Shown piece after piece: positions 1 to 64,000 of a DNA stretch of 64,000 nt. A program made the translations under genes and the position numbers. The stretch's first letter is position 1, and the number at the start of each line of letters is the position of its first letter. This stretch comes from Acidobacteriota bacterium (lineage in GTDB: Bacteria; Acidobacteriota; Terriglobia; Bryobacterales; Bryobacteraceae): NCBI GenBank assembly GCA_017304135.1, contig JAFLBB010000009.1:1-64000 (forward strand), given 5' to 3'. The notes beneath the pieces are model-generated. The model saw nothing but the letters and a program-made list of their open reading frames with translations. It was not told the origin of the DNA and did not search any database.

Positions 1-436
1 CGTCCATGGCGGCTACGGCAGCACCTACGAGGACGACCTGCTGATCGCGATCGACAAGGGTGTGGTCAGTGGGACCGATGTACGCCACAACGGCAAGTCC
101 AATGATCCAAATGACGCAGAGGGCTACGGGATCGGGGCCATGACCATCTTCCCGACCGAGGCGGGCGGCGAGGCGGAGGGGGAGGTGGGGGCTGCGGTAG
201 AGGTGGGCGGGGATGGCGGTGAGTTGGAAGAGCTCGATGGCGGTCATGGCGAGGGCGGCCCAGAGGGCGACGTGTGGGGTGAGGCCGGTGAGGCGGATGA
301 GGACATAAACCATGGCGGCGTAGAGGGCGTCGCCGAGGTATTTGTCGAGGAGGGGTTGGCCGGTGTGGAGGGTGCGGGAGAGGAGTCCGGCGGCGATGAT
401 GGCGGCTAGGAGGAGGAGCCAGGGGCGGCGGCTCAT
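1..436 (-). CDS. DUF2809-like small integral membrane protein, 3' end not seen
   Basis: The first ~95 residues fit the DUF2809 family of small membrane proteins of unknown function: a hydrophobic N-terminus, the segment DKYLGDALYAAMVYVL (family hallmark KYLGDal), another helix, and AIELFQL (family E..Q motif). The ATG overlaps the stop of the upstream gene (ATGA), which supports this start and coupling. DUF2809 proteins normally run about 120-130 residues and finish with a Gly/Phe/Asp-containing helix. Here similarity fades near base 160 and the frame stays open for 145 codons to the window edge without a stop. The opposite strand of bases 2-160 also looks codon-like, so the join near 155 may not be native. 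The family call is fair; the C-terminal part is uncertain. Confidence 0.5.
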   Translation of the reverse strand, partial: MSRRPWLLLLAAIIAAGLLSRTLHTGQPLLDKYLGDALYAAMVYVLIRLTGLTPHVALWAALAMTAIELFQLTAIPAHLYRSPHLPLRLAARLGREDGHGPDPVALCVIWIIGLAVVAYIGPTDHTLVDRDQQVVLVGAAVAAMD

Positions 437-606
437 GCTACTGGGAGGACCTCATCGCGCACCAGGTGGAGGCGGATTGTGGTGGGAGGAGTGCGGTCGC
501 GGAATACCTCACAGGAGCCGGCCTGAGTGAAGATCCCTTCGCTCAGGCACTCGGCGCAGTAGCCGCCGTCGGGCTCTGGCGTGACGGCGAATACCAGCTC
601 GTTCAT
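433..606 (-). CDS. HicB-like solo antitoxin-fold protein, shortened
   Basis: A 57-residue protein (63 including an alternative upstream ATG at 615 would be 60 in total from that start) beginning MNELVFAVTPEPDGGYCAEC and ending TIRLHLVRDEVLPVA. This is the layout of the small HicB/UPF0150-like proteins (about 70-75 residues) that often stand alone or precede a HicA-like toxin. The usual middle helix (roughly LEELRENVRDAV) is missing: the sequence passes from the GIFTQAGS strand directly to FRDRTPPTTIRLH. I see no HicA partner beside it. The stop overlaps the start of the DUF2809 gene. It follows the RND permease by about 50 bases and may share its transcript. Whether this shortened form folds is unknown. 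Confidence 0.55.
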   Translation of the reverse strand: MNELVFAVTPEPDGGYCAECLSEGIFTQAGSCEVFRDRTPPTTIRLHLVRDEVLPVA

Positions 607-653
607 GAGTTCCATGATAGCGGGGGTGATTTCGCGGGAGGCGCGGCGGGGCT

Positions 654-3600
654 TCAGTCACCACTGGCGGGCAAGGCTTCGTGGGCGTGGCGGCGGGTAA
701 GCCAGGCGCCTACGTCGTCGAAGACGGAGTAGACGACGGGGGTGACGATCAAAGTGAGTAAGAGCGAGAGCGACTGGCCGCCGATGACGATGATGGCGAT
801 GGAGCGGCGCTCTTCGGCGCCGGGGCCGGTGCCGAGGGCGAGGGGGAGCATGCCGGCGACGAGGGTGACCGTCGTCATGAGGATGGGGCGGAGGCGGTCG
901 CGGTTGGCCTGGAGAATGGCCTGGAGGCGGGGGAGACCTTCGCGGCGGAGGTTGTTGGTGTGGTCGATTTGGAGGATGGAGTTCTTCTTCACGACGCCGA
1001 ACAAGACTAAGATGCCGAGGGCGGAGTAAAGGTTGAGGGTCTCGTTGAAGAGCCAGAGGGAGAGGAAGCCGAAGGGGACGGCGAGGGGGAGGCTGAGGAG
1101 GATGGTGACGGGGTGGAGGAGGCTCTCGAATTGCGAGGCCAGGATCATGTACATGAAGACGACGGAGAGGGCGAAGGCGAGGAGGAATTCCTTGAGGGTA
1201 CGGTCGAATTCCCTGCCCCGGCCGATCACCGTTGTTGAATACGCGGCGGGCATGTTGAGCTCGTCTGCGGCTTTGAACATTTCCGGCAGGCGGTCGCCGA
1301 GGCCGAAGCCGGGGAGGATGTTGGCGCGGAGGCCGACCTGGCGCTGGCGGTCGAGGCCCTCAATGCGGTAGGCGGATTTGGCTTCGCGCATTTCGACGAC
1401 GCTGTCGAGGCGGACGAGGCCGGATTTCGATGAGGGCACGTAGAGCTTCTGGACGGTGAGCATGGAGTTGCGGTCACCGTCGCGGAGGCGGACCTCGACG
1501 TCGTACTCTTCGGCGACCTTGTCGTCGCGGTAGCGGGAGACTTCATCGTCGCCGCCGACCATGAGGCGGAGGGAGCTGGCGATGTCGGAGGCGTCGACGC
1601 CGAGGTCGGCGGCGCGGTCGCGGTCGATGTAGACGCGGAGTTCGGGTTTGTTGACGCGGAGGGTGGTGTCGATGTCGGTGAGGCCGGGGATGCTGAGGGC
1701 CTTTTCGCGGAGGGCTTCGCTGTAGCGGTGGAGTTCGAGGAGTTCGGGGCCGCGGATGACGAAGTCGATGTCGTAGGGGGCCGAGCCCTGGTTGAGGGCC
1801 TGGATGTTGCCTACGCGGCCACGGAGATCGGGATATTGGCGGAGCTTTTGGCGGGCCACGGCCATGACGTCGCGCTGGGAGTAGATGCCGCGGAAGGCGT
1901 CCATGGGGCGGCCTTCGAGGGTCATACGCCAGAGGCGGGAGAGGGAGAAGACGCGGTTTTCGATGTCGTCGAGCTGAACGTAGAGGCGGCCGGAGTTGGG
2001 GCTTTGCAGGTAGCCTGTGCCGACGACGGAGACGACGTGCTGGACGCCGGGGAGATCGCGAAGGTCCTCATAGAGGCGGTCCATGACGCCTTGCATGGCG
2101 ATGAGCGAGGTGCCTTCGGGAGAATTGACGCTCATCTCGAATTCGCTCTCGTCGACGTTGGTGGGCAGGTATTCCTGGCGGACCATTTGAAAGAGGGGGA
2201 AGGTGGCGGCCATGGTGAGTCCGCCGAGGAGCATGATGGCGAAGCGGTGGGACATGGACCAGCCGAGCATGCCCATGTAGCCGCGTTCTATCCAGGCGTA
2301 GAAGCCGCGGCGGGAGCCGCCGTGGGCGGTGACGGTGCTGGCGCTGAGCATGCGCGAGCTCATCATGGGGGTGAGGCTGAAGCTGACAAGCAGCGAGACG
2401 AGGATGGCGACGGTGGCGGTGAGTCCGAAGGAGTAAAGGAATCGGCCGGAGATGGAGGACATGAACGACACGGGCAGGAAGACGACGACGAGGCTGAGGG
2501 TGGTGGCCATGACGGCGAGGCCGATGTCCTTGGTGGCCATGATGGCGGCCTGGCGGGGCGGGAGCTTTTTCTCTTCGATGAAGCGGAAGATGTTTTCGAG
2601 GACGACGATGGCGTCGTCGATGACCACGCCGACCATGAGCACAAGGGCGAGCATGGTGATGTTGTTGAGCGTGAAGTCGAGGGCGCGCATCATGCCGAAG
2701 GTGGCGATGATGGAGGCCGGGATGGCGACGGCGCCGATGACGGTGGCGCGCCAGTCGCGCATGAAGACGAAGACGACGAGGGAGGCGAGGATGGAGCCGA
2801 GGATGAGGTGGAGCTGGACCTCATGGAAGGCGGCGTTGATGTAGCGCGACTGGTCCTGGAGGGTTTCCAGTTTGACGCCTGAGGGGAGGAGTTGCTCGAC
2901 GCGAGCGAGGCGGGCCTTGACGTTGTTGACCACCTCCATGGTGTTGGCGCCTGACTGGCGGCGGACTTCGAGGGCGACCGATTCGCGGCCATCGAAGCGG
3001 GCCATGGTGCGCTGTTCCTTGTGGCCGTCTTCGGCGTAGCCGATGTCGCGGATGCGGACGGGCGCGCCGTTGATGGTGGCGACGACGAGTTCGTTGAACA
3101 GGCGCGGGTCAGGGAAGCGGCCGAGGGTGCGGAGAACGAGTTCGCGGTGGCCTTCATCGACGCGGCCGCCGGGGATGTCGGAGTTCTGACGTTCGATGGC
3201 GTCGCGGACCTGGAGGATGGGGATGCGGTAGGCGGCAAGACGGTCCGCATCAACCCAGACGTTGACGGCGCGGCGCTGGCCTCCGACGACGACGACCTGG
3301 CCGACGCCGCCGACGGATTCGATGGAGTCCTTGACGTTGCGGTCGGCGAGTTCGTAGAGTTCGCGCGGGGTTTTCTCGCCGGTGAGGACGAGGGTCATGA
3401 CGGGACTGGCGTCGGTGTCGAGCTTCTTGATGAGGGGCGGCTTGGCGTCGCGAGGGAGGTTGACGATGGTGCCGGCGACGGCGTCGCGGATGTCCTGGGC
3501 GGCGACGTCGATGTTGCGGTTGAGATCAAAGGTGACGGTGACGACGGAGAGGGATTCAGTGGAGGTGGAGCGGATGTTGTCGATGCCTTCGACGGTGGCG

Positions 3601-3815
3601 ACGGAGTCTTCGATGAAGCGGGTGACGGTGGACTCCATCTCTTCAGGGGAGGCGCCGGGGAGGTTGGTGCGGACGGAGATGAGGGGCATGTCGACATCGG
3701 GGAAACGGTCGATGCCGAGCTTGGAATAACTGACCGCGCCGACGACGACGAGGCAGAGGATGAGCATGACGGCGAAGACCGGGCGGGCGACGCAGACTTC
3801 AGCGAGTTTCTGCAT
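654..3815 (-). CDS. RND efflux transporter permease (AcrB/MexB-type, HAE1 family)
   Basis: A 1,053-residue inner-membrane proton/drug antiporter of the AcrB/AcrF superfamily, at the family's usual length of 1,030-1,060. The N-terminus MQKLAEVCVARPVFAVMLIL is typical for helix 1. The fourth helix carries the proton-relay acidic pair at Asp400-Asp401 inside GVVIDDAIVVLEN. The C-terminal half repeats the fold, with motifs such as LFGVVKKNSILQIDHTN. Porter-domain strands lie between helices 1-2 and 7-8. It starts at the base immediately after the adaptor stop, so the two genes form a tight operon. No outer-membrane TolC-type gene lies nearby; the pump presumably uses one encoded elsewhere. The substrate cannot be told from sequence. 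Confidence 0.95.
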   Translation of the reverse strand: MQKLAEVCVARPVFAVMLILCLVVVGAVSYSKLGIDRFPDVDMPLISVRTNLPGASPEEMESTVTRFIEDSVATVEGIDNIRSTSTESLSVVTVTFDLNRNIDVAAQDIRDAVAGTIVNLPRDAKPPLIKKLDTDASPVMTLVLTGEKTPRELYELADRNVKDSIESVGGVGQVVVVGGQRRAVNVWVDADRLAAYRIPILQVRDAIERQNSDIPGGRVDEGHRELVLRTLGRFPDPRLFNELVVATINGAPVRIRDIGYAEDGHKEQRTMARFDGRESVALEVRRQSGANTMEVVNNVKARLARVEQLLPSGVKLETLQDQSRYINAAFHEVQLHLILGSILASLVVFVFMRDWRATVIGAVAIPASIIATFGMMRALDFTLNNITMLALVLMVGVVIDDAIVVLENIFRFIEEKKLPPRQAAIMATKDIGLAVMATTLSLVVVFLPVSFMSSISGRFLYSFGLTATVAILVSLLVSFSLTPMMSSRMLSASTVTAHGGSRRGFYAWIERGYMGMLGWSMSHRFAIMLLGGLTMAATFPLFQMVRQEYLPTNVDESEFEMSVNSPEGTSLIAMQGVMDRLYEDLRDLPGVQHVVSVVGTGYLQSPNSGRLYVQLDDIENRVFSLSRLWRMTLEGRPMDAFRGIYSQRDVMAVARQKLRQYPDLRGRVGNIQALNQGSAPYDIDFVIRGPELLELHRYSEALREKALSIPGLTDIDTTLRVNKPELRVYIDRDRAADLGVDASDIASSLRLMVGGDDEVSRYRDDKVAEEYDVEVRLRDGDRNSMLTVQKLYVPSSKSGLVRLDSVVEMREAKSAYRIEGLDRQRQVGLRANILPGFGLGDRLPEMFKAADELNMPAAYSTTVIGRGREFDRTLKEFLLAFALSVVFMYMILASQFESLLHPVTILLSLPLAVPFGFLSLWLFNETLNLYSALGILVLFGVVKKNSILQIDHTNNLRREGLPRLQAILQANRDRLRPILMTTVTLVAGMLPLALGTGPGAEERRSIAIIVIGGQSLSLLLTLIVTPVVYSVFDDVGAWLTRRHAHEALPASGD

Positions 3816-5000
3816 TTAGCGCACCTTCACGGGAGTGCCCTTGGACATGCGGTCAGAGGCTTGGGCGACGACGGCATCGCCTTCCTTGAGGCCTTCGAGG
3901 ATTTCCACGCGGTCGGCATTGAGGCGGCGGCCGGTGCGGGTGATGCTTTCATCGAGGACGCCGTTCTTCACCAGGTAGACGCGCTCGACACCGGCGAAGC
4001 TGACCAGGGCCGAGCGGGGGACGGTGAAGCCGCGGGCCGAGGCGTTGACGGTGATGATGCCGGTGACGAAGGAGCCGGGGCGAAGGACGCCGTCTTCGTT
4101 GGGGATTTCGCCTTCGATGAGGAGGGTGCGGTTTTGCGCGCCGATTTCGGGGCTGAGGCGGACGACGCGGCCGGCGCGGATGAGGGGCGAGCCGTCGAGG
4201 CGGATGTCGATGCGCTGGCCTTTTTGCACGCGGGCGGCCTGGCGCTCGGGGACTTCGAGGCGGACGCGCAGCGGGTGTTGGCGAACGAGGGTGACGACGG
4301 TGGAGTTGGGAGCGAGGTATTCGCCGATCGAGGCGACGCGTTTGGTGATGGCGCCGGAGAAGGGGGCGCGGATGGTGGCGTCAGTGAGTTGCTGGCGGGC
4401 GAGTTCAAGCTGGGCGCGGCGTTCGGTGAGCTGGGAGCGGGTTTGCATCACTTCAGCGAGCGCGCCCTGGTAATGGGCTTCGGAGCCTTGGGCGCGGACC
4501 TGGGATTTTTCAAAATCGATCTTGGAGACGACGCCTTCCTTGGCCAGGCGGTCAGTGGTTTCCATGATGAAGCGGGCTTCCTTGAGGGCAGCAGCGGCTT
4601 CGCGGACGGTGGCGGTGTCTTCGGGTTTGAAGTTGTCATCGTTGCGGCCCTGGATGCCGAGACGGGCGCGGGTTTGCTCGACGAGGGCTTCGGACTGGCG
4701 GAGGCGGAAGAGGTAATCGGTCTTTTCGAGTTCGGCGATGATGTCGCCCTGCTTGACGATGGTGCCGAGGTCGACATTCAGCTTTTCGACGCGGCCGGGC
4801 ACCTTGGTGGTGACATTGGCTGACTCTTCGGCGAAGAGCTCGCCGTTGGCTTCGACGACTTCGGGGATGGGGCCTTCGGCGATGCGCTCCACGGCGACGG
4901 TGAGGGTGGATTGTTCCTTGGCGGCGACCTTCTCAGTGGAGTAGGGGCCCGTGCAGGAGCACAGGAAAGCGACACAAATGGCGGTGACGAACCTCAACAT
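3816..5000 (-). CDS. RND efflux periplasmic adaptor (membrane fusion lipoprotein)
   Basis: A 394-residue HlyD/AcrA-type adaptor that links the inner-membrane permease to an outer-membrane channel. The N-terminus has a lipoprotein signal peptide with lipobox Leu13-Cys-Ser-Cys16. Next come a biotinyl-lipoyl-like half (VPGRVEKLNVDLGTIVKQGD), a helical coiled-coil hairpin (about residues 100-205, rich in Gln, Arg, Ala, Glu), the returning lipoyl half (TIRAPFSGAITKRVASIGEYL), a beta-barrel and a membrane-proximal domain ending in MSKGTPVKVR. It directly abuts the permease gene. The TonB-dependent receptor gene ends 41 bases upstream on the same strand, so all three may be co-transcribed. Confidence 0.94.
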   Translation of the reverse strand: MLRFVTAICVAFLCSCTGPYSTEKVAAKEQSTLTVAVERIAEGPIPEVVEANGELFAEESANVTTKVPGRVEKLNVDLGTIVKQGDIIAELEKTDYLFRLRQSEALVEQTRARLGIQGRNDDNFKPEDTATVREAAAALKEARFIMETTDRLAKEGVVSKIDFEKSQVRAQGSEAHYQGALAEVMQTRSQLTERRAQLELARQQLTDATIRAPFSGAITKRVASIGEYLAPNSTVVTLVRQHPLRVRLEVPERQAARVQKGQRIDIRLDGSPLIRAGRVVRLSPEIGAQNRTLLIEGEIPNEDGVLRPGSFVTGIITVNASARGFTVPRSALVSFAGVERVYLVKNGVLDESITRTGRRLNADRVEILEGLKEGDAVVAQASDRMSKGTPVKVR

Positions 5001-5041
5001 GGGTATGGAGGGATTATTTCATAGATGCGGGGCTCGGGGCG

Positions 5042-8000
5042 TCAGAACTCCATGCGCAGGCCGAGTTGGAAGACGCGTGCGGCGCGGGCTTTGCTGATGG
5101 TGGCGCCGTTGAGGACGTCGACGCGGGTTTCCGGCAGCGAAAGGTTGGTGTGGTTGGGCATGTTGAACGACTCGAGGCGGAACTGGAAGGCGCCGGATTC
5201 GGAGAAACGGAAGCGGCGCGAGAGGGAGGCGTCGAGGAGGAAAATGCCGGGGCCGTCGAGGATGTTGCGGCCGGAGTTGCCGAAGCGGTAGGAGCCGCGG
5301 GGGACGGTGGGGAGAGCGGCGCGGTCGAACCAGGCGTCGACGGTGGGGGTGTCGAGGGTACCTTTGGCAATGCGGTCAGGGCGGACGGCTTCGCCGAGGT
5401 CGAGCGAGACGTTGGCGACCTTGGGTGTGAAAGGCTGGCCGGTGTAGGCGCGGGTGGTGCCGGCGACCTGCCAGTTGCGGAGCATGAGGTTGTTCGTCAG
5501 CTTGGGCGTCCAGATGAAGCTGGCGACAAAGGAGTGGCCAATGTCGAAGTCGGAGCGGCCGCGTTCGCCGTGGAGGTTGCGGGAGTCCTGGGCGCTGGGG
5601 AAGCCAGCGGCGATGGTGCCACCGGTGTTGGAGGACTCGTCGATGGACTTGGCCCAGGTGTAGGCGGCGCGGACGAACATCTGCTTAGAGAAGCGGCGGC
5701 GGATGGTGAGCGAGCCGGAGTTGTAAGTGGAGTTAGAGCTGGCGGCGATGTAGTTGATGGTTTGGAAGGCCGGGAACGGGCGCGGGAACGAGCCGTCGGC
5801 GTTGCGGACTTCGAGGAGGCGGAGGGGCTGGTTGATGTCGTAGCGGCGCGGCAGGTGAGTGCCTTTGGAGCCGGCGTAGGCGACTTCGAGGACGGTGCCT
5901 TTGCCGAAGTCGCGTTCGAGGGTGAGGTTCCAGGATTGAAGGTATTGGTCGCGACTGTCGATTTGCTGGCCGGCGGTGGAGGTGATGCCGCCGACGCGGC
6001 GTTTGGCGACGGGGTAGGGGTCAGAGACGGTAAGTAAGAGCGGGTTGGAGGAGGTGGCGGAGTAACTTTCGTTGATGGAGAAGGGATAGGTGTCGCTATA
6101 TTCGTCGAGGCGGTAGAGGGAACTGGTTCCGTAGAAGATGCCATAGCCGCCCCGGATGACGGACTTGGTGCCGCCGAAGGGGCGCCAGGCGAAGCCGAAG
6201 CGGGGGCCAAAGTTGTTGTAGTCAGGGCGGACGAGGGAGCGGGACATGCCGGCGTCGGCGGCCTTGGCGACGTACTGCTGGAGGCCGGTTTCAGCGATGC
6301 GGGCGTCGAAATCGGGGAGCGTGCCGGTGCCGGCGACGACAATTTTGCCGAGCGAGGGAACGAACATGGACCAGGCGCCGAATTTCTCCTGTGGCGGCTT
6401 CATGAGCTCATAGCGGAGGCCGAAGTTGAGGGTCAGGGTGGGGGAGATTTTCCAGTCGTCCTGGAAGAAGCCGGAGTAATTAGAGACTAAGTGGTAGGGA
6501 CCGGCGGCGTCCATCTGACGGCGGGTGGTTTGGGCATAACCGAGTACGAAGTCGGCCATGGGTTCGTTGGTGAAGCGGCCGAGGAAGGTCATGCGGCCGC
6601 GCATGTCGCCGTAGTTACGGGAGAAGTACTGGTAGCGGAGGAAGTCGGCGCCGAATTTCATATTGTGGCGGCCGCGGATATAAGTGAACGAGCCGTTGTA
6701 TTGGTAGTTATTGTAGGACCAGACTTTGGGTAAGTCGTAGGCGTGGCCGAGGGTGATGTAGCCGGTGGCGTCGACCTGGGGGAGGCCGAGGGCGACGGGG
6801 TTTTTGGTGCCGCCGGTGAAGCCTGCTTCGGCGGCCCAGTCGCGGGTGTTGTCGGGCCACCCCTGGTTGTTGGTGCGGCGGGAGAAGGAGACGCCGAGTT
6901 CCATAAAGAGAGAGGGCGAGACGGTGCGCAGGTAGCGGATGCCGCTGAGGAGTTCAAAGGTGGCGGTGGTGGCGCCGAAGAGGGGGATGGGGGAGCGGTT
7001 GAAGGGGTTATAGGAGGTGTTGGGACGCCAGAAGGTGGAGAGGGTGAGGCGGTCGCGGGGGCTGAGGGAGTGGTCGCCCTTGAGGGAGAAGTTATTGAAG
7101 GACTGTTCGGAGTTGGCCTGGGCGATGTAGTTATTGGCGGAGAAGGGTAAGTTGGGTTGCGGGTAGTAACTGGCGAGGTTGAGGGCGACGGGGTCGAGGC
7201 GGCTGACTGGGATCTGGTTGCCGGCGAAGGGGAGGTTGCGGTTGAGGGGGTCTTTGATGGCGAGGGGGCGACCGAGGGCGTCGGTGGCCTTGGTGAAGTC
7301 GCCGCGGAGCATTTCCGGTTGGGGGACGATGCCGCGCTGGTTGGCGCCTGCGGTGGAGCGGAGGGATTCCCAGGAGAAAAGGAAGAAGGTTTTGTCGCGG
7401 CCGTCGTAGAGTTTGGGGATGCGCACGGGGCCGGAGAGGGTGGCGCCGAACTGGTTGCGGCGGAGGACGGATTTTTCCAGTTCAAAGAAGCCGCGGGCAT
7501 CGATCAAATCGTTGCGGATGAACTCATAGAGCGAGCCGTGGAAGCGGTTGCCGCCGCTTTTCATGACGACGCTGAGGATGCCGCCGGCATAGCGGCCGTA
7601 TTCGGCGGAGAAACCGGAGGTGATCATCTTAAATTCCTGGACGCCTTCGAGCGGCGGGTTGACCATGGCGCCGGTGTTGCGGCGCTGGGTGTTGTTCATG
7701 CCGTCGATGAGGAAGCCGACGTTATCGGCGCGGGCGCCGTTGATGGCATAGGCGCCGTCGCCGTCTTCGCCCTTGGGAATGACGCCACCGGTGAGGTAGG
7801 CAAGGTCGCTGAAGTTGCGGCCGGCGAGGGGCATTTCCTTGATCTCTTCGTTGGTGGTGACATCGCCGCGGGCGCCGTTTTCGGTGTTCAGGAGGGGAGG
7901 CGTGTCGGTGACGGTGACGCTCTCAGTGGTGGCGCCGATTTCGAGAGAAAGGTCGAGGCGGAGGACCTGGTCGACGGCGAGGGTGAATTCATTGCGGCGG

Positions 8001-8251
8001 TGGAGGCGGAAGCCTTCGGACTTGGCTTCGAGCGAGTAGCGGCCGGGGTTGAGGTAAGGGATGGTGTATTCGCCGGAGCCGTTGGATTCGCCGCGCGCGG
8101 CGAGGTTGGTGTCGAGGTTGGTGACCGTGATGGGGACGCCGGGGATGACGGCGCCGGAGGCATCGGTGACGCGGCCGACGATGCTGGCCGAGGGGGCCTG
8201 GGCGAGGACTGCGCAGGCGGTGAAACAAGAGAGTAAAAGACCACGTAGCAT
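5042..8251 (-). CDS. Oar-like TonB-dependent receptor with carboxypeptidase-regulatory-like domain
   Basis: A 1,069-residue outer-membrane protein. The signal peptide is followed by a carboxypeptidase-regulatory-like/CNA-B fold (ASIVGRVTDASGAVIPGV, through VDQVLRLDLSLEIGA). A plug domain follows (AEYGRYAGGILSVVMKSGGN), then a long beta-barrel that ends in an aromatic residue (FQLGLRMEF), as expected for BAM-inserted barrels. This architecture is greatly expanded in Acidobacteriota; ligands are usually unknown and may be glycans or peptides. It precedes the RND adaptor and permease with a 41-base gap. A 7-bp perfect hairpin overlaps its Shine-Dalgarno region (8258-8273). The RND association suggests a shared operon, but no functional link can be read from sequence. 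Confidence 0.93.
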   Translation of the reverse strand: MLRGLLLSCFTACAVLAQAPSASIVGRVTDASGAVIPGVPITVTNLDTNLAARGESNGSGEYTIPYLNPGRYSLEAKSEGFRLHRRNEFTLAVDQVLRLDLSLEIGATTESVTVTDTPPLLNTENGARGDVTTNEEIKEMPLAGRNFSDLAYLTGGVIPKGEDGDGAYAINGARADNVGFLIDGMNNTQRRNTGAMVNPPLEGVQEFKMITSGFSAEYGRYAGGILSVVMKSGGNRFHGSLYEFIRNDLIDARGFFELEKSVLRRNQFGATLSGPVRIPKLYDGRDKTFFLFSWESLRSTAGANQRGIVPQPEMLRGDFTKATDALGRPLAIKDPLNRNLPFAGNQIPVSRLDPVALNLASYYPQPNLPFSANNYIAQANSEQSFNNFSLKGDHSLSPRDRLTLSTFWRPNTSYNPFNRSPIPLFGATTATFELLSGIRYLRTVSPSLFMELGVSFSRRTNNQGWPDNTRDWAAEAGFTGGTKNPVALGLPQVDATGYITLGHAYDLPKVWSYNNYQYNGSFTYIRGRHNMKFGADFLRYQYFSRNYGDMRGRMTFLGRFTNEPMADFVLGYAQTTRRQMDAAGPYHLVSNYSGFFQDDWKISPTLTLNFGLRYELMKPPQEKFGAWSMFVPSLGKIVVAGTGTLPDFDARIAETGLQQYVAKAADAGMSRSLVRPDYNNFGPRFGFAWRPFGGTKSVIRGGYGIFYGTSSLYRLDEYSDTYPFSINESYSATSSNPLLLTVSDPYPVAKRRVGGITSTAGQQIDSRDQYLQSWNLTLERDFGKGTVLEVAYAGSKGTHLPRRYDINQPLRLLEVRNADGSFPRPFPAFQTINYIAASSNSTYNSGSLTIRRRFSKQMFVRAAYTWAKSIDESSNTGGTIAAGFPSAQDSRNLHGERGRSDFDIGHSFVASFIWTPKLTNNLMLRNWQVAGTTRAYTGQPFTPKVANVSLDLGEAVRPDRIAKGTLDTPTVDAWFDRAALPTVPRGSYRFGNSGRNILDGPGIFLLDASLSRRFRFSESGAFQFRLESFNMPNHTNLSLPETRVDVLNGATISKARAARVFQLGLRMEF

Positions 8252-8257
8252 GAAGAA

Positions 8258-8273
8258 CTCCCGCTGGCGGGAG
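8258..8273 (-). promoter_or_regulatory. Inverted repeat overlapping the Shine-Dalgarno of the TonB receptor gene
   Basis: CTCCCGC and GCGGGAG, separated by two bases, form a perfect palindrome ending 6 bases before the ATG at 8251. On the mRNA the second arm supplies the purine-rich GGGAG that would serve as ribosome-binding site. The hairpin could therefore block translation, or the DNA palindrome could be an operator. A TACACT -10-like hexamer lies just upstream (about 8272-8277). Confidence 0.4.
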
Positions 8274-8367
8274 TGTATCGCATTGCGGGGGTGCGAGCCA
8301 ACAAGGGGCGGGCGCCCGGCGGTGCGGGGCGGTGCGGGTGGACTGGCGTCGCTGGGCGCGGGGCTGG

Positions 8368-9003
8368 TTAGGGCAGTTCGACGGACTTCAGCTTTCCGTC
8401 CTCCAGGCGCAGTTTAGCGAAGGCTCCGGTGGTGAGCACGTAGGTCCACGATTCGGCCTGTTCCCCGGTGGAGACTTTGCCAGGAGGCTCGCCGAGGGCG
8501 GCGACGATGTCGGCGGCGGGTGAACCGGGGGCGAGGGCTTTGAGGGTTTCCGGAGCGAGGGGCTTGGCTTCGGGTTTGGCGCTGGCTTCGATGCCGCCGG
8601 CGGCGGCGGTGGGGATGGGGCGTCCACGAAGAGAGGATGAGCCGCGGTAGGCGGCAGACTGCAGGTCTTCGGACTGACGGCGCGCTTCCACCTTCGCTTT
8701 CCAGTCGGCGACCTGCTGCTGATGGGCGGGGGTGGAGAACTTCGCATCCACTTCGGCGAGTTTGGCGTCCATGTTGTCGAAGAAGGCGCGGATGTCGGGG
8801 GGGATGGTTTTGTCGGTGTAGTAGGTTTTGTCGTAGCAGTAGTGCCAGGCGCCATTCTTGCCGCCATAGCGGACCTTGAAGCGGCCCTCGTTGCAGGTGT
8901 AGCGGATCCTGAATCCGGGCACGGCCTGGGCGGCGGCTTCGAAGAAGATGCCGGAGACGAGGAACCAGAGGAAGGCCAGCCAGACAGGTCGCAGCGCGCG
9001 CAT
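8368..9003 (-). CDS. Secreted protein with SmpA/OmlA-like C-terminal motif, function unknown
   Basis: A 211-residue protein. I chose the ATG at 9003 because it gives a clean signal peptide (MRALRPVWLAFLWFLVSGIF ending in AAAQA); the frame remains open further upstream but that part is Arg/Pro-rich and not protein-like. The mature N-terminus has a YTCNEG...WHYCYDKTYY segment with two cysteines that could form a disulfide, followed by a charged helical stretch. The C-terminal ~60 residues (APGSPAADIVAALGEPPGKV, then SWTYVL) resemble the BamE/SmpA/OmlA-like fold, where a Gly-rich turn precedes a short helix and W.Y strand. It stands alone between the receptor and the M20 peptidase. No specific function is claimed. 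Confidence 0.7.
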   Translation of the reverse strand: MRALRPVWLAFLWFLVSGIFFEAAAQAVPGFRIRYTCNEGRFKVRYGGKNGAWHYCYDKTYYTDKTIPPDIRAFFDNMDAKLAEVDAKFSTPAHQQQVADWKAKVEARRQSEDLQSAAYRGSSSLRGRPIPTAAAGGIEASAKPEAKPLAPETLKALAPGSPAADIVAALGEPPGKVSTGEQAESWTYVLTTGAFAKLRLEDGKLKSVELP

Positions 9004-9104
9004 ACAGGACCAGGATGGGTGAAACCCGTGGCCGGGACCATCGGGGGAAACACTGAGGGGGCGGGGGTGCGTTTGCGGAGCGCGCGGGCGGCGCCGGGGG
9101 GGCG

Positions 9105-10562
9105 CTATTCCATGGTCATGAGGGCGCCGAGGGTGGCGATGCCGTCCCAAAGGTTTTTCAGGCGCAGGTTTTCGTTGTGGCTGTGCTGGTTGTTGTCGTG
9201 GTTGGCGATGGGGACGATGACGATGGGGACGGCAAGGACGTCCTCGAAGGCGTCGATGGGAAGCGTGCCGCCCATGGTGGGCTGTTTGACGACTTCGCCG
9301 TGGACGCTTTCGACGGCGCGGACGACGGCGGAGGCAAAGGGGGAGTCGAGCGGGACGCGGACGGCGCGGGTGCCGTCGCGGGCGGTGCGAACCTGGGCGA
9401 TTTTGGGGTGGGCGAGGCGTTCGGCGGGGGTGGGTTCGCGGCCTTCGACGACGAAATAGCCCTGCTTGCGAATGTGTTCGAGGACCTGGACGGAGGTTTT
9501 GCGGGGGTCCATGCCTTTGACGAGGCGGATGCCAATGGAGGCAGTGGCGGTGGCGGGGACGACGTTGCGGGCTTCGGCGCCGGTGCCACCGCTAGAGATG
9601 CCCTGGATGTTGAAGGCGGGCAGGCCGTTGGCTTCGTCGATGCGTTTGCCGGGGGAGTCGGTGGCGGCGATGGCGAATTCGCGTTTGAGCTGGTCTTCGA
9701 CGGGGGGCGCGGCGGCAATGGCCTTGAGCTCCGCTTCGTTGAAGGGGACGACGTCGTCATAGAAGCCGGCGATGCGGACGCGGCCGTCCTGGTCCTTCAT
9801 GGAGGCGAGGAGGTGGGCGAGGGCGAGGGCGGGGTTGGGGGCGAAGTTGCCGTAGTGGCCGCTGTGGAGTTCGCGCGCGGGGCCGTAGACGGTGAGGGCG
9901 AGGCTGGTGTTGCCGCGCGCGCCAAAGGCGATCAAGGGGCGGCGGGATTGATGGATGGGGCCGTCGCAGAAGATCATGCCGTCGGCCATGAGAAGGGCCT
10001 TGTTGCGTTCGAGGATGCCGCGCATGTGGGGCGAGCCGGCTTCCTCTTCGCCATCGAAAAGGAACTTCAAGTTGGCGCGGGGGCGGAGGCCTGAGTCGAG
10101 GGCGGCGAGGAAGGCGATGATGGGAGCCTTGTCGTCGCTCGAGGAGCGGGCCTGGACGCGCCATTCTTCGCCGAGGGTGGCGCCAGGGCCGGGCCAGCCG
10201 AGCTTTTCGCCCTTCTCGTCGATCATGATGGGCTCGAACGGTCCGGCGTGACGCCATTGCGAGGCCACGACGGGCTGGCCGTCGTAGTGGGCGTAGAGGA
10301 GAAGCGTGCGTTTGGCGCCGGGGGTTTGGATTTCGCCGTAGAGGGCGGGCGGGCCGCCGGCGGCGTCGAGTTTGCGCAGGGTGACGCCGCGGCGGGAGTA
10401 CATCTGGATGATGGCGTCGGCGTTGCGCTCCATGTCGGGGAGGTTGCGGGCGACGTTGGGGATGGCCAGCAGTTCGGCGAGGTCGTTGAGGACGGCGACG
10501 CGGTCGATTTCCTGGGCGCGGAGGGAGGAAATGGCGAGGAAAACCAATGGCCATCGGGTCAT
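9105..10562 (-). CDS. M20-family metallopeptidase, secreted (CNDP/ArgE-like)
   Basis: A 485-residue zinc peptidase of family M20/M28 with a signal peptide (MTRWPLVFLAISSLRAQ). Metal ligands expected for the family are visible: His and Asp in LLLYAHYDGQPVV, Asp in SSSDDKAPIIA, the Glu-Glu pair in LFDGEEEAGSPH, and a C-terminal His in NQHSHNE. The dimerisation (lid) domain lies at about residues 215-375, between the two halves of the catalytic domain. Related proteins cleave dipeptides or N-acyl amino acids; the exact substrate is unknown. It is divergently transcribed from recO across a 49-base spacer. Confidence 0.88.
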   Translation of the reverse strand: MTRWPLVFLAISSLRAQEIDRVAVLNDLAELLAIPNVARNLPDMERNADAIIQMYSRRGVTLRKLDAAGGPPALYGEIQTPGAKRTLLLYAHYDGQPVVASQWRHAGPFEPIMIDEKGEKLGWPGPGATLGEEWRVQARSSSDDKAPIIAFLAALDSGLRPRANLKFLFDGEEEAGSPHMRGILERNKALLMADGMIFCDGPIHQSRRPLIAFGARGNTSLALTVYGPARELHSGHYGNFAPNPALALAHLLASMKDQDGRVRIAGFYDDVVPFNEAELKAIAAAPPVEDQLKREFAIAATDSPGKRIDEANGLPAFNIQGISSGGTGAEARNVVPATATASIGIRLVKGMDPRKTSVQVLEHIRKQGYFVVEGREPTPAERLAHPKIAQVRTARDGTRAVRVPLDSPFASAVVRAVESVHGEVVKQPTMGGTLPIDAFEDVLAVPIVIVPIANHDNNQHSHNENLRLKNLWDGIATLGALMTME

Positions 10563-10611
10563 GGAGCTACCCTAGCATGTGATACCCTAAGAAGTTAATC
10601 CGAGCCGCGGT

Positions 10612-11265
10612 ATGCCCGTCAGGGTGAGCGAATCGATCATTTTGCGGACATACCCGCTTCGCGAAGCCGACCTCATTGTCAGCTTTTTCACGCGCGATGA
10701 AGGAAAGCTGCGTGGAGTCGCGCGTCGAGCCCGCCGTCCGGCCAACCGGTTTGGCAGCGGGATGGAACGGCTCTCCTACGTCAACATGCACTATTACCTG
10801 CGCGAGAACCGCGAACTGATGACGCTGGACTCCTGCGATATCGTGCGCAGCCAGTTTCCGCTGGCCGCGGAGTATTCGACCTCAGTGGCGGGCGACTTCA
10901 TCGCCGAGGTGGCCGACCACATGCTGCCGGCGCACGAGGCGAACGAGCGGATGTTCCGGCTGATCCTGGCGGCGACGGGGCACATGATGGAGCGCGGGGC
11001 GGCGGGGGCGATTGAGGCGGCGACGTATTTTGCGCTGTGGTCGGTGCGGCTGTCGGGCTTTCTGCCGGAGCTCGAACTGGAAGAGCAGGACCACGCGATT
11101 GCCAGCGAGATGCTCGTCAAGCCGGTGGGCAAGCTGACCGCACGCGAGTGGACGCCGCAAACGGCGCGCGGGCTGCGGCGGCAACTGATTCAACTCATCG
11201 AGGACCACATTGAGCGGCGCATCCTGAGTGTGCGCGCGCTGGAGGGACTCGCGGCCATTCCTTAA
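10612..11265 (+). CDS. recO: DNA repair protein RecO
   Basis: A 217-residue RecO-like protein that acts with RecF and RecR to load RecA on SSB-coated gaps. The N-terminal OB-fold is clear (SESIILRTYPLREADLIVSFF, GKLRGVARRARRP), followed by the all-helical domain. The zinc-finger cysteines found in some RecO proteins (for example Deinococcus) are absent. The length is slightly under the usual 230-250. It lies 18 bases ahead of glyQ, in the same direction, so a recO-glyQ-glyS-ppdK transcript is likely. Confidence 0.88.
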   Translation: MPVRVSESIILRTYPLREADLIVSFFTRDEGKLRGVARRARRPANRFGSGMERLSYVNMHYYLRENRELMTLDSCDIVRSQFPLAAEYSTSVAGDFIAEVADHMLPAHEANERMFRLILAATGHMMERGAAGAIEAATYFALWSVRLSGFLPELELEEQDHAIASEMLVKPVGKLTAREWTPQTARGLRRQLIQLIEDHIERRILSVRALEGLAAIP

Positions 11266-11283
11266 CCGCAAAGCCAGAACAGC

Positions 11284-12195
11284 ATGGATTCTTTTCAACA
11301 AATCATCTTCAAACTGAAACAATACTGGGCCGACCGCGGCTGCATCATTCAAGAGCCGTATGACAACGAGGTGGGGGCCGGGACGATGTGTCCGGAGACG
11401 TTCCTGCGCGTGTTGGGTCCGAAGCCGTACCGGGTGGCCTATGTGCAACCGAGCCGGCGGCCGGCCGACGGGCGCTATGGCGAAAATCCGAACCGGCTGT
11501 ACAAACACCAGCAGTTGCAGGTGATTTTGAAGCCGACGCCGGCCGATGTGATCGAGCAGTATCTGGGGTCGCTCGAGGCAGTGGGGATCGACCTGAAGAA
11601 GCACGACATCAAGTTTGAGGAAGACAACTGGGAGTCGCCGACGCTGGGGGCGTGGGGTATCGGCTGGCAGGTGATGTTGGACGGATTGGAGATCACGCAG
11701 TTCACCTACTTCCAGCAGTGTGGCGGGATCGATTTGGATTTGTGTCCGGCGGAGCTGACCTACGGGCTGGAGCGTTTGGCAGCGTTCTTGCAGAACAAAG
11801 AGAGCGTCTACGAGATCGAGTGGGCTCCGGGCTTCACCTATGCGGACGTCCGTTTCGAGGACGAGCGGCAGAACTCGGTCTACAACTTCGAAATGGCCGA
11901 TATCCCCACGCTGTGGAAGCTGTTTGACACGCACGAAGGCGAATGCCAGCGGCTGATTGACGCGTTTCGCGGCCTGGCGGCCGAGGATGCGGCGGGGCGC
12001 GCGCGGTTTCCTGTGTTGTCGACCTATGACCACGTGTTGAAGTGCTCGAACCTGTTCAACCTGCTGGATGCGCGCGGGGCGATCAGCGTGACCGAACGGG
12101 TGGGCGTAATCGCGCGAGTGCGCAAATTAGCGGTGGGAACGGCGCAGTTGTGGATGGCGCAGCAGGCGCCGGTGTCGCCGGAGGTGGCCGCCTGA
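11284..12195 (+). CDS. glyQ: Glycine-tRNA ligase alpha subunit
   Basis: A 303-residue GlyQ, the catalytic subunit of the bacterial alpha2-beta2 glycyl-tRNA synthetase, which attaches glycine to tRNA-Gly. Family blocks are unmistakable: [20 protein letters not shown] at the N-terminus, [40 protein letters not shown] and [21 protein letters not shown]. The length is typical. The stop overlaps the glyS start, giving coupled synthesis of the two subunits. Confidence 0.98.
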
Positions 12196-14165
12196 TGCCG
12201 CTCGATTTTCTGTTGGAGATCGGATCGGAAGAGATTCCCGATTGGATGATTGAGCCGGCGCTGGAGCACCTGAAGGGGGCGTTCACAAAACTGCTGGCCG
12301 ACCACAAGCTGAAGGGCGGGGTGGCGTGGGTGGACGCGACGCCGCGGCGTCTGGTGGTGCAGTTGACGGGATTGCCCAAAGGGCAGAAGGATTCGGTGGA
12401 GACGGTGAGCGGTCCGCCGAAGTCGGCCGGCGAGGGCGCGGCGATGGGGTTTGCCCGCAAGATGGGCGTGACGCCGGAGCAGCTCGAGACGGTGACGACC
12501 GACAAGGGCGAGTATTTTTGTTTCAAACGGAAGCTGGTGGGTAAGCCGACGGGCGAGATTCTGGCCGCGGCGCTGCCGGGGTTGATCCTGGGGATTCCGT
12601 GGCCGAAGAACATGTACTGGCTGGGCAAGGGCACGCCGCGGTTCATCCGGCCGATTCGCTGGATGGTGGCGTTGCTGGGGCCGAAGGTGGTGGAGTTCGA
12701 GGTGACGGGCGTGAAGTCCGGCGCGGCGACGATGGGCCACCGGCGGCTGGCGAAGTCAAAGAAGCCGGTGAAGGTTTCGATCAAGAATTACGAGCAGAAG
12801 CTGCTGGAGAATTTCGTCGTGGTGCGGGCCGAGGCGCGGCGGCGGAAGATCGAGGCGGGGATTGCCGATCTGCTGGCCGGGACGGGCTTGCGGGTGAAGC
12901 CTGATGCGGCGCTGGCCGATACGCTGTGCTACATCACGGAGTATCCGACGCCGATTTTGGGCTCGTTTGCCGAGAGCTATCTGACGCTGCCGGCCGAGGT
13001 GCTGGTGACGGTGATGCGGCATCACCAGAAGTATTTTTCGGTGGTGCGCGAGGATGGCTCGCTGGCGCCGCATTTCATCGCCGTGATGAACACGGAGAGC
13101 GACTCGGAAGGCTTCGTGCGGGCGGGCAATGAGCGCGTGCTGCGGGCGCGGTTCAACGACGCGCGCTTCTTCTATGACGTGGACCAGAAGAAGCCGCTGG
13201 CCGAGCGCGTGGCCGATTTGAAGCATGTGACCTTCCAGAAGGACATCGGGTCGTATTTCGACAAGGTGAAGCGGATGGAGACGATGCTCGCCGGCATGGA
13301 CGCGCGGCGGGCGTGCGAGTTGTGCAAGTGCGACCTGACGACGGACATGGTGAAGGAGTTCACTGACCTGCAGGGCCTTGTGGGCGGCATTTACGCCCGG
13401 GCGCAGGGCGAAAGCGAAGCGGTGGCGCAGGCGATTTACGAGCACTACAAGCCGCTCTCGATGGAGGATTCGATTCCCGCGACGCTGGCCGGGCAGCAGC
13501 TGGCGCTGGCCGACAAGATGGATACGCTGACGGAGTGTTTCCGCGTGGGGCTGATTCCGACGGGGTCGAAGGACCCGTTTGCGCTGCGGCGGGCGGCGCA
13601 GGGCGCGGTGAAGATCCTGGTGGAAGGCGCGCTGGAGACGAAGCTGCACGAGCTGATCGCGAGCGACGCGCTGAAAACGTTTTTCGAAGATCGCGTGCGC
13701 TACTATTTCCGCGATTGCAAGGGCTACGCCTACGACGAAGTAAACGCGGCGATGGCCTGCGGCTGGAGCGATTTGAAAGACCTGGCGGCGCGGCTGGAAG
13801 CCTTGAAGGCGGTGCGGCCGACGGAGGATTTCGAGCCGCTGGCGGCCAGCTTCAAGCGTGTGAAGAACATTCTCGAGCAGGCGGCGTTTACGGGCGGCGT
13901 GATTGACGCCGGGCAGTTGACCGATGAGGCCGAGCGGAACCTGCATGCGGCGATGGGCGCGCTTGAGTTGAGCGGGCTGGGCTACCACGAGCAGTTGGAG
14001 CGGATTGCGACGCTGCGGCCGGTGTTGGATCAGTTTTTTGACAAGGTTCTTGTGAACGCGCCGGAGCCGCACGTGCGGCAGAACCGGCTCGCACTTTTAC
14101 ATCATTTGCGGAGCGAGTTTTCTCGCATCGCGGATTTTTCTGAAATCGTCACCAGCAGTAATTGA
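12195..14165 (+). CDS. glyS: Glycine-tRNA ligase beta subunit
   Basis: A 656-residue GlyS. The start at 12195 is chosen because its ATG overlaps the glyQ stop (TGATG) and gives the standard N-terminus [19 protein letters not shown]; the frame remains open upstream inside glyQ. Conserved blocks include TPRRLVV, FIRPIRWMVALLG, GHRRL and the HD-like region EYPTPILGSFAESYL...MRHHQKYF. The C-terminal tRNA-binding anticodon domain is present. The protein is slightly shorter than the E. coli subunit (689). Confidence 0.97.
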   Translation: MPLDFLLEIGSEEIPDWMIEPALEHLKGAFTKLLADHKLKGGVAWVDATPRRLVVQLTGLPKGQKDSVETVSGPPKSAGEGAAMGFARKMGVTPEQLETVTTDKGEYFCFKRKLVGKPTGEILAAALPGLILGIPWPKNMYWLGKGTPRFIRPIRWMVALLGPKVVEFEVTGVKSGAATMGHRRLAKSKKPVKVSIKNYEQKLLENFVVVRAEARRRKIEAGIADLLAGTGLRVKPDAALADTLCYITEYPTPILGSFAESYLTLPAEVLVTVMRHHQKYFSVVREDGSLAPHFIAVMNTESDSEGFVRAGNERVLRARFNDARFFYDVDQKKPLAERVADLKHVTFQKDIGSYFDKVKRMETMLAGMDARRACELCKCDLTTDMVKEFTDLQGLVGGIYARAQGESEAVAQAIYEHYKPLSMEDSIPATLAGQQLALADKMDTLTECFRVGLIPTGSKDPFALRRAAQGAVKILVEGALETKLHELIASDALKTFFEDRVRYYFRDCKGYAYDEVNAAMACGWSDLKDLAARLEALKAVRPTEDFEPLAASFKRVKNILEQAAFTGGVIDAGQLTDEAERNLHAAMGALELSGLGYHEQLERIATLRPVLDQFFDKVLVNAPEPHVRQNRLALLHHLRSEFSRIADFSEIVTSSN

Positions 14166-14188
14166 GCTACGACCACGAAGGAGCAACC

Positions 14189-16933
<2,745 letters not shown>

Positions 16934-16960
16934 GGGCTGCGCGCGGAGAACGGAAGAAAG

Positions 16961-16998
16961 AACGCCCGGACCTGCGAGGGTCCGGGCGTTTTGCTTTT
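16961..16998 (+). terminator. Rho-independent terminator after ppdK
   Basis: A perfect 12-bp GC-rich stem (AACGCCCGGACC with GGTCCGGGCGTT), a 6-base loop, then TTGCTTTT. It lies 28 bases after the ppdK stop and separates that operon from uvrA. Confidence 0.9.
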
Positions 16999-17009
16999 GG
17001 CCTCCACGG

Positions 17010-17015
17010 TAGAAT
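17010..17015 (+). promoter_or_regulatory. TAGAAT -10-like element ahead of uvrA
   Basis: A TAGAAT hexamer 38 bases upstream of the uvrA ATG, just after the ppdK terminator, where a new promoter is expected. The -35 is not clear. The same hexamer appears ahead of several other genes in this window (19934, 24048 on the minus strand, 31503, and upstream of 45875 on the minus strand). Confidence 0.45.
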
Positions 17016-17053
17016 GAAAGATTCCCTTCCCTGCCCTGGGAATCACAGAGTCC

Positions 17054-19879
17054 ATGCCCCCACGCAAAACGGCCACACGCACGGCGAATGATGTGATCAC
17101 GCTGCGCGGAGCGCGTGTGCACAACCTGAAGAACCTGACGGTGACGTTGCCGCACAACAAACTGACGGTGGTGACGGGGGTGTCGGGGTCGGGCAAGTCG
17201 TCGCTGGTGTTCGACACGATTTATGCCGAGGGGCAGCGGCGGTATGTGGAGTCGCTATCGACCTATGCGCGGCAGTTTGTCGACCGCATGGAGAAGCCGG
17301 CGCTGGATGAGATTGAGGGCATCGCGCCACCGGTGGCGATCCGGCAGAAGAACATGACGCGGAATCCGCGCTCGACGGTGGCGACCTCGACGGAGATCTA
17401 CGACTACATGCGGCTGCTGTTTGCGCGCGCGGGGCGGACCTATTGCCCCAATTGCGGCAACCGCGTGGAGCGCGACACGGTGGATCACGTGGCGGCGCGG
17501 ATGTTGAGCTGTGTGCCGGGTTCGCGCTGGTATGCGCTGTTTCCGCTGGCGCATCATGAGGACTCGAAGGCGCGCGCCGATTATCTATTTGAACTGCGCA
17601 AGCGCGGCTTCAACCGGTTGTTCCAGGGCGGGGCGACGGTGGAGTTTTCGACGCCGGAGTCGCTGCTGGAGCTGGATTTTTCGAAGACCGTGTTCGCGCT
17701 GGTGGACCGGTTGGCGCTGCCGCAATCGGGGGCGTCGACGGCGGATTTGCGGCAGCGTGTGGTGGATGCCGTGGAGATCGCGTATCGCGAGGCGCGCGAG
17801 GTGCTGTTTCAATCGGCGTCGGGCGAGGAGGCGCTGCGGTTCTCGGAGTCGTTCACGTGCAAGCACGACGACACGAAGTTCGCCGATCCGGAGCCGTCGC
17901 TGTTCAGCTTCAATTCACCAATGGGGGCGTGCCCGCGCTGCCAGGGCTTTGGCAATGTGGTGGATTACGATCCGGGGCTGGTGATTCCCGATCCGTATTT
18001 GGCGCTCGAGAACGGCGCGGTGGACCCGTGGAACAAGCCGCAATACCGCTGGGGCTGGAACGATTTCAAGCTTCAGGCGCGGGGCAAGGTGCGCACGGAT
18101 GTGCCGTACAACGAGCTGAGCAAGGGCGAGCAGGCGGTGGTGTGGCGGGCGATTCGCGAGTTCTTCGCCGACGTGGAGCGGAAGAAGTATAAGGTCCACG
18201 TGCGGGTGTTTTTGTCGCGCTATCGCGGCTATGCCGATTGCGATGAGTGCGGCGGGGCGCGGCTGCGCAAAGAGGCGCTGAACATTCGCATCGGGGGCAA
18301 GACGATTGCCGAGGTGGCGAAGTTGAACATCGCCGAGGCGCATGGTTTCTTTTCGGCGCTGGAGCTCGCGCCGGAAGAGGCGGCGATTGCGCAGAAGGTG
18401 CTGGTGGAGGTGCGGCAGCGGCTGAAGTTCTTGAACGATGTCGGCCTCGAGTATCTGACGCTGGACCGGTTGTCGGCGACGCTTTCGGGCGGTGAGGCGC
18501 AGCGGATTCAATTGGCGACGTGTTTGGGCTCGCGATTGGTGGGCGCGACGTATGTGCTCGATGAGCCGTCGATCGGGCTGCATTCGCGCGACACGGGGCG
18601 GCTGGTGAAGATCCTGCATGAGTTGCGCGATTTGGGGAACACGATTCTCGTGGTGGAGCACGATCCGGATGTGATGCGGGCGGCGGATGAGATTCTCGAT
18701 CTCGGTCCGGGGGCGGGCGAGCATGGGGGGCGGATCGTATTTCAGGGTACAAAGTCCGATTTGTTCGATGGCAAGCCGCAGTCGCTCACGGGGCAGTATT
18801 TGCGCGGCGAGAAGCAGGTGTGGCGGCCGAGGGCGCGGCGTGAGCGGCATCCGCGGCGGCGGCTGCGGTTTGAGGGCTGCCGGGCGCACAACTTGCGGAA
18901 CATCGACGTGGAAGTGCCGCTGGACATGATGGTGTGCGTGACGGGGGTGTCGGGTTCGGGGAAGTCGACGCTGGTGCATGAGGTGATGGCGAAGGCTCTG
19001 GAGTCGGCGCATGGGAAGCGGGGTCCGGGGGCGGCGGAGGATGAGCTGGCGGGGTCGGGCGAGAAGCAGACGTGGCGCAAGCTGGACGGCCACAACATGA
19101 TTGGCGATGTAATTCTGGTGGACCAGTCGCCGATCGGGCGGACGCCGCGATCGAACCCGGTGACCTACATCAAGGCGTTCGATCTGATCCGCGAGTTGTT
19201 CGCATCGACGCGCGAGGCGGACCGGCGCGGCTACACGGCGGGGCACTTTTCGTTCAACATTCCCGGCGGGCGTTGCGAGACGTGCCAGGGCGACGGGACG
19301 GTGACGGTGGAGATGCAGTTCCTGGCCGATGTGGAGCTGGTGTGCGAGGAGTGCAACGGGACGCGGTATAAGGCCTCGACGCTCGATGTGCACTACCAGG
19401 GGCGGAGCGTGCACGAGGTGTTGCAGTTGACGGTGCGCGAGGCGATCACGTTCTTTTCGAGCACGCCGAAAATTGTGCACAAGCTGCAGGTGTTGGATGA
19501 TGTGGGGCTGGGATATTTGCGGCTGGGGCAGTCGGCGACGACGCTTTCGGGCGGCGAGGCGCAGCGGGTGAAGCTGGCGGCGCATTTGGCGCAGTCGTCG
19601 GCGAAGGGGACGCTGTTCATCTTCGATGAACCGACGACGGGGCTGCATTTTGACGACATCGCGAAGCTGTTGGATGCGTTTGACCGGCTGATCCGCAATG
19701 GGGCGAGTTTGTTGATCATCGAGCACAACATGGAGGTGATCCGGGCGGCGGATTGGGTGATCGATCTGGGCCCGGAGGGTGGTTCGGGGGGCGGACTGGT
19801 GGTGGCCGAGGGGACGCCGGAGGAGGTGGCGGCGGTGGAGGGTTCGCATACGGGGCGGTTCTTGCGGGCGATGATGTAG
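17054..19879 (+). CDS. uvrA: Excinuclease ABC subunit A
   Basis: A 941-residue UvrA, the damage-sensing ABC ATPase of nucleotide excision repair. It has two ATPase halves. The first has Walker [16 protein letters not shown] with signature [11 protein letters not shown]; the second has [15 protein letters not shown] with [11 protein letters not shown]. The UvrB-binding insertion (about residues 125-260) is present, so this is not a short UvrA2. The C-terminal zinc module has the full CETCxGDG...CEECNG set. The first zinc module is unusual: Cys269 is followed by Lys-His-Asp instead of the canonical CxxC, although the second pair (CPRC) is intact. An insert around [14 protein letters not shown] replaces part of the E. 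coli sequence. Confidence 0.95.
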
Positions 19880-19945
19880 GCGTAGCGGTGGGTGGCGAGG
19901 AAGTTTGAAGCCGTTAGCGCGGGGGCTGCGTCATAGAATGAAGAC

Positions 19946-21160
19946 ATGCGTCGCGTTGCGCTGCTTTTGTGCCTGGTTGCGGTGAGTGCGTTTGCACTGC
20001 AGAAGAAGGCTGCGCCCGCGAAGGGGCCAGCGAAGTCTGCGCCAACGAAGCAGGCTCCAAAGGCCGAGGAACGGGTCGCTGAGGCCGCGCCTACACCTTA
20101 CGAGTTGGGGATGAAGGCCCTGGAGGCGAAGGACTATCCGGGGGCGGTGGCGTCGTTTGAGACAGCGATCGCGGGGGATGATACGGATTACGCCGCGCAT
20201 TTTCATTTGGCGCTGGCGCAGTCGCTGACGGGGAATCACGCGGCGGCGGTGGAGCAGTACCGCAAGACGCTGCGGTTGAAGCCGGGGCTGTATGAGGCTG
20301 AGATCAACCTGGGGCTGTTGCTGTTTCAACAGAAGGACTATGCTGGGGCGGAGCCGCTGTTGAAAGCCGCGGCGGAAAAGAAGCCGGAGAATGCGACGGC
20401 GGTGGCGGCGCATGGGCGGGCGCTGCTGGAGTTGAACAAGCTGGCTGAAGCGGAGACGGTGTTGAAGAAGGCCGTGGCGCTGGATGCGTCGCAGAAAGAC
20501 ACGCTGCTCGGGCTGGCGCAAAAATATGAAGACGCCAAGCAGGTGGACCAGGCGGTTGCGCTCTACAAGGAGTTCCTCGATCGGCCGGGTGTGGCGGAGC
20601 GGTTGGGCAATTTGATGCTCTCGACGGGGCGGACGGGGGAGTCGATTGCGTTCCTGGAAGATGCGGTGAAGACGTCGCCGACGGCGGCGAATCACTATGC
20701 GCTGGCGATTGCGCACTTGCGGAACAAGGATGCGGCGAAGGCGGGCGAGCAGTTTGAACGGGCGGTGGCGCTGGAGCCGCGCAATGCGCAGTTGCGGATG
20801 AGCTATGGCGGGTTTCTGCGCGACCAGCGGAAGATTGCTCCGGCGACGCAGCAGTATTACATTGCCGTGCAGATCGATCCGGCGTTGAAGGAAGGGTGGT
20901 CGGAGTTTGGGGCGATGCTGTTGCTGCTGGAGCAGTATCCGCAGGCGGTGGCGGCGTTTGAGAAGTTGCAGGCGCTAGGCGATGCGCGCGCCCCCGTATA
21001 CTTCTTCAAGGCGATTGCGCTCGACCATATGAAGCAGTTCAAGCCAGCCAAGGAAAGCTATGAGAAGTTTCTCGCCTTGTGCGAGGGCAAGTTTCCGGAC
21101 GAGGAGTTCAAAGCGCGGCAGAGGATTAAAGTGATTGATAAGGAGCTGGCACGGCGATGA
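19946..21160 (+). CDS. Secreted tetratricopeptide-repeat protein
   Basis: A 404-residue protein with a signal peptide (MRRVALLLCLVAVSAFALQ) and a Lys/Ala/Pro-rich linker to about residue 50. About nine TPR units follow, for example YELGMKALEAKDYPGAVASF, AHFHLALAQSLTGNHAAAVE and AEINLGLLLFQQKDYAGAEP. TPR superhelices bind protein partners; the cell location should be periplasmic. A TAGAAT hexamer ends only 6 bases before the ATG, so the mRNA may be leaderless. The stop overlaps the next gene (ATGATG), forming a three-gene unit with two small secreted proteins. Confidence 0.85.
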   Translation: MRRVALLLCLVAVSAFALQKKAAPAKGPAKSAPTKQAPKAEERVAEAAPTPYELGMKALEAKDYPGAVASFETAIAGDDTDYAAHFHLALAQSLTGNHAAAVEQYRKTLRLKPGLYEAEINLGLLLFQQKDYAGAEPLLKAAAEKKPENATAVAAHGRALLELNKLAEAETVLKKAVALDASQKDTLLGLAQKYEDAKQVDQAVALYKEFLDRPGVAERLGNLMLSTGRTGESIAFLEDAVKTSPTAANHYALAIAHLRNKDAAKAGEQFERAVALEPRNAQLRMSYGGFLRDQRKIAPATQQYYIAVQIDPALKEGWSEFGAMLLLLEQYPQAVAAFEKLQALGDARAPVYFFKAIALDHMKQFKPAKESYEKFLALCEGKFPDEEFKARQRIKVIDKELARR

Positions 21161-21591
21161 TGCGGATCTTCACGTGCGCGGTGGCGGTGGCGGCGCTGGT
21201 GATGGCGCAGTCGCCGGTGGAGTCGGCCAAGGCGGAGCCGAACCTGGAGAAGCGTTCGGAGAAGGCGCTGCAGGCGGCGCAGAAGGTGTTGGATGAACTG
21301 CGGCGGAATGGGGACCTGGGTGACCGGGCGGCGGTGAAGTCGGCGCTGGGGGAGATCCGGGCGGGTGTGGAGTTGTGCGTGGATTCGCTGGAGGCGTCGG
21401 GGAAGGACGCGAGGCGGAGTCCGAAGTATTTCAAGAAGGCCGAGATTGGGTTGCGGAAGTTGAACCGGTATTTGGAAGACCTGCGGGTGGCGTTGTCGGC
21501 CGATGACCGGGCTCCGGTGGCGGAGTTGCTGACGTATACGCACCAGGTGCAGGACGACCTGTTGCTCGGCATCTTCACGAAGAAGAAATAG
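21157..21591 (+). CDS. Small secreted helical protein, function unknown
   Basis: A 144-residue protein with a signal peptide (MMRIFTCAVAVAALVMAQ) and an almost wholly alpha-helical, charged remainder (EKRSEKALQAAQKVLDELRR; KKAEIGLRKLNRYLEDLRVA). Its start overlaps the stop of the TPR gene by ATGA. I do not recognise a family. Together with its neighbours it looks like part of a periplasmic complex built on the TPR protein, which is inference from gene order only. Confidence 0.7.
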   Translation: MMRIFTCAVAVAALVMAQSPVESAKAEPNLEKRSEKALQAAQKVLDELRRNGDLGDRAAVKSALGEIRAGVELCVDSLEASGKDARRSPKYFKKAEIGLRKLNRYLEDLRVALSADDRAPVAELLTYTHQVQDDLLLGIFTKKK

Positions 21592-21599
21592 GAGGCCTC

Positions 21600-22241
21600 A
21601 TGCGCGCTTTGCTCATGCTCGCCGCTGCCGTTTGCCTGGCGCAGGGGCAGCAGCGCGACTTTCTCACCGCCGATGAGGTGGACCAGATCCGGCTGGCGCA
21701 GGAGCCGAATCTGCGGTTGACGCTGTATGTGAGCTTCGCCAAGGAGCGCGTGGCGCTGGTGGAGTCACTGGTGGCCAAGGAGAAGGCGGGGCGGAGCGCG
21801 ATGATCCACGACACACTCGACGATTACACGAAGATCATCGAAGCAATCGACACGGTGGCCGACGATGCGCTGCGGCGGGGGGTGGACCTCAAGGAGGGCA
21901 TGGGGGCGGTGGCCGAGGCGGAGAAGGAGTTCGCGGAGCGGTTGAAGAAGATTGAGGAGGCCGAGCCGAAGGACTTGCAGCGATACCAGTTTTCGCTGAC
22001 CAACGCGATTGAGGCGACCGAGGATTCGTTTGAGATGGCTCAGGTGGATTTGCAGGAGCGCAAGGCGGGCGCGGCGCAGCGGCGGGCGGCGGAGGACAAG
22101 GAGCGGGAGGAGTTGATGACGCCGACCGATCGCGAGGCGCGGGAGGCGGCGGCGAAGAAGAAGGCTGCGGAGGAGAAGAAGACGACGCGTAAGGCGCCGA
22201 CGTTGCGACGGAAGAGTGAGGTTCCGGCGACGAAACCTTAA
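21600..22241 (+). CDS. Secreted helical protein, function unknown
   Basis: A 213-residue protein with a signal peptide (MRALLMLAAAVCLAQGQ). The body is helical and acidic in the middle and ends in a Lys/Ala/Glu-rich segment (EAAAKKKAAEEKKTTRKAPT) that is probably disordered or coiled coil. It starts 8 bases after the preceding gene, so it is the third gene of the TPR unit. An AGGAGG-like sequence (ATAGGAGGCCTC) sits just before the ATG. No family recognised. It converges with the DsbD-alpha-like gene, leaving a 13-base gap. Confidence 0.72.
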   Translation: MRALLMLAAAVCLAQGQQRDFLTADEVDQIRLAQEPNLRLTLYVSFAKERVALVESLVAKEKAGRSAMIHDTLDDYTKIIEAIDTVADDALRRGVDLKEGMGAVAEAEKEFAERLKKIEEAEPKDLQRYQFSLTNAIEATEDSFEMAQVDLQERKAGAAQRRAAEDKEREELMTPTDREAREAAAKKKAAEEKKTTRKAPTLRRKSEVPATKP

Positions 22242-22254
22242 GGGGCGCGGAGCG

Positions 22255-22803
22255 CTACTTCACCTGCACGAGCTTTGCGGGGTCGAGTTCGGCTTTGCCG
22301 CCGGGTGTGGCGGCGGGGACTTCGAGGTTCACGTTGATGTTCTTGCAGGTGGTTTCGGTGCAGGCCTGGGCGCGGATGTTGAGTTGGGCGGGGGCGGCGC
22401 CTTCCACCTTGGCGGCGAAGATGGCTTCCTTTTCGTAGCCGTAGCTGAACCAGCGCAGGTCGGGCTTGGAGAAGTCCTTGGGCTGGGGTTGGAGCCAGGG
22501 TCCGGCGAGTTTGAGGCCGCCGGTCACCTTGATTTCAGTCTGCTGGTCGATGCCGAGCGACATCTTACCGGCGAGGCGTTCCTTGGCGCGGCGCTCGTTG
22601 TCCATCGTGAAGGTATGCCAGGTGGGTTCGAGGGCGACTTTGACGACAAGGTAGGGGCCATCGATGCGGGCGCGGTATTGCACGACGACGTCGTCCTGGT
22701 GTGTGACGACGGCGGGCTCGGACCATTCGCCGGCTTGGGCGGAGAGGGCGGCGAGGGCTGCGAGCAATACGGCGGCGAGGGCATTGGGCATGCGCGAACT
22801 CAC
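22255..22803 (-). CDS. Periplasmic DsbD N-terminal (alpha)-like domain protein
   Basis: A 182-residue secreted protein. The GTG at 22803 overlaps the stop of the selenoprotein gene (GTGA); the ATG at 22791 gives the cleaner signal peptide (MPNALAAVLLAALAALSAQA). The mature part fits the immunoglobulin-like DsbD-alpha/DsbC-corrector domain (PF11412-like): VVVQYRARIDGPYLVVKVAL, PTWHTFTMDN, and near the end IRAQACTETTCKNINVNLEV with the two cysteines six apart, where DsbD-alpha has its catalytic pair (typically C..x..C in this strand region). Translational coupling to a thioredoxin-fold CxxU protein makes a shared thiol-disulfide exchange role likely. It lacks the transmembrane and gamma domains of full DsbD. 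Confidence 0.75.
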   Translation of the reverse strand: MSSRMPNALAAVLLAALAALSAQAGEWSEPAVVTHQDDVVVQYRARIDGPYLVVKVALEPTWHTFTMDNERRAKERLAGKMSLGIDQQTEIKVTGGLKLAGPWLQPQPKDFSKPDLRWFSYGYEKEAIFAAKVEGAAPAQLNIRAQACTETTCKNINVNLEVPAATPGGKAELDPAKLVQVK

Positions 22804-24041
22804 TTTCGGAAACTCATCTGGAGCGTGCGCAGGGGCAGCTTGATGCGCTGGCCGTTGCGCAGGACATCCAACTCCACTGTATCGCCGGGCTTCTTGCGCA
22901 AGCGGAGGTAGAGTTCGGCGGTGTGGACGTCGGGGTCGCGGTCGACGCCATCGACGGCGACGATGATATCGCCCACGGCGAGTTCGTGGGTCTTCATGAG
23001 CTTGGCCATGTCGGCGACACGGCGGACCAAGCTGGCGAAGCTTTCGGCGGGCAGGCCGTGCTGGCGTTTTTCATCATCGGTGAGCGGGCGGTCGTCGAAG
23101 TAGACGCGCGGATCGACGCTCGATTGACGCCAGCGGACATCGGTAAGCCACCAGCGTATGGGCAGCGCGATGGTGAGTTCCTTTTCCGTGCCGGCACGCT
23201 CGACGCGGACCTTCACCTGGCGCGCGTTGCGGTCGACCATGTCGTAGGCGTATTGGGCGTCGCCGAAGGTCCACACCGTTGTGCCGTTCCAGCCGCGGAT
23301 GAGGTCGCCGGCGAGCAGGCCGGCCTCGGCGGCTGGTCCGGTGGCTTCCTTCACGACGAGGCCTTTGGGGATGTCGAGGGTGATGCCGATGAGCTTGAAG
23401 TCGGGCGAGCGCCAGAGGTGTTTCTTTTTGTCGAGGCTGCCGTCGAGCTGACGGTGGATGTTCTGGAAGTCGCCGATGAGGTGGCATTCGACGCACTGGT
23501 TCTTGGCGAAGGTGCGTTCAACGAGCAGCGGGTATTCGCGGGCGAACTTGGGCGCGGGGCGCGGGGCGGCTTTCAGTTTGCCCTGCTTCCATTGCTCGTG
23601 GAGATCGAGGCCCTTTTGAAGGGCGAGTTCGAGCGAATCGAGGTTGAGGTAACTGTCGACGGCGGCCGAGTCGCGCCCGCCGTAGCGGGTGTAGATCTGC
23701 TCGTCGGCGTTCATGAGGAAGAAGTAGAGCGGGTTGTTGCGGTCGTATTCGAAGTGGGCGATGTCGACTTCGTCCATGCGGATGATGCGCGCGCACACGT
23801 ATTGCGACATGAGCTTGCCGCGCGGTGAGTTCTTCGGTGACAGCACAACCTGTGCGTCAAAAACACGTCCGGCCGTTCAAGGCTCGCAGCGGTATTCCAA
23901 AAAGATCGGCTTGCCGGTGGCCTTGGCTTCTTTGAGCGCTTCCTGGTAGTTGGAGTGCCAGTGGATGCCTTCGGCATCCTGCGCGGGGAGCGACAATGCA
24001 AGCGCGGCAAGGGCGGGAAGAGCCCGCAACAAGGGGTGCAT
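22800..24041 (-). CDS. Candidate selenoprotein: thioredoxin-fold CxxU, CxxCH motif and two PDZ-like domains
   Basis: Read through one in-frame TGA (23877-23879), this frame gives 413 residues. Residues 1-20 are a signal peptide (MHPLLRALPALAALALSLPA). Then comes a thioredoxin start (EALKEAKATGKPIFLEYRCE), with the TGA as residue 55 in Cys52-Glu-Pro-Sec55, the exact place of the second active-site Cys. The fold continues with VFDAQVV and LYFFLMNADEQIYTRYGGRD. A CVECH motif (Cys183, Cys186, His187) follows, which could bind haem c or act as a second redox site. A PDZ domain at about 215-285 and a PDZ-like domain at about 350-410 end the protein. A SECIS-like hairpin lies just past the TGA. Without readthrough, a GTG at 23846 would give a 348-residue protein with no export signal and half a thioredoxin fold, which is implausible. 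From memory, RefSeq uses a family name of the type Trx7/PDZ (seleno)protein; I cannot check that here. The stop overlaps the DsbD-alpha-like gene. Confidence 0.85.
23829..23864 (-). promoter_or_regulatory. Bacterial SECIS-like hairpin downstream of the in-frame UGA
   Basis: Counting from the base after UGA, bases 22-25 (GCAC) pair with 31-34 (GUGC) around an AGGUU loop. Bases 18-21 (UGAC) pair with 36-39 (GUCA), leaving one bulged U at 35. Below an asymmetric gap, bases 13-17 (GUUUU) pair with 44-48 (AGAAC). The loop starts 26 bases after the UGA, within the spacing known for bacterial SECIS elements, and its AGGU matches the loop of the E. coli fdhF element. SelB binding is inferred. Confidence 0.75.
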
Positions 24042-24047
24042 AGGGTG

Positions 24048-24053
24048 ATTCTA
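24048..24053 (-). promoter_or_regulatory. TAGAAT -10-like element of the selenoprotein operon
   Basis: TAGAAT read on the minus strand ends 6 bases before the ATG at 24041. Transcription starting 6-7 bases after a -10 would begin at or next to the ATG, giving a leaderless mRNA; no Shine-Dalgarno sequence is visible. No good -35 is seen. Confidence 0.4.
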
Positions 24054-24072
24054 GCAGGGGCGCGCGGCGCGG

Positions 24073-26538
24073 CTACTGCATTTTGCCGAGCCAGCGGATG
24101 CGGACGTTGAAGGCGCGGCCGGTGCCGCCGTAGAACTGGCCGTAGCGGGAACTGGCGATGTTGTTGTTGACGGTGTCGGGGTTGATGCGGTCGGTGAGGT
24201 TGTTGGCGCCGAAGCGGAAGGCCCAGCGGTTGTGGCGGAAGGCGAAGCGGCGTTCGAAGTGAAGGTTCCACTCGAAGTAGACGGGGAAGCGGAGGGCGTT
24301 CACCTGGCCGGTGAGGGAGCCGAGTTCGGTGCGGGTGCTGTAGGGGAAGCCGGTGCGGGTGTCGAGCAGGGTGGCGACGGCCCAGTTCTTGAAAGGCAGA
24401 GGCAGGTAGGCCCAGCCGACGAAGCGGTGGGGCGCGTCCCAGGGCATGGGGCCAGCGTTCTGGAGGACGGAGATGGGGTCGTCCACATTCACGTCGACGA
24501 CGGCGTTGGATTGCGCGCGCGACCAGGTGTAGTTGGCGCGCCATTCGTAGAGGCGGCCGAAGTTTTGTTTGACGGTGAAGGAGAGGGCGCGGTAGCGGTC
24601 GACGCGGTGATTGGTGAGGACGAAGAGTGCGTCGAGGAGAGGGACGCCGGAGGCGGCGAACCAGGGCGGGGATGGCGCGCCGGGTTCGAGGCTGTTGAGG
24701 TAGGTGAAGCCGCGTGTGCCGTGGCGGAAGAGGAGGTCGGCGCGGAGGGCGAGGCTGCGGCGGAAGTGGTGTTCGCCGCCGAGGTTGGCGGTGTTGGCGA
24801 AGGGGCGGCGGAGGGGCGAGAGCGGGCCTTGGAACATGGTGAGGGCGGGGCCGCGGCCGACGCTGCCATCGGGGAAAAAGTAAGAGGTGACGGCGGCCTG
24901 GTCTTCAGGGCGGGAGAAGAGGCGGAGGCTGGTGGCGTCAAAGACACGGGCGAGGCCGCCGTAGATCTTGGTGTGTTCGCCCCAGGGAGGCGACCAGGCG
25001 ATGCCGAGGCGGGGCGAGGGGCTCCAGCGCTTGACGAGCTGATCCCAATCGAGGCGCATTCCGGACTCAACGAGCAGGCTGGGGTGAGCGCGCCAGGAGT
25101 CCTGCAGGAAGACCGAGGCTTCGAGGTTGGTAAGTTGCACCTGGCCGCTGCCGATGAAGCGGGTGAGCAGCAGAGGCGCGCCCTTCTCGTTGAAGTTCTC
25201 GTAGCCGGAGCGTTCGACGTCCTGCTGGTAGCGGACGCGGTGGAAGTCGAGGCCGGCCTTGAGTTGATGCGTGCCTGCGGCGTGGAGGACGGGGAGGAAG
25301 CCGTTGACGAGGAACTGGTCGCGCGCGCCGCGGCGGACGGCGTCGACGAAGTGGTAGCCGCGCTTGCCTTCGGGCGTGTAGAGCAGCGTTCCCCAGCCTT
25401 GCGGGATTTCGCGGCCATAGGTGCGGTTGCCGGCGTAGCCGAACTCGATCAGGCCGTGGCCGCCGAGGTAGATCTGGTCCTTCACGCTGACGAAGCCCTG
25501 GCGGGAGCGGCGGTCGATGGTGGTTTCGCGAGGGTCGAGAAAGGTGAGGCCGGTGCGGGCGGCGGTCCACTGGTTCCAGAGGAAGGAGCTGTGCAGGATG
25601 TGGCTGGGGCTGATGTTGACCTGGGTGGAGAAGAGGTTGCCGACGCGGTAGCTGGGGTTGCGGTCTTCGCCCTTGGGCAGCTCGCGGATGAAGGTCTTCA
25701 TGTACTGGAATTCGAGCGAATCGCTGAACCAGACGCGGCCGCGGCGCAAGGGGCCGGAGAGGTTGACGCGCGGGGTCCAATCGCCGATGGTCCAGCCTTT
25801 GCGGTTTTCAAAGCCGGGGACGAAGTTGGTGGCCGAGTAGCGGAGCTTGTCGGCGCCGGAGTCAGACTGAATGGCGAGGACGCCGGCGGAGCCCTTGCCG
25901 TATTCGGCGGGGAGGACGCCGTTGGCGATGTCGACGGACTGGACGCTTTCCACGGTGAGGCGGGTTTCAAAACGGCCGCTGAGGGGGTCATTGAGCAGGA
26001 AGCTGTTCAGCGTGTAGAGGGTCTGCTCCTCGGTGGCGCCATTGATGTGGAGGCCGCCTTTGTTGTCGCGGATGACGCCGGGGAGGATGCGGAGGGCCGA
26101 GCGGAGGTCGTTCGTATTGGGAAAGGGGATGTTCTGGATGTCGGCGCCGGCGAGGGCCTGCTTGGGCGTGGAGGTATCCATGTCGATGGTGAGGGGCGCG
26201 GCGCCGACCTCGATGGATTCGACCACTTCGCGCACGGGCTCCAGGGTGAAACTGGAATCGGTCCCGCCATCGGGGAGCTCAAGCGGCTCGTTGCGCACGG
26301 GATAGAAGCCGGCGCGTTCGATATCGAGCGTGTAGGGGCCGGGTGCGGGGAGGTCGATGCGGAAGTTGCCTTCAACCTGGGTGAAGGTCTGGTGGGAAGC
26401 TCCACCGGCTCCGCGCAACGTGAGGCGCGCGCCGGCAATGGGCGTTTTGGTGGACGACAATACCCGGCCCGATAATGGGACCTGTGCCGCGAGCGGAGAC
26501 AGGATCCCGATCGAGACCAACACAACGGCGAACCGCAC
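24073..26538 (-). CDS. TonB-dependent receptor with carboxypeptidase-regulatory-like domain
   Basis: An 821-residue outer-membrane receptor. The signal peptide is MRFAVVLVSIGILSPLAAQ. Then come a carboxypeptidase-regulatory-like domain (PLSGRVLSSTKTPIAGARL to about residue 95), a plug (NDLRSALRILPGVIRDNKGG; LPAEYGKGSAGVLAIQSDSG) and a beta-barrel. It is shorter than the receptor at 5042-8251 and ends in RIRWLGKMQ, without the usual terminal Phe/Trp. It ends 31 bases ahead of the selenoprotein ATG on the same strand, yet a TAGAAT hexamer in that gap suggests separate transcription. Divergent from mutY. Confidence 0.9.
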   Translation of the reverse strand: MRFAVVLVSIGILSPLAAQVPLSGRVLSSTKTPIAGARLTLRGAGGASHQTFTQVEGNFRIDLPAPGPYTLDIERAGFYPVRNEPLELPDGGTDSSFTLEPVREVVESIEVGAAPLTIDMDTSTPKQALAGADIQNIPFPNTNDLRSALRILPGVIRDNKGGLHINGATEEQTLYTLNSFLLNDPLSGRFETRLTVESVQSVDIANGVLPAEYGKGSAGVLAIQSDSGADKLRYSATNFVPGFENRKGWTIGDWTPRVNLSGPLRRGRVWFSDSLEFQYMKTFIRELPKGEDRNPSYRVGNLFSTQVNISPSHILHSSFLWNQWTAARTGLTFLDPRETTIDRRSRQGFVSVKDQIYLGGHGLIEFGYAGNRTYGREIPQGWGTLLYTPEGKRGYHFVDAVRRGARDQFLVNGFLPVLHAAGTHQLKAGLDFHRVRYQQDVERSGYENFNEKGAPLLLTRFIGSGQVQLTNLEASVFLQDSWRAHPSLLVESGMRLDWDQLVKRWSPSPRLGIAWSPPWGEHTKIYGGLARVFDATSLRLFSRPEDQAAVTSYFFPDGSVGRGPALTMFQGPLSPLRRPFANTANLGGEHHFRRSLALRADLLFRHGTRGFTYLNSLEPGAPSPPWFAASGVPLLDALFVLTNHRVDRYRALSFTVKQNFGRLYEWRANYTWSRAQSNAVVDVNVDDPISVLQNAGPMPWDAPHRFVGWAYLPLPFKNWAVATLLDTRTGFPYSTRTELGSLTGQVNALRFPVYFEWNLHFERRFAFRHNRWAFRFGANNLTDRINPDTVNNNIASSRYGQFYGGTGRAFNVRIRWLGKMQ

Positions 26539-26580
26539 CGTTACCCTCCAGGCTTTCTTGATTAAGGAATCTTACCATTT

Positions 26581-27591
26581 GTGAACACCGGACCCAATGC
26601 TCCTCAATGGAATCGACTGCGCAAGGCGCTGGCGCGCTGGTATGGGGGGGCGAAGCGTGACCTGCCGTGGCGGCGGACCAGCGAGCCGTATCCGGTGTGG
26701 GTGAGTGAGATCATGCTGCAGCAGACGCGGGTGGCGGCAGCACTGCCTTACTATGAGCGGTTCCTGCAACTGTTCCCGACGGTGGAGAGCCTGGCCGAAG
26801 CGCCTGAGCAGGAGTTGCTGGCGGTATGGAGCGGGCTGGGGTATTACTCGCGGGCGCGGAATCTGCAGAAGGCGGCGCGGCAAATTGTCGCAGCAGGAGG
26901 GTTCCCACGCACCTTTGAAGGGCTGCGCGAACTGGCGGGGATTGGCGACTACACGGCGGCGGCGGTGGCGAGCATTAGTTTCGGGCTGCCGCACGCGGTG
27001 CTCGATGGCAATGTGATGCGCGTGCTCACACGGCTGCTGGCCGACGCGGGCGACATCCAATCGCCGAAGACGCGGTCGCGGCTGGCGGCGGTGGCGCAGG
27101 AGTTTTTGGACAAGCGGGCTCCGGCCGAGCACAACCAGGCGGTGATGGAGTTGGGGGCGCTGGTGTGCGCGCCGCGCGAACCGCAGTGTTTGTTGTGTCC
27201 ACTGGCGGCGCACTGTGTGGCGCGGCTGGAGGGGCGGGCGGGGCAATTTCCCGTGAAATTACGGAAGCAAACAAAGGTGGAGATCGCGCTGGCGTTGCTG
27301 GTGATTGAGCGCGAGGGGCGAGTGCTGGTGTGGCAGCGCGGGGACGGGGAGGGGCGCATGGCGGGGTTCTGGGAGTTGCCGTCGCTCGAACAGTTGCCGG
27401 CGGCAAGGGTGCGGGAGGAGGCGGGCGGTTTCCGGCATACGATTACGCATCATCTGCACACGGTTCAAGTGTTTCGCGCGGTGGTGAAGCGGGTTCCGGC
27501 GGGCTACCATTGGAGAGACCGCAGGCAAATGGGAGAGATTCCTCTGAGTACGATGGCGCGGAAAGCGCTGCGGGTGGCGGATGTGGATTAG
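26581..27591 (+). CDS. mutY: A/G-specific adenine DNA glycosylase
   Basis: A 336-residue MutY, which removes adenine mispaired with 8-oxoguanine. The catalytic Glu sits in VSEIMLQQTRV and the catalytic Asp in VLDGNVMRVLTRLLAD, after the helix-hairpin-helix LAGIGDYTAAAV. The [4Fe-4S] ligands are Cys196, Cys203, Cys206 and Cys212 (CAPREPQC, then LLC and PLAAHC). A C-terminal Nudix-like (MutT-like) 8-oxoG recognition domain starts near residue 235 (VEIALALLVIEREGRVLVWQ). The start codon is GTG at 26581, 42 bases from the divergent receptor start. Confidence 0.95.
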   Translation: MNTGPNAPQWNRLRKALARWYGGAKRDLPWRRTSEPYPVWVSEIMLQQTRVAAALPYYERFLQLFPTVESLAEAPEQELLAVWSGLGYYSRARNLQKAARQIVAAGGFPRTFEGLRELAGIGDYTAAAVASISFGLPHAVLDGNVMRVLTRLLADAGDIQSPKTRSRLAAVAQEFLDKRAPAEHNQAVMELGALVCAPREPQCLLCPLAAHCVARLEGRAGQFPVKLRKQTKVEIALALLVIEREGRVLVWQRGDGEGRMAGFWELPSLEQLPAARVREEAGGFRHTITHHLHTVQVFRAVVKRVPAGYHWRDRRQMGEIPLSTMARKALRVADVD

Positions 27592-27672
27592 AGTGCGCTC
27601 AGAATGCGCCAAATTTACACTTATGCCCAAATTTATTGAGTAGACTGGCGGAAAGGTTGGGTTGATATCAGA

Positions 27673-29037
27673 ATGAGCATTCCTCACAACGCGAAAATTG
27701 TTTTTTGGGGCCGGATGGCGGCGATTGCCGCCGTGGTTCCGATCATGATTTTGGGCTTTTCGGATGGGCCTGATCCGAGACACACCGGAGCCCCCGGCGA
27801 TCAGACCTGTGCCAAGGCGACGTGTCATGTTGGAACGGGCAATCCGACGGCGGGCAGCGGTGTGGAACTCGTCTTTCCCGGTGGGCTTGTATACACTCCC
27901 GGCGTGAAGCAGACCATCACGGTCCGTGTGACGGAATCCGCCAACGTCTACGGATTTCAGGCAACGGCACGACTGGTCTCCAATCTAGCCAATGGCCAGG
28001 CGGGCGATTTCACGGTGACCGACGCCAGAGTGCAGATCCTGTGCGAGGACGGCCGGCCTAAGACCGGAAGCCAGGCGTGCCGCCCTGAAACGCCGATTCA
28101 GTTTGCAGAGCACACGTTGGGCGGCAATCGCAGCAATACGTGGACATTCGATTGGACACCGCCGGCCACCAACATGGGCGACATCAATTTTTATGTCGCC
28201 GGGAACGCTGCCAATGGAAACGGCACGGAAAGCGGTGACCGGATTTTCACACGCAACTACACGCTGACGCCGCAGGCGGCCACCAGCGAGCAGCCGCAGA
28301 TCCGGCAGACGCAGCCGGTGTTGCAGGCCTTCCTGGGCGGAGCGCGGCTCTCGCCGGGGACATGGCTGGAGATCTACGGCTCGAACTTCTCGGCCGTGAC
28401 GAAGGACTGGGGCGGGCTGTTCACCGAGAACGGGACCAAAGCGCCGACGTCGATTGACGGGGTGAGCGTGAATATCGACGGCAAGCCGGCGACGATGTTC
28501 TTCCTGAGCCCGTCGCAGATCAACGTACAGGCGCCGGATACGATCGGGTTGGGCACGGTGCAAGTGGAGGTGGTGACCCCGGCGGGCCGGGTGAGCACGA
28601 CGGCAACCTCAACCGCCGTTTCGCCTGCCATGCTGACCACGCCGGCCTTCAATATTGGCGGCAAGCAATATATCGCCGCGTTGCATCAGGGCACGCCGGT
28701 GACGTTTGTCGGTCCGGCCAATCTGATTCAGGGCGCGAATTTCCGTCCGGCCAAGCCGGGCGACGTGGTGACGGTATACGCGGTAGGCTGCGGTGTAACC
28801 GAACCGGCCAGCCCGTCGGGCGTGGTGGTTTCGGCGCTGCGCACGCCGAAAGCGGCGCCGCGGGTGACCATCGGGCAGGCGCAGGCGAACGTGGCCGTGG
28901 CCATGTCGCCGGGTTCCATCGGGCTGTGCCAGCTCAACGTGACGATTCCGAATACGGCAAATGGCGATAACCCGATCGAGTTCACGCTCGACGGGACGCC
29001 GACAGGGCAAGGACTGCAAATCACAGTCCAGCAGTAA
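27673..29037 (+). CDS. Secreted protein with CX4CH site, choice-of-anchor-like domain and TIGR03437 C-terminus
   Basis: A 454-residue exported protein. After a membrane-type signal (AAIAAVVPIMILGF) comes an N-terminal domain starting TGAPGDQTCAKATCH. It resembles the bacterial reelin/choice-of-anchor V domains that begin with a CxxCH, but here the cysteines are Cys46 and Cys51 with His52 (CX4CH). The domain runs through YTPGVKQTITVRV and NTWTFDWTPPATN. From about residue 225 a TIGR03437 domain follows (GGARLSPGTWLEIYGSNFS, PSQINVQAPDTIG, VVTVYAVGCGVTEP), a C-terminal fold highly expanded in Solibacter relatives. The role is unknown; likely cell-surface or periplasmic. The upstream spacer holds two copies of CAAATTTA (27610 and 27628), 18 bases apart. 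Confidence 0.82.
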   Translation: MSIPHNAKIVFWGRMAAIAAVVPIMILGFSDGPDPRHTGAPGDQTCAKATCHVGTGNPTAGSGVELVFPGGLVYTPGVKQTITVRVTESANVYGFQATARLVSNLANGQAGDFTVTDARVQILCEDGRPKTGSQACRPETPIQFAEHTLGGNRSNTWTFDWTPPATNMGDINFYVAGNAANGNGTESGDRIFTRNYTLTPQAATSEQPQIRQTQPVLQAFLGGARLSPGTWLEIYGSNFSAVTKDWGGLFTENGTKAPTSIDGVSVNIDGKPATMFFLSPSQINVQAPDTIGLGTVQVEVVTPAGRVSTTATSTAVSPAMLTTPAFNIGGKQYIAALHQGTPVTFVGPANLIQGANFRPAKPGDVVTVYAVGCGVTEPASPSGVVVSALRTPKAAPRVTIGQAQANVAVAMSPGSIGLCQLNVTIPNTANGDNPIEFTLDGTPTGQGLQITVQQ

Positions 29038-29108
29038 CCACGCAACACATAGCCCGGCTCTCGGAGGGCCGGGTTCACTCAAACTCGTAAAGGGGAGGGG
29101 CCTCCACT

Positions 29109-30494
29109 ATGAATTACCGTTTCCAACGGACACTATTTGTCTGTTTACTCGCCGCACTGCCGGCCAGCCTGATGGCGCTCAGCAATGGGCCCGTGCCGGC
29201 GCGCACGGGCGCGGCTGTCGATGGCGGGTTGAGCTGCACGGCATGCCATCGCATCAATGCCATGGCGCCTGAAGGGGGCGCGACGGCGAATATGGATGCG
29301 CGCGGCAGTTTCCGGGTCGAAGCCGGGCCGTACACGCCGGGCGTGAAACAGACCATTCGCATCGTTTTGTCGCATCCGGAAGCCCGGCGCTGGGGCTTCC
29401 AGATCACGGCGCGGCTGGTGTCGGATGAAACCAAGCCGGGGGGCAAGTTCACGCCCGCGGAGGGCTACCGTGTGGTGTGCGGCGGGGGTGCACCGGAGGG
29501 CAACTGCGGCGCCAATCCGGAATTTGTCGACCATGTGCGCGAGACAACATTCGCGGGCCAGGGCAATGGAGCGTCGTGGACGCTGGAATGGACGCCGCCG
29601 GCCACCGGTTCGGGCGAGGTTGTGTTCTACGCCGCCGGCAACGCGGCCAACAACAACAACAACAACCAGGGCGACTTCATCTATACGACGAACACGAAGA
29701 TCGCCGAAGCCGCGCCGTGCAACCTGACGACGACGCCCGCGGTGACGACGGTGTTGAACGGGGCCAGCTTCCGTAACTCGGGCTTCGCGCTGAACACGAT
29801 GCTCTCCATCGGCGGCACGGGCTTCCAGGCGCCGGGCACGAGCAAGACGGCGTCGGCCACCGACATCGTCGGCAACAAGTTCCCGACAGCGCTTTCCTGC
29901 GTGGCCGTGGAGATCGACGGCAAGCAGGCCCCGATCACCTATGTGGATGCCAGCCAGATCAACGTGCAGGCGCCGACAACGGTGGCCCTGGGCGATGTGG
30001 CCGTGCGCGTGATTCTCAATCCGGGCACCTCGAACGAGCGGCGCAGCGCACCGTTCACGATCAAGATGGACGATGTGGCGCCGGCGCTGTTCCGCTTCCT
30101 GCCGACGCCGTGCGTGGCGGCCATCTTCCCGAACACGGGCGTGCTGGCGGCCGATCCGGCGCTGGTGCCGAACTCGGTGAAGCCGAAGGTCGGTGAGATT
30201 GTGAGCATCTTCGCCACGGGGCTGGGTGTGTCCGAACCGGTCTACCAGTCCGGTGAGATCACGCCGGGCAACATGGCGCCGCGAGCACGCGACCAGGTGC
30301 AGGTGGAGTTCAACGGCGTTGTGATGAATGCCTCCGACATCCTGTACGTGGGGTTAACGCCGGGCTCGATCACGGGGTTGTGGCAGATCAACCTGCGCGT
30401 TCCGACGACAGCGACACCGGGGCGGGATAACCCGATCACGCTGCGGATGGGCAGCCTGACGTCGCAGCCGGGTGTGTTCCTGCCGATTCAGTAG
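29109..30494 (+). CDS. Secreted protein with CxxCH site, choice-of-anchor-like domain and TIGR03437 C-terminus
   Basis: A 461-residue paralogue of the preceding protein, with the same two-part layout. The signal peptide is followed by DGGLSCTACHRINAM, where Cys43, Cys46 and His47 form a canonical CxxCH. The region YTPGVKQTIRIVLSHPEARR to WTLEWTPPATGSGEVVFYAA matches its neighbour. A short Asn run (ANNNNNNQGD) follows, then the TIGR03437 domain (GASFRNSGFALNTMLSIGG; DASQINVQAPTTVALG; IFATGLGVSEP). A purine-rich stretch (AAAGGGGAGGGG) precedes the ATG, and a small hairpin (about 29051-29075) lies in the gap after the first gene. Tandem duplication is likely. Confidence 0.83.
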   Translation: MNYRFQRTLFVCLLAALPASLMALSNGPVPARTGAAVDGGLSCTACHRINAMAPEGGATANMDARGSFRVEAGPYTPGVKQTIRIVLSHPEARRWGFQITARLVSDETKPGGKFTPAEGYRVVCGGGAPEGNCGANPEFVDHVRETTFAGQGNGASWTLEWTPPATGSGEVVFYAAGNAANNNNNNQGDFIYTTNTKIAEAAPCNLTTTPAVTTVLNGASFRNSGFALNTMLSIGGTGFQAPGTSKTASATDIVGNKFPTALSCVAVEIDGKQAPITYVDASQINVQAPTTVALGDVAVRVILNPGTSNERRSAPFTIKMDDVAPALFRFLPTPCVAAIFPNTGVLAADPALVPNSVKPKVGEIVSIFATGLGVSEPVYQSGEITPGNMAPRARDQVQVEFNGVVMNASDILYVGLTPGSITGLWQINLRVPTTATPGRDNPITLRMGSLTSQPGVFLPIQ

Positions 30495-30515
30495 GGCTGA
30501 GGCCTGGCTGAGACA

Positions 30516-30547
30516 CGGGGCGGCGGCCTGGGGAGTCCGCCGCCCCG
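30516..30547 (+). terminator. GC-rich hairpin after the TIGR03437 pair
   Basis: An 11-bp perfect stem (CGGGGCGGCGG with CCGCCGCCCCG) around a 10-base loop, 21 bases after the stop. The following T run is weak, so termination is likely but not certain. Confidence 0.6.
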
Positions 30548-30653
30548 CGTAGTGCGTTTGTGAGACATCTGTAAGACGCTGGTTTTACAGAGTTTTGTGT
30601 GTCAGGTGGGGGCGGGGAGATTTAGAATGGGAGTCGGGTAGAGCGAGATCGAT

Positions 30654-31505
30654 TTGCCTGAACGACGGCTTGCTTTCGCCGTTTGGTCCGTGGCGTTGTG
30701 GTTCGGCAGCGCGGTGGAACTGGCGGCGGTTGCGCCGGCCTACACGGCATCCAGCATTGTGCATGCGGCATCGGGAGTGTCGTCCGTGCTCGTTCCGAAC
30801 GGGCTGGCGACGCTCTACGGGACCAATCTGTCCGCAACCACGGCGGTATTGAACACAAGCGACGTGAGCAACGGGGCGCTGCCTGTTTCGCTGCCGTCGA
30901 CAGGGGTGCGGGTGACGGTAAACGGCCTGCTGGCGCATCTTTTGTACGTCTCGCCGACGCAGGTGAATTTCCTCGTGCCGAGCCTGGTGCAGCCGGGCCT
31001 GGCGACGGTGGAGTTGACGCGGACGGGACTGACGGGGGGAGCGGTGCGGGTATTGGTGGCGGCGGCGGCGCCGGGGATGTTTGTGGCCACGGTGGGGGTG
31101 GCGGTGGCGACGAGGGCCGATGGGCGGTTGATCACGGAAGCCTCGCCGGCGGCTCCCGGCGAAGTGGTGGTGCTGTATGCGACAGGATTGGGCGAGACGG
31201 CGCCGCGGGCCGAGTATGGGCGGGTGGCGGCGGGAGCAGCCTGGGTGAGCAACCGGGAGCGGTTTGGGGTGATTCTGGACGGGCGGACGTTGGCAGGCGG
31301 CGTGCTGTATGCGGGAGTGACGCCGGGCTTCGCGGGGCTCTACCAGGTGAATTTGCAATTGCCGGAATGGACGGGGCCGAACCCGGAGATCCGGCTGGTG
31401 TACGGCGATGCGGTGAGTCCGGTGGGGGTGCGGCTGCCGGTGGCGGCGCAGGGGGAGAGTGCGGCGGCGGGAACCGGAGCGGCGGCGGGCGCGTCCACAC
31501 AGTAG
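30654..31505 (+). CDS. Secreted TIGR03437-domain protein
   Basis: A 283-residue protein consisting of a signal segment (LAFAVWSVALWFGSAVELAAV) and one TIGR03437 domain (VSSVLVPNGLATLYGTNLSA; SPTQVNFLVPSLVQPG; VVLYATGLGETAP; FAGLYQVNLQLPEW). It ends in an Ala/Gly-rich tail. The start is a TTG at 30654; an in-frame TAG 15 bases upstream limits it, so the start is close to correct. A TTTAGAAT sequence about 25 bases upstream could be the -10. Function unknown; it shares the domain with its two upstream neighbours. Confidence 0.75.
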   Translation: MPERRLAFAVWSVALWFGSAVELAAVAPAYTASSIVHAASGVSSVLVPNGLATLYGTNLSATTAVLNTSDVSNGALPVSLPSTGVRVTVNGLLAHLLYVSPTQVNFLVPSLVQPGLATVELTRTGLTGGAVRVLVAAAAPGMFVATVGVAVATRADGRLITEASPAAPGEVVVLYATGLGETAPRAEYGRVAAGAAWVSNRERFGVILDGRTLAGGVLYAGVTPGFAGLYQVNLQLPEWTGPNPEIRLVYGDAVSPVGVRLPVAAQGESAAAGTGAAAGASTQ

Positions 31506-31524
31506 AATCAAGAGCGAGGTGTCT

Positions 31525-32325
31525 ATGCAGGCCCGCGTCCCGTTACTGCGCGTTCCATTGTTGATGGCAGTGTCATGTCTTTTGCCGGCGCAAGAACCGG
31601 CCAACCCGCCGGCTGAGGAATCGGCCGTGCGGGTGGAACAGGGCACGCGCGTGCCGCTGAGCCTGATCAACAGCATCAGCACGAAGCATGCGGCCGAGGG
31701 CGACCGGGTGTACCTGGAGAGCGTGTTTCCGATCCTGGTGGGCGGGCGGATCGCGATTCCACCGGGCAGCTACGTGATGGGCACTGTGACGCAGGTGAAG
31801 CGGCCAGGGCGGATGAAGGGGCGCGGCGAGTTGTTTGTGCGCTTCGATTCGCTGACGCTGCCCAACGGGGTGACGCGCGATTTCCGGGGCCGCATTGAGA
31901 CGCTGGACGGACGCTCAACGGAGCGCTTGGACAAGACGGAGGGCAAGATCGAGAGCGATTCCAACAAGGGCAACGATGCGCGGACGGTGGGCGAGGCGGC
32001 GGCGGCGGGAACGAGCATTGGGGCGATTGCCGGAGCGGCGGCGGGGCGTACAGGCATGGGCGTTGGCATTGGAGCGGCGGCGGGGGCCACGGCGGGCTTG
32101 ATTGGCGTGTTGCTGACGCGGGGTCCGGACGCGGTGCTGGCCAAGGGGACGACGCTGGAGATGGTGCTCGACCGGGAACTGCGGTTCGCGCCGGAGGAGT
32201 TGGACTTTAGCGGCTCGACGATGAAGCGGGCCCCGGCGGACAATTCTGGTCCCTTGCAGCCGCAGCAGCGGCAGGGGCTGCCGTTGCCGGGATATGGGGG
32301 CGTGCGGCGGACGGTGCCGCAATAG
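31525..32325 (+). CDS. Secreted protein with SH3/TrbI-like fold and glycine-zipper segment
   Basis: A 266-residue protein. I take the ATG at 31525, which gives the signal peptide MQARVPLLRVPLLMAVSCLL. A compact beta domain follows (VEQGTRVPLSLINSISTKHA; GDRVYLESVFPILVGGRIAI; YVMGTVTQVKRPGRMKG) that resembles the C-terminal fold of VirB10/TrbI-like proteins. A Gly/Ala zipper segment (AAAGTSIGAIAGAAAGRTG, then GVGIGAAAGATAGLIGVLL) could insert in a membrane. The end is Pro/Gln-rich. No other type IV secretion gene is present, so I do not infer that system. A TAGAAT hexamer at 31503-31508 overlaps the previous stop. Confidence 0.7.
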   Translation: MQARVPLLRVPLLMAVSCLLPAQEPANPPAEESAVRVEQGTRVPLSLINSISTKHAAEGDRVYLESVFPILVGGRIAIPPGSYVMGTVTQVKRPGRMKGRGELFVRFDSLTLPNGVTRDFRGRIETLDGRSTERLDKTEGKIESDSNKGNDARTVGEAAAAGTSIGAIAGAAAGRTGMGVGIGAAAGATAGLIGVLLTRGPDAVLAKGTTLEMVLDRELRFAPEELDFSGSTMKRAPADNSGPLQPQQRQGLPLPGYGGVRRTVPQ

Positions 32326-32580
32326 CAGCGGGCCGGCGTCGAAAAATGCGGCTACGGCCCTAATCCGGCCTCCGCCAGCCGTCGATAGTCTGGTCGTAAG
32401 GGGAATCGCTGAGCCACTTGGAATCGGGAAGCAGTACGGCCGGTTTCCGCGGGGAATCAGTTTTCCAGGACAGGCGGCAGGGCTGGCGCGGGCCGGTCGA
32501 ACCGTTGCGGGAGGCGGCTCTTTTTAAGGCTGATGCCCTAATCTTCCCTTACAGTTAGGCCGATTAGAAGTGAGACTGTG
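32326..32580. other. Spacer of 255 bases, nothing recognised
   Basis: No reading frame looks coding. There is a CTCTTTTT run at about 32518-32525 after GC-rich, partly self-complementary sequence that may end the preceding transcript. ACAGT and ACTGT flank the region just before the next gene and could form a weak stem. I tested it by eye for c-di-GMP, SRP, 6S and tRNA signatures and found none. Confidence 0.4.
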
Positions 32581-34560
32581 ATGGAACTAGGAACGCTGCA
32601 AATTCAGATCTTCGTGAGCCTGGTGGTGGTGCTGGGAACGGCTTTTGTAGCGTTTCTGTGCGACTTCCTCAAGGGCAACAACGAACAACTGCGCGAACGC
32701 AACATCGAGATGCAGGTGCGGCAGGAAGAGCAGCGGCGGTTTGGGGTGTGGGAGCCGGCGAAGCTGCTGAAGGGCATTGAAGCGCTGCTCAAGAATACGC
32801 CCGCGGTGCAGTACGGCGCGCCGCCGGAGGTGGCCCCCGTGGAAGCACCGCTGGAACCGGTACAGACGCCGAGCTGGGAACAGCCGGCCGAGCCGGCGGC
32901 AGTGAAATCGGGCACCTGGGCGAGCAAAGAGGAATTGGAGAAGCTGGCCGAACGGGCGGCGCGCATCCGCGAACGTCACGAAGCGCGCAAGGCGGCCGAG
33001 GAGACCAGCGAGACGGAAAAGGTTGCGCCGGTCATGCTGCCGGTGGCGCTGGCCAGCATCAGCGGGATTTCAGAGGCGGAGCCGATTCCGGAGGCTGCGC
33101 CGGAGCGGGTCGAAGAGGCGCAGGCGGCGGCCGAGACACCACCGCTTGCGGCAGAGACAGAGAGTGTAGAACAGGAATCGCAGGCAGCCTCCGCGCAATC
33201 GGAGGCTGGCGGCATTCTGGAGGGAGTAACGGCTGAGGCAGAGCCGGCCGAGGGCGTGGCGGCCGAGGGTCAGGCACAAGCCGAAGCGGCGGTGGAGTGT
33301 GTGGAGGCGGTTCCCGAAGCAGTGACCGAGGCCGAGCCCGATGCGGTGGAGGCCGAACCCGTTGCGCCCGAGGCCGAGCCCGTTGCGGTGGAGGCCGAAC
33401 CAGTTGCACTGGAGGCCGAGCCCGTTGCGGTGGAGGCCGAGCCCGTTGCTTTGGAGGCCGAACCGGCGGCGCTGGAGGCGGAGGCTGCCGAGATGGTGAC
33501 GGAAACGCCAGCCGGGGAGGCTGAGGCGGACGGTCCCGAAGAGTGGGCGGGCGAGCCCGTGGCCGGGTTGCAGTTGGCCCTGCCGCACGAGATCCCGCAG
33601 GTGGCTGAGCCGCAGTTGGCCGAACTGGCGCGCGTTGACGAGGAAGCGATTCTGGCGGCTCAGGAAGCAGTGCGGCTGCCCGGAGGCGAGCTGCCGCTCG
33701 CGCCGATCGCGGCCGTGGAGGATGCGGCCGGGGCGTTGGTGGCAGAGGCGGTGGACGAGCCGGCGGAGGAGCTTGTGGAAGCGCCACTGGCGGCTGAGAC
33801 GGCCGAAGGGGAAGGCGGCGGGGAGCCGGAGTTCCTGCGCGTGCGCGTTCTGCCCATCGACCAGCCTGTGAAAGAAGAAACGGAAGAGGTTGCCGGGGCG
33901 GAATTGGAAGTGGACGGCAGAAGGCTGATCGCCGCGCCGGAATCGGAAGCGCCGGAATCGGAACCGATGCAAGCGGCGGCAGAGACAGAGGCCCCCGAGC
34001 TCACCACGGAGCCGGCGGCGGCGGCGGAAACCATCGAAGCCGGCGCCGAGATCACCTCGCTGCATGAGTCGCTGGCCAAGGAAGAGCCGGGGTTGCCGGC
34101 CGGTTTGCACGATGTGACGCTGCTGCGCGAACGGATGAAGGCCAATCTGAACTTCGAGGGCGTGGCGGTGTCGATTGGGATCAACGACTACGACGCGTTG
34201 CGGCAGAAGCTGGACACGTCGGCGGGAGCCGAATCGATGGCCTCGGTGGAGCGGCTCATCCAGAGCATGCTGAAAGGCTCCGACTTTGCCTGCCGGTTCC
34301 AGGAAGACGAGTTCATCCTGTTGTTCCCCGGCGAGGCGGATTCTTCAGCGCAGCGGCGTCTGTTCCAGATCTCCGAGAAGCTGTGGGACTTCCAACTGCG
34401 CTCGCTCGGGCATCAATCGATCATGTTCAGTTGGGGCGGGCTGGAAGTGAAGCGCGATACGCTCTCCGACGCGGTGGCCTCGGCGCGCGAGCGGATGTTC
34501 CAGACCAAACGCAACCGCACCGGCGCGATCGAGATGCGCAAGCGCGTGGTGAACGGCTAA
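32581..34560 (+). CDS. Membrane-anchored protein with acidic repeat linker and degenerate GGDEF domain
   Basis: A 659-residue protein. One N-terminal helix (IQIFVSLVVVLGTAFVAFLC) anchors it. A very long Glu/Ala/Pro/Val-rich linker (about residues 80-510) includes seven 7-residue repeats of the type EAEPVAV. The last ~140 residues resemble a diguanylate-cyclase fold (VAVSIGINDYDALRQKL; ACRFQEDEFILLFPGE; RLFQISEKLWDFQL). The signature GGDEF is replaced by QEDEF, so catalysis is unlikely and a nucleotide-sensing or structural role is more probable. The ATG at 32581 is preceded directly by an in-frame GTG. Confidence 0.75.
   Translation: MELGTLQIQIFVSLVVVLGTAFVAFLCDFLKGNNEQLRERNIEMQVRQEEQRRFGVWEPAKLLKGIEALLKNTPAVQYGAPPEVAPVEAPLEPVQTPSWEQPAEPAAVKSGTWASKEELEKLAERAARIRERHEARKAAEETSETEKVAPVMLPVALASISGISEAEPIPEAAPERVEEAQAAAETPPLAAETESVEQESQAASAQSEAGGILEGVTAEAEPAEGVAAEGQAQAEAAVECVEAVPEAVTEAEPDAVEAEPVAPEAEPVAVEAEPVALEAEPVAVEAEPVALEAEPAALEAEAAEMVTETPAGEAEADGPEEWAGEPVAGLQLALPHEIPQVAEPQLAELARVDEEAILAAQEAVRLPGGELPLAPIAAVEDAAGALVAEAVDEPAEELVEAPLAAETAEGEGGGEPEFLRVRVLPIDQPVKEETEEVAGAELEVDGRRLIAAPESEAPESEPMQAAAETEAPELTTEPAAAAETIEAGAEITSLHESLAKEEPGLPAGLHDVTLLRERMKANLNFEGVAVSIGINDYDALRQKLDTSAGAESMASVERLIQSMLKGSDFACRFQEDEFILLFPGEADSSAQRRLFQISEKLWDFQLRSLGHQSIMFSWGGLEVKRDTLSDAVASARERMFQTKRNRTGAIEMRKRVVNG
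33328..33474 (+). repeat. Seven tandem 21-bp units inside the GGDEF-like gene
   Basis: Seven head-to-tail 21-base units starting GAGGCCGAGCCCG, each encoding a variant of Glu-Ala-Glu-Pro-Val-Ala-Val. Changes between units are few and partly synonymous, so copy number may vary between strains. It encodes part of the acidic linker. Confidence 0.85.
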
Positions 34561-34566
34561 CCCCGC

Positions 34567-35385
34567 TCACTGCGGCCCGCGGCCGCGGCGCTGGGGATTG
34601 CGTGATTCGAAAGCCACGCGGAGCGCCACGGGCAGCTTCGTCATCACGGCTACAAACGCGCGGTAAAACCAGCCGGGGATGACGAGCCATTTGCCGCGGT
34701 CCAGCGCGGCGAGCGACTCCGCAACCACCTCCTCGGACTTCATCCACAACCAGCCGGCGATTGACTTGCGGTCGACGCCCAACACATCGTGAAACTCCGA
34801 ATAGGTGAAGCCCGGGCACAGGGCCTGGACCTGCACGGGCGAGCCCATGTCGCGCAGCTCAAGATGCAGCCCTTCGGTGAATACCGTCATCCAGCTCTTA
34901 GTGGCGCAGTAGCTGGTGTTGTAGGAACTGCGGCCGAAGGCGGCGACGGAGGCGACGTTGATCACGGCGCCCTGGCGGCGCGGGATCATGACGTTCAGCG
35001 CGGCGTGGGTGAGGCGCATGGTGGCCATTACATGGAGGCGGTGCATCTCCTCCTGCTTGTCGAGCGCGCACTGGTGGAAGTAGCCGCGTGTGCCGAAGCC
35101 GGCGTTGTTGATGAGCAGGGTCAACGTGGGCGTGGCGTTGATGAGAGACGCGGCGCGGGCCTGCCCTTCTTCGGTGGCGAGGTCGGCGGCGAGGGTGTCG
35201 ACGGCAATGCCGTGTTTCCGGCGCAGCTCAGCGGCCAGCGCTTCCAGGCGTTCGGCGCGGCGGGCGATCAGGACGAGCGAATCGCCGCGGGCAGCGAGCG
35301 CACGGGCGAACGTCTCGCCGATGCCGCTCGATGCTCCCGTGATGAAGGCCGTGCCCACTCTTGCAGTGTAGCCCGCGGGCCTCAT
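34567..35385 (-). CDS. Short-chain dehydrogenase/reductase
   Basis: A 272-residue classical SDR. The NAD(P)-binding motif TAFITGASSGIGETFARALA, the NNAG motif (LLINNAGFGTRG) and the catalytic Ser...Tyr-x-x-x-Lys (SVAAFGRSSYNTSYCATKSW) are all present. The C-terminal segment (PGWFYRAFVAVMTKLPVALR) is hydrophobic, as in DltE/SadH-like members. The substrate is unknown. The start at 35385 overlaps the upstream stop by ATGA; a GTG at 35358 is an alternative that would match typical SDR N-termini. Confidence 0.9.
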   Translation of the reverse strand: MRPAGYTARVGTAFITGASSGIGETFARALAARGDSLVLIARRAERLEALAAELRRKHGIAVDTLAADLATEEGQARAASLINATPTLTLLINNAGFGTRGYFHQCALDKQEEMHRLHVMATMRLTHAALNVMIPRRQGAVINVASVAAFGRSSYNTSYCATKSWMTVFTEGLHLELRDMGSPVQVQALCPGFTYSEFHDVLGVDRKSIAGWLWMKSEEVVAESLAALDRGKWLVIPGWFYRAFVAVMTKLPVALRVAFESRNPQRRGRGPQ

Positions 35386-35897
35386 GCGGTCGCGGGGATG
35401 AGGGCGAGATGCGCCAGATGGTGGCGGCCGTGCCAGGAGTAGAGGGCGAGGGCGATGTCGAGCGGCAGTTCGCCGAGGTCGGGGTGGACGAAGGTGCGGG
35501 CGAACTCGGCGTCGCCCAGGGAGCGCAGCATCACGGTCCAGCGCTGGTGGACGCCGTCGAGTATGGCCAGCGAGGGGTCGACGGGGAGGGTTTGCGAGTC
35601 GGCAAGCAGCGCCCAGGCGGCCTCTTCGTAGGTCTTGATGACGGGCTTGGTTTCGGTGAGGCCGAGGCGGAAACGGATGAAGCAGTTCATATGGCTGTCG
35701 GCCAAGTGGTGGACGACGAGGCGTCCGGTCCAGCCGCCGGGGCGGTAGGGGATCTCCAGGCCTTGCGCGCCGATGCGGGCCAGTTCAGCGCCGAGCAGCC
35801 TGGGGAGCGCTTCGATGTCGGCGATCCAGCGTTGGCGGTCGTGCGGGGTGATGGCGGCAGGCTTTTCGAAGCGGCCGATGGGGAATTGGCGGTCCAT
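35382..35897 (-). CDS. YfiT/BstA-like DinB-superfamily metal-binding protein
   Basis: A 171-residue four-helix-bundle protein of the DinB/YfiT superfamily, whose members include bacillithiol S-transferase-like enzymes. The family pattern is clear: FPIGRFEKPAAITPHDRQRW at the start, RPGGWTGRLVVHHLADSHMN in the middle, WTVMLRSLGDAEFARTFVHP, and YSWHGRHHLAHL at the end. His in VHHLAD and the His residues of WHGRHHLAH form the expected metal triad. Bacillithiol is not established in this lineage, so the thiol co-substrate is open. Coupled to the SDR gene by a 4-base overlap. Confidence 0.88.
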   Translation of the reverse strand: MDRQFPIGRFEKPAAITPHDRQRWIADIEALPRLLGAELARIGAQGLEIPYRPGGWTGRLVVHHLADSHMNCFIRFRLGLTETKPVIKTYEEAAWALLADSQTLPVDPSLAILDGVHQRWTVMLRSLGDAEFARTFVHPDLGELPLDIALALYSWHGRHHLAHLALIPATA

Positions 35898-35995
35898 GGG
35901 GTGGTTGCGTCCTCCAGAGACAATTGTCGCTTTGCCGTCAGATTTTTTGAACTGGCTGGGGGAAAGGAGCGTAGATCACACCGTAAGGAGGTACT

Positions 35996-37276
35996 ATGCC
36001 GTTTGTGTATCCGAACTCCGGCCAGGTGCGTGCCGGAATGGGCCGCCCGCTGGTGATGGGACTGTTTGTGGCGAGTTGCCTGTTGTCGATTGTCTCGTTC
36101 TACACGACGCAGCAGGGCATGGCGCTTTATCTGTCGCCGTGGTTTGCCACGCTGGCGGCGCTGGGCGTGCAGGTGTCGCTTGTGCTGGTGGCGTGGCTGG
36201 TGGGCTTTCAGCGTAGCGGGCGGACGCTGCTGACGGTCGTCTATGTCATTACGGCGGTGGTGTCGATCGCCTTCTCCTACGTGAGCCTGTACAACTGGTT
36301 TGCGGCGCGCGAGCGGCCGGCGGTGGTGCAGCGCGGGCTGTATGACGAGTTGAACGGCATCGCCGCGTCGGCGGGACAGAGGCTGAATGAGACCACAAGC
36401 AAGGCGCGGCACTATGTGGTGGCGCTGGAGGAGATGACCGGGGCCGAGAAGCGGCACGGGCACATTTCGCAGGCTCCGGACGCCGACCCGGCGCTGCAGG
36501 CGATTCGTGAGAGCGTGGCGCGGGAGGCGCAGGCGATCGGGGCGGCGTATCGTGAAGGCTCGGGCGAAGGGGCGCGGTACACGGCCTTTGAGCGGCATAC
36601 GAAGCTGATGAAGCAGTCGCTGGCGGAGTTGCAGGCGGGCGAGCGGGCGCTGGCGGCGTGGCGCGCCGAAGCGCGGCCCGACCACGCAAGCGAGCAGCAG
36701 ATCCGGCGCTTCAACGCCATGTACGATTCCCTGCCCTGGGCGACGATGGACCAGCTTGCGGCCACGGCCACGCCACGGCCCATGCCGCCCTCGCTGGCGC
36801 GCTTCGTCGACCGTGCCGGAAGCAGCCAGGAAGACCTGATGTCTGCCTTCCAGGAGCTGTTCGCCGCACCCACCAGCCGCCACCTGTTTTCGCTCGCGCT
36901 GGCGGCGTTCATTGACGTGATCGTGTTCCTGCTGGCTTTTGCCAGCGGTCCGTATTTCTACGGCGCCACCGAGGAGCGGATGTGCGCGGCCGGGGCGGCG
37001 CTGGATGCGAACGAAGAGCAGGTGTTCGTGCGCGAATTGCTGCGCAAGATGAGGCCAAGCGGCCAGGGGCTGGCGCGCGTGGATTCCTCGGCGCTGACGC
37101 CGGGCGAGCAGCAATATTGCCTGGCCATGGCGCAGCGCGGGCAGGCGGTGGTGGAAGATGCGGCCGAGGGGCCGGCGTATCTGCTTGACCGCGAGGTGCA
37201 CGAACGGCTGATGGAGTCGCTGGCGCAGCGCGGGCTGCCGTTGCGGGCGGCGAGCCGGAGCGCGGCGGCGGGGTGA
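35996..37276 (+). CDS. Membrane protein with four predicted helices, function unknown
   Basis: A 426-residue protein with a strong ribosome-binding site (AAGGAGGT at 35985-35992). The first ~110 residues hold three helices (LVMGLFVASCLLSIVSFYTT; FATLAALGVQVSLVLVAWLV; TVVYVITAVVSIAFSYVSLY). A soluble, helical, Arg/Glu/Ala-rich domain follows (about 110-290). One more helix (LFSLALAAFIDVIVFLLAFA) leads to a C-terminal cytoplasmic region of about 110 residues. The architecture resembles a sensor or scaffold with a helical extracytoplasmic or cytoplasmic coiled region. I recognise no family. It stands alone between divergent and convergent neighbours. Confidence 0.75.
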   Translation: MPFVYPNSGQVRAGMGRPLVMGLFVASCLLSIVSFYTTQQGMALYLSPWFATLAALGVQVSLVLVAWLVGFQRSGRTLLTVVYVITAVVSIAFSYVSLYNWFAARERPAVVQRGLYDELNGIAASAGQRLNETTSKARHYVVALEEMTGAEKRHGHISQAPDADPALQAIRESVAREAQAIGAAYREGSGEGARYTAFERHTKLMKQSLAELQAGERALAAWRAEARPDHASEQQIRRFNAMYDSLPWATMDQLAATATPRPMPPSLARFVDRAGSSQEDLMSAFQELFAAPTSRHLFSLALAAFIDVIVFLLAFASGPYFYGATEERMCAAGAALDANEEQVFVRELLRKMRPSGQGLARVDSSALTPGEQQYCLAMAQRGQAVVEDAAEGPAYLLDREVHERLMESLAQRGLPLRAASRSAAAG

Positions 37277-37306
37277 GCGGGACAGCTCGCGCGAAGGGCG
37301 CGGGCG

Positions 37307-37594
37307 CTAGGGGGCGTTGGGGTCGACGACGAGTTCGTTGACGACCTTCTTGACGCCCTTCACTTTGCCGGCGATCTTCTCGGCCTTGCTCTTGGCCTTG
37401 TCGCTGCGGATCTTGCCAATGAGGGTGACTACAGCGTCTTTGACGCGGACCTCAATGGCGCCGCCGTTCACCTGAACGTCCTGGGCGAGCTTGATGCGCA
37501 CCTGGTCATAGAGGTGGTCGTCGGAGGGCGCGGTTTGCGCCAGAGCGGCCAGCGCGAGGCAGGCCGAGCAGATCAGGATGCGGAGCCAATTCAT
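37307..37594 (-). CDS. Small secreted BON-domain protein
   Basis: A 95-residue exported protein: signal peptide MNWLRILICSACLALAALAQ, then one BON (OsmY-type) domain (DDHLYDQVRIKLAQDVQVNG; IEVRVKDAVVTLIGKIRSDK; VKGVKKVVNELVVDP). BON domains bind phospholipid or other envelope surfaces and are often stress-linked. Its ATG overlaps the era stop by 4 bases, so it is the last gene of the phoH-ybeY-corC-era unit. Confidence 0.88.
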   Translation of the reverse strand: MNWLRILICSACLALAALAQTAPSDDHLYDQVRIKLAQDVQVNGGAIEVRVKDAVVTLIGKIRSDKAKSKAEKIAGKVKGVKKVVNELVVDPNAP

Positions 37595-38517
37595 GATTCA
37601 ATCCCTGAACTTATTTTCTGTGATTCGAGCTCGTTGAGGAAATCGGCGCTGGAGCGCCACTGTTTTTTCACCTTGACGAACAGTTCGAGAAAAACCTTCT
37701 TGGCGAGGCGTTCCTCGATTTGGCCGCGGGCGGCCGTGCCGATTTGTTTCAACATGGCGCCGCCTTTGCCGATGATGATCGGCTTCTGGCCTTCGCGTTC
37801 GACGTGGATGGCGGCGGCGATGTGGGCGCGGCCGGGCGATTCGTCCCACTTCTCGATGAGCACGGCGACCGAGTGGGGCACCTCCTGGCCGGTGGAGAGC
37901 AGCACCTGCTCGCGGATGAGTTCGGCGGCGAGGAAGCGCATCGGCTGGTCAGTGAGATAGTCGGGCGGATAGTATTGCGGGCCCTTGGGCATGCGCTTAA
38001 CGATTTCGGCGAGCAGTTCGGCGCAGCCCTCGCCGGTGGCCGCCGAAACGGGGAGGAAGGCCGCAAACGGGTGGGCATTGCCGTAGGCGTCGAGCAGGGG
38101 GATCAGCGCGGCCTTGTCGCGCAGCAGGTCGATTTTGTTTAAAACGAGGAGGGTGGGGATTGTCTCGCCGGCGAGGAGCTTGAGGTGATCGCCGCCGCTT
38201 TCGGAGAAGGGCAGCGAGGCGTCGGCGAGCCAGATGAGCAGATCCTGTTCGCGCGTGGCGGAGCGCACGGCGTCCATCATTTTCTGGTTGAGCAGATTCC
38301 GGGGCTCGTGCACGCCGGGGGTGTCGAGAAAGATGATCTGGGCCTGGGGCAGGGTGAGCACGGCCTGGATGGCGTCGCGCGTGGTTTGCGGCTTATCGGC
38401 GACGATGGCGAGCTTGGTGCCGGCAAGGTGGTTGAGCAGCGTCGACTTGCCGGCGTTGGGGCGGCCGAGGATGGTGACAAAGCCGGAGACGTGTTTAGGC
38501 TTGCGCTGTCTGGCCAT
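37591..38517 (-). CDS. era: GTPase Era
   Basis: A 308-residue Era, the KH-domain GTPase needed for 30S maturation and 16S rRNA 3'-end handling. GTPase motifs are G1 GRPNAGKS, G3 DTPG and G4 NKID. The C-terminal KH type-2 domain contains IIIGKGGAMLKQIG. The ATG at 38517 gives the standard start MARQRKPKHVSGFVTILG; it overlaps the end of the corC gene by 23 bases. The position next to ybeY fits the shared role in 16S rRNA processing. Confidence 0.96.
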   Translation of the reverse strand: MARQRKPKHVSGFVTILGRPNAGKSTLLNHLAGTKLAIVADKPQTTRDAIQAVLTLPQAQIIFLDTPGVHEPRNLLNQKMMDAVRSATREQDLLIWLADASLPFSESGGDHLKLLAGETIPTLLVLNKIDLLRDKAALIPLLDAYGNAHPFAAFLPVSAATGEGCAELLAEIVKRMPKGPQYYPPDYLTDQPMRFLAAELIREQVLLSTGQEVPHSVAVLIEKWDESPGRAHIAAAIHVEREGQKPIIIGKGGAMLKQIGTAARGQIEERLAKKVFLELFVKVKKQWRSSADFLNELESQKISSGIES

Positions 38518-39805
38518 TGCGGTCTCCTTCCCGCGGCGCGGCGTCGCCGGGCGGCTGCGGTTCGATGCGGCGCAGGCGGACCTGCGAGACGCGGCGTTCA
38601 TCCGATGCGAGCACTTCGATCAGAAGTCCCTCCCGTTCTACTGTCTCATGGGCCTTGGGCACGTGTCCGAGCCACTCGGTGATGAGGCCGCCGATGGTGG
38701 TGGATTCGGTTTCGCCGGGGGCGCGGAAATCGAGCAGGTCGGCAAGCCGGTCCAAATCGAGGTTGCCGCTCATGACGAAGCCGGATTGGGCGTCGCCGGT
38801 GACGTCGGCATCGGGCTCGTATTCGTCGCGGATTTCGCCGAGGATCTCCTCGACCAGGTCTTCCATGGTGGACAGGCCGGCCGTGTTGCCGTACTCGTCG
38901 ATGACCATCACCATGTGCGAGCCTTCGCGCTGCATTTCCCGCAGCAGGTCGCCGACGGGCTTGGTTTCGGGCACGAAGCGGATCTTGCGCATGACGTCGC
39001 GCACATGGCGCGTGGAGCGATCGCCGTATTCCACCTCGAAGACATCGCGGACGTGGACGAAGCCGGCGACGCGGTCGATGGTGGACTGATAGACGGGGAT
39101 GCGCGAATACTGTTCGCGGATGATGAGCTGGCGCAACTCCTCGATGGTGGAATCGACCTCGATGGCGACGATGTTGGGGCGTGGGGTCATCACTTCGCGC
39201 ACGGTTTTGTCGCCGAACTCGACGACGCTGCGGATGAGCTGGTGGTCCTCTTCGGCTATGATCCCCTCTTCGGTGCCCGCTTCGATGAGGGCTTCGATCT
39301 CCTCGGCCGGGGTGGCGCTGTCTTCCTTGGTCTCTTCGGGTTCGTTCAGCTCGGCGAGGGACTGCAGAAAGGTCATGGCGCCCATCAGGGGGCGGGTGAG
39401 GGTGGCGCAGAGGGCCAGCAGCGGCAGCGTGGGAAGGAGCCAGCGGCCGGAGGTTTTGGTGAGAGCCAGGTGAGGGAGGATGTGAGCGAAGGTGACCATG
39501 AGGACCCAGCTGATGGCGGCGGCTTCGCCGACAGCGCGCCAGTTGAGCGGCTGGCCGTGGGTGGTGAACATGAGGACGCTGAAGCCGGCCATGAGCAGGA
39601 GGGTGTGTTTGACGACGGAGAAGACAAAAGCGCCCTGGTCAAGGCGCAGGCCGAGCTTGGGCTCCAGATAGTCGCGAAACCAGGTAAGCGATTCGGCGTC
39701 GCGCGAACGCAGGCGCATGCCGGCGGCGTAGAGCAGGTGGACAAAGGCCGCCGGCAGCAGCAGGATGCACAGGAGCGCGGTGAGCAAGAGTGTGGCGAGT
39801 GTCAT
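38495..39805 (-). CDS. CorC/HlyC-type CBS-domain membrane protein
   Basis: A 436-residue protein of the UPF0053/CNNM-CorC family. The N-terminal ~190 residues are a DUF21-like membrane domain (MTLATLLLTALLCILLLPAA, then VLMFTTHG and FLQSLAELNEP). A CBS pair follows (EVMTPRPNIVAIEVDSTIEE; MRKIRFVPETKPVGDLLREM), then a CorC/HlyC transporter-associated domain at the C-terminus (GFVMSGNLDLDRLADLLDFR; GLITEWLGHVPK). Related proteins are implicated in Mg2+/Co2+ export. The ATG at 39805 is preferred; the frame is open upstream to 39850, into ybeY. It is wedged between ybeY and era, as in many bacteria. Confidence 0.92.
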   Translation of the reverse strand: MTLATLLLTALLCILLLPAAFVHLLYAAGMRLRSRDAESLTWFRDYLEPKLGLRLDQGAFVFSVVKHTLLLMAGFSVLMFTTHGQPLNWRAVGEAAAISWVLMVTFAHILPHLALTKTSGRWLLPTLPLLALCATLTRPLMGAMTFLQSLAELNEPEETKEDSATPAEEIEALIEAGTEEGIIAEEDHQLIRSVVEFGDKTVREVMTPRPNIVAIEVDSTIEELRQLIIREQYSRIPVYQSTIDRVAGFVHVRDVFEVEYGDRSTRHVRDVMRKIRFVPETKPVGDLLREMQREGSHMVMVIDEYGNTAGLSTMEDLVEEILGEIRDEYEPDADVTGDAQSGFVMSGNLDLDRLADLLDFRAPGETESTTIGGLITEWLGHVPKAHETVEREGLLIEVLASDERRVSQVRLRRIEPQPPGDAAPREGDRNGQTAQA

Positions 39806-39818
39806 GGGGGCTAAGGGG

Positions 39819-40304
39819 CTACCGCGCGCCTGTGCGCGCGGAGCGTTCAATGAGCCCGGCGGGCAGGCCGAGCTTGCCGCGCCAGCGGGTTTCGGCGCGG
39901 CGCATGCGTCCCTTGTCGGTTTCGTGGTCCATGCCCATCAAGTGGAGAACGCCGTGGAGCATGAGGATGGCGATCTCTTCTTCCAGGGTATGGCCATTTT
40001 CGCGGGCCTGCAGGCGGGCGCGCTGGCAGCTGATGGCAAGTTCGCCGAGGCCGGCATCGGGAAGGAACTGCGCCAGCCCGCGCGGCAAAGGGGCGGCGGG
40101 GAAGGAGAGCACATCGGTGGGCTCATCCTTCCCGCGCCAGGTGCGGTTGAGGACGCGGACTTCGCCGTCGCCGGTGAGCAGACAGGTGAAGGGGCGCCCG
40201 CCGGCGACCTCCGCCATCAGGCGCCGGGCGAACTGATGCAGGGGTGTACGGCGCAGGCGCGAGGGCGTGCGCGCAAAGACAAGAAGACTGGGAGGGTCGG
40301 GCAT
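39819..40304 (-). CDS. ybeY: Endoribonuclease YbeY
   Basis: A 161-residue YbeY (UPF0054), a metal-dependent endoribonuclease in 16S rRNA 3' maturation and ribosome quality control. The zinc motif HGVLHLMGMDH (three His) is present, as is the upstream block NRTWRGKDEPTDVLSFP. The gene starts 4 bases after the phoH stop and is followed by corC 13 bases later. Confidence 0.96.
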   Translation of the reverse strand: MPDPPSLLVFARTPSRLRRTPLHQFARRLMAEVAGGRPFTCLLTGDGEVRVLNRTWRGKDEPTDVLSFPAAPLPRGLAQFLPDAGLGELAISCQRARLQARENGHTLEEEIAILMLHGVLHLMGMDHETDKGRMRRAETRWRGKLGLPAGLIERSARTGAR

Positions 40305-40308
40305 GCCG

Positions 40309-41358
40309 TCAATGAGTGGAAGGCGATTCAGGCGCGGAGGCGTCTTCGGCGGCGGGCGCGGCCAGCTTCGGCGGCGGCTCGGTCCAGCGCAGCGACATCT
40401 GCCGGCTCAAGCCGGTGGCTTCCTGGTAGCGGTCGTAGGCGCGGATGATTTTTTGCACGAGGGTGTGGCGCACGACGTCGCGTTCGTCGAAGTAGACGAA
40501 GCGGATTTCGTCGATGCCGCGCAACACCTCCATGGCTTCGAGCAGGCCGCAGCCGCGTCCCACGGGCAGGTCGATCTGCGTGATGTCGCCGGTGATCAGC
40601 ATCTTCGAGTTGAAGCCCTGGCGCGTGAGCACCATCTTCATCTGCTCGGGCGTGGAGTTTTGCGCTTCGTCGAGGATGATGAAGCTGTCGTTAAGCGTGC
40701 GGCCGCGCATGAAGGCGATGGGAGCCACTTCGATGACGTTGCGCTCGAGGTATTTCTCCACCTTGTCAGCGTCGAGCATTTCAAAGAGGGCGTCGTAGAG
40801 CGGGCGCAGGTAGGGGTCGATCTTTTCCTGCAGCGTGCCGGGCAGGAAGCCGAGCTTTTCGCCGGCTTCGACAGCGGGGCGGGTGAGAATGATGCGGCTC
40901 ACCTGCTTGTTGAGCAGGGCGTTGACGGCCATGGCAACGGCGAGATAGGTTTTGCCGGTGCCGGCCGGGCCGATGCCGAACACGAGGTCGTGCCTTTCGA
41001 TGGCATCGAGGTAGATGCGCTGGTTGACCGTTTTGGGCGTAACCACCTTTTTGCCAAAGGTGCGCTGGCGGCCGCTGTCGATGAGCGATTTGAGTGAGGT
41101 GGAGGCGTCGATGGTGACCACGCGCAGATAGCTGTTGAGGTCGCCGTTCTGGAAGATGTGGCCGCCTTCGACCAGGGCCACATAGTCAGACAAGATTCGC
41201 TCGGCGCGTTCCACGTCGGGGGCCTCGCCGTCCAGCTCAAGCGAGTCCTCGCGCAGGCGTGTGCGAATGCGGAGGTTGGTCTCCAGAAGCCGGATGTTCT
41301 CGTCTTTGGTCCCGAACAGGGATTCGATGCCACGGCTGATGCGTACGCTGGTTTTCAT
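40309..41358 (-). CDS. PhoH-like ATPase (YbeZ family)
   Basis: A 349-residue PhoH-family protein. Walker A is GPAGTGKTYLAVAMAV and the Walker B-like region reads SFIILDEAQNSTPEQMK. The N-terminal ~110 residues form a KH-like domain (LETNLRIRTRLREDSLELDG). YbeZ-type proteins partner with YbeY in RNA metabolism, and the gene order phoH-ybeY supports this. I prefer the ATG at 41358 (MKTSVRISRGIESLFG); the frame is open to 41430 but the extra part is not conserved-looking. The C-terminus is Pro/Ala-rich. Confidence 0.92.
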   Translation of the reverse strand: MKTSVRISRGIESLFGTKDENIRLLETNLRIRTRLREDSLELDGEAPDVERAERILSDYVALVEGGHIFQNGDLNSYLRVVTIDASTSLKSLIDSGRQRTFGKKVVTPKTVNQRIYLDAIERHDLVFGIGPAGTGKTYLAVAMAVNALLNKQVSRIILTRPAVEAGEKLGFLPGTLQEKIDPYLRPLYDALFEMLDADKVEKYLERNVIEVAPIAFMRGRTLNDSFIILDEAQNSTPEQMKMVLTRQGFNSKMLITGDITQIDLPVGRGCGLLEAMEVLRGIDEIRFVYFDERDVVRHTLVQKIIRAYDRYQEATGLSRQMSLRWTEPPPKLAAPAAEDASAPESPSTH

Positions 41359-41470
41359 GCGGGAAAGAGGGACTTCACTCCACAGGGCGGACGGCGATTC
41401 GGGGGTAAGGCAAGGAAGGCGGTGATACACAACACGCGAGCGCGTGCAGGTGTAGGGAACATCTAACCGG

Positions 41471-41498
41471 AGTATAGCAGAAGCAATGGGGGCGTCAA
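41471..41498 (-). promoter_or_regulatory. Sigma-70-type promoter of the phoH-ybeY-corC-era operon
   Basis: On the minus strand, TTGACG (41498-41493) and TATACT (41476-41471) are separated by 16 bases, close to consensus. Transcription would start near 41464, about 105 bases before the phoH ATG. This is the best promoter match in the window. Confidence 0.7.
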
Positions 41499-41678
41499 CG
41501 GAATTCGGGGAGTCGCGGCGCGCCGGAACGCGCCGCGAACCTATTGTTACTGCACGGTTAAGCGCACGGTGACGGGCTGCGAGGCGGCATGGCCGCGCGG
41601 CTTGGGTTGACGGCGGGCCGCTCTGCTAAGCTAGGGGTTTCTTCATCCGCATATGGCGATGAGGGCGAGTGAAACGGT
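41499..41678. other. Intergenic spacer ahead of metX
   Basis: Together with 41359-41498 this is a 320-base divergent gap. TTGACG at 41607-41612 may be a -35 for metX, but the following TAAGCT is only 14 bases away. A nine-codon reading frame (ATG at 41653, MAMRASETV) ends with a TGA overlapping the metX TTG start. No SAM-type riboswitch signature was recognised. Confidence 0.4.
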
Positions 41679-42791
41679 TTGACGGTCGACACACAGCAGG
41701 TCACATTCGATTCGATTTCCCTGGATAGCGGGGCCACGTTGGCGCCGGTCGAGGTTGCTTACGAGACCTACGGGCAGTTGAACGGGAAGCGGTCCAACGC
41801 AATCCTGATCCTGCATGCGTTTTCCGGCGACGCGCATGCGGCGGGGGTGAGCCGCGAGGGCGGGCAGCCCGGCTGGTGGGACAACATGATCGGCCCGGGC
41901 AAGGGCTTCGACACGAACAAATACTTTGTGATTTGTTCCAATGTGCTGGGCGGATGCCGGGGCACGACGGGGCCTTCGTCAATCGATCCGGCCACGGGGA
42001 AGCCCTATGGCGGCAGTTTTCCGGGCATCACCATTGCCGACATGGTGCGGCTGCAAAAGAAGCTGATCGACCACCTGGGGATTGAGAAACTGCTGGCGGT
42101 GGCGGGCGGCTCGATGGGCGGCATGCAGGCGCTGCAGTGGGCGGTGAGTTATCCGGACTCGGTTGCCGCCGCTCTTCCCATCGCCTCCACGGCGCGGCAC
42201 AGCGCGATGCAGATCGCCTTCAACGAGGTGGGGCGGCAGGCGATCATGGCCGACCCGGACTGGAACCACGGAAATTTCTACGAGGCGAACCTGCCGGCGC
42301 GCGGGCTTTCGGTGGCGCGCATGGTGGGCCACATCACTTACATGAGCGACGAATCGATGCGGCAGAAATTCGGCCGCCGGTTCCGAGATAAAGATGGGCC
42401 GGGGTTTGATTTCTCCGCCGATTTCGAGGTGGAGAGTTACCTCCGTTACCGCGGCAGCCAGTTTGTGACGCGTTTTGACGCCAACTCCTATCTCTACATC
42501 ACCAAGGCGATGGATTACTTCGACATCGCCTCCGGCAAGGCGTCGCTGGCGGCGGCGCTGGAAGGGGCCAAGTCGCGCTTCCTGGTGATCAGCTTCACCT
42601 CGGACTGGCTGTATCCGAGCTACCAGTCGTTGGAAATCGTCAGCGCCCTGCGCGGGCGCAATCAGGATGTGGCTTACTGCGAGTTGCCGTCCAACTACGG
42701 CCACGATGCGTTTCTGGTGGAGGTCGGCGAGCAGACCGACCTGGTGCGCGGCTTCCTCGACGCGACCTTCCGCGAGGTAAACCGTCCATGA
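41679..42791 (+). CDS. metX: Homoserine O-acetyltransferase
   Basis: A 370-residue alpha/beta-hydrolase that acetylates homoserine using acetyl-CoA in methionine synthesis. The nucleophile Ser145 is in [15 protein letters not shown]. Asp (in [13 protein letters not shown]) and His (in YGHDAFLVE) complete the triad. The block [20 protein letters not shown] and [20 protein letters not shown] is typical. The start is a TTG, overlapped by a nine-codon upstream frame. Coupled to metW by a 4-base overlap. A homoserine succinyltransferase activity cannot be excluded by sequence alone. Confidence 0.94.
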
Positions 42792-43411
42792 CCGTGCATG
42801 TGAAGAAACCGGCGCTGGTGCACGACATCCTCGGGCGCAGCGACTACGCCATCATCAGCGAAATTGTCGAGCCGGAGTCGAAGGTGCTCGACCTGGGGTG
42901 TGGCGAGGGTGAACTGCTGGCGTGGCTGGTGGAGAACAAGCGGGTGCAGGCGCGCGGCGTGGAGATCAGCGGTCCGCGCGTGCAGCGGGCAATTGCCAAG
43001 GGCGTGAGCGTCTACCAGGGCGACATTGAGCAGGGGCTGACGGATTACCCTGACGCGGCATTCGATTATGTGATCCTGAGCCAGACGCTGCAGGAGACGA
43101 TGCGGCCGTTGCAGGTGCTGCGCGAGATGCTGCGCGTGGGACGGCGGGGCATCGTGGCGTTTCCCAACTTCAGCCACTGGCGGGTGCGGTGGTCACACCT
43201 GGTGAGCGGCAGTTCGCCGCGCACGCCGAGCTTCCCGCACTCCTGGTACGACTCGCCGAACATCCACTTTGTCACCGTACAGGACTTCACGGATCTGGCG
43301 TCGAAGGAAGGTTGGACGATTGAGCGGAGCATCTTTCTGGCGGGCCATCGCCAGGTGTCGGTGCTGCCGAACCTGATGGCCGAAATGGCCGTGTTCCAGT
43401 TCCGCAAGTAA
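42788..43411 (+). CDS. metW: MetW methyltransferase-like methionine biosynthesis protein
   Basis: A 207-residue MetW, a SAM-binding-fold protein that pairs with MetX in many bacteria and is needed for its full activity. It has the family start [20 protein letters not shown] and continues with [34 protein letters not shown] and [11 protein letters not shown]. The ATG overlaps the metX stop (ATGA), as in other metXW operons. Confidence 0.95.
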
Positions 43412-43436
43412 GTGCGCCGCGGTTTGGGGCGCGCCA

Positions 43437-43468
43437 AATAAAACGGGCGGCCCCGGTGGAGCCGCCCG
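43437..43468 (-). terminator. Terminator between metW and the DUF2911 gene
   Basis: An 8-bp stem (CGGGCGGC with GCCGCCCG, 43444-43451 and 43461-43468) around a 9-base loop. Read on the minus strand it is followed by TTTTATTT (43443-43436), so it mainly serves the DUF2911 gene; the plus-strand side has a weaker GTTTT tract and may also end metXW. Confidence 0.8.
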
Positions 43469-43491
43469 ATGCATTCGTTTTGCGCGCCCGG

Positions 43492-44040
43492 TTAGTGCAT
43501 CTGCACGGGCACGGTGGCCACGGCGTCGTCCCAGGCGACCTTCAACGTGCGGTCGTTGCCGGCGCCTTCGATGGTGATGGTGAGCTGCTCGGCGGGCGAG
43601 GAGGCCTTGGCGAGCTTCATCGCGGTGCGGCCGTAATCCTGGTCGGCCTTGTAGACGGTGCCCCACTGGCCGGTCTGCTTGCTGATGACCAGCGTCCATT
43701 CCTTTTCGCCGGGAATGGCATAGAGAGTGTACTTGCCGGCCACGACGTGGAGCGGCCCGATCATCATGTCGGCGCCGAGTTCGAGCGTGGTGGCTTCATC
43801 GGCGCCGAGGCGCCAGACCTTGCCGAAAGGGATCGTCTGTCCGAAGATGACCCGGTTCTTCTTCGCGGGCCGGCCGTAGGTGATGGCGACGCTCTTGCCG
43901 CCCATGTTGTACGTGGTGGTGACGTGGGGCGAACCGCCCTTGCCGGGGTGGACCTGCTTGGTCTCTTGCGCGCTGAGGATGCCGGCAACGGCAAGCGCCA
44001 CGAGAGACACACCTGCGAACATTTGGCTGAGTTTGTTCAT
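43492..44040 (-). CDS. Secreted DUF2911 protein
   Basis: A 182-residue exported protein of the DUF2911 family, common in Acidobacteriota and Bacteroidota. The ATG at 44040 gives a signal peptide (MNKLSQMFAGVSLVALAVAG). The family pattern is clear: VAITYGRPAKKNRVIFGQTI, PFGKVWRLGADEATTLELG, GKYTLYAIPGEKEWTLVISK and TIEGAGNDRTLKVAWDD. It has a beta-rich fold and unknown role. It follows the phosphodiesterase-family gene by 11 bases. Confidence 0.9.
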   Translation of the reverse strand: MNKLSQMFAGVSLVALAVAGILSAQETKQVHPGKGGSPHVTTTYNMGGKSVAITYGRPAKKNRVIFGQTIPFGKVWRLGADEATTLELGADMMIGPLHVVAGKYTLYAIPGEKEWTLVISKQTGQWGTVYKADQDYGRTAMKLAKASSPAEQLTITIEGAGNDRTLKVAWDDAVATVPVQMH

Positions 44041-44051
44041 GGGAGTTGACC

Positions 44052-45875
44052 TCACTGCGATTGTAGCGGACTTCGCCCGCTGGCCTGCGCGGGCGGGGCG
44101 ATGTTTAACAAGTCTGTGAGGAGGGGGGCGACATCGATGGCACGCAGGGGGGGCGCGTTGGCGGGCAGTTGCAGGCGCGGGCCGGCGGCGAGGAAGAGCG
44201 AGCGCATGTCGTCGCGCAGGGGAAAGCCGCCGTGCTGGCCGGTGGGCATGGCGCGGGTTTCGATGACCGGGCCGTTGAAGGTGGCGTTGAGATAGTAGCC
44301 GGGGGCGGGGTCGGCGCAGAGGTCGGCGCCGGCTTCGCCGCCGAAGCCGAAGCGCGCGTTGTCGGCATCGGTGGAGTAGAAGGCGGTGAAGACGGGCTGG
44401 CGGGTGTCGGGGTCGCGCAGGTCGCCGAGCACGCGGCGGAGGGTGGCGAGGATGGTCGCGCGCTCGCCGGTGGGGACGATGCCGCCGCGCCAGTCGCGCG
44501 TGTTCACGACGAAGCAGTTGTAGATGCCGGAGAGCTTGGAGAGGCGCTCGTCGAGGCGGCCATTGGCGGCGCGGGCGACGAGGCCGGCGCGCTCGAGCGG
44601 CAGATAGTAGCGGATGTCCTTTTCCACGGCCCCCATGCCGTGATCGCTGACGAAGAGGATGGAGTCGGCGGGCCCGATGGAATCGATGAGGGGCTTCAGC
44701 GCGGCGTCAAGGGCTTGATAGATCCAGGCGCGGGCGGCTGCGATCTTTGGATTCGTGGCGGCGAGGGCGAGCCAGGCGTGGTCGGAGTGGTCGGGATAGC
44801 TGAAGTAGCCCATGTGAAGGCGCGGCTGTGCGTTGCGCCAGACCCATTCCTGCAAGCGGCCCTGCTGGCGAATGGCGAGTTCGTCGAGCTCGAGCGTGCG
44901 GCGGAGCGCGATGTCGTCGAGCGGCGAGCCGAGCGCGGAGCCGTTGCCGATGACGCCTCCGGCTTCGCGCAGGATGCGAGTGCGCATGGCTGGCGCGGCG
45001 GCATCGAAGACGCCCAGTTCTTCGGCGGCGCTGCGCAGGAGGGTGAACGACGAGCCATCGGGCGAGACATCGAAGAGGCGGAAGTAGACCACGGCAACAG
45101 GAGGCTCGCCGAGGGGGAGTCCGGGGCTGAAGTGGCGGGCGAGCGGACGGTTGAGGGGAGGCGCGGATTCCAGCGGCGCGGCCCAGGCGCGGACACGCGG
45201 TGTGCTGAGCTCGACGGCGGCGTCGAAGTGGTCATAGGCATCCGGCTTGGAAGCGCCAAGCGAGCCGTGGAACGCAAGGTCGCCATCCTGCCAGAAGAAA
45301 CAGCGGCGCGGCTTGCGCGAGGGCTCGAGTTCCGGTTCCCAGCCTTCACACGGGATGGGGATCATGTCCTTCGCCGTGAGCAGGCGGTTGGGGCCGAGGC
45401 GGCGCGTCTGGTAGTGGTTGATGACGGTGAGCGGCGCTCCGGCGGGGGCGATGGAGGGCAAAAACGGATAAGTTGGTACTAAGTTAACGGCGGCCGATTT
45501 CACGCCCTGGCGGGCGGCGGCCACCCACAGGGGTTCGGCTGTGAGGCCTTCGGCGCGGAAGCCGTTGGCGCGCGCAAAGCTGGAGTGTTGCGCGCGAGGC
45601 GCGATGGGGTGTGAGTTGGCATGCTTGCCGTTGGTGTCACCCCATGTGCCCGTAGCCAGGGCGATGTGGCCGTTGGCGGTGGTGGAGGGAAAGGCCGGTT
45701 GCATGGGGCGGGCCGCACCGCGGGCCAGCACGGATCGCAGCGAGGTCATCCCGCGCGTGGCTTCGTCATCCAGGCGCTGGTAGCCGAAGCCGTCGAGGCT
45801 GATGAGCAGAACGCGTTGCGCCGCGAGCGGGCAGGCGGCGAGGAGGAGCGGCAACAGGAGGCGGGCGAAACCCAT
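44052..45875 (-). CDS. Secreted type I phosphodiesterase/alkaline-phosphatase superfamily protein
   Basis: A 607-residue protein of the PF01663 group. The ATG at 45875 gives the signal peptide MGFARLLLPLLLAACPLAAQ; an in-frame extension to 46058 lies in the upstream gene and is not protein-like. Metal-site motifs are visible: Asp in VLLISLDGFGYQRLD, the nucleophile Thr region AFPSTTANGHIALATG, Asp/His in YPDHSDHAWLAL, and DHGMG in ILFVSDHGMGAVEK. A late His is in PTGQHGGFP. The substrate may be a phosphodiester or nucleotide. A TAGAAT hexamer ends 7-8 bases before the ATG. The gene starts 10 bases after the stop of the caspase-like gene. Confidence 0.88.
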   Translation of the reverse strand: MGFARLLLPLLLAACPLAAQRVLLISLDGFGYQRLDDEATRGMTSLRSVLARGAARPMQPAFPSTTANGHIALATGTWGDTNGKHANSHPIAPRAQHSSFARANGFRAEGLTAEPLWVAAARQGVKSAAVNLVPTYPFLPSIAPAGAPLTVINHYQTRRLGPNRLLTAKDMIPIPCEGWEPELEPSRKPRRCFFWQDGDLAFHGSLGASKPDAYDHFDAAVELSTPRVRAWAAPLESAPPLNRPLARHFSPGLPLGEPPVAVVYFRLFDVSPDGSSFTLLRSAAEELGVFDAAAPAMRTRILREAGGVIGNGSALGSPLDDIALRRTLELDELAIRQQGRLQEWVWRNAQPRLHMGYFSYPDHSDHAWLALAATNPKIAAARAWIYQALDAALKPLIDSIGPADSILFVSDHGMGAVEKDIRYYLPLERAGLVARAANGRLDERLSKLSGIYNCFVVNTRDWRGGIVPTGERATILATLRRVLGDLRDPDTRQPVFTAFYSTDADNARFGFGGEAGADLCADPAPGYYLNATFNGPVIETRAMPTGQHGGFPLRDDMRSLFLAAGPRLQLPANAPPLRAIDVAPLLTDLLNIAPPAQASGRSPLQSQ

Positions 45876-45885
45876 TCCTCGAATT

Positions 45886-47573
45886 CTAGCGGCTGGCCTG
45901 TTGCGGGGCGATGAATCGCTGCCAGCCCTGCAAAAAGAGGACAGCGCCATTGCGATGCGGCGGGATGTAGCGGCCGAAGAGCGCGCTGCGGCCGAAGCGG
46001 GCCGACTGGGCGGACCAGAACGCGGGCCAATCGATGACGCCGCGGTCGGCGAGTTCATCGTTGATGGCCTTCAGCAAGGGATCGTTGATGGTGAGCGTGC
46101 CAGTGGAGCGCGTGGCGATGACGTGCGCGGCGGGGGCGCGTTCTACCAGAGGCAGGAAGTGTTCGGTGCCTCGGCAGCCGCCGAGGAAGACGAAGCGGGC
46201 CTCCGGCGCGACGGCTGCAATGGCCTTGGGCACATGATAGGCGTGGCCGCGTTGGACGAACAGTGTGGCCGCGCCGCGTTGGGTGAGCAGCGTGGCAAGC
46301 GTGTCGTTCGCTTCGCGTTCCGCGCCTTCCCAGGCCATGCTGATGGCCCCGTTGGCCGGGCGCGGGCGGTTGGCGAAGACCTCGACGGTGACACCGGATG
46401 CGCCCGTGCGGGAGACGCGGATGTAAGAGGCGCGGCCATCGGCGGCGGCGCGCTCGTCCCACTGCCAGCGCGGGTCCTTCTTGTACAGGGCTTCGAAGGC
46501 GGCAAACGAAGCCACGCCGTCGTCGTCATCGAAGAACATCATGCGCTGGGTGCAGCGGCGTTGGGGGCAGGCTTGGGCGGCGTCGAGCGTGTCGGCGGCG
46601 GGCAGGTGGGCGCGGTAGGGCGCGGCCAGGGCGCGGGTGGCGGGTTCGAGCGCGCCGGGGCGTAAGCGTTCCAGCCAGGCGGCGAGGAGCCCGGCGATGG
46701 GTTCGTTGGCGGCGGCTACTTTGCGCAACGCGGCTTCCAGGGCGCGGTGCGGTGCAAGCGCGGCATAGGCTTCCAGGATCTCCGCGGCCAGCGCGCCCTC
46801 AGTGACGGGGTCGGGCGACGAAGCAATGCCCTCGGCGGCCAGGGCGAGCAGGCGCGCGTTCCCTGCCCCGGCCAGCGTGGCGAGCGCGCTCTGGCGGTCG
46901 GCGCGAATGGCTTCCACCAGAAAGTGGCGGGCGCGCAGGAAGCGAGATTCCTGCATGGCGGCGAGCAGCCGGCCACCGGCGAGGCGCGGGGCGAGTTCGT
47001 GGTCAAAGAAGCGGGCGAAGCTGATCTCGCTCTCTTCGCGCTGGCCGTAAGCGAGCAGCGCGTAGAGGTCGCGCGCGGGCATGCGGGCCACACCCGAGGC
47101 GGCACGGCTTTCCCCGCCCTCCATCCAGGCGCTGCGGATGGTTTCGGCTTCCTGGTGGAGGACGCGGTCAAAGAGCGCGTCCGGGCCTTGGAGGCGCAGC
47201 GTGACGAGTTGGTGGAAGTACGCCTCGCGGCGTGCGGCGAGCGCGAGAGCCTGGTCAAACGAGAGTGATTTGTCTGCAATCTGGCGATAGAAGACGGCCG
47301 CGGCCGGGCAAGCGGATTCGGGGACGCAGCGGGCTTCGGCAAAGCGCAGCAGCACGCGCACGGCAGGCGGGGCTGAAGAGATCGCCTGGGCGATGGGCCG
47401 CGAGCCGCTGCGCAGCAGGACGACAGCTTCGTCCGGCGCCGCGGCGGCGGCCTCCGCAATCGCGGCATCGGAGTGGCGTTCGGCTTCGCGCAACAGCACG
47501 CGCGGCGAAGGCGCATCGGCGCGCAGCAACAGTGTGGACAGCGTGAGGGCGGCGAATAAAGCGCCGGCCCGCA

Positions 47574-47574
<1 letters not shown>
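45886..47574 (-). CDS. Secreted protein with possible caspase/CHAT-like C-terminal site
   Basis: A 562-residue exported protein. The start at 47574 overlaps the thiC stop (ATGA) and yields a signal peptide (MRAGALFAALTLSTLLLRAD). Residues ~25-300 are helical and Ala/Arg-rich. A stretch CPQRRCTQRMMFFDDDDGVA follows. The C-terminal ~120 residues hold FVQRGHAYHVPKAI and FVFLGGCRGTEHF, with His444 and Cys467, in the order and strand context seen in clan CD (caspase, gingipain, CHAT) peptidases. The His-Cys spacing of 23 is shorter than the typical 33-50, so activity is uncertain. I recall similar GHSYH and LGSCGG motifs in uncharacterised Bacteroidota proteins. Confidence 0.7.
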
Positions 47575-50198
<2,624 letters not shown>

Positions 50199-50220
<22 letters not shown>

Positions 50221-51437
50221 TACTCTTTCTGGGATTCAGCCTGGCCGCCGCCGATGACACGGCCGAGTTTCGCGCGCGGCGCGAGGCGTTGCGCAAAGCC
50301 ACGCCGGGGGCGCTCGTCTATGTGCCCGGAGGAACGGAAGAAGAAAAAGGGAACATCCGCTCCGGTTTTGTGCAGGACCCCAACTTCTATTACCTGACGG
50401 GCTGGATGGAGCCGGGGGCGGCGGCGCTGATTGGTCCGGGCGTGGACGTGCTGCTGCTGCCGGAGCCCAACGCGACACGTGAACGGTATACCGGCAAGAA
50501 GGACCATGCGGGTACGCCGGGCATTGCCGCGCGCACGGGCTTCGAGCAGGTGGCCAACATAACCGCATTGAAGGAGCTGCTGGCGGCGCAGGGCGACGCG
50601 CGGCTGCTCTCGGTGCGCATGCCGGCGCCCGAAGCGTTGAAGGATGCCGCCGGCCAACGGGAAGTAGGCTCGGCGCTGGAGGCGCTTGCGCGGCTGCGCA
50701 TGGTGAAGTCGGCTAAAGAGGTGGCGTTGATCCAGCACACCACCGACGTCACCATCGAGGCGCACAAAGCGGCCTGGCGGCGCACCGCGCCGGGGCTGCG
50801 CGAATACCAGATCGCAGCCACGATGAGCAACGTCTATTTCGAGGCAGGCTGTGAACGGCACGGCTATCCGCCCATCGTCGCTTCGGGACCGAACGCGATC
50901 ATCCTCCACTATCAGGCCAACAAGCGCAAGATGGACTCAGGCGAGTTGCTGCTGATGGACGTCGGGGCCGAGTGCGCCATGTATACGGCCGACATCACGC
51001 GCACCATTCCGGTAAACGGCAAATTCACCGCGCGGCAGCGCGAGCTTTATAACGCCGTGTTGAAGGCCTCCGACGCCGCCATCGCCGCGGCCAAGCCGGG
51101 TGTCACCTTCGCCAGCCTGAACGAACTGGCGCGCAAGACGCTGCGCGAGGCGGGCACGGCCAAGGGCGGCAAGACGCTCGACAACTACCTCACTTACTTC
51201 CTCGGGCATGGCGTGGGCCTGGAAGTGCACGATCCGACCGACCGGCCGGGCGCCCTGCAACCGGGCATGATTGTCACCATCGAACCGGGCGTGTACATTC
51301 CCGAAGAGGGCATCGGCATTCGCATCGAAGACATGATCGTGATCACCGAGACAGGGGCGCGCAACATGACCGAAGCGCTGCCGCGCACACCCGAGGCGAT
51401 TGAGAAGTTCATGGCGCGCGGAAAGTCCGCCCGTTAG
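50199..51437 (+). CDS. Secreted aminopeptidase P (M24 family)
   Basis: A 412-residue Xaa-Pro aminopeptidase-like enzyme. The GTG at 50199 gives the signal peptide VIRPVFSLLFLGFSLAAAD. The N-terminal creatinase-like domain includes GNIRSGFVQDPNFYYLTGWM. The M24 pita-bread domain carries metal ligands Asp, Asp in LLMDVGAECAMYTADITRTI, His in GHGVGLEVHD, Glu in VTIEPGVYIPEEGIGIRIED and a last Glu in ETGARNMTEALP. TATACT at 50185-50190 ends 8 bases before the GTG, suggesting a near-leaderless mRNA. The histidine kinase gene starts 2 bases after the stop. Confidence 0.93.
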
Positions 51438-51439
51438 CC

Positions 51440-53275
51440 ATGCGCCGGACGCCGGGAATTCTCTATGCCGCCTTGCTGGGAGCGGTGTTCGGCTTTGCTC
51501 TGCTCGCCGGCTGGACGACGCTGGCGGCGCAAATCGACTCCGATGTTTACGACTTTCTGTTCCGATTGGATCAACGCACGCCGCCGCCCGCGACCTCGGT
51601 GATCTACGGCATCGATGAGCGAACGCTGCGGCAGGGCGGCGGGCTGGCCGGGCTGCGCGGCATTCTCGCCGATGGGCTTGAACGGTTGCGGCCGTGCTTA
51701 CCGACAGCGGTGGCGCTCGACATTGTGCTCGCCGATGAGACGGCGGCAAAGGAAGAGAACGACCGCCTGATCTGGACGCTGGGGCGCCTGCCGAACGTCG
51801 TGCTGGCGTCGAACCTGACCGCCCATGGCTGGGAAAACCCGCTGGCGCAACTCCCGCGCAAGGCGACAGGGCATGTGCATTCCGATCCAGACCCGTATGA
51901 CAACGTGGTGCGGCAGATCTCACTCGAAAAGGTGGCCGGCCGCGAGCGGCAGTGGGCGCTGGCGCTGGAGACGTTCAAGGCGATGCATCCGGAAGCCGTG
52001 ATTGAGGAGGACCCCAGTGGGTTGACCATCGACGGTGTGCGCCTGCCCTCGCCGCGCGAAGCGGCGCGTCCGCTGCTGGTGAAGTTCCGGCCGGCGTCGG
52101 CGCCCGTGCCGGAGGTGACGTTTGCGGAGCTGGCCGAGAAAAACCACTGCGCGGCGTTCTTTGAGAAGGCGGTGTTCGTCGGCATCACGGCGCAAAGCGC
52201 GGCGCAGGATCGACACTCGACGCCGCTCAGCTTCGGCCAGACGATGGTCGGCGTAGCCATCAACGCGAATGCCTACGAGACGCTGGCTTCGCGCGCGTTC
52301 CTGCGGCCGGCGGGGAATCTGGAGACGGTCGGACTGGCGCTGGCCATCACGCTCGCGGCCGGGGCGATCTTCTACCTGCTCAGCGGTTGGATGGCGTACG
52401 CATCGGCGGCGGTGTTGCTGGTGACAGTGCATGCGCTCACCTGGGCGGCCTTTCGCCAGGGAATCGTCTTCCCGTACACAACGCCGCTGGTGGCGGTGTG
52501 GTTGGGGACGGCTGCCACGGCATCGTTCCAGTACTTCGTCACACGGCGGCAGTTGCACAAAGCCGAAGCCGACCGCTCGCGATACCAGCAGGCGATTCAC
52601 TTCGTGGCCCACGAAATGCGCTCACCGCTCACGGCGATTCAAGGCTCAAGCGAGTTGATGGGCCGCTACAAACTGCCGGAAGAGAAGCGCGCCCAGATGG
52701 CGCAGATGATCCACTCCGAATCGCAGCGGCTGGGGCGGTTAATTCAAACGTTCCTCGATGTGGAGCGACTGAGCGAGGGGCAGATGGAGTTGGCGCGCGA
52801 ACCGTTCGCCATGGGCGATGTAGTACGGGCATCACTCGAGCGGGCGCAGCCGCTGGCCGAGCGCAAGCGCATGACGATGACGCTTGAGTCGCTCGATGAG
52901 TGCACGCTCAAGGGCGACCGCGAGCTGATGGAATACGCCGTCTACAACCTGTTGACCAACGCCGTGAAATACTCTCCAGCCGAAACACAGGTGACCGTGT
53001 TCACGGCCATGAGCGGCGGCACGCTGCGGCTGAGCGTGCGCGACCAGGGCATCGGAATGGATGAGAAGGAAGCCAGGAAAATCTTCACCAAGTTCTACCG
53101 CACCAAGCGTGCCGAGCAGAGCGGCGAGGCTGGCACGGGGATCGGGCTTTCCATCGTCGAACAAATCGTTGTGCATCATGGTGGCAGAATAGAGGTACAG
53201 AGCTCGCCCGGAGCGGGCTCGTGTTTCACGATGGTCCTGCCGGTGGAGGACGCGTTGGAGTCCGGCGGGAAGTAA
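51440..53275 (+). CDS. CHASE2-domain sensor histidine kinase
   Basis: A 611-residue membrane kinase. One N-terminal helix precedes a CHASE2 extracytoplasmic sensor (about residues 35-290; DSDVYDFLFRLDQRTPPPAT, SVIYGIDERTLRQGGGLAGL). Three helices follow (about 300-365). The cytoplasmic part has HisKA with phospho-acceptor His391 in VAHEMRSPLTAIQGSSELM, then HATPase with N box NLLTNAVKYSP, G1 VRDQGIGMDEKE and G2 GEAGTGIGLSI. It is followed after 12 bases by an NtrC-type response regulator gene, its likely partner. The upstream aminopeptidase may be in the same unit. The signal is unknown. Confidence 0.93.
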   Translation: MRRTPGILYAALLGAVFGFALLAGWTTLAAQIDSDVYDFLFRLDQRTPPPATSVIYGIDERTLRQGGGLAGLRGILADGLERLRPCLPTAVALDIVLADETAAKEENDRLIWTLGRLPNVVLASNLTAHGWENPLAQLPRKATGHVHSDPDPYDNVVRQISLEKVAGRERQWALALETFKAMHPEAVIEEDPSGLTIDGVRLPSPREAARPLLVKFRPASAPVPEVTFAELAEKNHCAAFFEKAVFVGITAQSAAQDRHSTPLSFGQTMVGVAINANAYETLASRAFLRPAGNLETVGLALAITLAAGAIFYLLSGWMAYASAAVLLVTVHALTWAAFRQGIVFPYTTPLVAVWLGTAATASFQYFVTRRQLHKAEADRSRYQQAIHFVAHEMRSPLTAIQGSSELMGRYKLPEEKRAQMAQMIHSESQRLGRLIQTFLDVERLSEGQMELAREPFAMGDVVRASLERAQPLAERKRMTMTLESLDECTLKGDRELMEYAVYNLLTNAVKYSPAETQVTVFTAMSGGTLRLSVRDQGIGMDEKEARKIFTKFYRTKRAEQSGEAGTGIGLSIVEQIVVHHGGRIEVQSSPGAGSCFTMVLPVEDALESGGK

Positions 53276-53287
53276 GTAGAGGTTAGT

Positions 53288-54607
53288 TTGGCATCCCTGT
53301 TGTTAGTGGAAGACGACGCGAGCGTGCGCAATACCATCGTCACGTTCCTGGAGCTGGAAGGCTACCAGGTGGAGGCGGTATCAACCACGCACGAAGCGCT
53401 GGAGAAGCTCGGCGGCGGCGGATATCCGATCGTTTTGTCCGATATTTACCTGGATGAGCGCACCGGGCTCGACGTGCTGGCGGCGGCGCGCAAGGCCAAT
53501 CCGCGCTGCGCGGTGATCCTCATGACCGGCCGTGGATCGATGGAAACCGTCATGAAGGCCACCGAGGGCGGCGCCTTTGACTACATCGCCAAGCCGTTCA
53601 AGCTCGACCACATGCTGGAGACGCTGAAGCGCGCCGAGGCGACGCTGCTGCCGGCCGAGGGCGACGAGGAGACCGAGATCGACGACTTGCCGGAGTCGGA
53701 GATGATCGGCAGTTCGATGGCCATGGTTGAGTTGTATAAGACCATCTCGCGCGTGGCGCCGACCGATGCCACCGTGCTCATCGAAGGGGAAACCGGCACG
53801 GGCAAGGAGATGATTGCCCGCATGATCCACCGCCATAGCAAGCGTGCCAACGCGACCTTCCAGCCTGTGGATTGCGCCTCGATTGCGCCGTCGCTGCTCG
53901 AAAGCGAACTCTTCGGCGCGGTGAAGGGCGCCTACACGGGCGCCGACCGTGATCGCACGGGCGTGTTCGAAGCAGCCAATCACGGCACGGTGTTTCTCGA
54001 CGAAATCGGCGAGGTCGATCCTGGATTTCAGACTAAGTTGTTGCGGTTCCTGCAGGAGCGCACGGTGCGCCCGCTGGGCAGCTCGCGCACGCACGAGGTG
54101 GATGTGCGCGTGATCTCAGCCACCAACCGCGACATCTCAAAAATGGTGGAGGAGAAGAAATTCCGCGAGGACCTCTATTACCGCTTGAACGCGATTCCGC
54201 TGCGCCTGCCGCCGCTGCGCGAGCGCGCGGGTGACATTCCGCTACTGGCGCACTACTTCCTGAGGAAGTACAACGAGCGCTACGGGCTGAACTCGAAGTT
54301 AACCGAAAGCGGCGTGAACGCGATGACCGGCTATACGTGGCCGGGCAACGTGCGGCAATTGCAGCACCTGTTGGAGCGGCTGGTCATCCTCTCGCCTGGC
54401 GGGAGAGTGGACGACGAAGCCGTGGGCGACGCGATTTCGGCCACCGAGCCGCGCGACAACGCAAGCGAGTCGCTGGCTGATGCCGAAGCCGAGCAGATCC
54501 GCCGCGTGATGGCGGCGACGAACGGCAACAAGAGCCGCGCCTCGCGCATTCTCGGCATCGAGCGCAAGACGCTCTACCGCAAGCTCGAACGGTTGGGGAT
54601 GGCGTAG
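53288..54607 (+). CDS. NtrC-family sigma-54-dependent response regulator
   Basis: A 439-residue bacterial enhancer-binding protein. The receiver domain has acidic residues in LLVEDDASVRN, phospho-acceptor Asp52 in VLSDIYLDERTG and Lys in DYIAKPFK. The AAA+ domain has Walker A EGETGTGKEMIA and the sigma-54 loop GAYTGA in the place of GAFTGA, with ESELFG before it. A Fis-type helix-turn-helix ends the protein (GNKSRASRILGIERKTLYRK). Start codon TTG at 53288. Targets are unknown; it likely works with the adjacent CHASE2 kinase. Confidence 0.95.
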   Translation: MASLLLVEDDASVRNTIVTFLELEGYQVEAVSTTHEALEKLGGGGYPIVLSDIYLDERTGLDVLAAARKANPRCAVILMTGRGSMETVMKATEGGAFDYIAKPFKLDHMLETLKRAEATLLPAEGDEETEIDDLPESEMIGSSMAMVELYKTISRVAPTDATVLIEGETGTGKEMIARMIHRHSKRANATFQPVDCASIAPSLLESELFGAVKGAYTGADRDRTGVFEAANHGTVFLDEIGEVDPGFQTKLLRFLQERTVRPLGSSRTHEVDVRVISATNRDISKMVEEKKFREDLYYRLNAIPLRLPPLRERAGDIPLLAHYFLRKYNERYGLNSKLTESGVNAMTGYTWPGNVRQLQHLLERLVILSPGGRVDDEAVGDAISATEPRDNASESLADAEAEQIRRVMAATNGNKSRASRILGIERKTLYRKLERLGMA

Positions 54608-54612
54608 CCGCG

Positions 54613-55059
54613 TTAGCTGAGCTTGGCGCGGACCTTGTCGCTGAGGGCCTTGCCATCGGCGCGTTTGCCGGTGAGTTTGGCCTGCGCCGCCTTCATCACG
54701 ACGCCCATCTGCTTGGCGCTGGTGATGCCGGTTTCGGCAAGCGCGGCGGCGATGGCGGCTTCGATTTCATCCTCGGTGGCCATGGCCGGCATGTAGCCTT
54801 CGATGATGGCGATCTCGGCCTCTTCCTTGGCGGCCAGTTCTTCTCGCCCGCCCTTGCGGAACATGTCGACGGATTCGCGGCGCTGCTTGAGCAGCGTGTT
54901 CAGCAGTTGCTGCTCGGCCTGCTCGTCGGCCTCCTTCATGTTGTCGGCCTTGTACTTCATGAGGCCGGTTTTGATGAAGCGGACAGCGCCCAAGCGCGTC
55001 TCATCCTTGGCCTTCATGGCCTCGACCATGTCTTTTTGCACGCGTTCCATCAGGGACAT
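54613..55059 (-). CDS. yqeY: GatB/YqeY-domain protein
   Basis: A 148-residue YqeY-like protein, related to the tail domain of the amidotransferase subunit GatB and presumably tRNA-binding. Typical blocks are VQKDMVEAMKAKDETRLGAV, RRESVDMFRKGGREELAAKE, IIEGYMPAMATEDEIEAAI and KQMGVVMKAAQAKLTGKRAD. Convergent with the response regulator, with a 5-base gap. Usually 145-150 residues, as here. Confidence 0.95.
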   Translation of the reverse strand: MSLMERVQKDMVEAMKAKDETRLGAVRFIKTGLMKYKADNMKEADEQAEQQLLNTLLKQRRESVDMFRKGGREELAAKEEAEIAIIEGYMPAMATEDEIEAAIAAALAETGITSAKQMGVVMKAAQAKLTGKRADGKALSDKVRAKLS

Positions 55060-55129
55060 ACAGGACTAGCTTAGCGCGGTGCTTGCCGCACGGCCTCCGC
55101 GGCCCAGGCGCGAGCGGCGGTGGACGGCT

Positions 55130-55297
55130 TCAGGCGGCGTCGAGATCCAGGCGGATGCGGCAACCGAGGGCGGCGGCAACAGCGGGGTGAGGCTGGAGTG
55201 GGTAGTGTAGGATGAAGACATCATGGGACTGACATTCCTCGCAATGCAAGAACAGCGGAGAATGTCCTCGTTGGAAGTCATAGATGTCCACTGACAC
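55130..55297 (-). CDS. Possible small CxxC protein, divergent from the toxin-antitoxin pair
   Basis: A 55-residue frame from a GTG at 55297, or 53 residues from 55291. It reads VDIYDFQRGHSPLFLHCEEC and ends in LGCRIRLDLDAA. It has protein-like composition, unlike the other frames here, and a CEEC pair. Its 5' end overlaps the antitoxin start by 14 bases on the opposite strand, so both cannot easily have independent promoters there. It may be a genuine small zinc-ribbon-like gene or a remnant. Low confidence. Confidence 0.3.
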   Translation of the reverse strand: MSVDIYDFQRGHSPLFLHCEECQSHDVFILHYPLQPHPAVAAALGCRIRLDLDAA

Positions 55298-55553
55298 ACT
55301 GCAAAACAAGGCCCACGAGCTGATTGGCCAACTGGACCCCGACAAGCTTGCTGCTGTTGTCCATTTGCTGGAAGTCATGGTAGAAGACAATGATGAAGAT
55401 GAGGTGATCAGCGCGGAAGAAGAGGCCGCCGTCGCCCGCTCCAAGGAGTGGTTCCAACACAACGAGGGCATTCCCTTCGAGCAGTTCGTCGCCGATCTCG
55501 GCTTCACGATGGATCAGGTCCGCACCAACACCCGCGAGAACCCGGCCGCTTGA
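55284..55553 (+). CDS. Antitoxin of a type II toxin-antitoxin pair
   Basis: An 89-residue acidic protein (MSTDTLQNKAHELIGQLDPD; KLAAVVHLLEVMVEDNDEDE; EEEAAVARSKEWFQHNEGIP), a composition common to small antitoxins that precede RelE/ParE toxins. The N-terminal half is helical with a leucine-rich core, and the C-terminal half would wrap the toxin. The stop overlaps the toxin TTG start (TTGA), as expected for co-translated pairs. DNA binding is not evident from sequence; family assignment rests mainly on the partner. Confidence 0.75.
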   Translation: MSTDTLQNKAHELIGQLDPDKLAAVVHLLEVMVEDNDEDEVISAEEEAAVARSKEWFQHNEGIPFEQFVADLGFTMDQVRTNTRENPAA

Positions 55554-55798
55554 AGCGGATCATCTTCTCCGAGGAGGCCAAAGCCGACATCCGCGCCCTC
55601 CCGCAGTACATCGCCATGAACGTCCTGACGGCGATCCACGGTCTGGCCGAGCACGGCTCCGGGAACGTGAAAGAGCTCAAAGCCAAGGCCGGCGAGAAGC
55701 GTCTTCGCGTCGGCGATCACCGCGTCCGCTACACCGAGGAACACCCCGACATCCTGCGTATTCACACGGTCAAGAATCGCAGGGACGCCTACCGGTAG
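55550..55798 (+). CDS. RelE/ParE-superfamily toxin
   Basis: An 82-residue protein of the RelE/ParE fold. It starts LKRIIFSEEAKADIRALPQY and continues through VKELKAKAGEKRLRVGDHRV, with RYTEEHPDILRIHTVKNRRD closing it. The pattern of an alpha-helical hairpin followed by strands with K.LRVGDHRVRY is characteristic. The C-terminal HTVKNRRDAYR fits the usual end. RelE members cleave mRNA at the ribosome, while ParE members inhibit gyrase; I cannot tell which. The start is the TTG at 55550, overlapping the antitoxin stop. Confidence 0.85.
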   Translation: MKRIIFSEEAKADIRALPQYIAMNVLTAIHGLAEHGSGNVKELKAKAGEKRLRVGDHRVRYTEEHPDILRIHTVKNRRDAYR

Positions 55799-55818
55799 AG
55801 AGGTCGAGTCGACTCCCA

Positions 55819-55839
55819 TCCCGTTCCTTGCCGGTGAAC
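55819..55839 (-). repeat. RHS-core scar (short copy of the tip-gene 5' end)
   Basis: On the minus strand this reads TTCACCGGCAAGGAACGGGAT, which encodes FTGKERD, the start of the RHS hyperconserved core. It agrees at 19 of 21 bases with 56989-57009, the 5' end of the orphan tip gene. After KERD the frame diverges at once, so this is a relic, not a gene. The two copies bound the tip and its partner. Confidence 0.75.
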
Positions 55840-55846
55840 TGCAACG

Positions 55847-56212
55847 TCATCTGCTCAGTTGATGCAGACCAGTTTGGCGCGCCTTTATGGCGACGATTAA
55901 TGTTGCCAAGACCAGGGCCGCGATGAATACTCGAAGTAGATCGAGTCTTCCCTGCCAGGCGACCACAATCACAGCCGGGATGAAGTACGCAGCAAGGCAG
56001 GCGCTCCCTACGATAGGCACCCAGAGCCTCCATTCGCTAACCGACCACCACCAAAGAATCGCGCCGCCGAGAAGTAGCGTGGCTCCGACGAAGACGATGA
56101 CGTACCAAGCTGAGAAGGGTATCCCGTAGAGCCCCATGAGCGTGAGGTAAATTGCCCAGTAAAAGCCCATCACTGCTGTCGATAGATACAGAATACCGAT
56201 CACATGTTTCAC
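55847..56212 (-). CDS. Small membrane protein, likely immunity partner of the RHS tip
   Basis: A 121-residue protein with four predicted helices (VIGILYLSTAVMGFYWAIYL; WYVIVFVGATLLLGGAILWW; VPIVGSACLAAYFIPAVIVV; LLRVFIAALVLATLIVAI). The GTG start at 56212 overlaps the tip stop by GTGA, implying coupled translation; an ATG at 56242 would add ten residues. Its GC content is visibly lower than in flanking genes. Small proteins directly after an RHS tip are usually immunity proteins, and a membrane one would suit a toxin acting on or at the membrane. This role is inferred from position only. Confidence 0.65.
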   Translation of the reverse strand: MKHVIGILYLSTAVMGFYWAIYLTLMGLYGIPFSAWYVIVFVGATLLLGGAILWWWSVSEWRLWVPIVGSACLAAYFIPAVIVVAWQGRLDLLRVFIAALVLATLIVAIKARQTGLHQLSR

Positions 56213-57015
56213 TGCGTACACCCGGGATCGCCACTCTTGCAAGGCGTTTGCTTGGTTTCGTTAACACTCCTATCCGGTCGAATCAACGAGAATGGTGTCG
56301 CCCCCGGCGGCGGCATGTATTGGATCACTCCAGTCGTTGTCCCGTCTGCTCGGGTCACGTTGAGCTCGGAGGCTGGGAATTGTGCTGCAGTTCCGCTGAC
56401 TCGGGTTACCGAGGCGTCCTGGTAAACCATGACGTTTAGGTTTGCTGTGATACCTGGCGTCAACACCCCAGGAACCGGAGACTCTGGATTCTTCGTGTTT
56501 TGTTGGATGTTGATGATCGGCGTACCATTCGCATCGCGGCTACCTGTCGCTGTAGGCAGTCCAACAGTTGCAGTCTTTGTTCCAACCACCCGGCCATTTT
56601 CAATCGTCGTGCTTGGGCCAGCGTGGGGGGCGACACTGATAATCGGGTTCCCTGGCCGAATACTTGGATCGGTCTCGATTCGGACTGAGATGGAGGTTCG
56701 GTGAGAGGCATTGGCTGCCGTACTGAATCCGCGATTGTCGCCGCCGTTGGTCTTTCCAAACACCGTAACCGACGCCGCTGGGATAAAAGTGCGGTAGGTG
56801 ATCGTGACTTCTTCCAGCCCGTCCGGATCGACGAGCGCCAGTGGATTGTTGAGGACGTAAGAATACTTGTTCCACTTCTGGGGATTGGCCATCGTACGCA
56901 TAGAATGGCCTTTGGGATCAGGGGTTGTAAACCTGCCCTGCGCCGACGCCATATACCGAGCCCCGAAGTAATCGAGGCCCGTCTCCGCATCCCGCTCCTT
57001 GCCGGTAAAGTGCAT
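56209..57015 (-). CDS. Orphan RHS tip with DUF3238-like C-terminal domain
   Basis: A 268-residue protein without export signal. Residues 1-75 are the RHS hyperconserved core (FTGKERDAETGLDYFGARYM; GRFTTPDPKG; NKYSYVLNNPLALVDPDGLE), which normally marks the cleavage site before the variable toxin. The rest starts VTITYRTFIPAASVTVFGKT and GGDNRGFS, which resembles DUF3238-type tips, then a Pro/Thr/Gly-rich stretch. Composition is less GC-rich than the surroundings. The ATG is in frame with the upstream TIGR03437 gene, separated by a TAG and two codons. No catalytic motif is recognised, so toxicity is not shown. Confidence 0.7.
   Translation of the reverse strand: MHFTGKERDAETGLDYFGARYMASAQGRFTTPDPKGHSMRTMANPQKWNKYSYVLNNPLALVDPDGLEEVTITYRTFIPAASVTVFGKTNGGDNRGFSTAANASHRTSISVRIETDPSIRPGNPIISVAPHAGPSTTIENGRVVGTKTATVGLPTATGSRDANGTPIINIQQNTKNPESPVPGVLTPGITANLNVMVYQDASVTRVSGTAAQFPASELNVTRADGTTTGVIQYMPPPGATPFSLIRPDRSVNETKQTPCKSGDPGCTQ
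56989..57009 (-). repeat. Second copy of the RHS-core repeat at the tip-gene start
   Basis: The 21-base sequence encoding FTGKERD in the orphan tip gene. Its near-identical copy at 55819-55839 lies about 1.17 kb away in the same orientation, as expected for recombination substrates that swap RHS tips. Confidence 0.7.
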
Positions 57016-57021
57016 GCACCC

Positions 57022-57924
57022 CTACCTCACCACCACAGTCACGCTATTCGCCGCCTGGCCATCGACGGTGAGCACCAAGCTCACTTCCCCGCGCCCCGCC
57101 AGCGCTGCGGGCAGCGGGCCGATGTTCACCTGGTCGAGACCCGCGAACTGGCCCTGGGCGACCGCACCCAGCACGGGCACTGCCTCGCCGCCAAGCGTGG
57201 CCGTGACGGATTGCTGGAAGCCGCGGATGCCGGTTCCAAACAAAAGCAGGTAGACCTGTTCTCCGGCGCGGAGGGCGATGGGGGCGGCTTGCAGCGTGTT
57301 CGGGTCGAAGACGAGGGCCTGCGTCTGCGCGCCGGTGGAATCGACGGTGAGGGCGAAGGCGCTGGCGACGCCGGTGCCTTGCAGGTTGGCCGTGTAGAGG
57401 CCCGGGCTGGTGCGGGCGATGTCGGCCGTGCCGTTGACAGTCGCGCCTGCGCCTGTGGTGACGACGATGCGCGCAGGGCCGAGAGCAACGGTGGTGGGCA
57501 CAAGGTAGTTGATCTGCGTCGGCGCGACGGCGAAGAGCGGCGCGGCGTGGGTGACGCCCGCCGAGTCAATGATGTTCACGCTGGTGCCCAGCAGCGTCGT
57601 AGGCAGCGTGGCCTGCGTGTTGGCGGCGAGCCCGGTGGCCAGGTTCTGCCCAAAGCCGGAAGCGATGAGGCCAGGCGCGAGCGGACGCGAAGCGGCGAAA
57701 CTTGCCGAAGACACGCTGACGAACCCCGGCGCAACGGCGCCGGATTGGAAAGCGCGGCGCGTGAGGTCGCCCGCGGTGTTGTAGGTGTAGGCGATGGATC
57801 GGTTGCCGCCATATTCGGCGCGCATCAGGCGGCCGGCGGCGTCGTAGCGGTAGCGGATCTCCTGGGCAGCGGCGGGAGCCAGAAGTGCGGCGGCGGTGAG
57901 GATGAGGTGCAGTGTCGTGCGCAT
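57022..57924 (-). CDS. Secreted YD-repeat fragment fused to TIGR03437 domain
   Basis: A 300-residue exported protein. The signal peptide is MRTTLHLILTAAALLAPAAA. Two YD (RHS-type) repeats follow (IRYRYDAAGRLMRAEYGG; YTYNTAGDLTRRAFQ). Then from about residue 60 comes a TIGR03437 domain (PLAPGLIASGFGQNLATGLA; VAPTQINYLVPTTVALGPAR; EQVYLLLFGTGIRGFQ; SVTVVVR at the end). This fusion of a short YD segment with a Solibacter-type domain is unusual. It lies 14 bases after the large RHS gene on the same strand, and its TAG stop is 6 bases before the in-frame ATG of the orphan tip. Confidence 0.8.
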   Translation of the reverse strand: MRTTLHLILTAAALLAPAAAQEIRYRYDAAGRLMRAEYGGNRSIAYTYNTAGDLTRRAFQSGAVAPGFVSVSSASFAASRPLAPGLIASGFGQNLATGLAANTQATLPTTLLGTSVNIIDSAGVTHAAPLFAVAPTQINYLVPTTVALGPARIVVTTGAGATVNGTADIARTSPGLYTANLQGTGVASAFALTVDSTGAQTQALVFDPNTLQAAPIALRAGEQVYLLLFGTGIRGFQQSVTATLGGEAVPVLGAVAQGQFAGLDQVNIGPLPAALAGRGEVSLVLTVDGQAANSVTVVVR

Positions 57925-57938
57925 GGTGGTCTCCTCAG

Positions 57939-60900
57939 CTAACGGATGGCGGGGACGGCTTCGATGGGCAGGAAGGCGGCGAAGCCTTCCCAGACGGCGG
58001 ACTCAGGGTCGCCCGGCAACGGTGGCGGATAGGGCGCCGAAAGCTGCGCCGTGGGCGTGGCCACGTCGAGCGCGGCCGGCGGCAGCGGAGCCAGGCGGCG
58101 GAGTTCGCTCGTGATGCCGGCCTCCGTGGCCAGCCAGCGGCGGGCGCGGGCGGCGGTGATCTCTTCGGGGTCAATGGGACGCGGACCGCGCAGGAACGGA
58201 TGCGGTGTGAGCGCCAGCGGCAGCACAGGTTGCAGAGCGGCGGCTCCGATTTCCAGCGGCGAGATCGCCGATGCGGCCAGAGGCGTTAACACGCTTGGCG
58301 CCACAACCGGCTGCGCGGGCGGCTGCACCTGAACGGATTCGAAGAGGCGCGCCGTGATCTGCTCGCGCGGCACGATGGGCTGCGTGGGCACGAGCGAGGG
58401 CGAAAGGCCGGTCGGGTCGGAGAGGCCGAGCGGGTTCGATGAGGCGTAGTTGTAAGGATTCGCGCGCGCGGCGGCGGTTTGCAGCAGCCAGTCCGGCGAG
58501 AGGAAGCGTGACGAGGTGGCGTCGTAAAAGCGGGCGCGCATGGCGTAGAGGCCGACGCTGGTGAGGTCGATCACCCCTTCGGCGGCGCGGAAGGTGAACG
58601 GGTTGTTCGATCCGCCCGAGCGCGAGACGGTCTCGCCATAGGGCGTCACGACGTAGGTTTCCACGATCGCGCCAAGCTGATTGGTGAGCGCCATGGCGTT
58701 GCCCGATTCGTCGAGATGGCCATAGAGCACCGCGCCCTGCGCGTCGATCGAGTAGAGCCATTCGCCGGCCGGCGTGAAGACATGGTAGGCGAGGTCGTTC
58801 AAGCCGTTGCGTTCGATCGACGGCGAAGGCAGCGCGGTGGCGTAGTTCCAAACCCACTGCCGCGCGGCCCCGACGATGTTGCCGAAAGCATCGTAGTCAA
58901 AGCGCAGGGTGGTGGCGCCGCTGACGGCTTCGCGGAGGCGTGAGGCGGCGTCCCAGCGGAAGGTGCGCAGGCCGTCGGTGGTCATGCGGCCGGCCGAATC
59001 GTAGCGCGAGAGCGCAAGCTGGCGGGCGGCGTTCGAGGTGAGCTCCTGCGTGCCGTCGACGAGCGTGGGGTTCACGGCGGGCGAGCGTGTCGACGACGTC
59101 AGGCGCCCGGCGGCGTCGCGCGCGAGCGTGAGGCTGAGGTTCACGCCGGTGCCTCCGGTATGCACAAGACGCGTCAATCGTCCGGCGGCGTCGTAGGTGT
59201 ATTCGGTATTCACGCCGTTGGGACGATTGATGCGCAGCAGGCGGCGCGCCGAGTCGTAGGCAAACGTGGTCGCGCCGCCGAGCCAGTCGGTCAACCGGAT
59301 GAGCAGGCCGCGCTCATTGTAGGCGTAGCGAATCACGCGGTCCTGCGTGTAAGCGACGGCGGTGATGCGGCCCGCGTCGTCGCGCGTGATGTTGATGCCG
59401 TTCGACGAAGCCAGGCGTCCGGCCGGATCGTAGGTGAAGATGAAGTTGGTGCCGGCAACGGGCAGGCCGCGGGCTTCGCGCTGGATCTCGATGTCGGCGC
59501 CATCGGAGAACTGCAGCCGCGTCAGGTCGCCTGCCGGGTCGTAGGTGAAATTGCCCGACGAGCCGTCGGCATGCGTAAAGGAAAGCAGCCGGCGGCGAGC
59601 TCCCCAGTTGAACGTCGTGCGCTGATTGAGGGGATTCACCGCCGCTGAGATGAGGCCGGAACCGTTGCGCTCCCATTTCCAGTTGGACTGCAGCGGATCG
59701 GTGAGCGTGGCCAGTTGCGCATCGTTGTCGTAGGCAAGCGCGACGGCATCGCCCGTGGGCAGCGTTTCCCTCTGCAAAAGCGCGCCGCGAAGCCAGCCAT
59801 ATTGAGTTCGCTCATCGAGCGGATTGCGCACTGCCGCCAGCCGGCCTGATGCGTCGTACTCAAACCGCCACGTCGCGCCGCCCGGTTCGGCGATCGCCGT
59901 CACGCGGCCGCGCGCGTCGCGGGTAAAGGTAAGCGCCTGGTTGTTGCCGTTAGTGATGGAGCGCACAGCGCCGTTGGTATAAGCCAGCGTGAGCAAGGCG
60001 CCGGCCGAGTCGCCGATGCCGAGCAGCCGGCCCGCCTTGTCGTAGCGGTAGCGGGTGATGACGTTGGTGGGGTCGGTGATGGACTCCAGGCGGCCCACGG
60101 GGTCGTAGGTGTAGCGCCAGGCCTTGCCGCCCGGTTCGGTGTGAACCAGCAGGCGGTTGTTGGCGTCGTAGGAGTAGAGGCGGCGCTGGCCGGCGGTGTC
60201 GATCCACGAGATGAGGCGGTTGTTGCGGTCGTACTCGAGCGTGTGACGGCGGTTGCGCTCGTCGGTGACGCCGATGATGCGGTCGCGCGAGTCGTAGGAA
60301 AAGCTGCGCGCGGTGCCGTCGGGCCAGACGATGCGCGTGCGGCGGCGGGTGGAGTCGTATTCGAACCGCGTCAGGTCGCCTGACTCCTCGCGCATGGAGG
60401 AGCGTGTGCCGTCGGAGTTATACGTGAACTCCACCATGCCGCCCGTGGGCCGCTTCACCGAGGTGAGCCAGCCGCGCGCGTCGTAGGTGAACGCCGTTGT
60501 CTGTCCGGCGCGGTTGAGGAAGGCGATGAGGTTGGCGTTGGCGTCATAGCGGTACACTTCGCCCGCGCCGTCTGCGTAGAGCAGGCTCGTGCGGCGATAG
60601 ACGTTGAAGCCGTTGATCTTGAATTCGCCGTAGGTGTATTGCACGGTTTCGCCCGTCGGCAGCGTGTCGCGAATCAGGTTGCCCGCCGTGTCGTAGAGCG
60701 AGGTGAACACGGGGCCGCCGGCCTGCTGGCGTGTGCGCGGCAGGTTGAAGGCGTTGTAGTCGATGTAGGTGCGCGCGCCCTCGGCGTCGGTGAATTCGAC
60801 CAGGTTGTTCTGCCCCTCATGGCGATGGATGGTGACGCCTCCGGCGGCATCGATGATGCGCGTCATGCCGGGCGAAGGCGTGTCGTAGGAAAGCGTCATG

Positions 60901-63899
60901 GCATTGCCGCGCGAGTCGCGCTGGCGGGCCACGCGGGCGGCGTTATCGTAGTCCTGCGCGAATGGGGCGTTGCCTTCGGGCTCGGTCTTGAATAGCATCA
61001 GTGAGGAACGCGGTCCGGCCGTGGTGTAGGTGTAGGTCACTGAGCCGCCGCCGGGCAGCGACACGGCGCGCAGCGTTTCGCCGGAGTATTCGAAGTCGAG
61101 GGCGCGGCCATTGGTGTCTTCGACGCGAGCCAGCCGCCCGGCATCGTAGACAAAGCGCAGCGAGCGGCCCAGGCCGTCGGAGATCTCTTCCGGACCATTC
61201 GGTGTTTGCGTGAGCGTGAGCGCGTTGCCGCGCAGGTCTTCGATCTTCACCACCAGTCCGGTGGGCGTGAAGGTGAGCATGCGCTGCTGCAGGGCGTCAA
61301 AGAATCGATAGGAAGTGGTCTCCGAGATGAGTTGGTAGGCGAACTGTTCGGCGTTCAGTTGCAGCCAGTCGTTGCCCTGGCGTTGAAACTCGATGCGGCG
61401 TCCGGGATAGAGGCGAACCACGGCGCGGGCGTCGCGCACCGAGATGCGCGAGTCGAAGTTGTGCATCCAGTTCGGTCCGAGCGCGCTGGAGATGCCCGAG
61501 GTGCGCAGCAGCGTGCCATAGTGGCGCTCAAAGCGCAGGTTCATCGGGCCGCCCAGTTCAAGGTCGGTTTCAAAATCGTAGAGTTCGCCCGAGGCCGAGT
61601 TGATGGGGTCGCCGGCGACGCCATGATTGTGCGCCCGTTCGCCCGCCGTAAGCAGAAAGCTCTCCCGCACCAGCGGATCGGGATTGAGCGTGGAGTAGGC
61701 GATCAGGACAGCCTCTTCCTTGCCGTTGTAGCCCTGGCCGCTGCCGGCGGTGTCGAGAATGGGACCGCCCACGAAGCCGGCAAAGAGAATGGTCTGCGTA
61801 TCGAGGATGACGCCGTCGTTGGGCGTGCCGGGAGCGATGCAGGTCTGCACGGGGTTCTGCAGGTCGGCGCCGTATTGGAAGGTGACCAGTCCGAAATTGT
61901 TTTGCCCGCCGCCACAGTTGCCGATGCCGTTGGGGATGGGCGTGACGAACTGCGTGCCGCCGAAGCGGGCGACAATGGTCAACTGGCTGCCGCCAATGCC
62001 GATACGCAACACGGCGTCTTCGCCATCGCTGCCGAGCAACTGCGAGTAGACCGGCTTGTTCACGCTGAGCACGTTGGGCAGCGGCGTGCCCGAGGGGATG
62101 GGCGGCTGGTTCACCGGCGTCACCGGCTCGGGATACACGCCGCGCAGCGGGTTGCCCAGACCACCGCTGAGCGTGGGCGTGGTGGTGGCCGCGGCGGTGG
62201 AACGCGTGCCGGGGAAGTTGAATTGTGCCAGCCAGATGTCGGTCGGCCCGCCGCGATAGAGGCTCGGCCGCGGCGTGATGGTGGGGAAATCGGTGGACGA
62301 TGTGGTGCCGGCGACGAGCACCGTTTCGGCGCGGTCCACCACAAGATCGGAGCCCGAGTCCGTGTTGCGCCCGCCGATGAGCGTGGCATATTCGATGGCA
62401 CTGCGGGCCACGTTGAGGCGCACCAGGTAGGCATCCACGCCTCCGGTGATCGACGAGAACCAGGCATCGCCGGTAACGGGGAAGTTGGGCGAATCGGTCT
62501 GGCCTGTGAAATAGAGGTTGCCGCTATTGCCTAGGGCCACGCCGTTCAACGTGTCATTGCCGGTGGCCCCGAGATAGGAGAGAGTCACCAGGCCGGTGCC
62601 GTTCGGATTGACAATCGCGAACCAGCCTTCACTGCCGCCACGCGTAGCCGGTTGGAAAGCGCCAGGCGTCGTGGGCAGGTCGTTGGAATTGGTGCTGCCG
62701 CCCACCAGCGCCGAGCCGTTGGCGTCCACGAGGATGGCCGAGACGGACTCATCCAGCGTGCCTCCGAGAAAGGTGGAGTAGAGCAGGCGGTCGCCCTGCG
62801 GGTTGAGCTTGCAGAGAAAGGCCTCCTGGCCGCCCTTGAGCTCGCGCTGCGGCGCGCCGCCGGTGGTGGGAAAATCGCGCGAACGCGTCGTGCCGGCGGC
62901 GTAGATGTTGCCCGCCGGGTCGGCCTGCAGGCGCAGCGCGGCGTCGGCTGCGTTGCCGCCGAGATAGGTGGAGAAGATGCGCTGCGTGCCGGTTGCGTTG
63001 AGCTTCACGATGAAGGCATCCGAGCCGCCGCCGGCAAAGGTCTGGTCGTAGGCCGAAGAGATGGGGAAGTTGACCGAAGAGGTGGAGCCTGCCACGAAGA
63101 TGTTGCCCGTCGAGTCAGAGGTGATGGCATAGGCGCGCTCGTCTTCGGTGCCGCCGAGATAGGTGGAAAAAAGAATCGGGTCGATGACGATCTTGCGCGA
63201 ACGGTCATAGGGGCCAAGCGCAAAACCAGCGCGGTTAGCCGCCAGCAGCCGGAACGAAGCGGGCACGTGGACCGGGCCGCGCGGACCTTCCTGATACACC
63301 AGCGGGCGCTTGTGGCGCAGCGTGCCGGCCGGCGTGGTCAACACCAGGTCGCCGCTTGCATCCAGCCGCAGCGGCGCCGAGCCTTCGATGTTCAGCACAA
63401 GCGAAGCCGGGTCAGCGCCGGGTGCGAGTTCGAAGTCGTATTCCAGCGCCTCGCCATTGCCATAGAGAAGAAGGTCTACGCCGGGACGGATATTGGCCAG
63501 GCGCAGGCGTTCAAACTGGCGGACCGGAGAGCCCTCCGTGGCCGAGCCCGTGAAGTAATGGACCTTCCCCGCGACCGGATTGAGTCCTGAGGCCACGGGC
63601 AACGGTGAGGGAGCGCCCTCGAAACGAAAGAGCAGGTCGTGGGTGGCCTGCGACGAGGTGCGCAGGCGAATGCGCAGCGCGGTGGGTTCGACCATGACCG
63701 AGTAAAACCGCCCGCGAGCGGCGAAGGGAATGTGGGGGGGAAATTGCCCGCGGTTTTCCTCAAACGCCAGCGGCAGCGAGTTCCAGGCGCGCAGGGCGCG
63801 GGCGCGCGCGGCCGGGGCGGGTGTCCGCGGTGTCGAGGCGGCCAACCCGGGCAGGATAGAGGAGAGGAAAATCAGGAAAGCAGTGGTAACGCAGCGCAC
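57939..63899 (-). CDS. Giant RHS-repeat protein with SBBP beta-propeller N-terminus
   Basis: A 1,986-residue secreted protein. The GTG at 63899 has a GGGAGG site 8 bases upstream and gives a signal peptide (VRCVTTAFLIFLSSILPGLA). Residues ~70-235 form a beta domain. Then SBBP (PF06739-type) propeller repeats run to about 560, such as STYLGGTEDERAYAITSDST and GNIFVAGSTSSVNFP. A linker follows, then a DUF6531-like block (AGDPINSASGELYDFETDLE) and many YD repeats (YDANNRLLVHTEPGGK, YDPVGRLESITDPTN). The core ends in AMRARFYDATSSRFLSPDWL and SNPLGLSDPTGLS. The last ~150 residues are Pro/Ala-rich with no recognised toxin. RHS shells often enclose a toxic tip; here the tip looks non-toxic or replaced. 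Confidence 0.92.
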   Translation of the reverse strand: MRCVTTAFLIFLSSILPGLAASTPRTPAPAARARALRAWNSLPLAFEENRGQFPPHIPFAARGRFYSVMVEPTALRIRLRTSSQATHDLLFRFEGAPSPLPVASGLNPVAGKVHYFTGSATEGSPVRQFERLRLANIRPGVDLLLYGNGEALEYDFELAPGADPASLVLNIEGSAPLRLDASGDLVLTTPAGTLRHKRPLVYQEGPRGPVHVPASFRLLAANRAGFALGPYDRSRKIVIDPILFSTYLGGTEDERAYAITSDSTGNIFVAGSTSSVNFPISSAYDQTFAGGGSDAFIVKLNATGTQRIFSTYLGGNAADAALRLQADPAGNIYAAGTTRSRDFPTTGGAPQRELKGGQEAFLCKLNPQGDRLLYSTFLGGTLDESVSAILVDANGSALVGGSTNSNDLPTTPGAFQPATRGGSEGWFAIVNPNGTGLVTLSYLGATGNDTLNGVALGNSGNLYFTGQTDSPNFPVTGDAWFSSITGGVDAYLVRLNVARSAIEYATLIGGRNTDSGSDLVVDRAETVLVAGTTSSTDFPTITPRPSLYRGGPTDIWLAQFNFPGTRSTAAATTTPTLSGGLGNPLRGVYPEPVTPVNQPPIPSGTPLPNVLSVNKPVYSQLLGSDGEDAVLRIGIGGSQLTIVARFGGTQFVTPIPNGIGNCGGGQNNFGLVTFQYGADLQNPVQTCIAPGTPNDGVILDTQTILFAGFVGGPILDTAGSGQGYNGKEEAVLIAYSTLNPDPLVRESFLLTAGERAHNHGVAGDPINSASGELYDFETDLELGGPMNLRFERHYGTLLRTSGISSALGPNWMHNFDSRISVRDARAVVRLYPGRRIEFQRQGNDWLQLNAEQFAYQLISETTSYRFFDALQQRMLTFTPTGLVVKIEDLRGNALTLTQTPNGPEEISDGLGRSLRFVYDAGRLARVEDTNGRALDFEYSGETLRAVSLPGGGSVTYTYTTAGPRSSLMLFKTEPEGNAPFAQDYDNAARVARQRDSRGNAMTLSYDTPSPGMTRIIDAAGGVTIHRHEGQNNLVEFTDAEGARTYIDYNAFNLPRTRQQAGGPVFTSLYDTAGNLIRDTLPTGETVQYTYGEFKINGFNVYRRTSLLYADGAGEVYRYDANANLIAFLNRAGQTTAFTYDARGWLTSVKRPTGGMVEFTYNSDGTRSSMREESGDLTRFEYDSTRRRTRIVWPDGTARSFSYDSRDRIIGVTDERNRRHTLEYDRNNRLISWIDTAGQRRLYSYDANNRLLVHTEPGGKAWRYTYDPVGRLESITDPTNVITRYRYDKAGRLLGIGDSAGALLTLAYTNGAVRSITNGNNQALTFTRDARGRVTAIAEPGGATWRFEYDASGRLAAVRNPLDERTQYGWLRGALLQRETLPTGDAVALAYDNDAQLATLTDPLQSNWKWERNGSGLISAAVNPLNQRTTFNWGARRRLLSFTHADGSSGNFTYDPAGDLTRLQFSDGADIEIQREARGLPVAGTNFIFTYDPAGRLASSNGINITRDDAGRITAVAYTQDRVIRYAYNERGLLIRLTDWLGGATTFAYDSARRLLRINRPNGVNTEYTYDAAGRLTRLVHTGGTGVNLSLTLARDAAGRLTSSTRSPAVNPTLVDGTQELTSNAARQLALSRYDSAGRMTTDGLRTFRWDAASRLREAVSGATTLRFDYDAFGNIVGAARQWVWNYATALPSPSIERNGLNDLAYHVFTPAGEWLYSIDAQGAVLYGHLDESGNAMALTNQLGAIVETYVVTPYGETVSRSGGSNNPFTFRAAEGVIDLTSVGLYAMRARFYDATSSRFLSPDWLLQTAAARANPYNYASSNPLGLSDPTGLSPSLVPTQPIVPREQITARLFESVQVQPPAQPVVAPSVLTPLAASAISPLEIGAAALQPVLPLALTPHPFLRGPRPIDPEEITAARARRWLATEAGITSELRRLAPLPPAALDVATPTAQLSAPYPPPLPGDPESAVWEGFAAFLPIEAVPAIR

Positions 63900-64000
63900 G
63901 AAGCAACCTCCCAGTTACAACGAGTGAGCCAGCGCGCGCGGGAGCGCCGAACCGCCTCGGAAGCTAGAGCGTAGCACATGGGACCCGGTGGACTTCCGAT

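Follow-up and report, generated by a model that had tools for sequence, protein, structure and literature searches.

A Trx7/PDZ selenoprotein gene and its DsbD-alpha-like neighbour in an acidobacterial genome

The window analysed here, a 64,000-nucleotide stretch of DNA from a member of the Acidobacteriota, contains on its minus strand a gene of 413 sense codons with a single internal TGA codon, which is almost certainly read as selenocysteine (Sec), as judged from the comparisons presented below. By its profile score, the product is a member of a selenoprotein family that is already present in the databases. The protein is best explained as a secreted Sec oxidoreductase, a DsbD-gamma-like carrier that would act together with a DsbD-alpha-like partner, with PDZ domains for docking and a probable heme, and we estimate the probability of this reading as a whole at about 0.6. 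The features referred to in the text are the following.

22800 to 24041, minus strand: selenoprotein gene of the NF041199 family, 413 amino acids plus a terminal TGA stop
23982 to 24041, minus strand: signal-peptide-like segment, residues 1 to 20 (MHPLLRALPALAALALSLPA), predicted from the sequence itself
23679 to 23969, minus strand: Thioredoxin_7/DsbD-gamma-like domain, residues 25 to 121 (PF13899, hhalign, structural model)
23888 to 23886, minus strand: Cys52, first position of the CxxU motif
23877 to 23879, minus strand: UGA for putative Sec55, the second redox-active position of CxxU, C-E-P-U (codon reads in homologues)
23839 to 23858, minus strand: putative bacterial-type SECIS hairpin, GAC-GCAC-AGGUU-GUGC-U-GUC (synonymous-site freeze, covariation, Cys-homologue control)
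23481 to 23495, minus strand: CVECH, Cys183 to His187, candidate covalent heme-c site (111 of 111 homologues)
23163 to 23390, minus strand: PDZ domain 1, about residues 218 to 293 (PF13180; matches to the PDZ domains of DegP, DegQ and RseP)
22830 to 23027, minus strand: PDZ domain 2, about residues 339 to 404 (second stretch of PF13180; DegP-like 22kg_A over residues 329 to 404)
22255 to 22791, minus strand: partner gene for a secreted-looking DsbD-alpha-like protein with the motif QACTETTC, C-x4-C (PF11412, fold match, synteny)

Decoding of the internal TGA codon

The reading frame starts with an ATG codon at 24041 to 24039, is read down to position 22803, and ends with the terminal TGA at 22802 to 22800. 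The internal TGA is codon 55 (23879 to 23877, as read in the frame) in the context ...GKPIFLEYRCEP-U-TAGRVFDAQ..., and it was the sole return of a window-wide scan for TGA codons that lie beside Cys or Gly motifs and within long frames whose GC3 profile is coding-like. The first-pass annotation had described one in-frame TGA interrupting a continuous frame at 22800 to 24041, located at the second position of the active site; the coordinates were right, the strand, which it left unstated, is minus, and the TGA was found at the same position in every homologue in which the codon was read. A plus-strand reading of the same segment was rejected, as it contained internal stops and was antisense to the conserved frame, and a plasmid origin was likewise rejected since no match was obtained. 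Standard gene finders would call two frames at this locus, the downstream frame being 348 amino acids long, and standard annotation would split or truncate the gene with loss of the active site.

The annotation had interpreted the TGA as a Sec codon, and all of the components of the Sec system were identified in the host genome, which is a draft of 353 contigs: tRNA-Sec (anticodon UCA, 69.3 bits), selA (488 bits), selB (287 bits, a fragment at the end of a contig) and selD (312.6 bits), with the scores for the 3 protein-coding genes above their cut-offs. The selD gene contained an in-frame TGA of its own at the usual Sec site (...HAKAAG-U-ASKLSP...; L015:1392-1394, G000:C236), and by its sequence SelD is likely to be a selenoprotein as well. 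It was also noted that the frame of selD shifts by one base about 110 bases past this TGA, which splits the match and is perhaps due to an indel in the assembly.

Long homologues of the protein were present in 42 of 200 genomes sampled from the host's family, and all 42 contained an in-frame TGA. The codon itself was read in 30 of these homologues, retrieved as loci, as well as in additional loci, with an identical position every time, and both halves of the gene were conserved across the TGA with identities of 57% to 80%. In the 200-genome sample, tRNA-Sec was identified in 40 of the 42 genomes with a homologue versus 115 of the 158 others (Fisher p = 0.0014), and the 2 homologue-bearing genomes in which it was missing were only 85% and 74% complete. 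An assembly error was ruled out as the source of the TGA, since the same codon was found throughout the relatives, and no indel and no TGC or TGT codon was seen at this position among relatives from the phylum of the host. The residue at position 55 was Sec or Cys in all homologues and never an unrelated one; the Cys variants that the annotation had proposed to look for were represented by 12 CxxC homologues, 10 of them in genomes with no detectable tRNA-Sec. Two homologous loci, L042 and L049, contained an extra in-frame TAG in addition to the Sec TGA, at the codons matching residues 170 and 193, respectively, which could represent sequencing errors, pseudogenes or stop read-through.

The putative SECIS hairpin starts 21 nucleotides past the U of the UGA codon, and the pattern GAC-GCAC-AGGU(U/C)-GUG(C/U)... 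was found from this same point onward in every acidobacterial gene. The mean frequency of the commonest codon was 0.94 at codons 62 to 69, as compared to 0.61 in 118 other columns with conserved residues, and none of 100,000 random draws was as high. In 63 Sec-form genes from the Planctomycetota the stem was maintained through many compensatory pairs, such that 83% of the stem cells paired, versus 31% to 46% in registers slid by 1 to 3 bases, 23% in the 12 CxxC homologues, and none of 2,000 shuffles reaching 83%. In a control for synonymous codons, the mean z was between −1.0 and −1.4 for the Sec groups and +0.1 for the CxxC group (p = 0.0004 for Sec versus CxxC within the Planctomycetota). 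On this comparative evidence the hairpin is under selection in the Sec forms and absent from the CxxC homologues. Matches to Rfam families in the region were at the level of chance.

Taken together, the complete set of tRNA-Sec, selA, selB and selD, the conserved TGA, the hairpin and the presence of Cys homologues mostly in genomes without tRNA-Sec argue for the Sec reading. A reading of the TGA as a normal stop codon, as a sequencing error or as a sign of a decaying pseudogene, with the 348-amino-acid frame as the real gene, would agree with the 2 frames called by gene finders and with the draft state of the genome, but is extremely improbable given the TGA in every homologue codon read and in all 42 long matches within the family, the conservation of both halves, the selected hairpin and the loss of the active-site strand that it would entail. 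It is just as improbable that an alternative code assigns the TGA to Trp, Cys or another residue, because other genes end at TGA, as does the selenoprotein gene itself, because the full Sec system and the SECIS hairpin are present, and because Cys occupies the position in genomes that mostly have no tRNA-Sec. We therefore retain the Sec reading.

Active-site variants in the Planctomycetota

Of 392 Planctomycetota genomes, 128 matched the family profile with E <= 1e-15, and 109 of these scored over the family cut-off. A profile-based census in which 75 planctomycete genes were read by codon gave 41 UxxU, 22 CxxU, 12 CxxC and 0 UxxC forms, proportions that are not unbiased since the sample went down the score list and many rows without a TGA were left out. 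In this phylum, tRNA-Sec was identified in 53 of the 62 Sec-form genomes versus 2 of the 12 CxxC-form genomes (p = 6e-6), and one of the latter 2 genomes, G747, also contained a paralogue with 2 TGA codons. The 9 Sec-form genomes in which tRNA-Sec was not found with a strict filter (G873, G846, G807, G782, G935, G847, G837, G757 and G805) may represent incomplete assemblies, divergent tRNA-Sec genes or loss of the system. Two to four family paralogues with differing numbers of TGA codons, for example none and two, were observed in G658, G747, G638, G873, G881 and G751.

The UxxU genes, which include L064, L065, L077, L080, L086 and others, contain 2 UGA codons located 9 bases apart, both of them upstream of a single SECIS-like hairpin of the family type, the loop of which is located 28 nucleotides from the U of the second UGA and 37 nucleotides from the U of the first. 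State changes on a tree, inferred by a quick search and counted without direction, numbered 2 at the second site (position 55) versus 15 at the first site (position 52), so that the C-terminal Sec is stable and the N-terminal Sec labile. With CxxC, CxxU and UxxU in one and the same fold, and a covarying SECIS element in the Sec forms only, the family is unusually well suited to comparative work on the reasons for Sec use at each of the 2 positions in the CxxC motif, and on how one hairpin decodes 2 closely spaced UGA codons.

Domain architecture and relationship to known families

The protein matched the NCBIfam family NF041199 (trx7_PDZ_seleno, "Trx7/PDZ domain-containing (seleno)protein") with 439.9 bits (cut-off 300), over residues 27 to 405 and positions 2 to 389 of the 390 in the profile, and showed no difference of its own from this family. 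It is the RefSeq family of similar name to which the first-pass annotation referred. The protein had also been called undescribed, which does not hold for the family, since its database entry is already that of a curated selenoprotein; the partner gene, the invariance of CxxCH and the high frequency of UxxU forms, in turn, were not mentioned in the part of the literature covered by our searches. The family has been tabulated with CxxU and one Sec in a 2026 review (PMC13188914), and a "PDZ domain-containing protein, Thioredoxin_7, CxxU" is listed in PMC9312934. A marine survey from 2021 reported a "Putative serine proteinase MucD (CxxC/U) fused with a PDZ domain" (PMC9402790), which is similar in having Sec or Cys at CxxC/U next to a PDZ domain and could be this family under a different name; it was referred to there as a serine proteinase, whereas the protein in the window contains no protease domain.

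The signal-peptide-like segment was modelled as a helix over residues 7 to 15, with low confidence. An AlphaFold model of the whole protein (pLDDT 93.5, pTM 0.88) predicted a thioredoxin fold, a helical segment with CVECH and 2 PDZ domains. The thioredoxin domain, modelled with a pLDDT of about 95, scored 27.2 bits to PF13899 (Thioredoxin_7; cut-off 27), and its alignment by hhalign to the DsbD-gamma domain encoded by the host genome itself had a probability of 96.6%, with CxxU placed over CTNC. The invariant positions in an alignment of 72 sequences (A1) were W28, R51, 52 (Cys/Sec), 55 (Cys/Sec), C183, C186, H187, P213, G219, D261 and W297. The CVECH site noted in the first-pass annotation was borne out by the comparison, with CxxCH being present in 111 of 111 homologues and its His as invariant as the 2 Cys residues. 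A fold search of the PDB with the whole model gave HtrA- and RseP-type proteins only among the best 50 matches, through the PDZ regions, and no trypsin-like protease domain was identified, the matches being confined to those same regions.

Other thioredoxin-like selenoproteins, namely Trx_VPGUxxT (NF041382 and NF041383) and TsoB (NF045694), showed weak similarity over residues 15 to 66, with 13 to 20 bits against cut-offs of 275 to 805, and differ in motif and architecture. The magnetochrome protein MamP carries CxxCH and resembles the window protein in combining this motif with PDZ in one secreted protein, but it has no thioredoxin domain, and the match of 39 bits (cut-off 300) covered the PDZ domain only; the window protein is thus not a member.

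The partner gene and a proposed redox relay

The gene for the partner protein, of about 178 amino acids, starts 8 nucleotides past the stop codon of the selenoprotein gene on the same strand. Of 37 acidobacterial loci, 35 contained a homologue of the partner downstream of the selenoprotein gene and in the same orientation, adjacent in most of them and 0.4 to 0.7 kb further on in 4, and the 2 Cys residues (QAC-x4-C) were present in 35 of 35. The partner was retained even in L049, from a distant family, where the other synteny is gone. PF11412 (DsbD_N) matched 20 of 31 partner members, the copy in the window being 0.5 bit under the cut-off, and the model of the partner (pLDDT 93.5) was matched by Foldseek to ScsB-N and DsbD-alpha (1jpe, 1jzd and 1vrs, the last of which is an alpha-gamma complex). 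The 2 proteins thus resemble DsbD and ScsB in sequence and fold, the thioredoxin domain corresponding to DsbD-gamma and the partner to DsbD-alpha or ScsB-N. They differ in being 2 separate, secreted-looking proteins, neither of which has a transmembrane beta domain, and in that the gamma-like protein bears Sec, CxxCH and PDZ domains; DsbD/CcdA-type genes are located elsewhere in the host genome. The finding of a conserved partner turns a protein of unknown function into one half of a testable redox pair.

In the mechanism that we propose, tRNA-Sec and SelB would insert Sec at UGA55 with the aid of the hairpin at 23858 to 23839, for which the support is comparative, and the protein would be exported to the periplasm. 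The exported fold is predicted with high confidence to consist of a DsbD-gamma-like thioredoxin domain with the Cys52/Sec55 couple, a helical CxxCH module and 2 PDZ domains. The protein would most likely serve as a selenol/thiol carrier in the periplasm, in which the couple alternates between a selenenylsulfide and its reduced form and exchanges electrons with Cys143/Cys148 of the partner, by analogy with DsbD-gamma and DsbD-alpha. The PDZ pair could bind clients or partners by their C-termini. A c-type heme is probably attached at CxxCH, where it would either connect the couple with the respiratory chain or act as a sensor of that chain. Since the host genome also encodes a complete DsbD with alpha and gamma domains of its own, the selenoprotein and its partner must do something extra. 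No partner gene was found beside the planctomycete homologues in 75 loci with flanks of about 1.5 kb, and the relay as described may therefore hold only in the Acidobacteriota.

The invariant CxxCH, a motif that is the signature of heme-c attachment, and the genes for c-type maturation in the host genome (ccmC-type and CcmF/CcsA-type) make heme c a candidate, which we infer rather than assign because no cytochrome family was matched in searches of NCBIfam, Pfam and PDB folds. A TGA within a ccm match at C135 was considered as a further selenoprotein and rejected, being the ordinary stop of a ccmB-like gene that precedes ccmC. It is quite conceivable, if short of an even chance, that the selenoprotein is instead a two-centre dithiol/selenol relay in which CxxCH serves as a further pair of thiols or as a site for a metal: such motifs can also bind metals or act as dithiols, the module has no recognised cytochrome fold, and the residues flanking the motif are not conserved as they would be in a known cytochrome domain. 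However, a plain dithiol would not need the His that is invariant in all homologues, the maturation genes are present, and His148, kept in 95 of 111 homologues, is a possible distal ligand. A c-type heme site is a more likely reading of the motif than a simple dithiol. Small oxidants or metal(loid)s are the direct substrates of many Sec oxidoreductases that have been characterised, and the ScsB-N and DsbD-alpha folds that the partner resembles deliver electrons, which would suit a selenol-dependent reductase or peroxidase acting on such substrates, with the partner merely as electron supplier; this we consider unlikely, as no peroxidase family was matched and 2 PDZ domains in tandem speak for clients that are proteins. 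The carrier that exchanges electrons with its partner and bears a probable heme remains our preferred reading.

A broader interpretation, which we offer tentatively and at less than even odds, is that the Trx7/PDZ family represents a dispersed, selenium-upgraded DsbD relay. A secreted protein of the gamma-like kind, equipped with Sec, heme c and docking PDZ domains, would in the Acidobacteriota be paired with a free DsbD-alpha-like protein. In the Planctomycetota its active site would be UxxU, which could form a diselenide. There would have been about 15 gains or losses of the N-terminal Sec, with the C-terminal Sec kept and one hairpin serving 2 UGA codons.

Directly upstream of the selenoprotein gene, on the same strand, is a gene for a TonB-receptor-like outer membrane protein (24073 to 26538, minus strand). 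This adjacency was retained only in the 2 other genomes of the same genus, and the TonB-receptor-like gene and the genes at 19946 to 22241 were rejected as members of the unit, being conserved only within the genus. Two neighbouring genes on the plus strand, at 27673 to 29037 and 29109 to 30494, encode secreted-looking proteins of similar layout with an N-terminal CxxCH (CAKATCHVG and LSCTACHRIN, respectively), and from these motifs both are candidate heme-c proteins in the vicinity of the selenoprotein.
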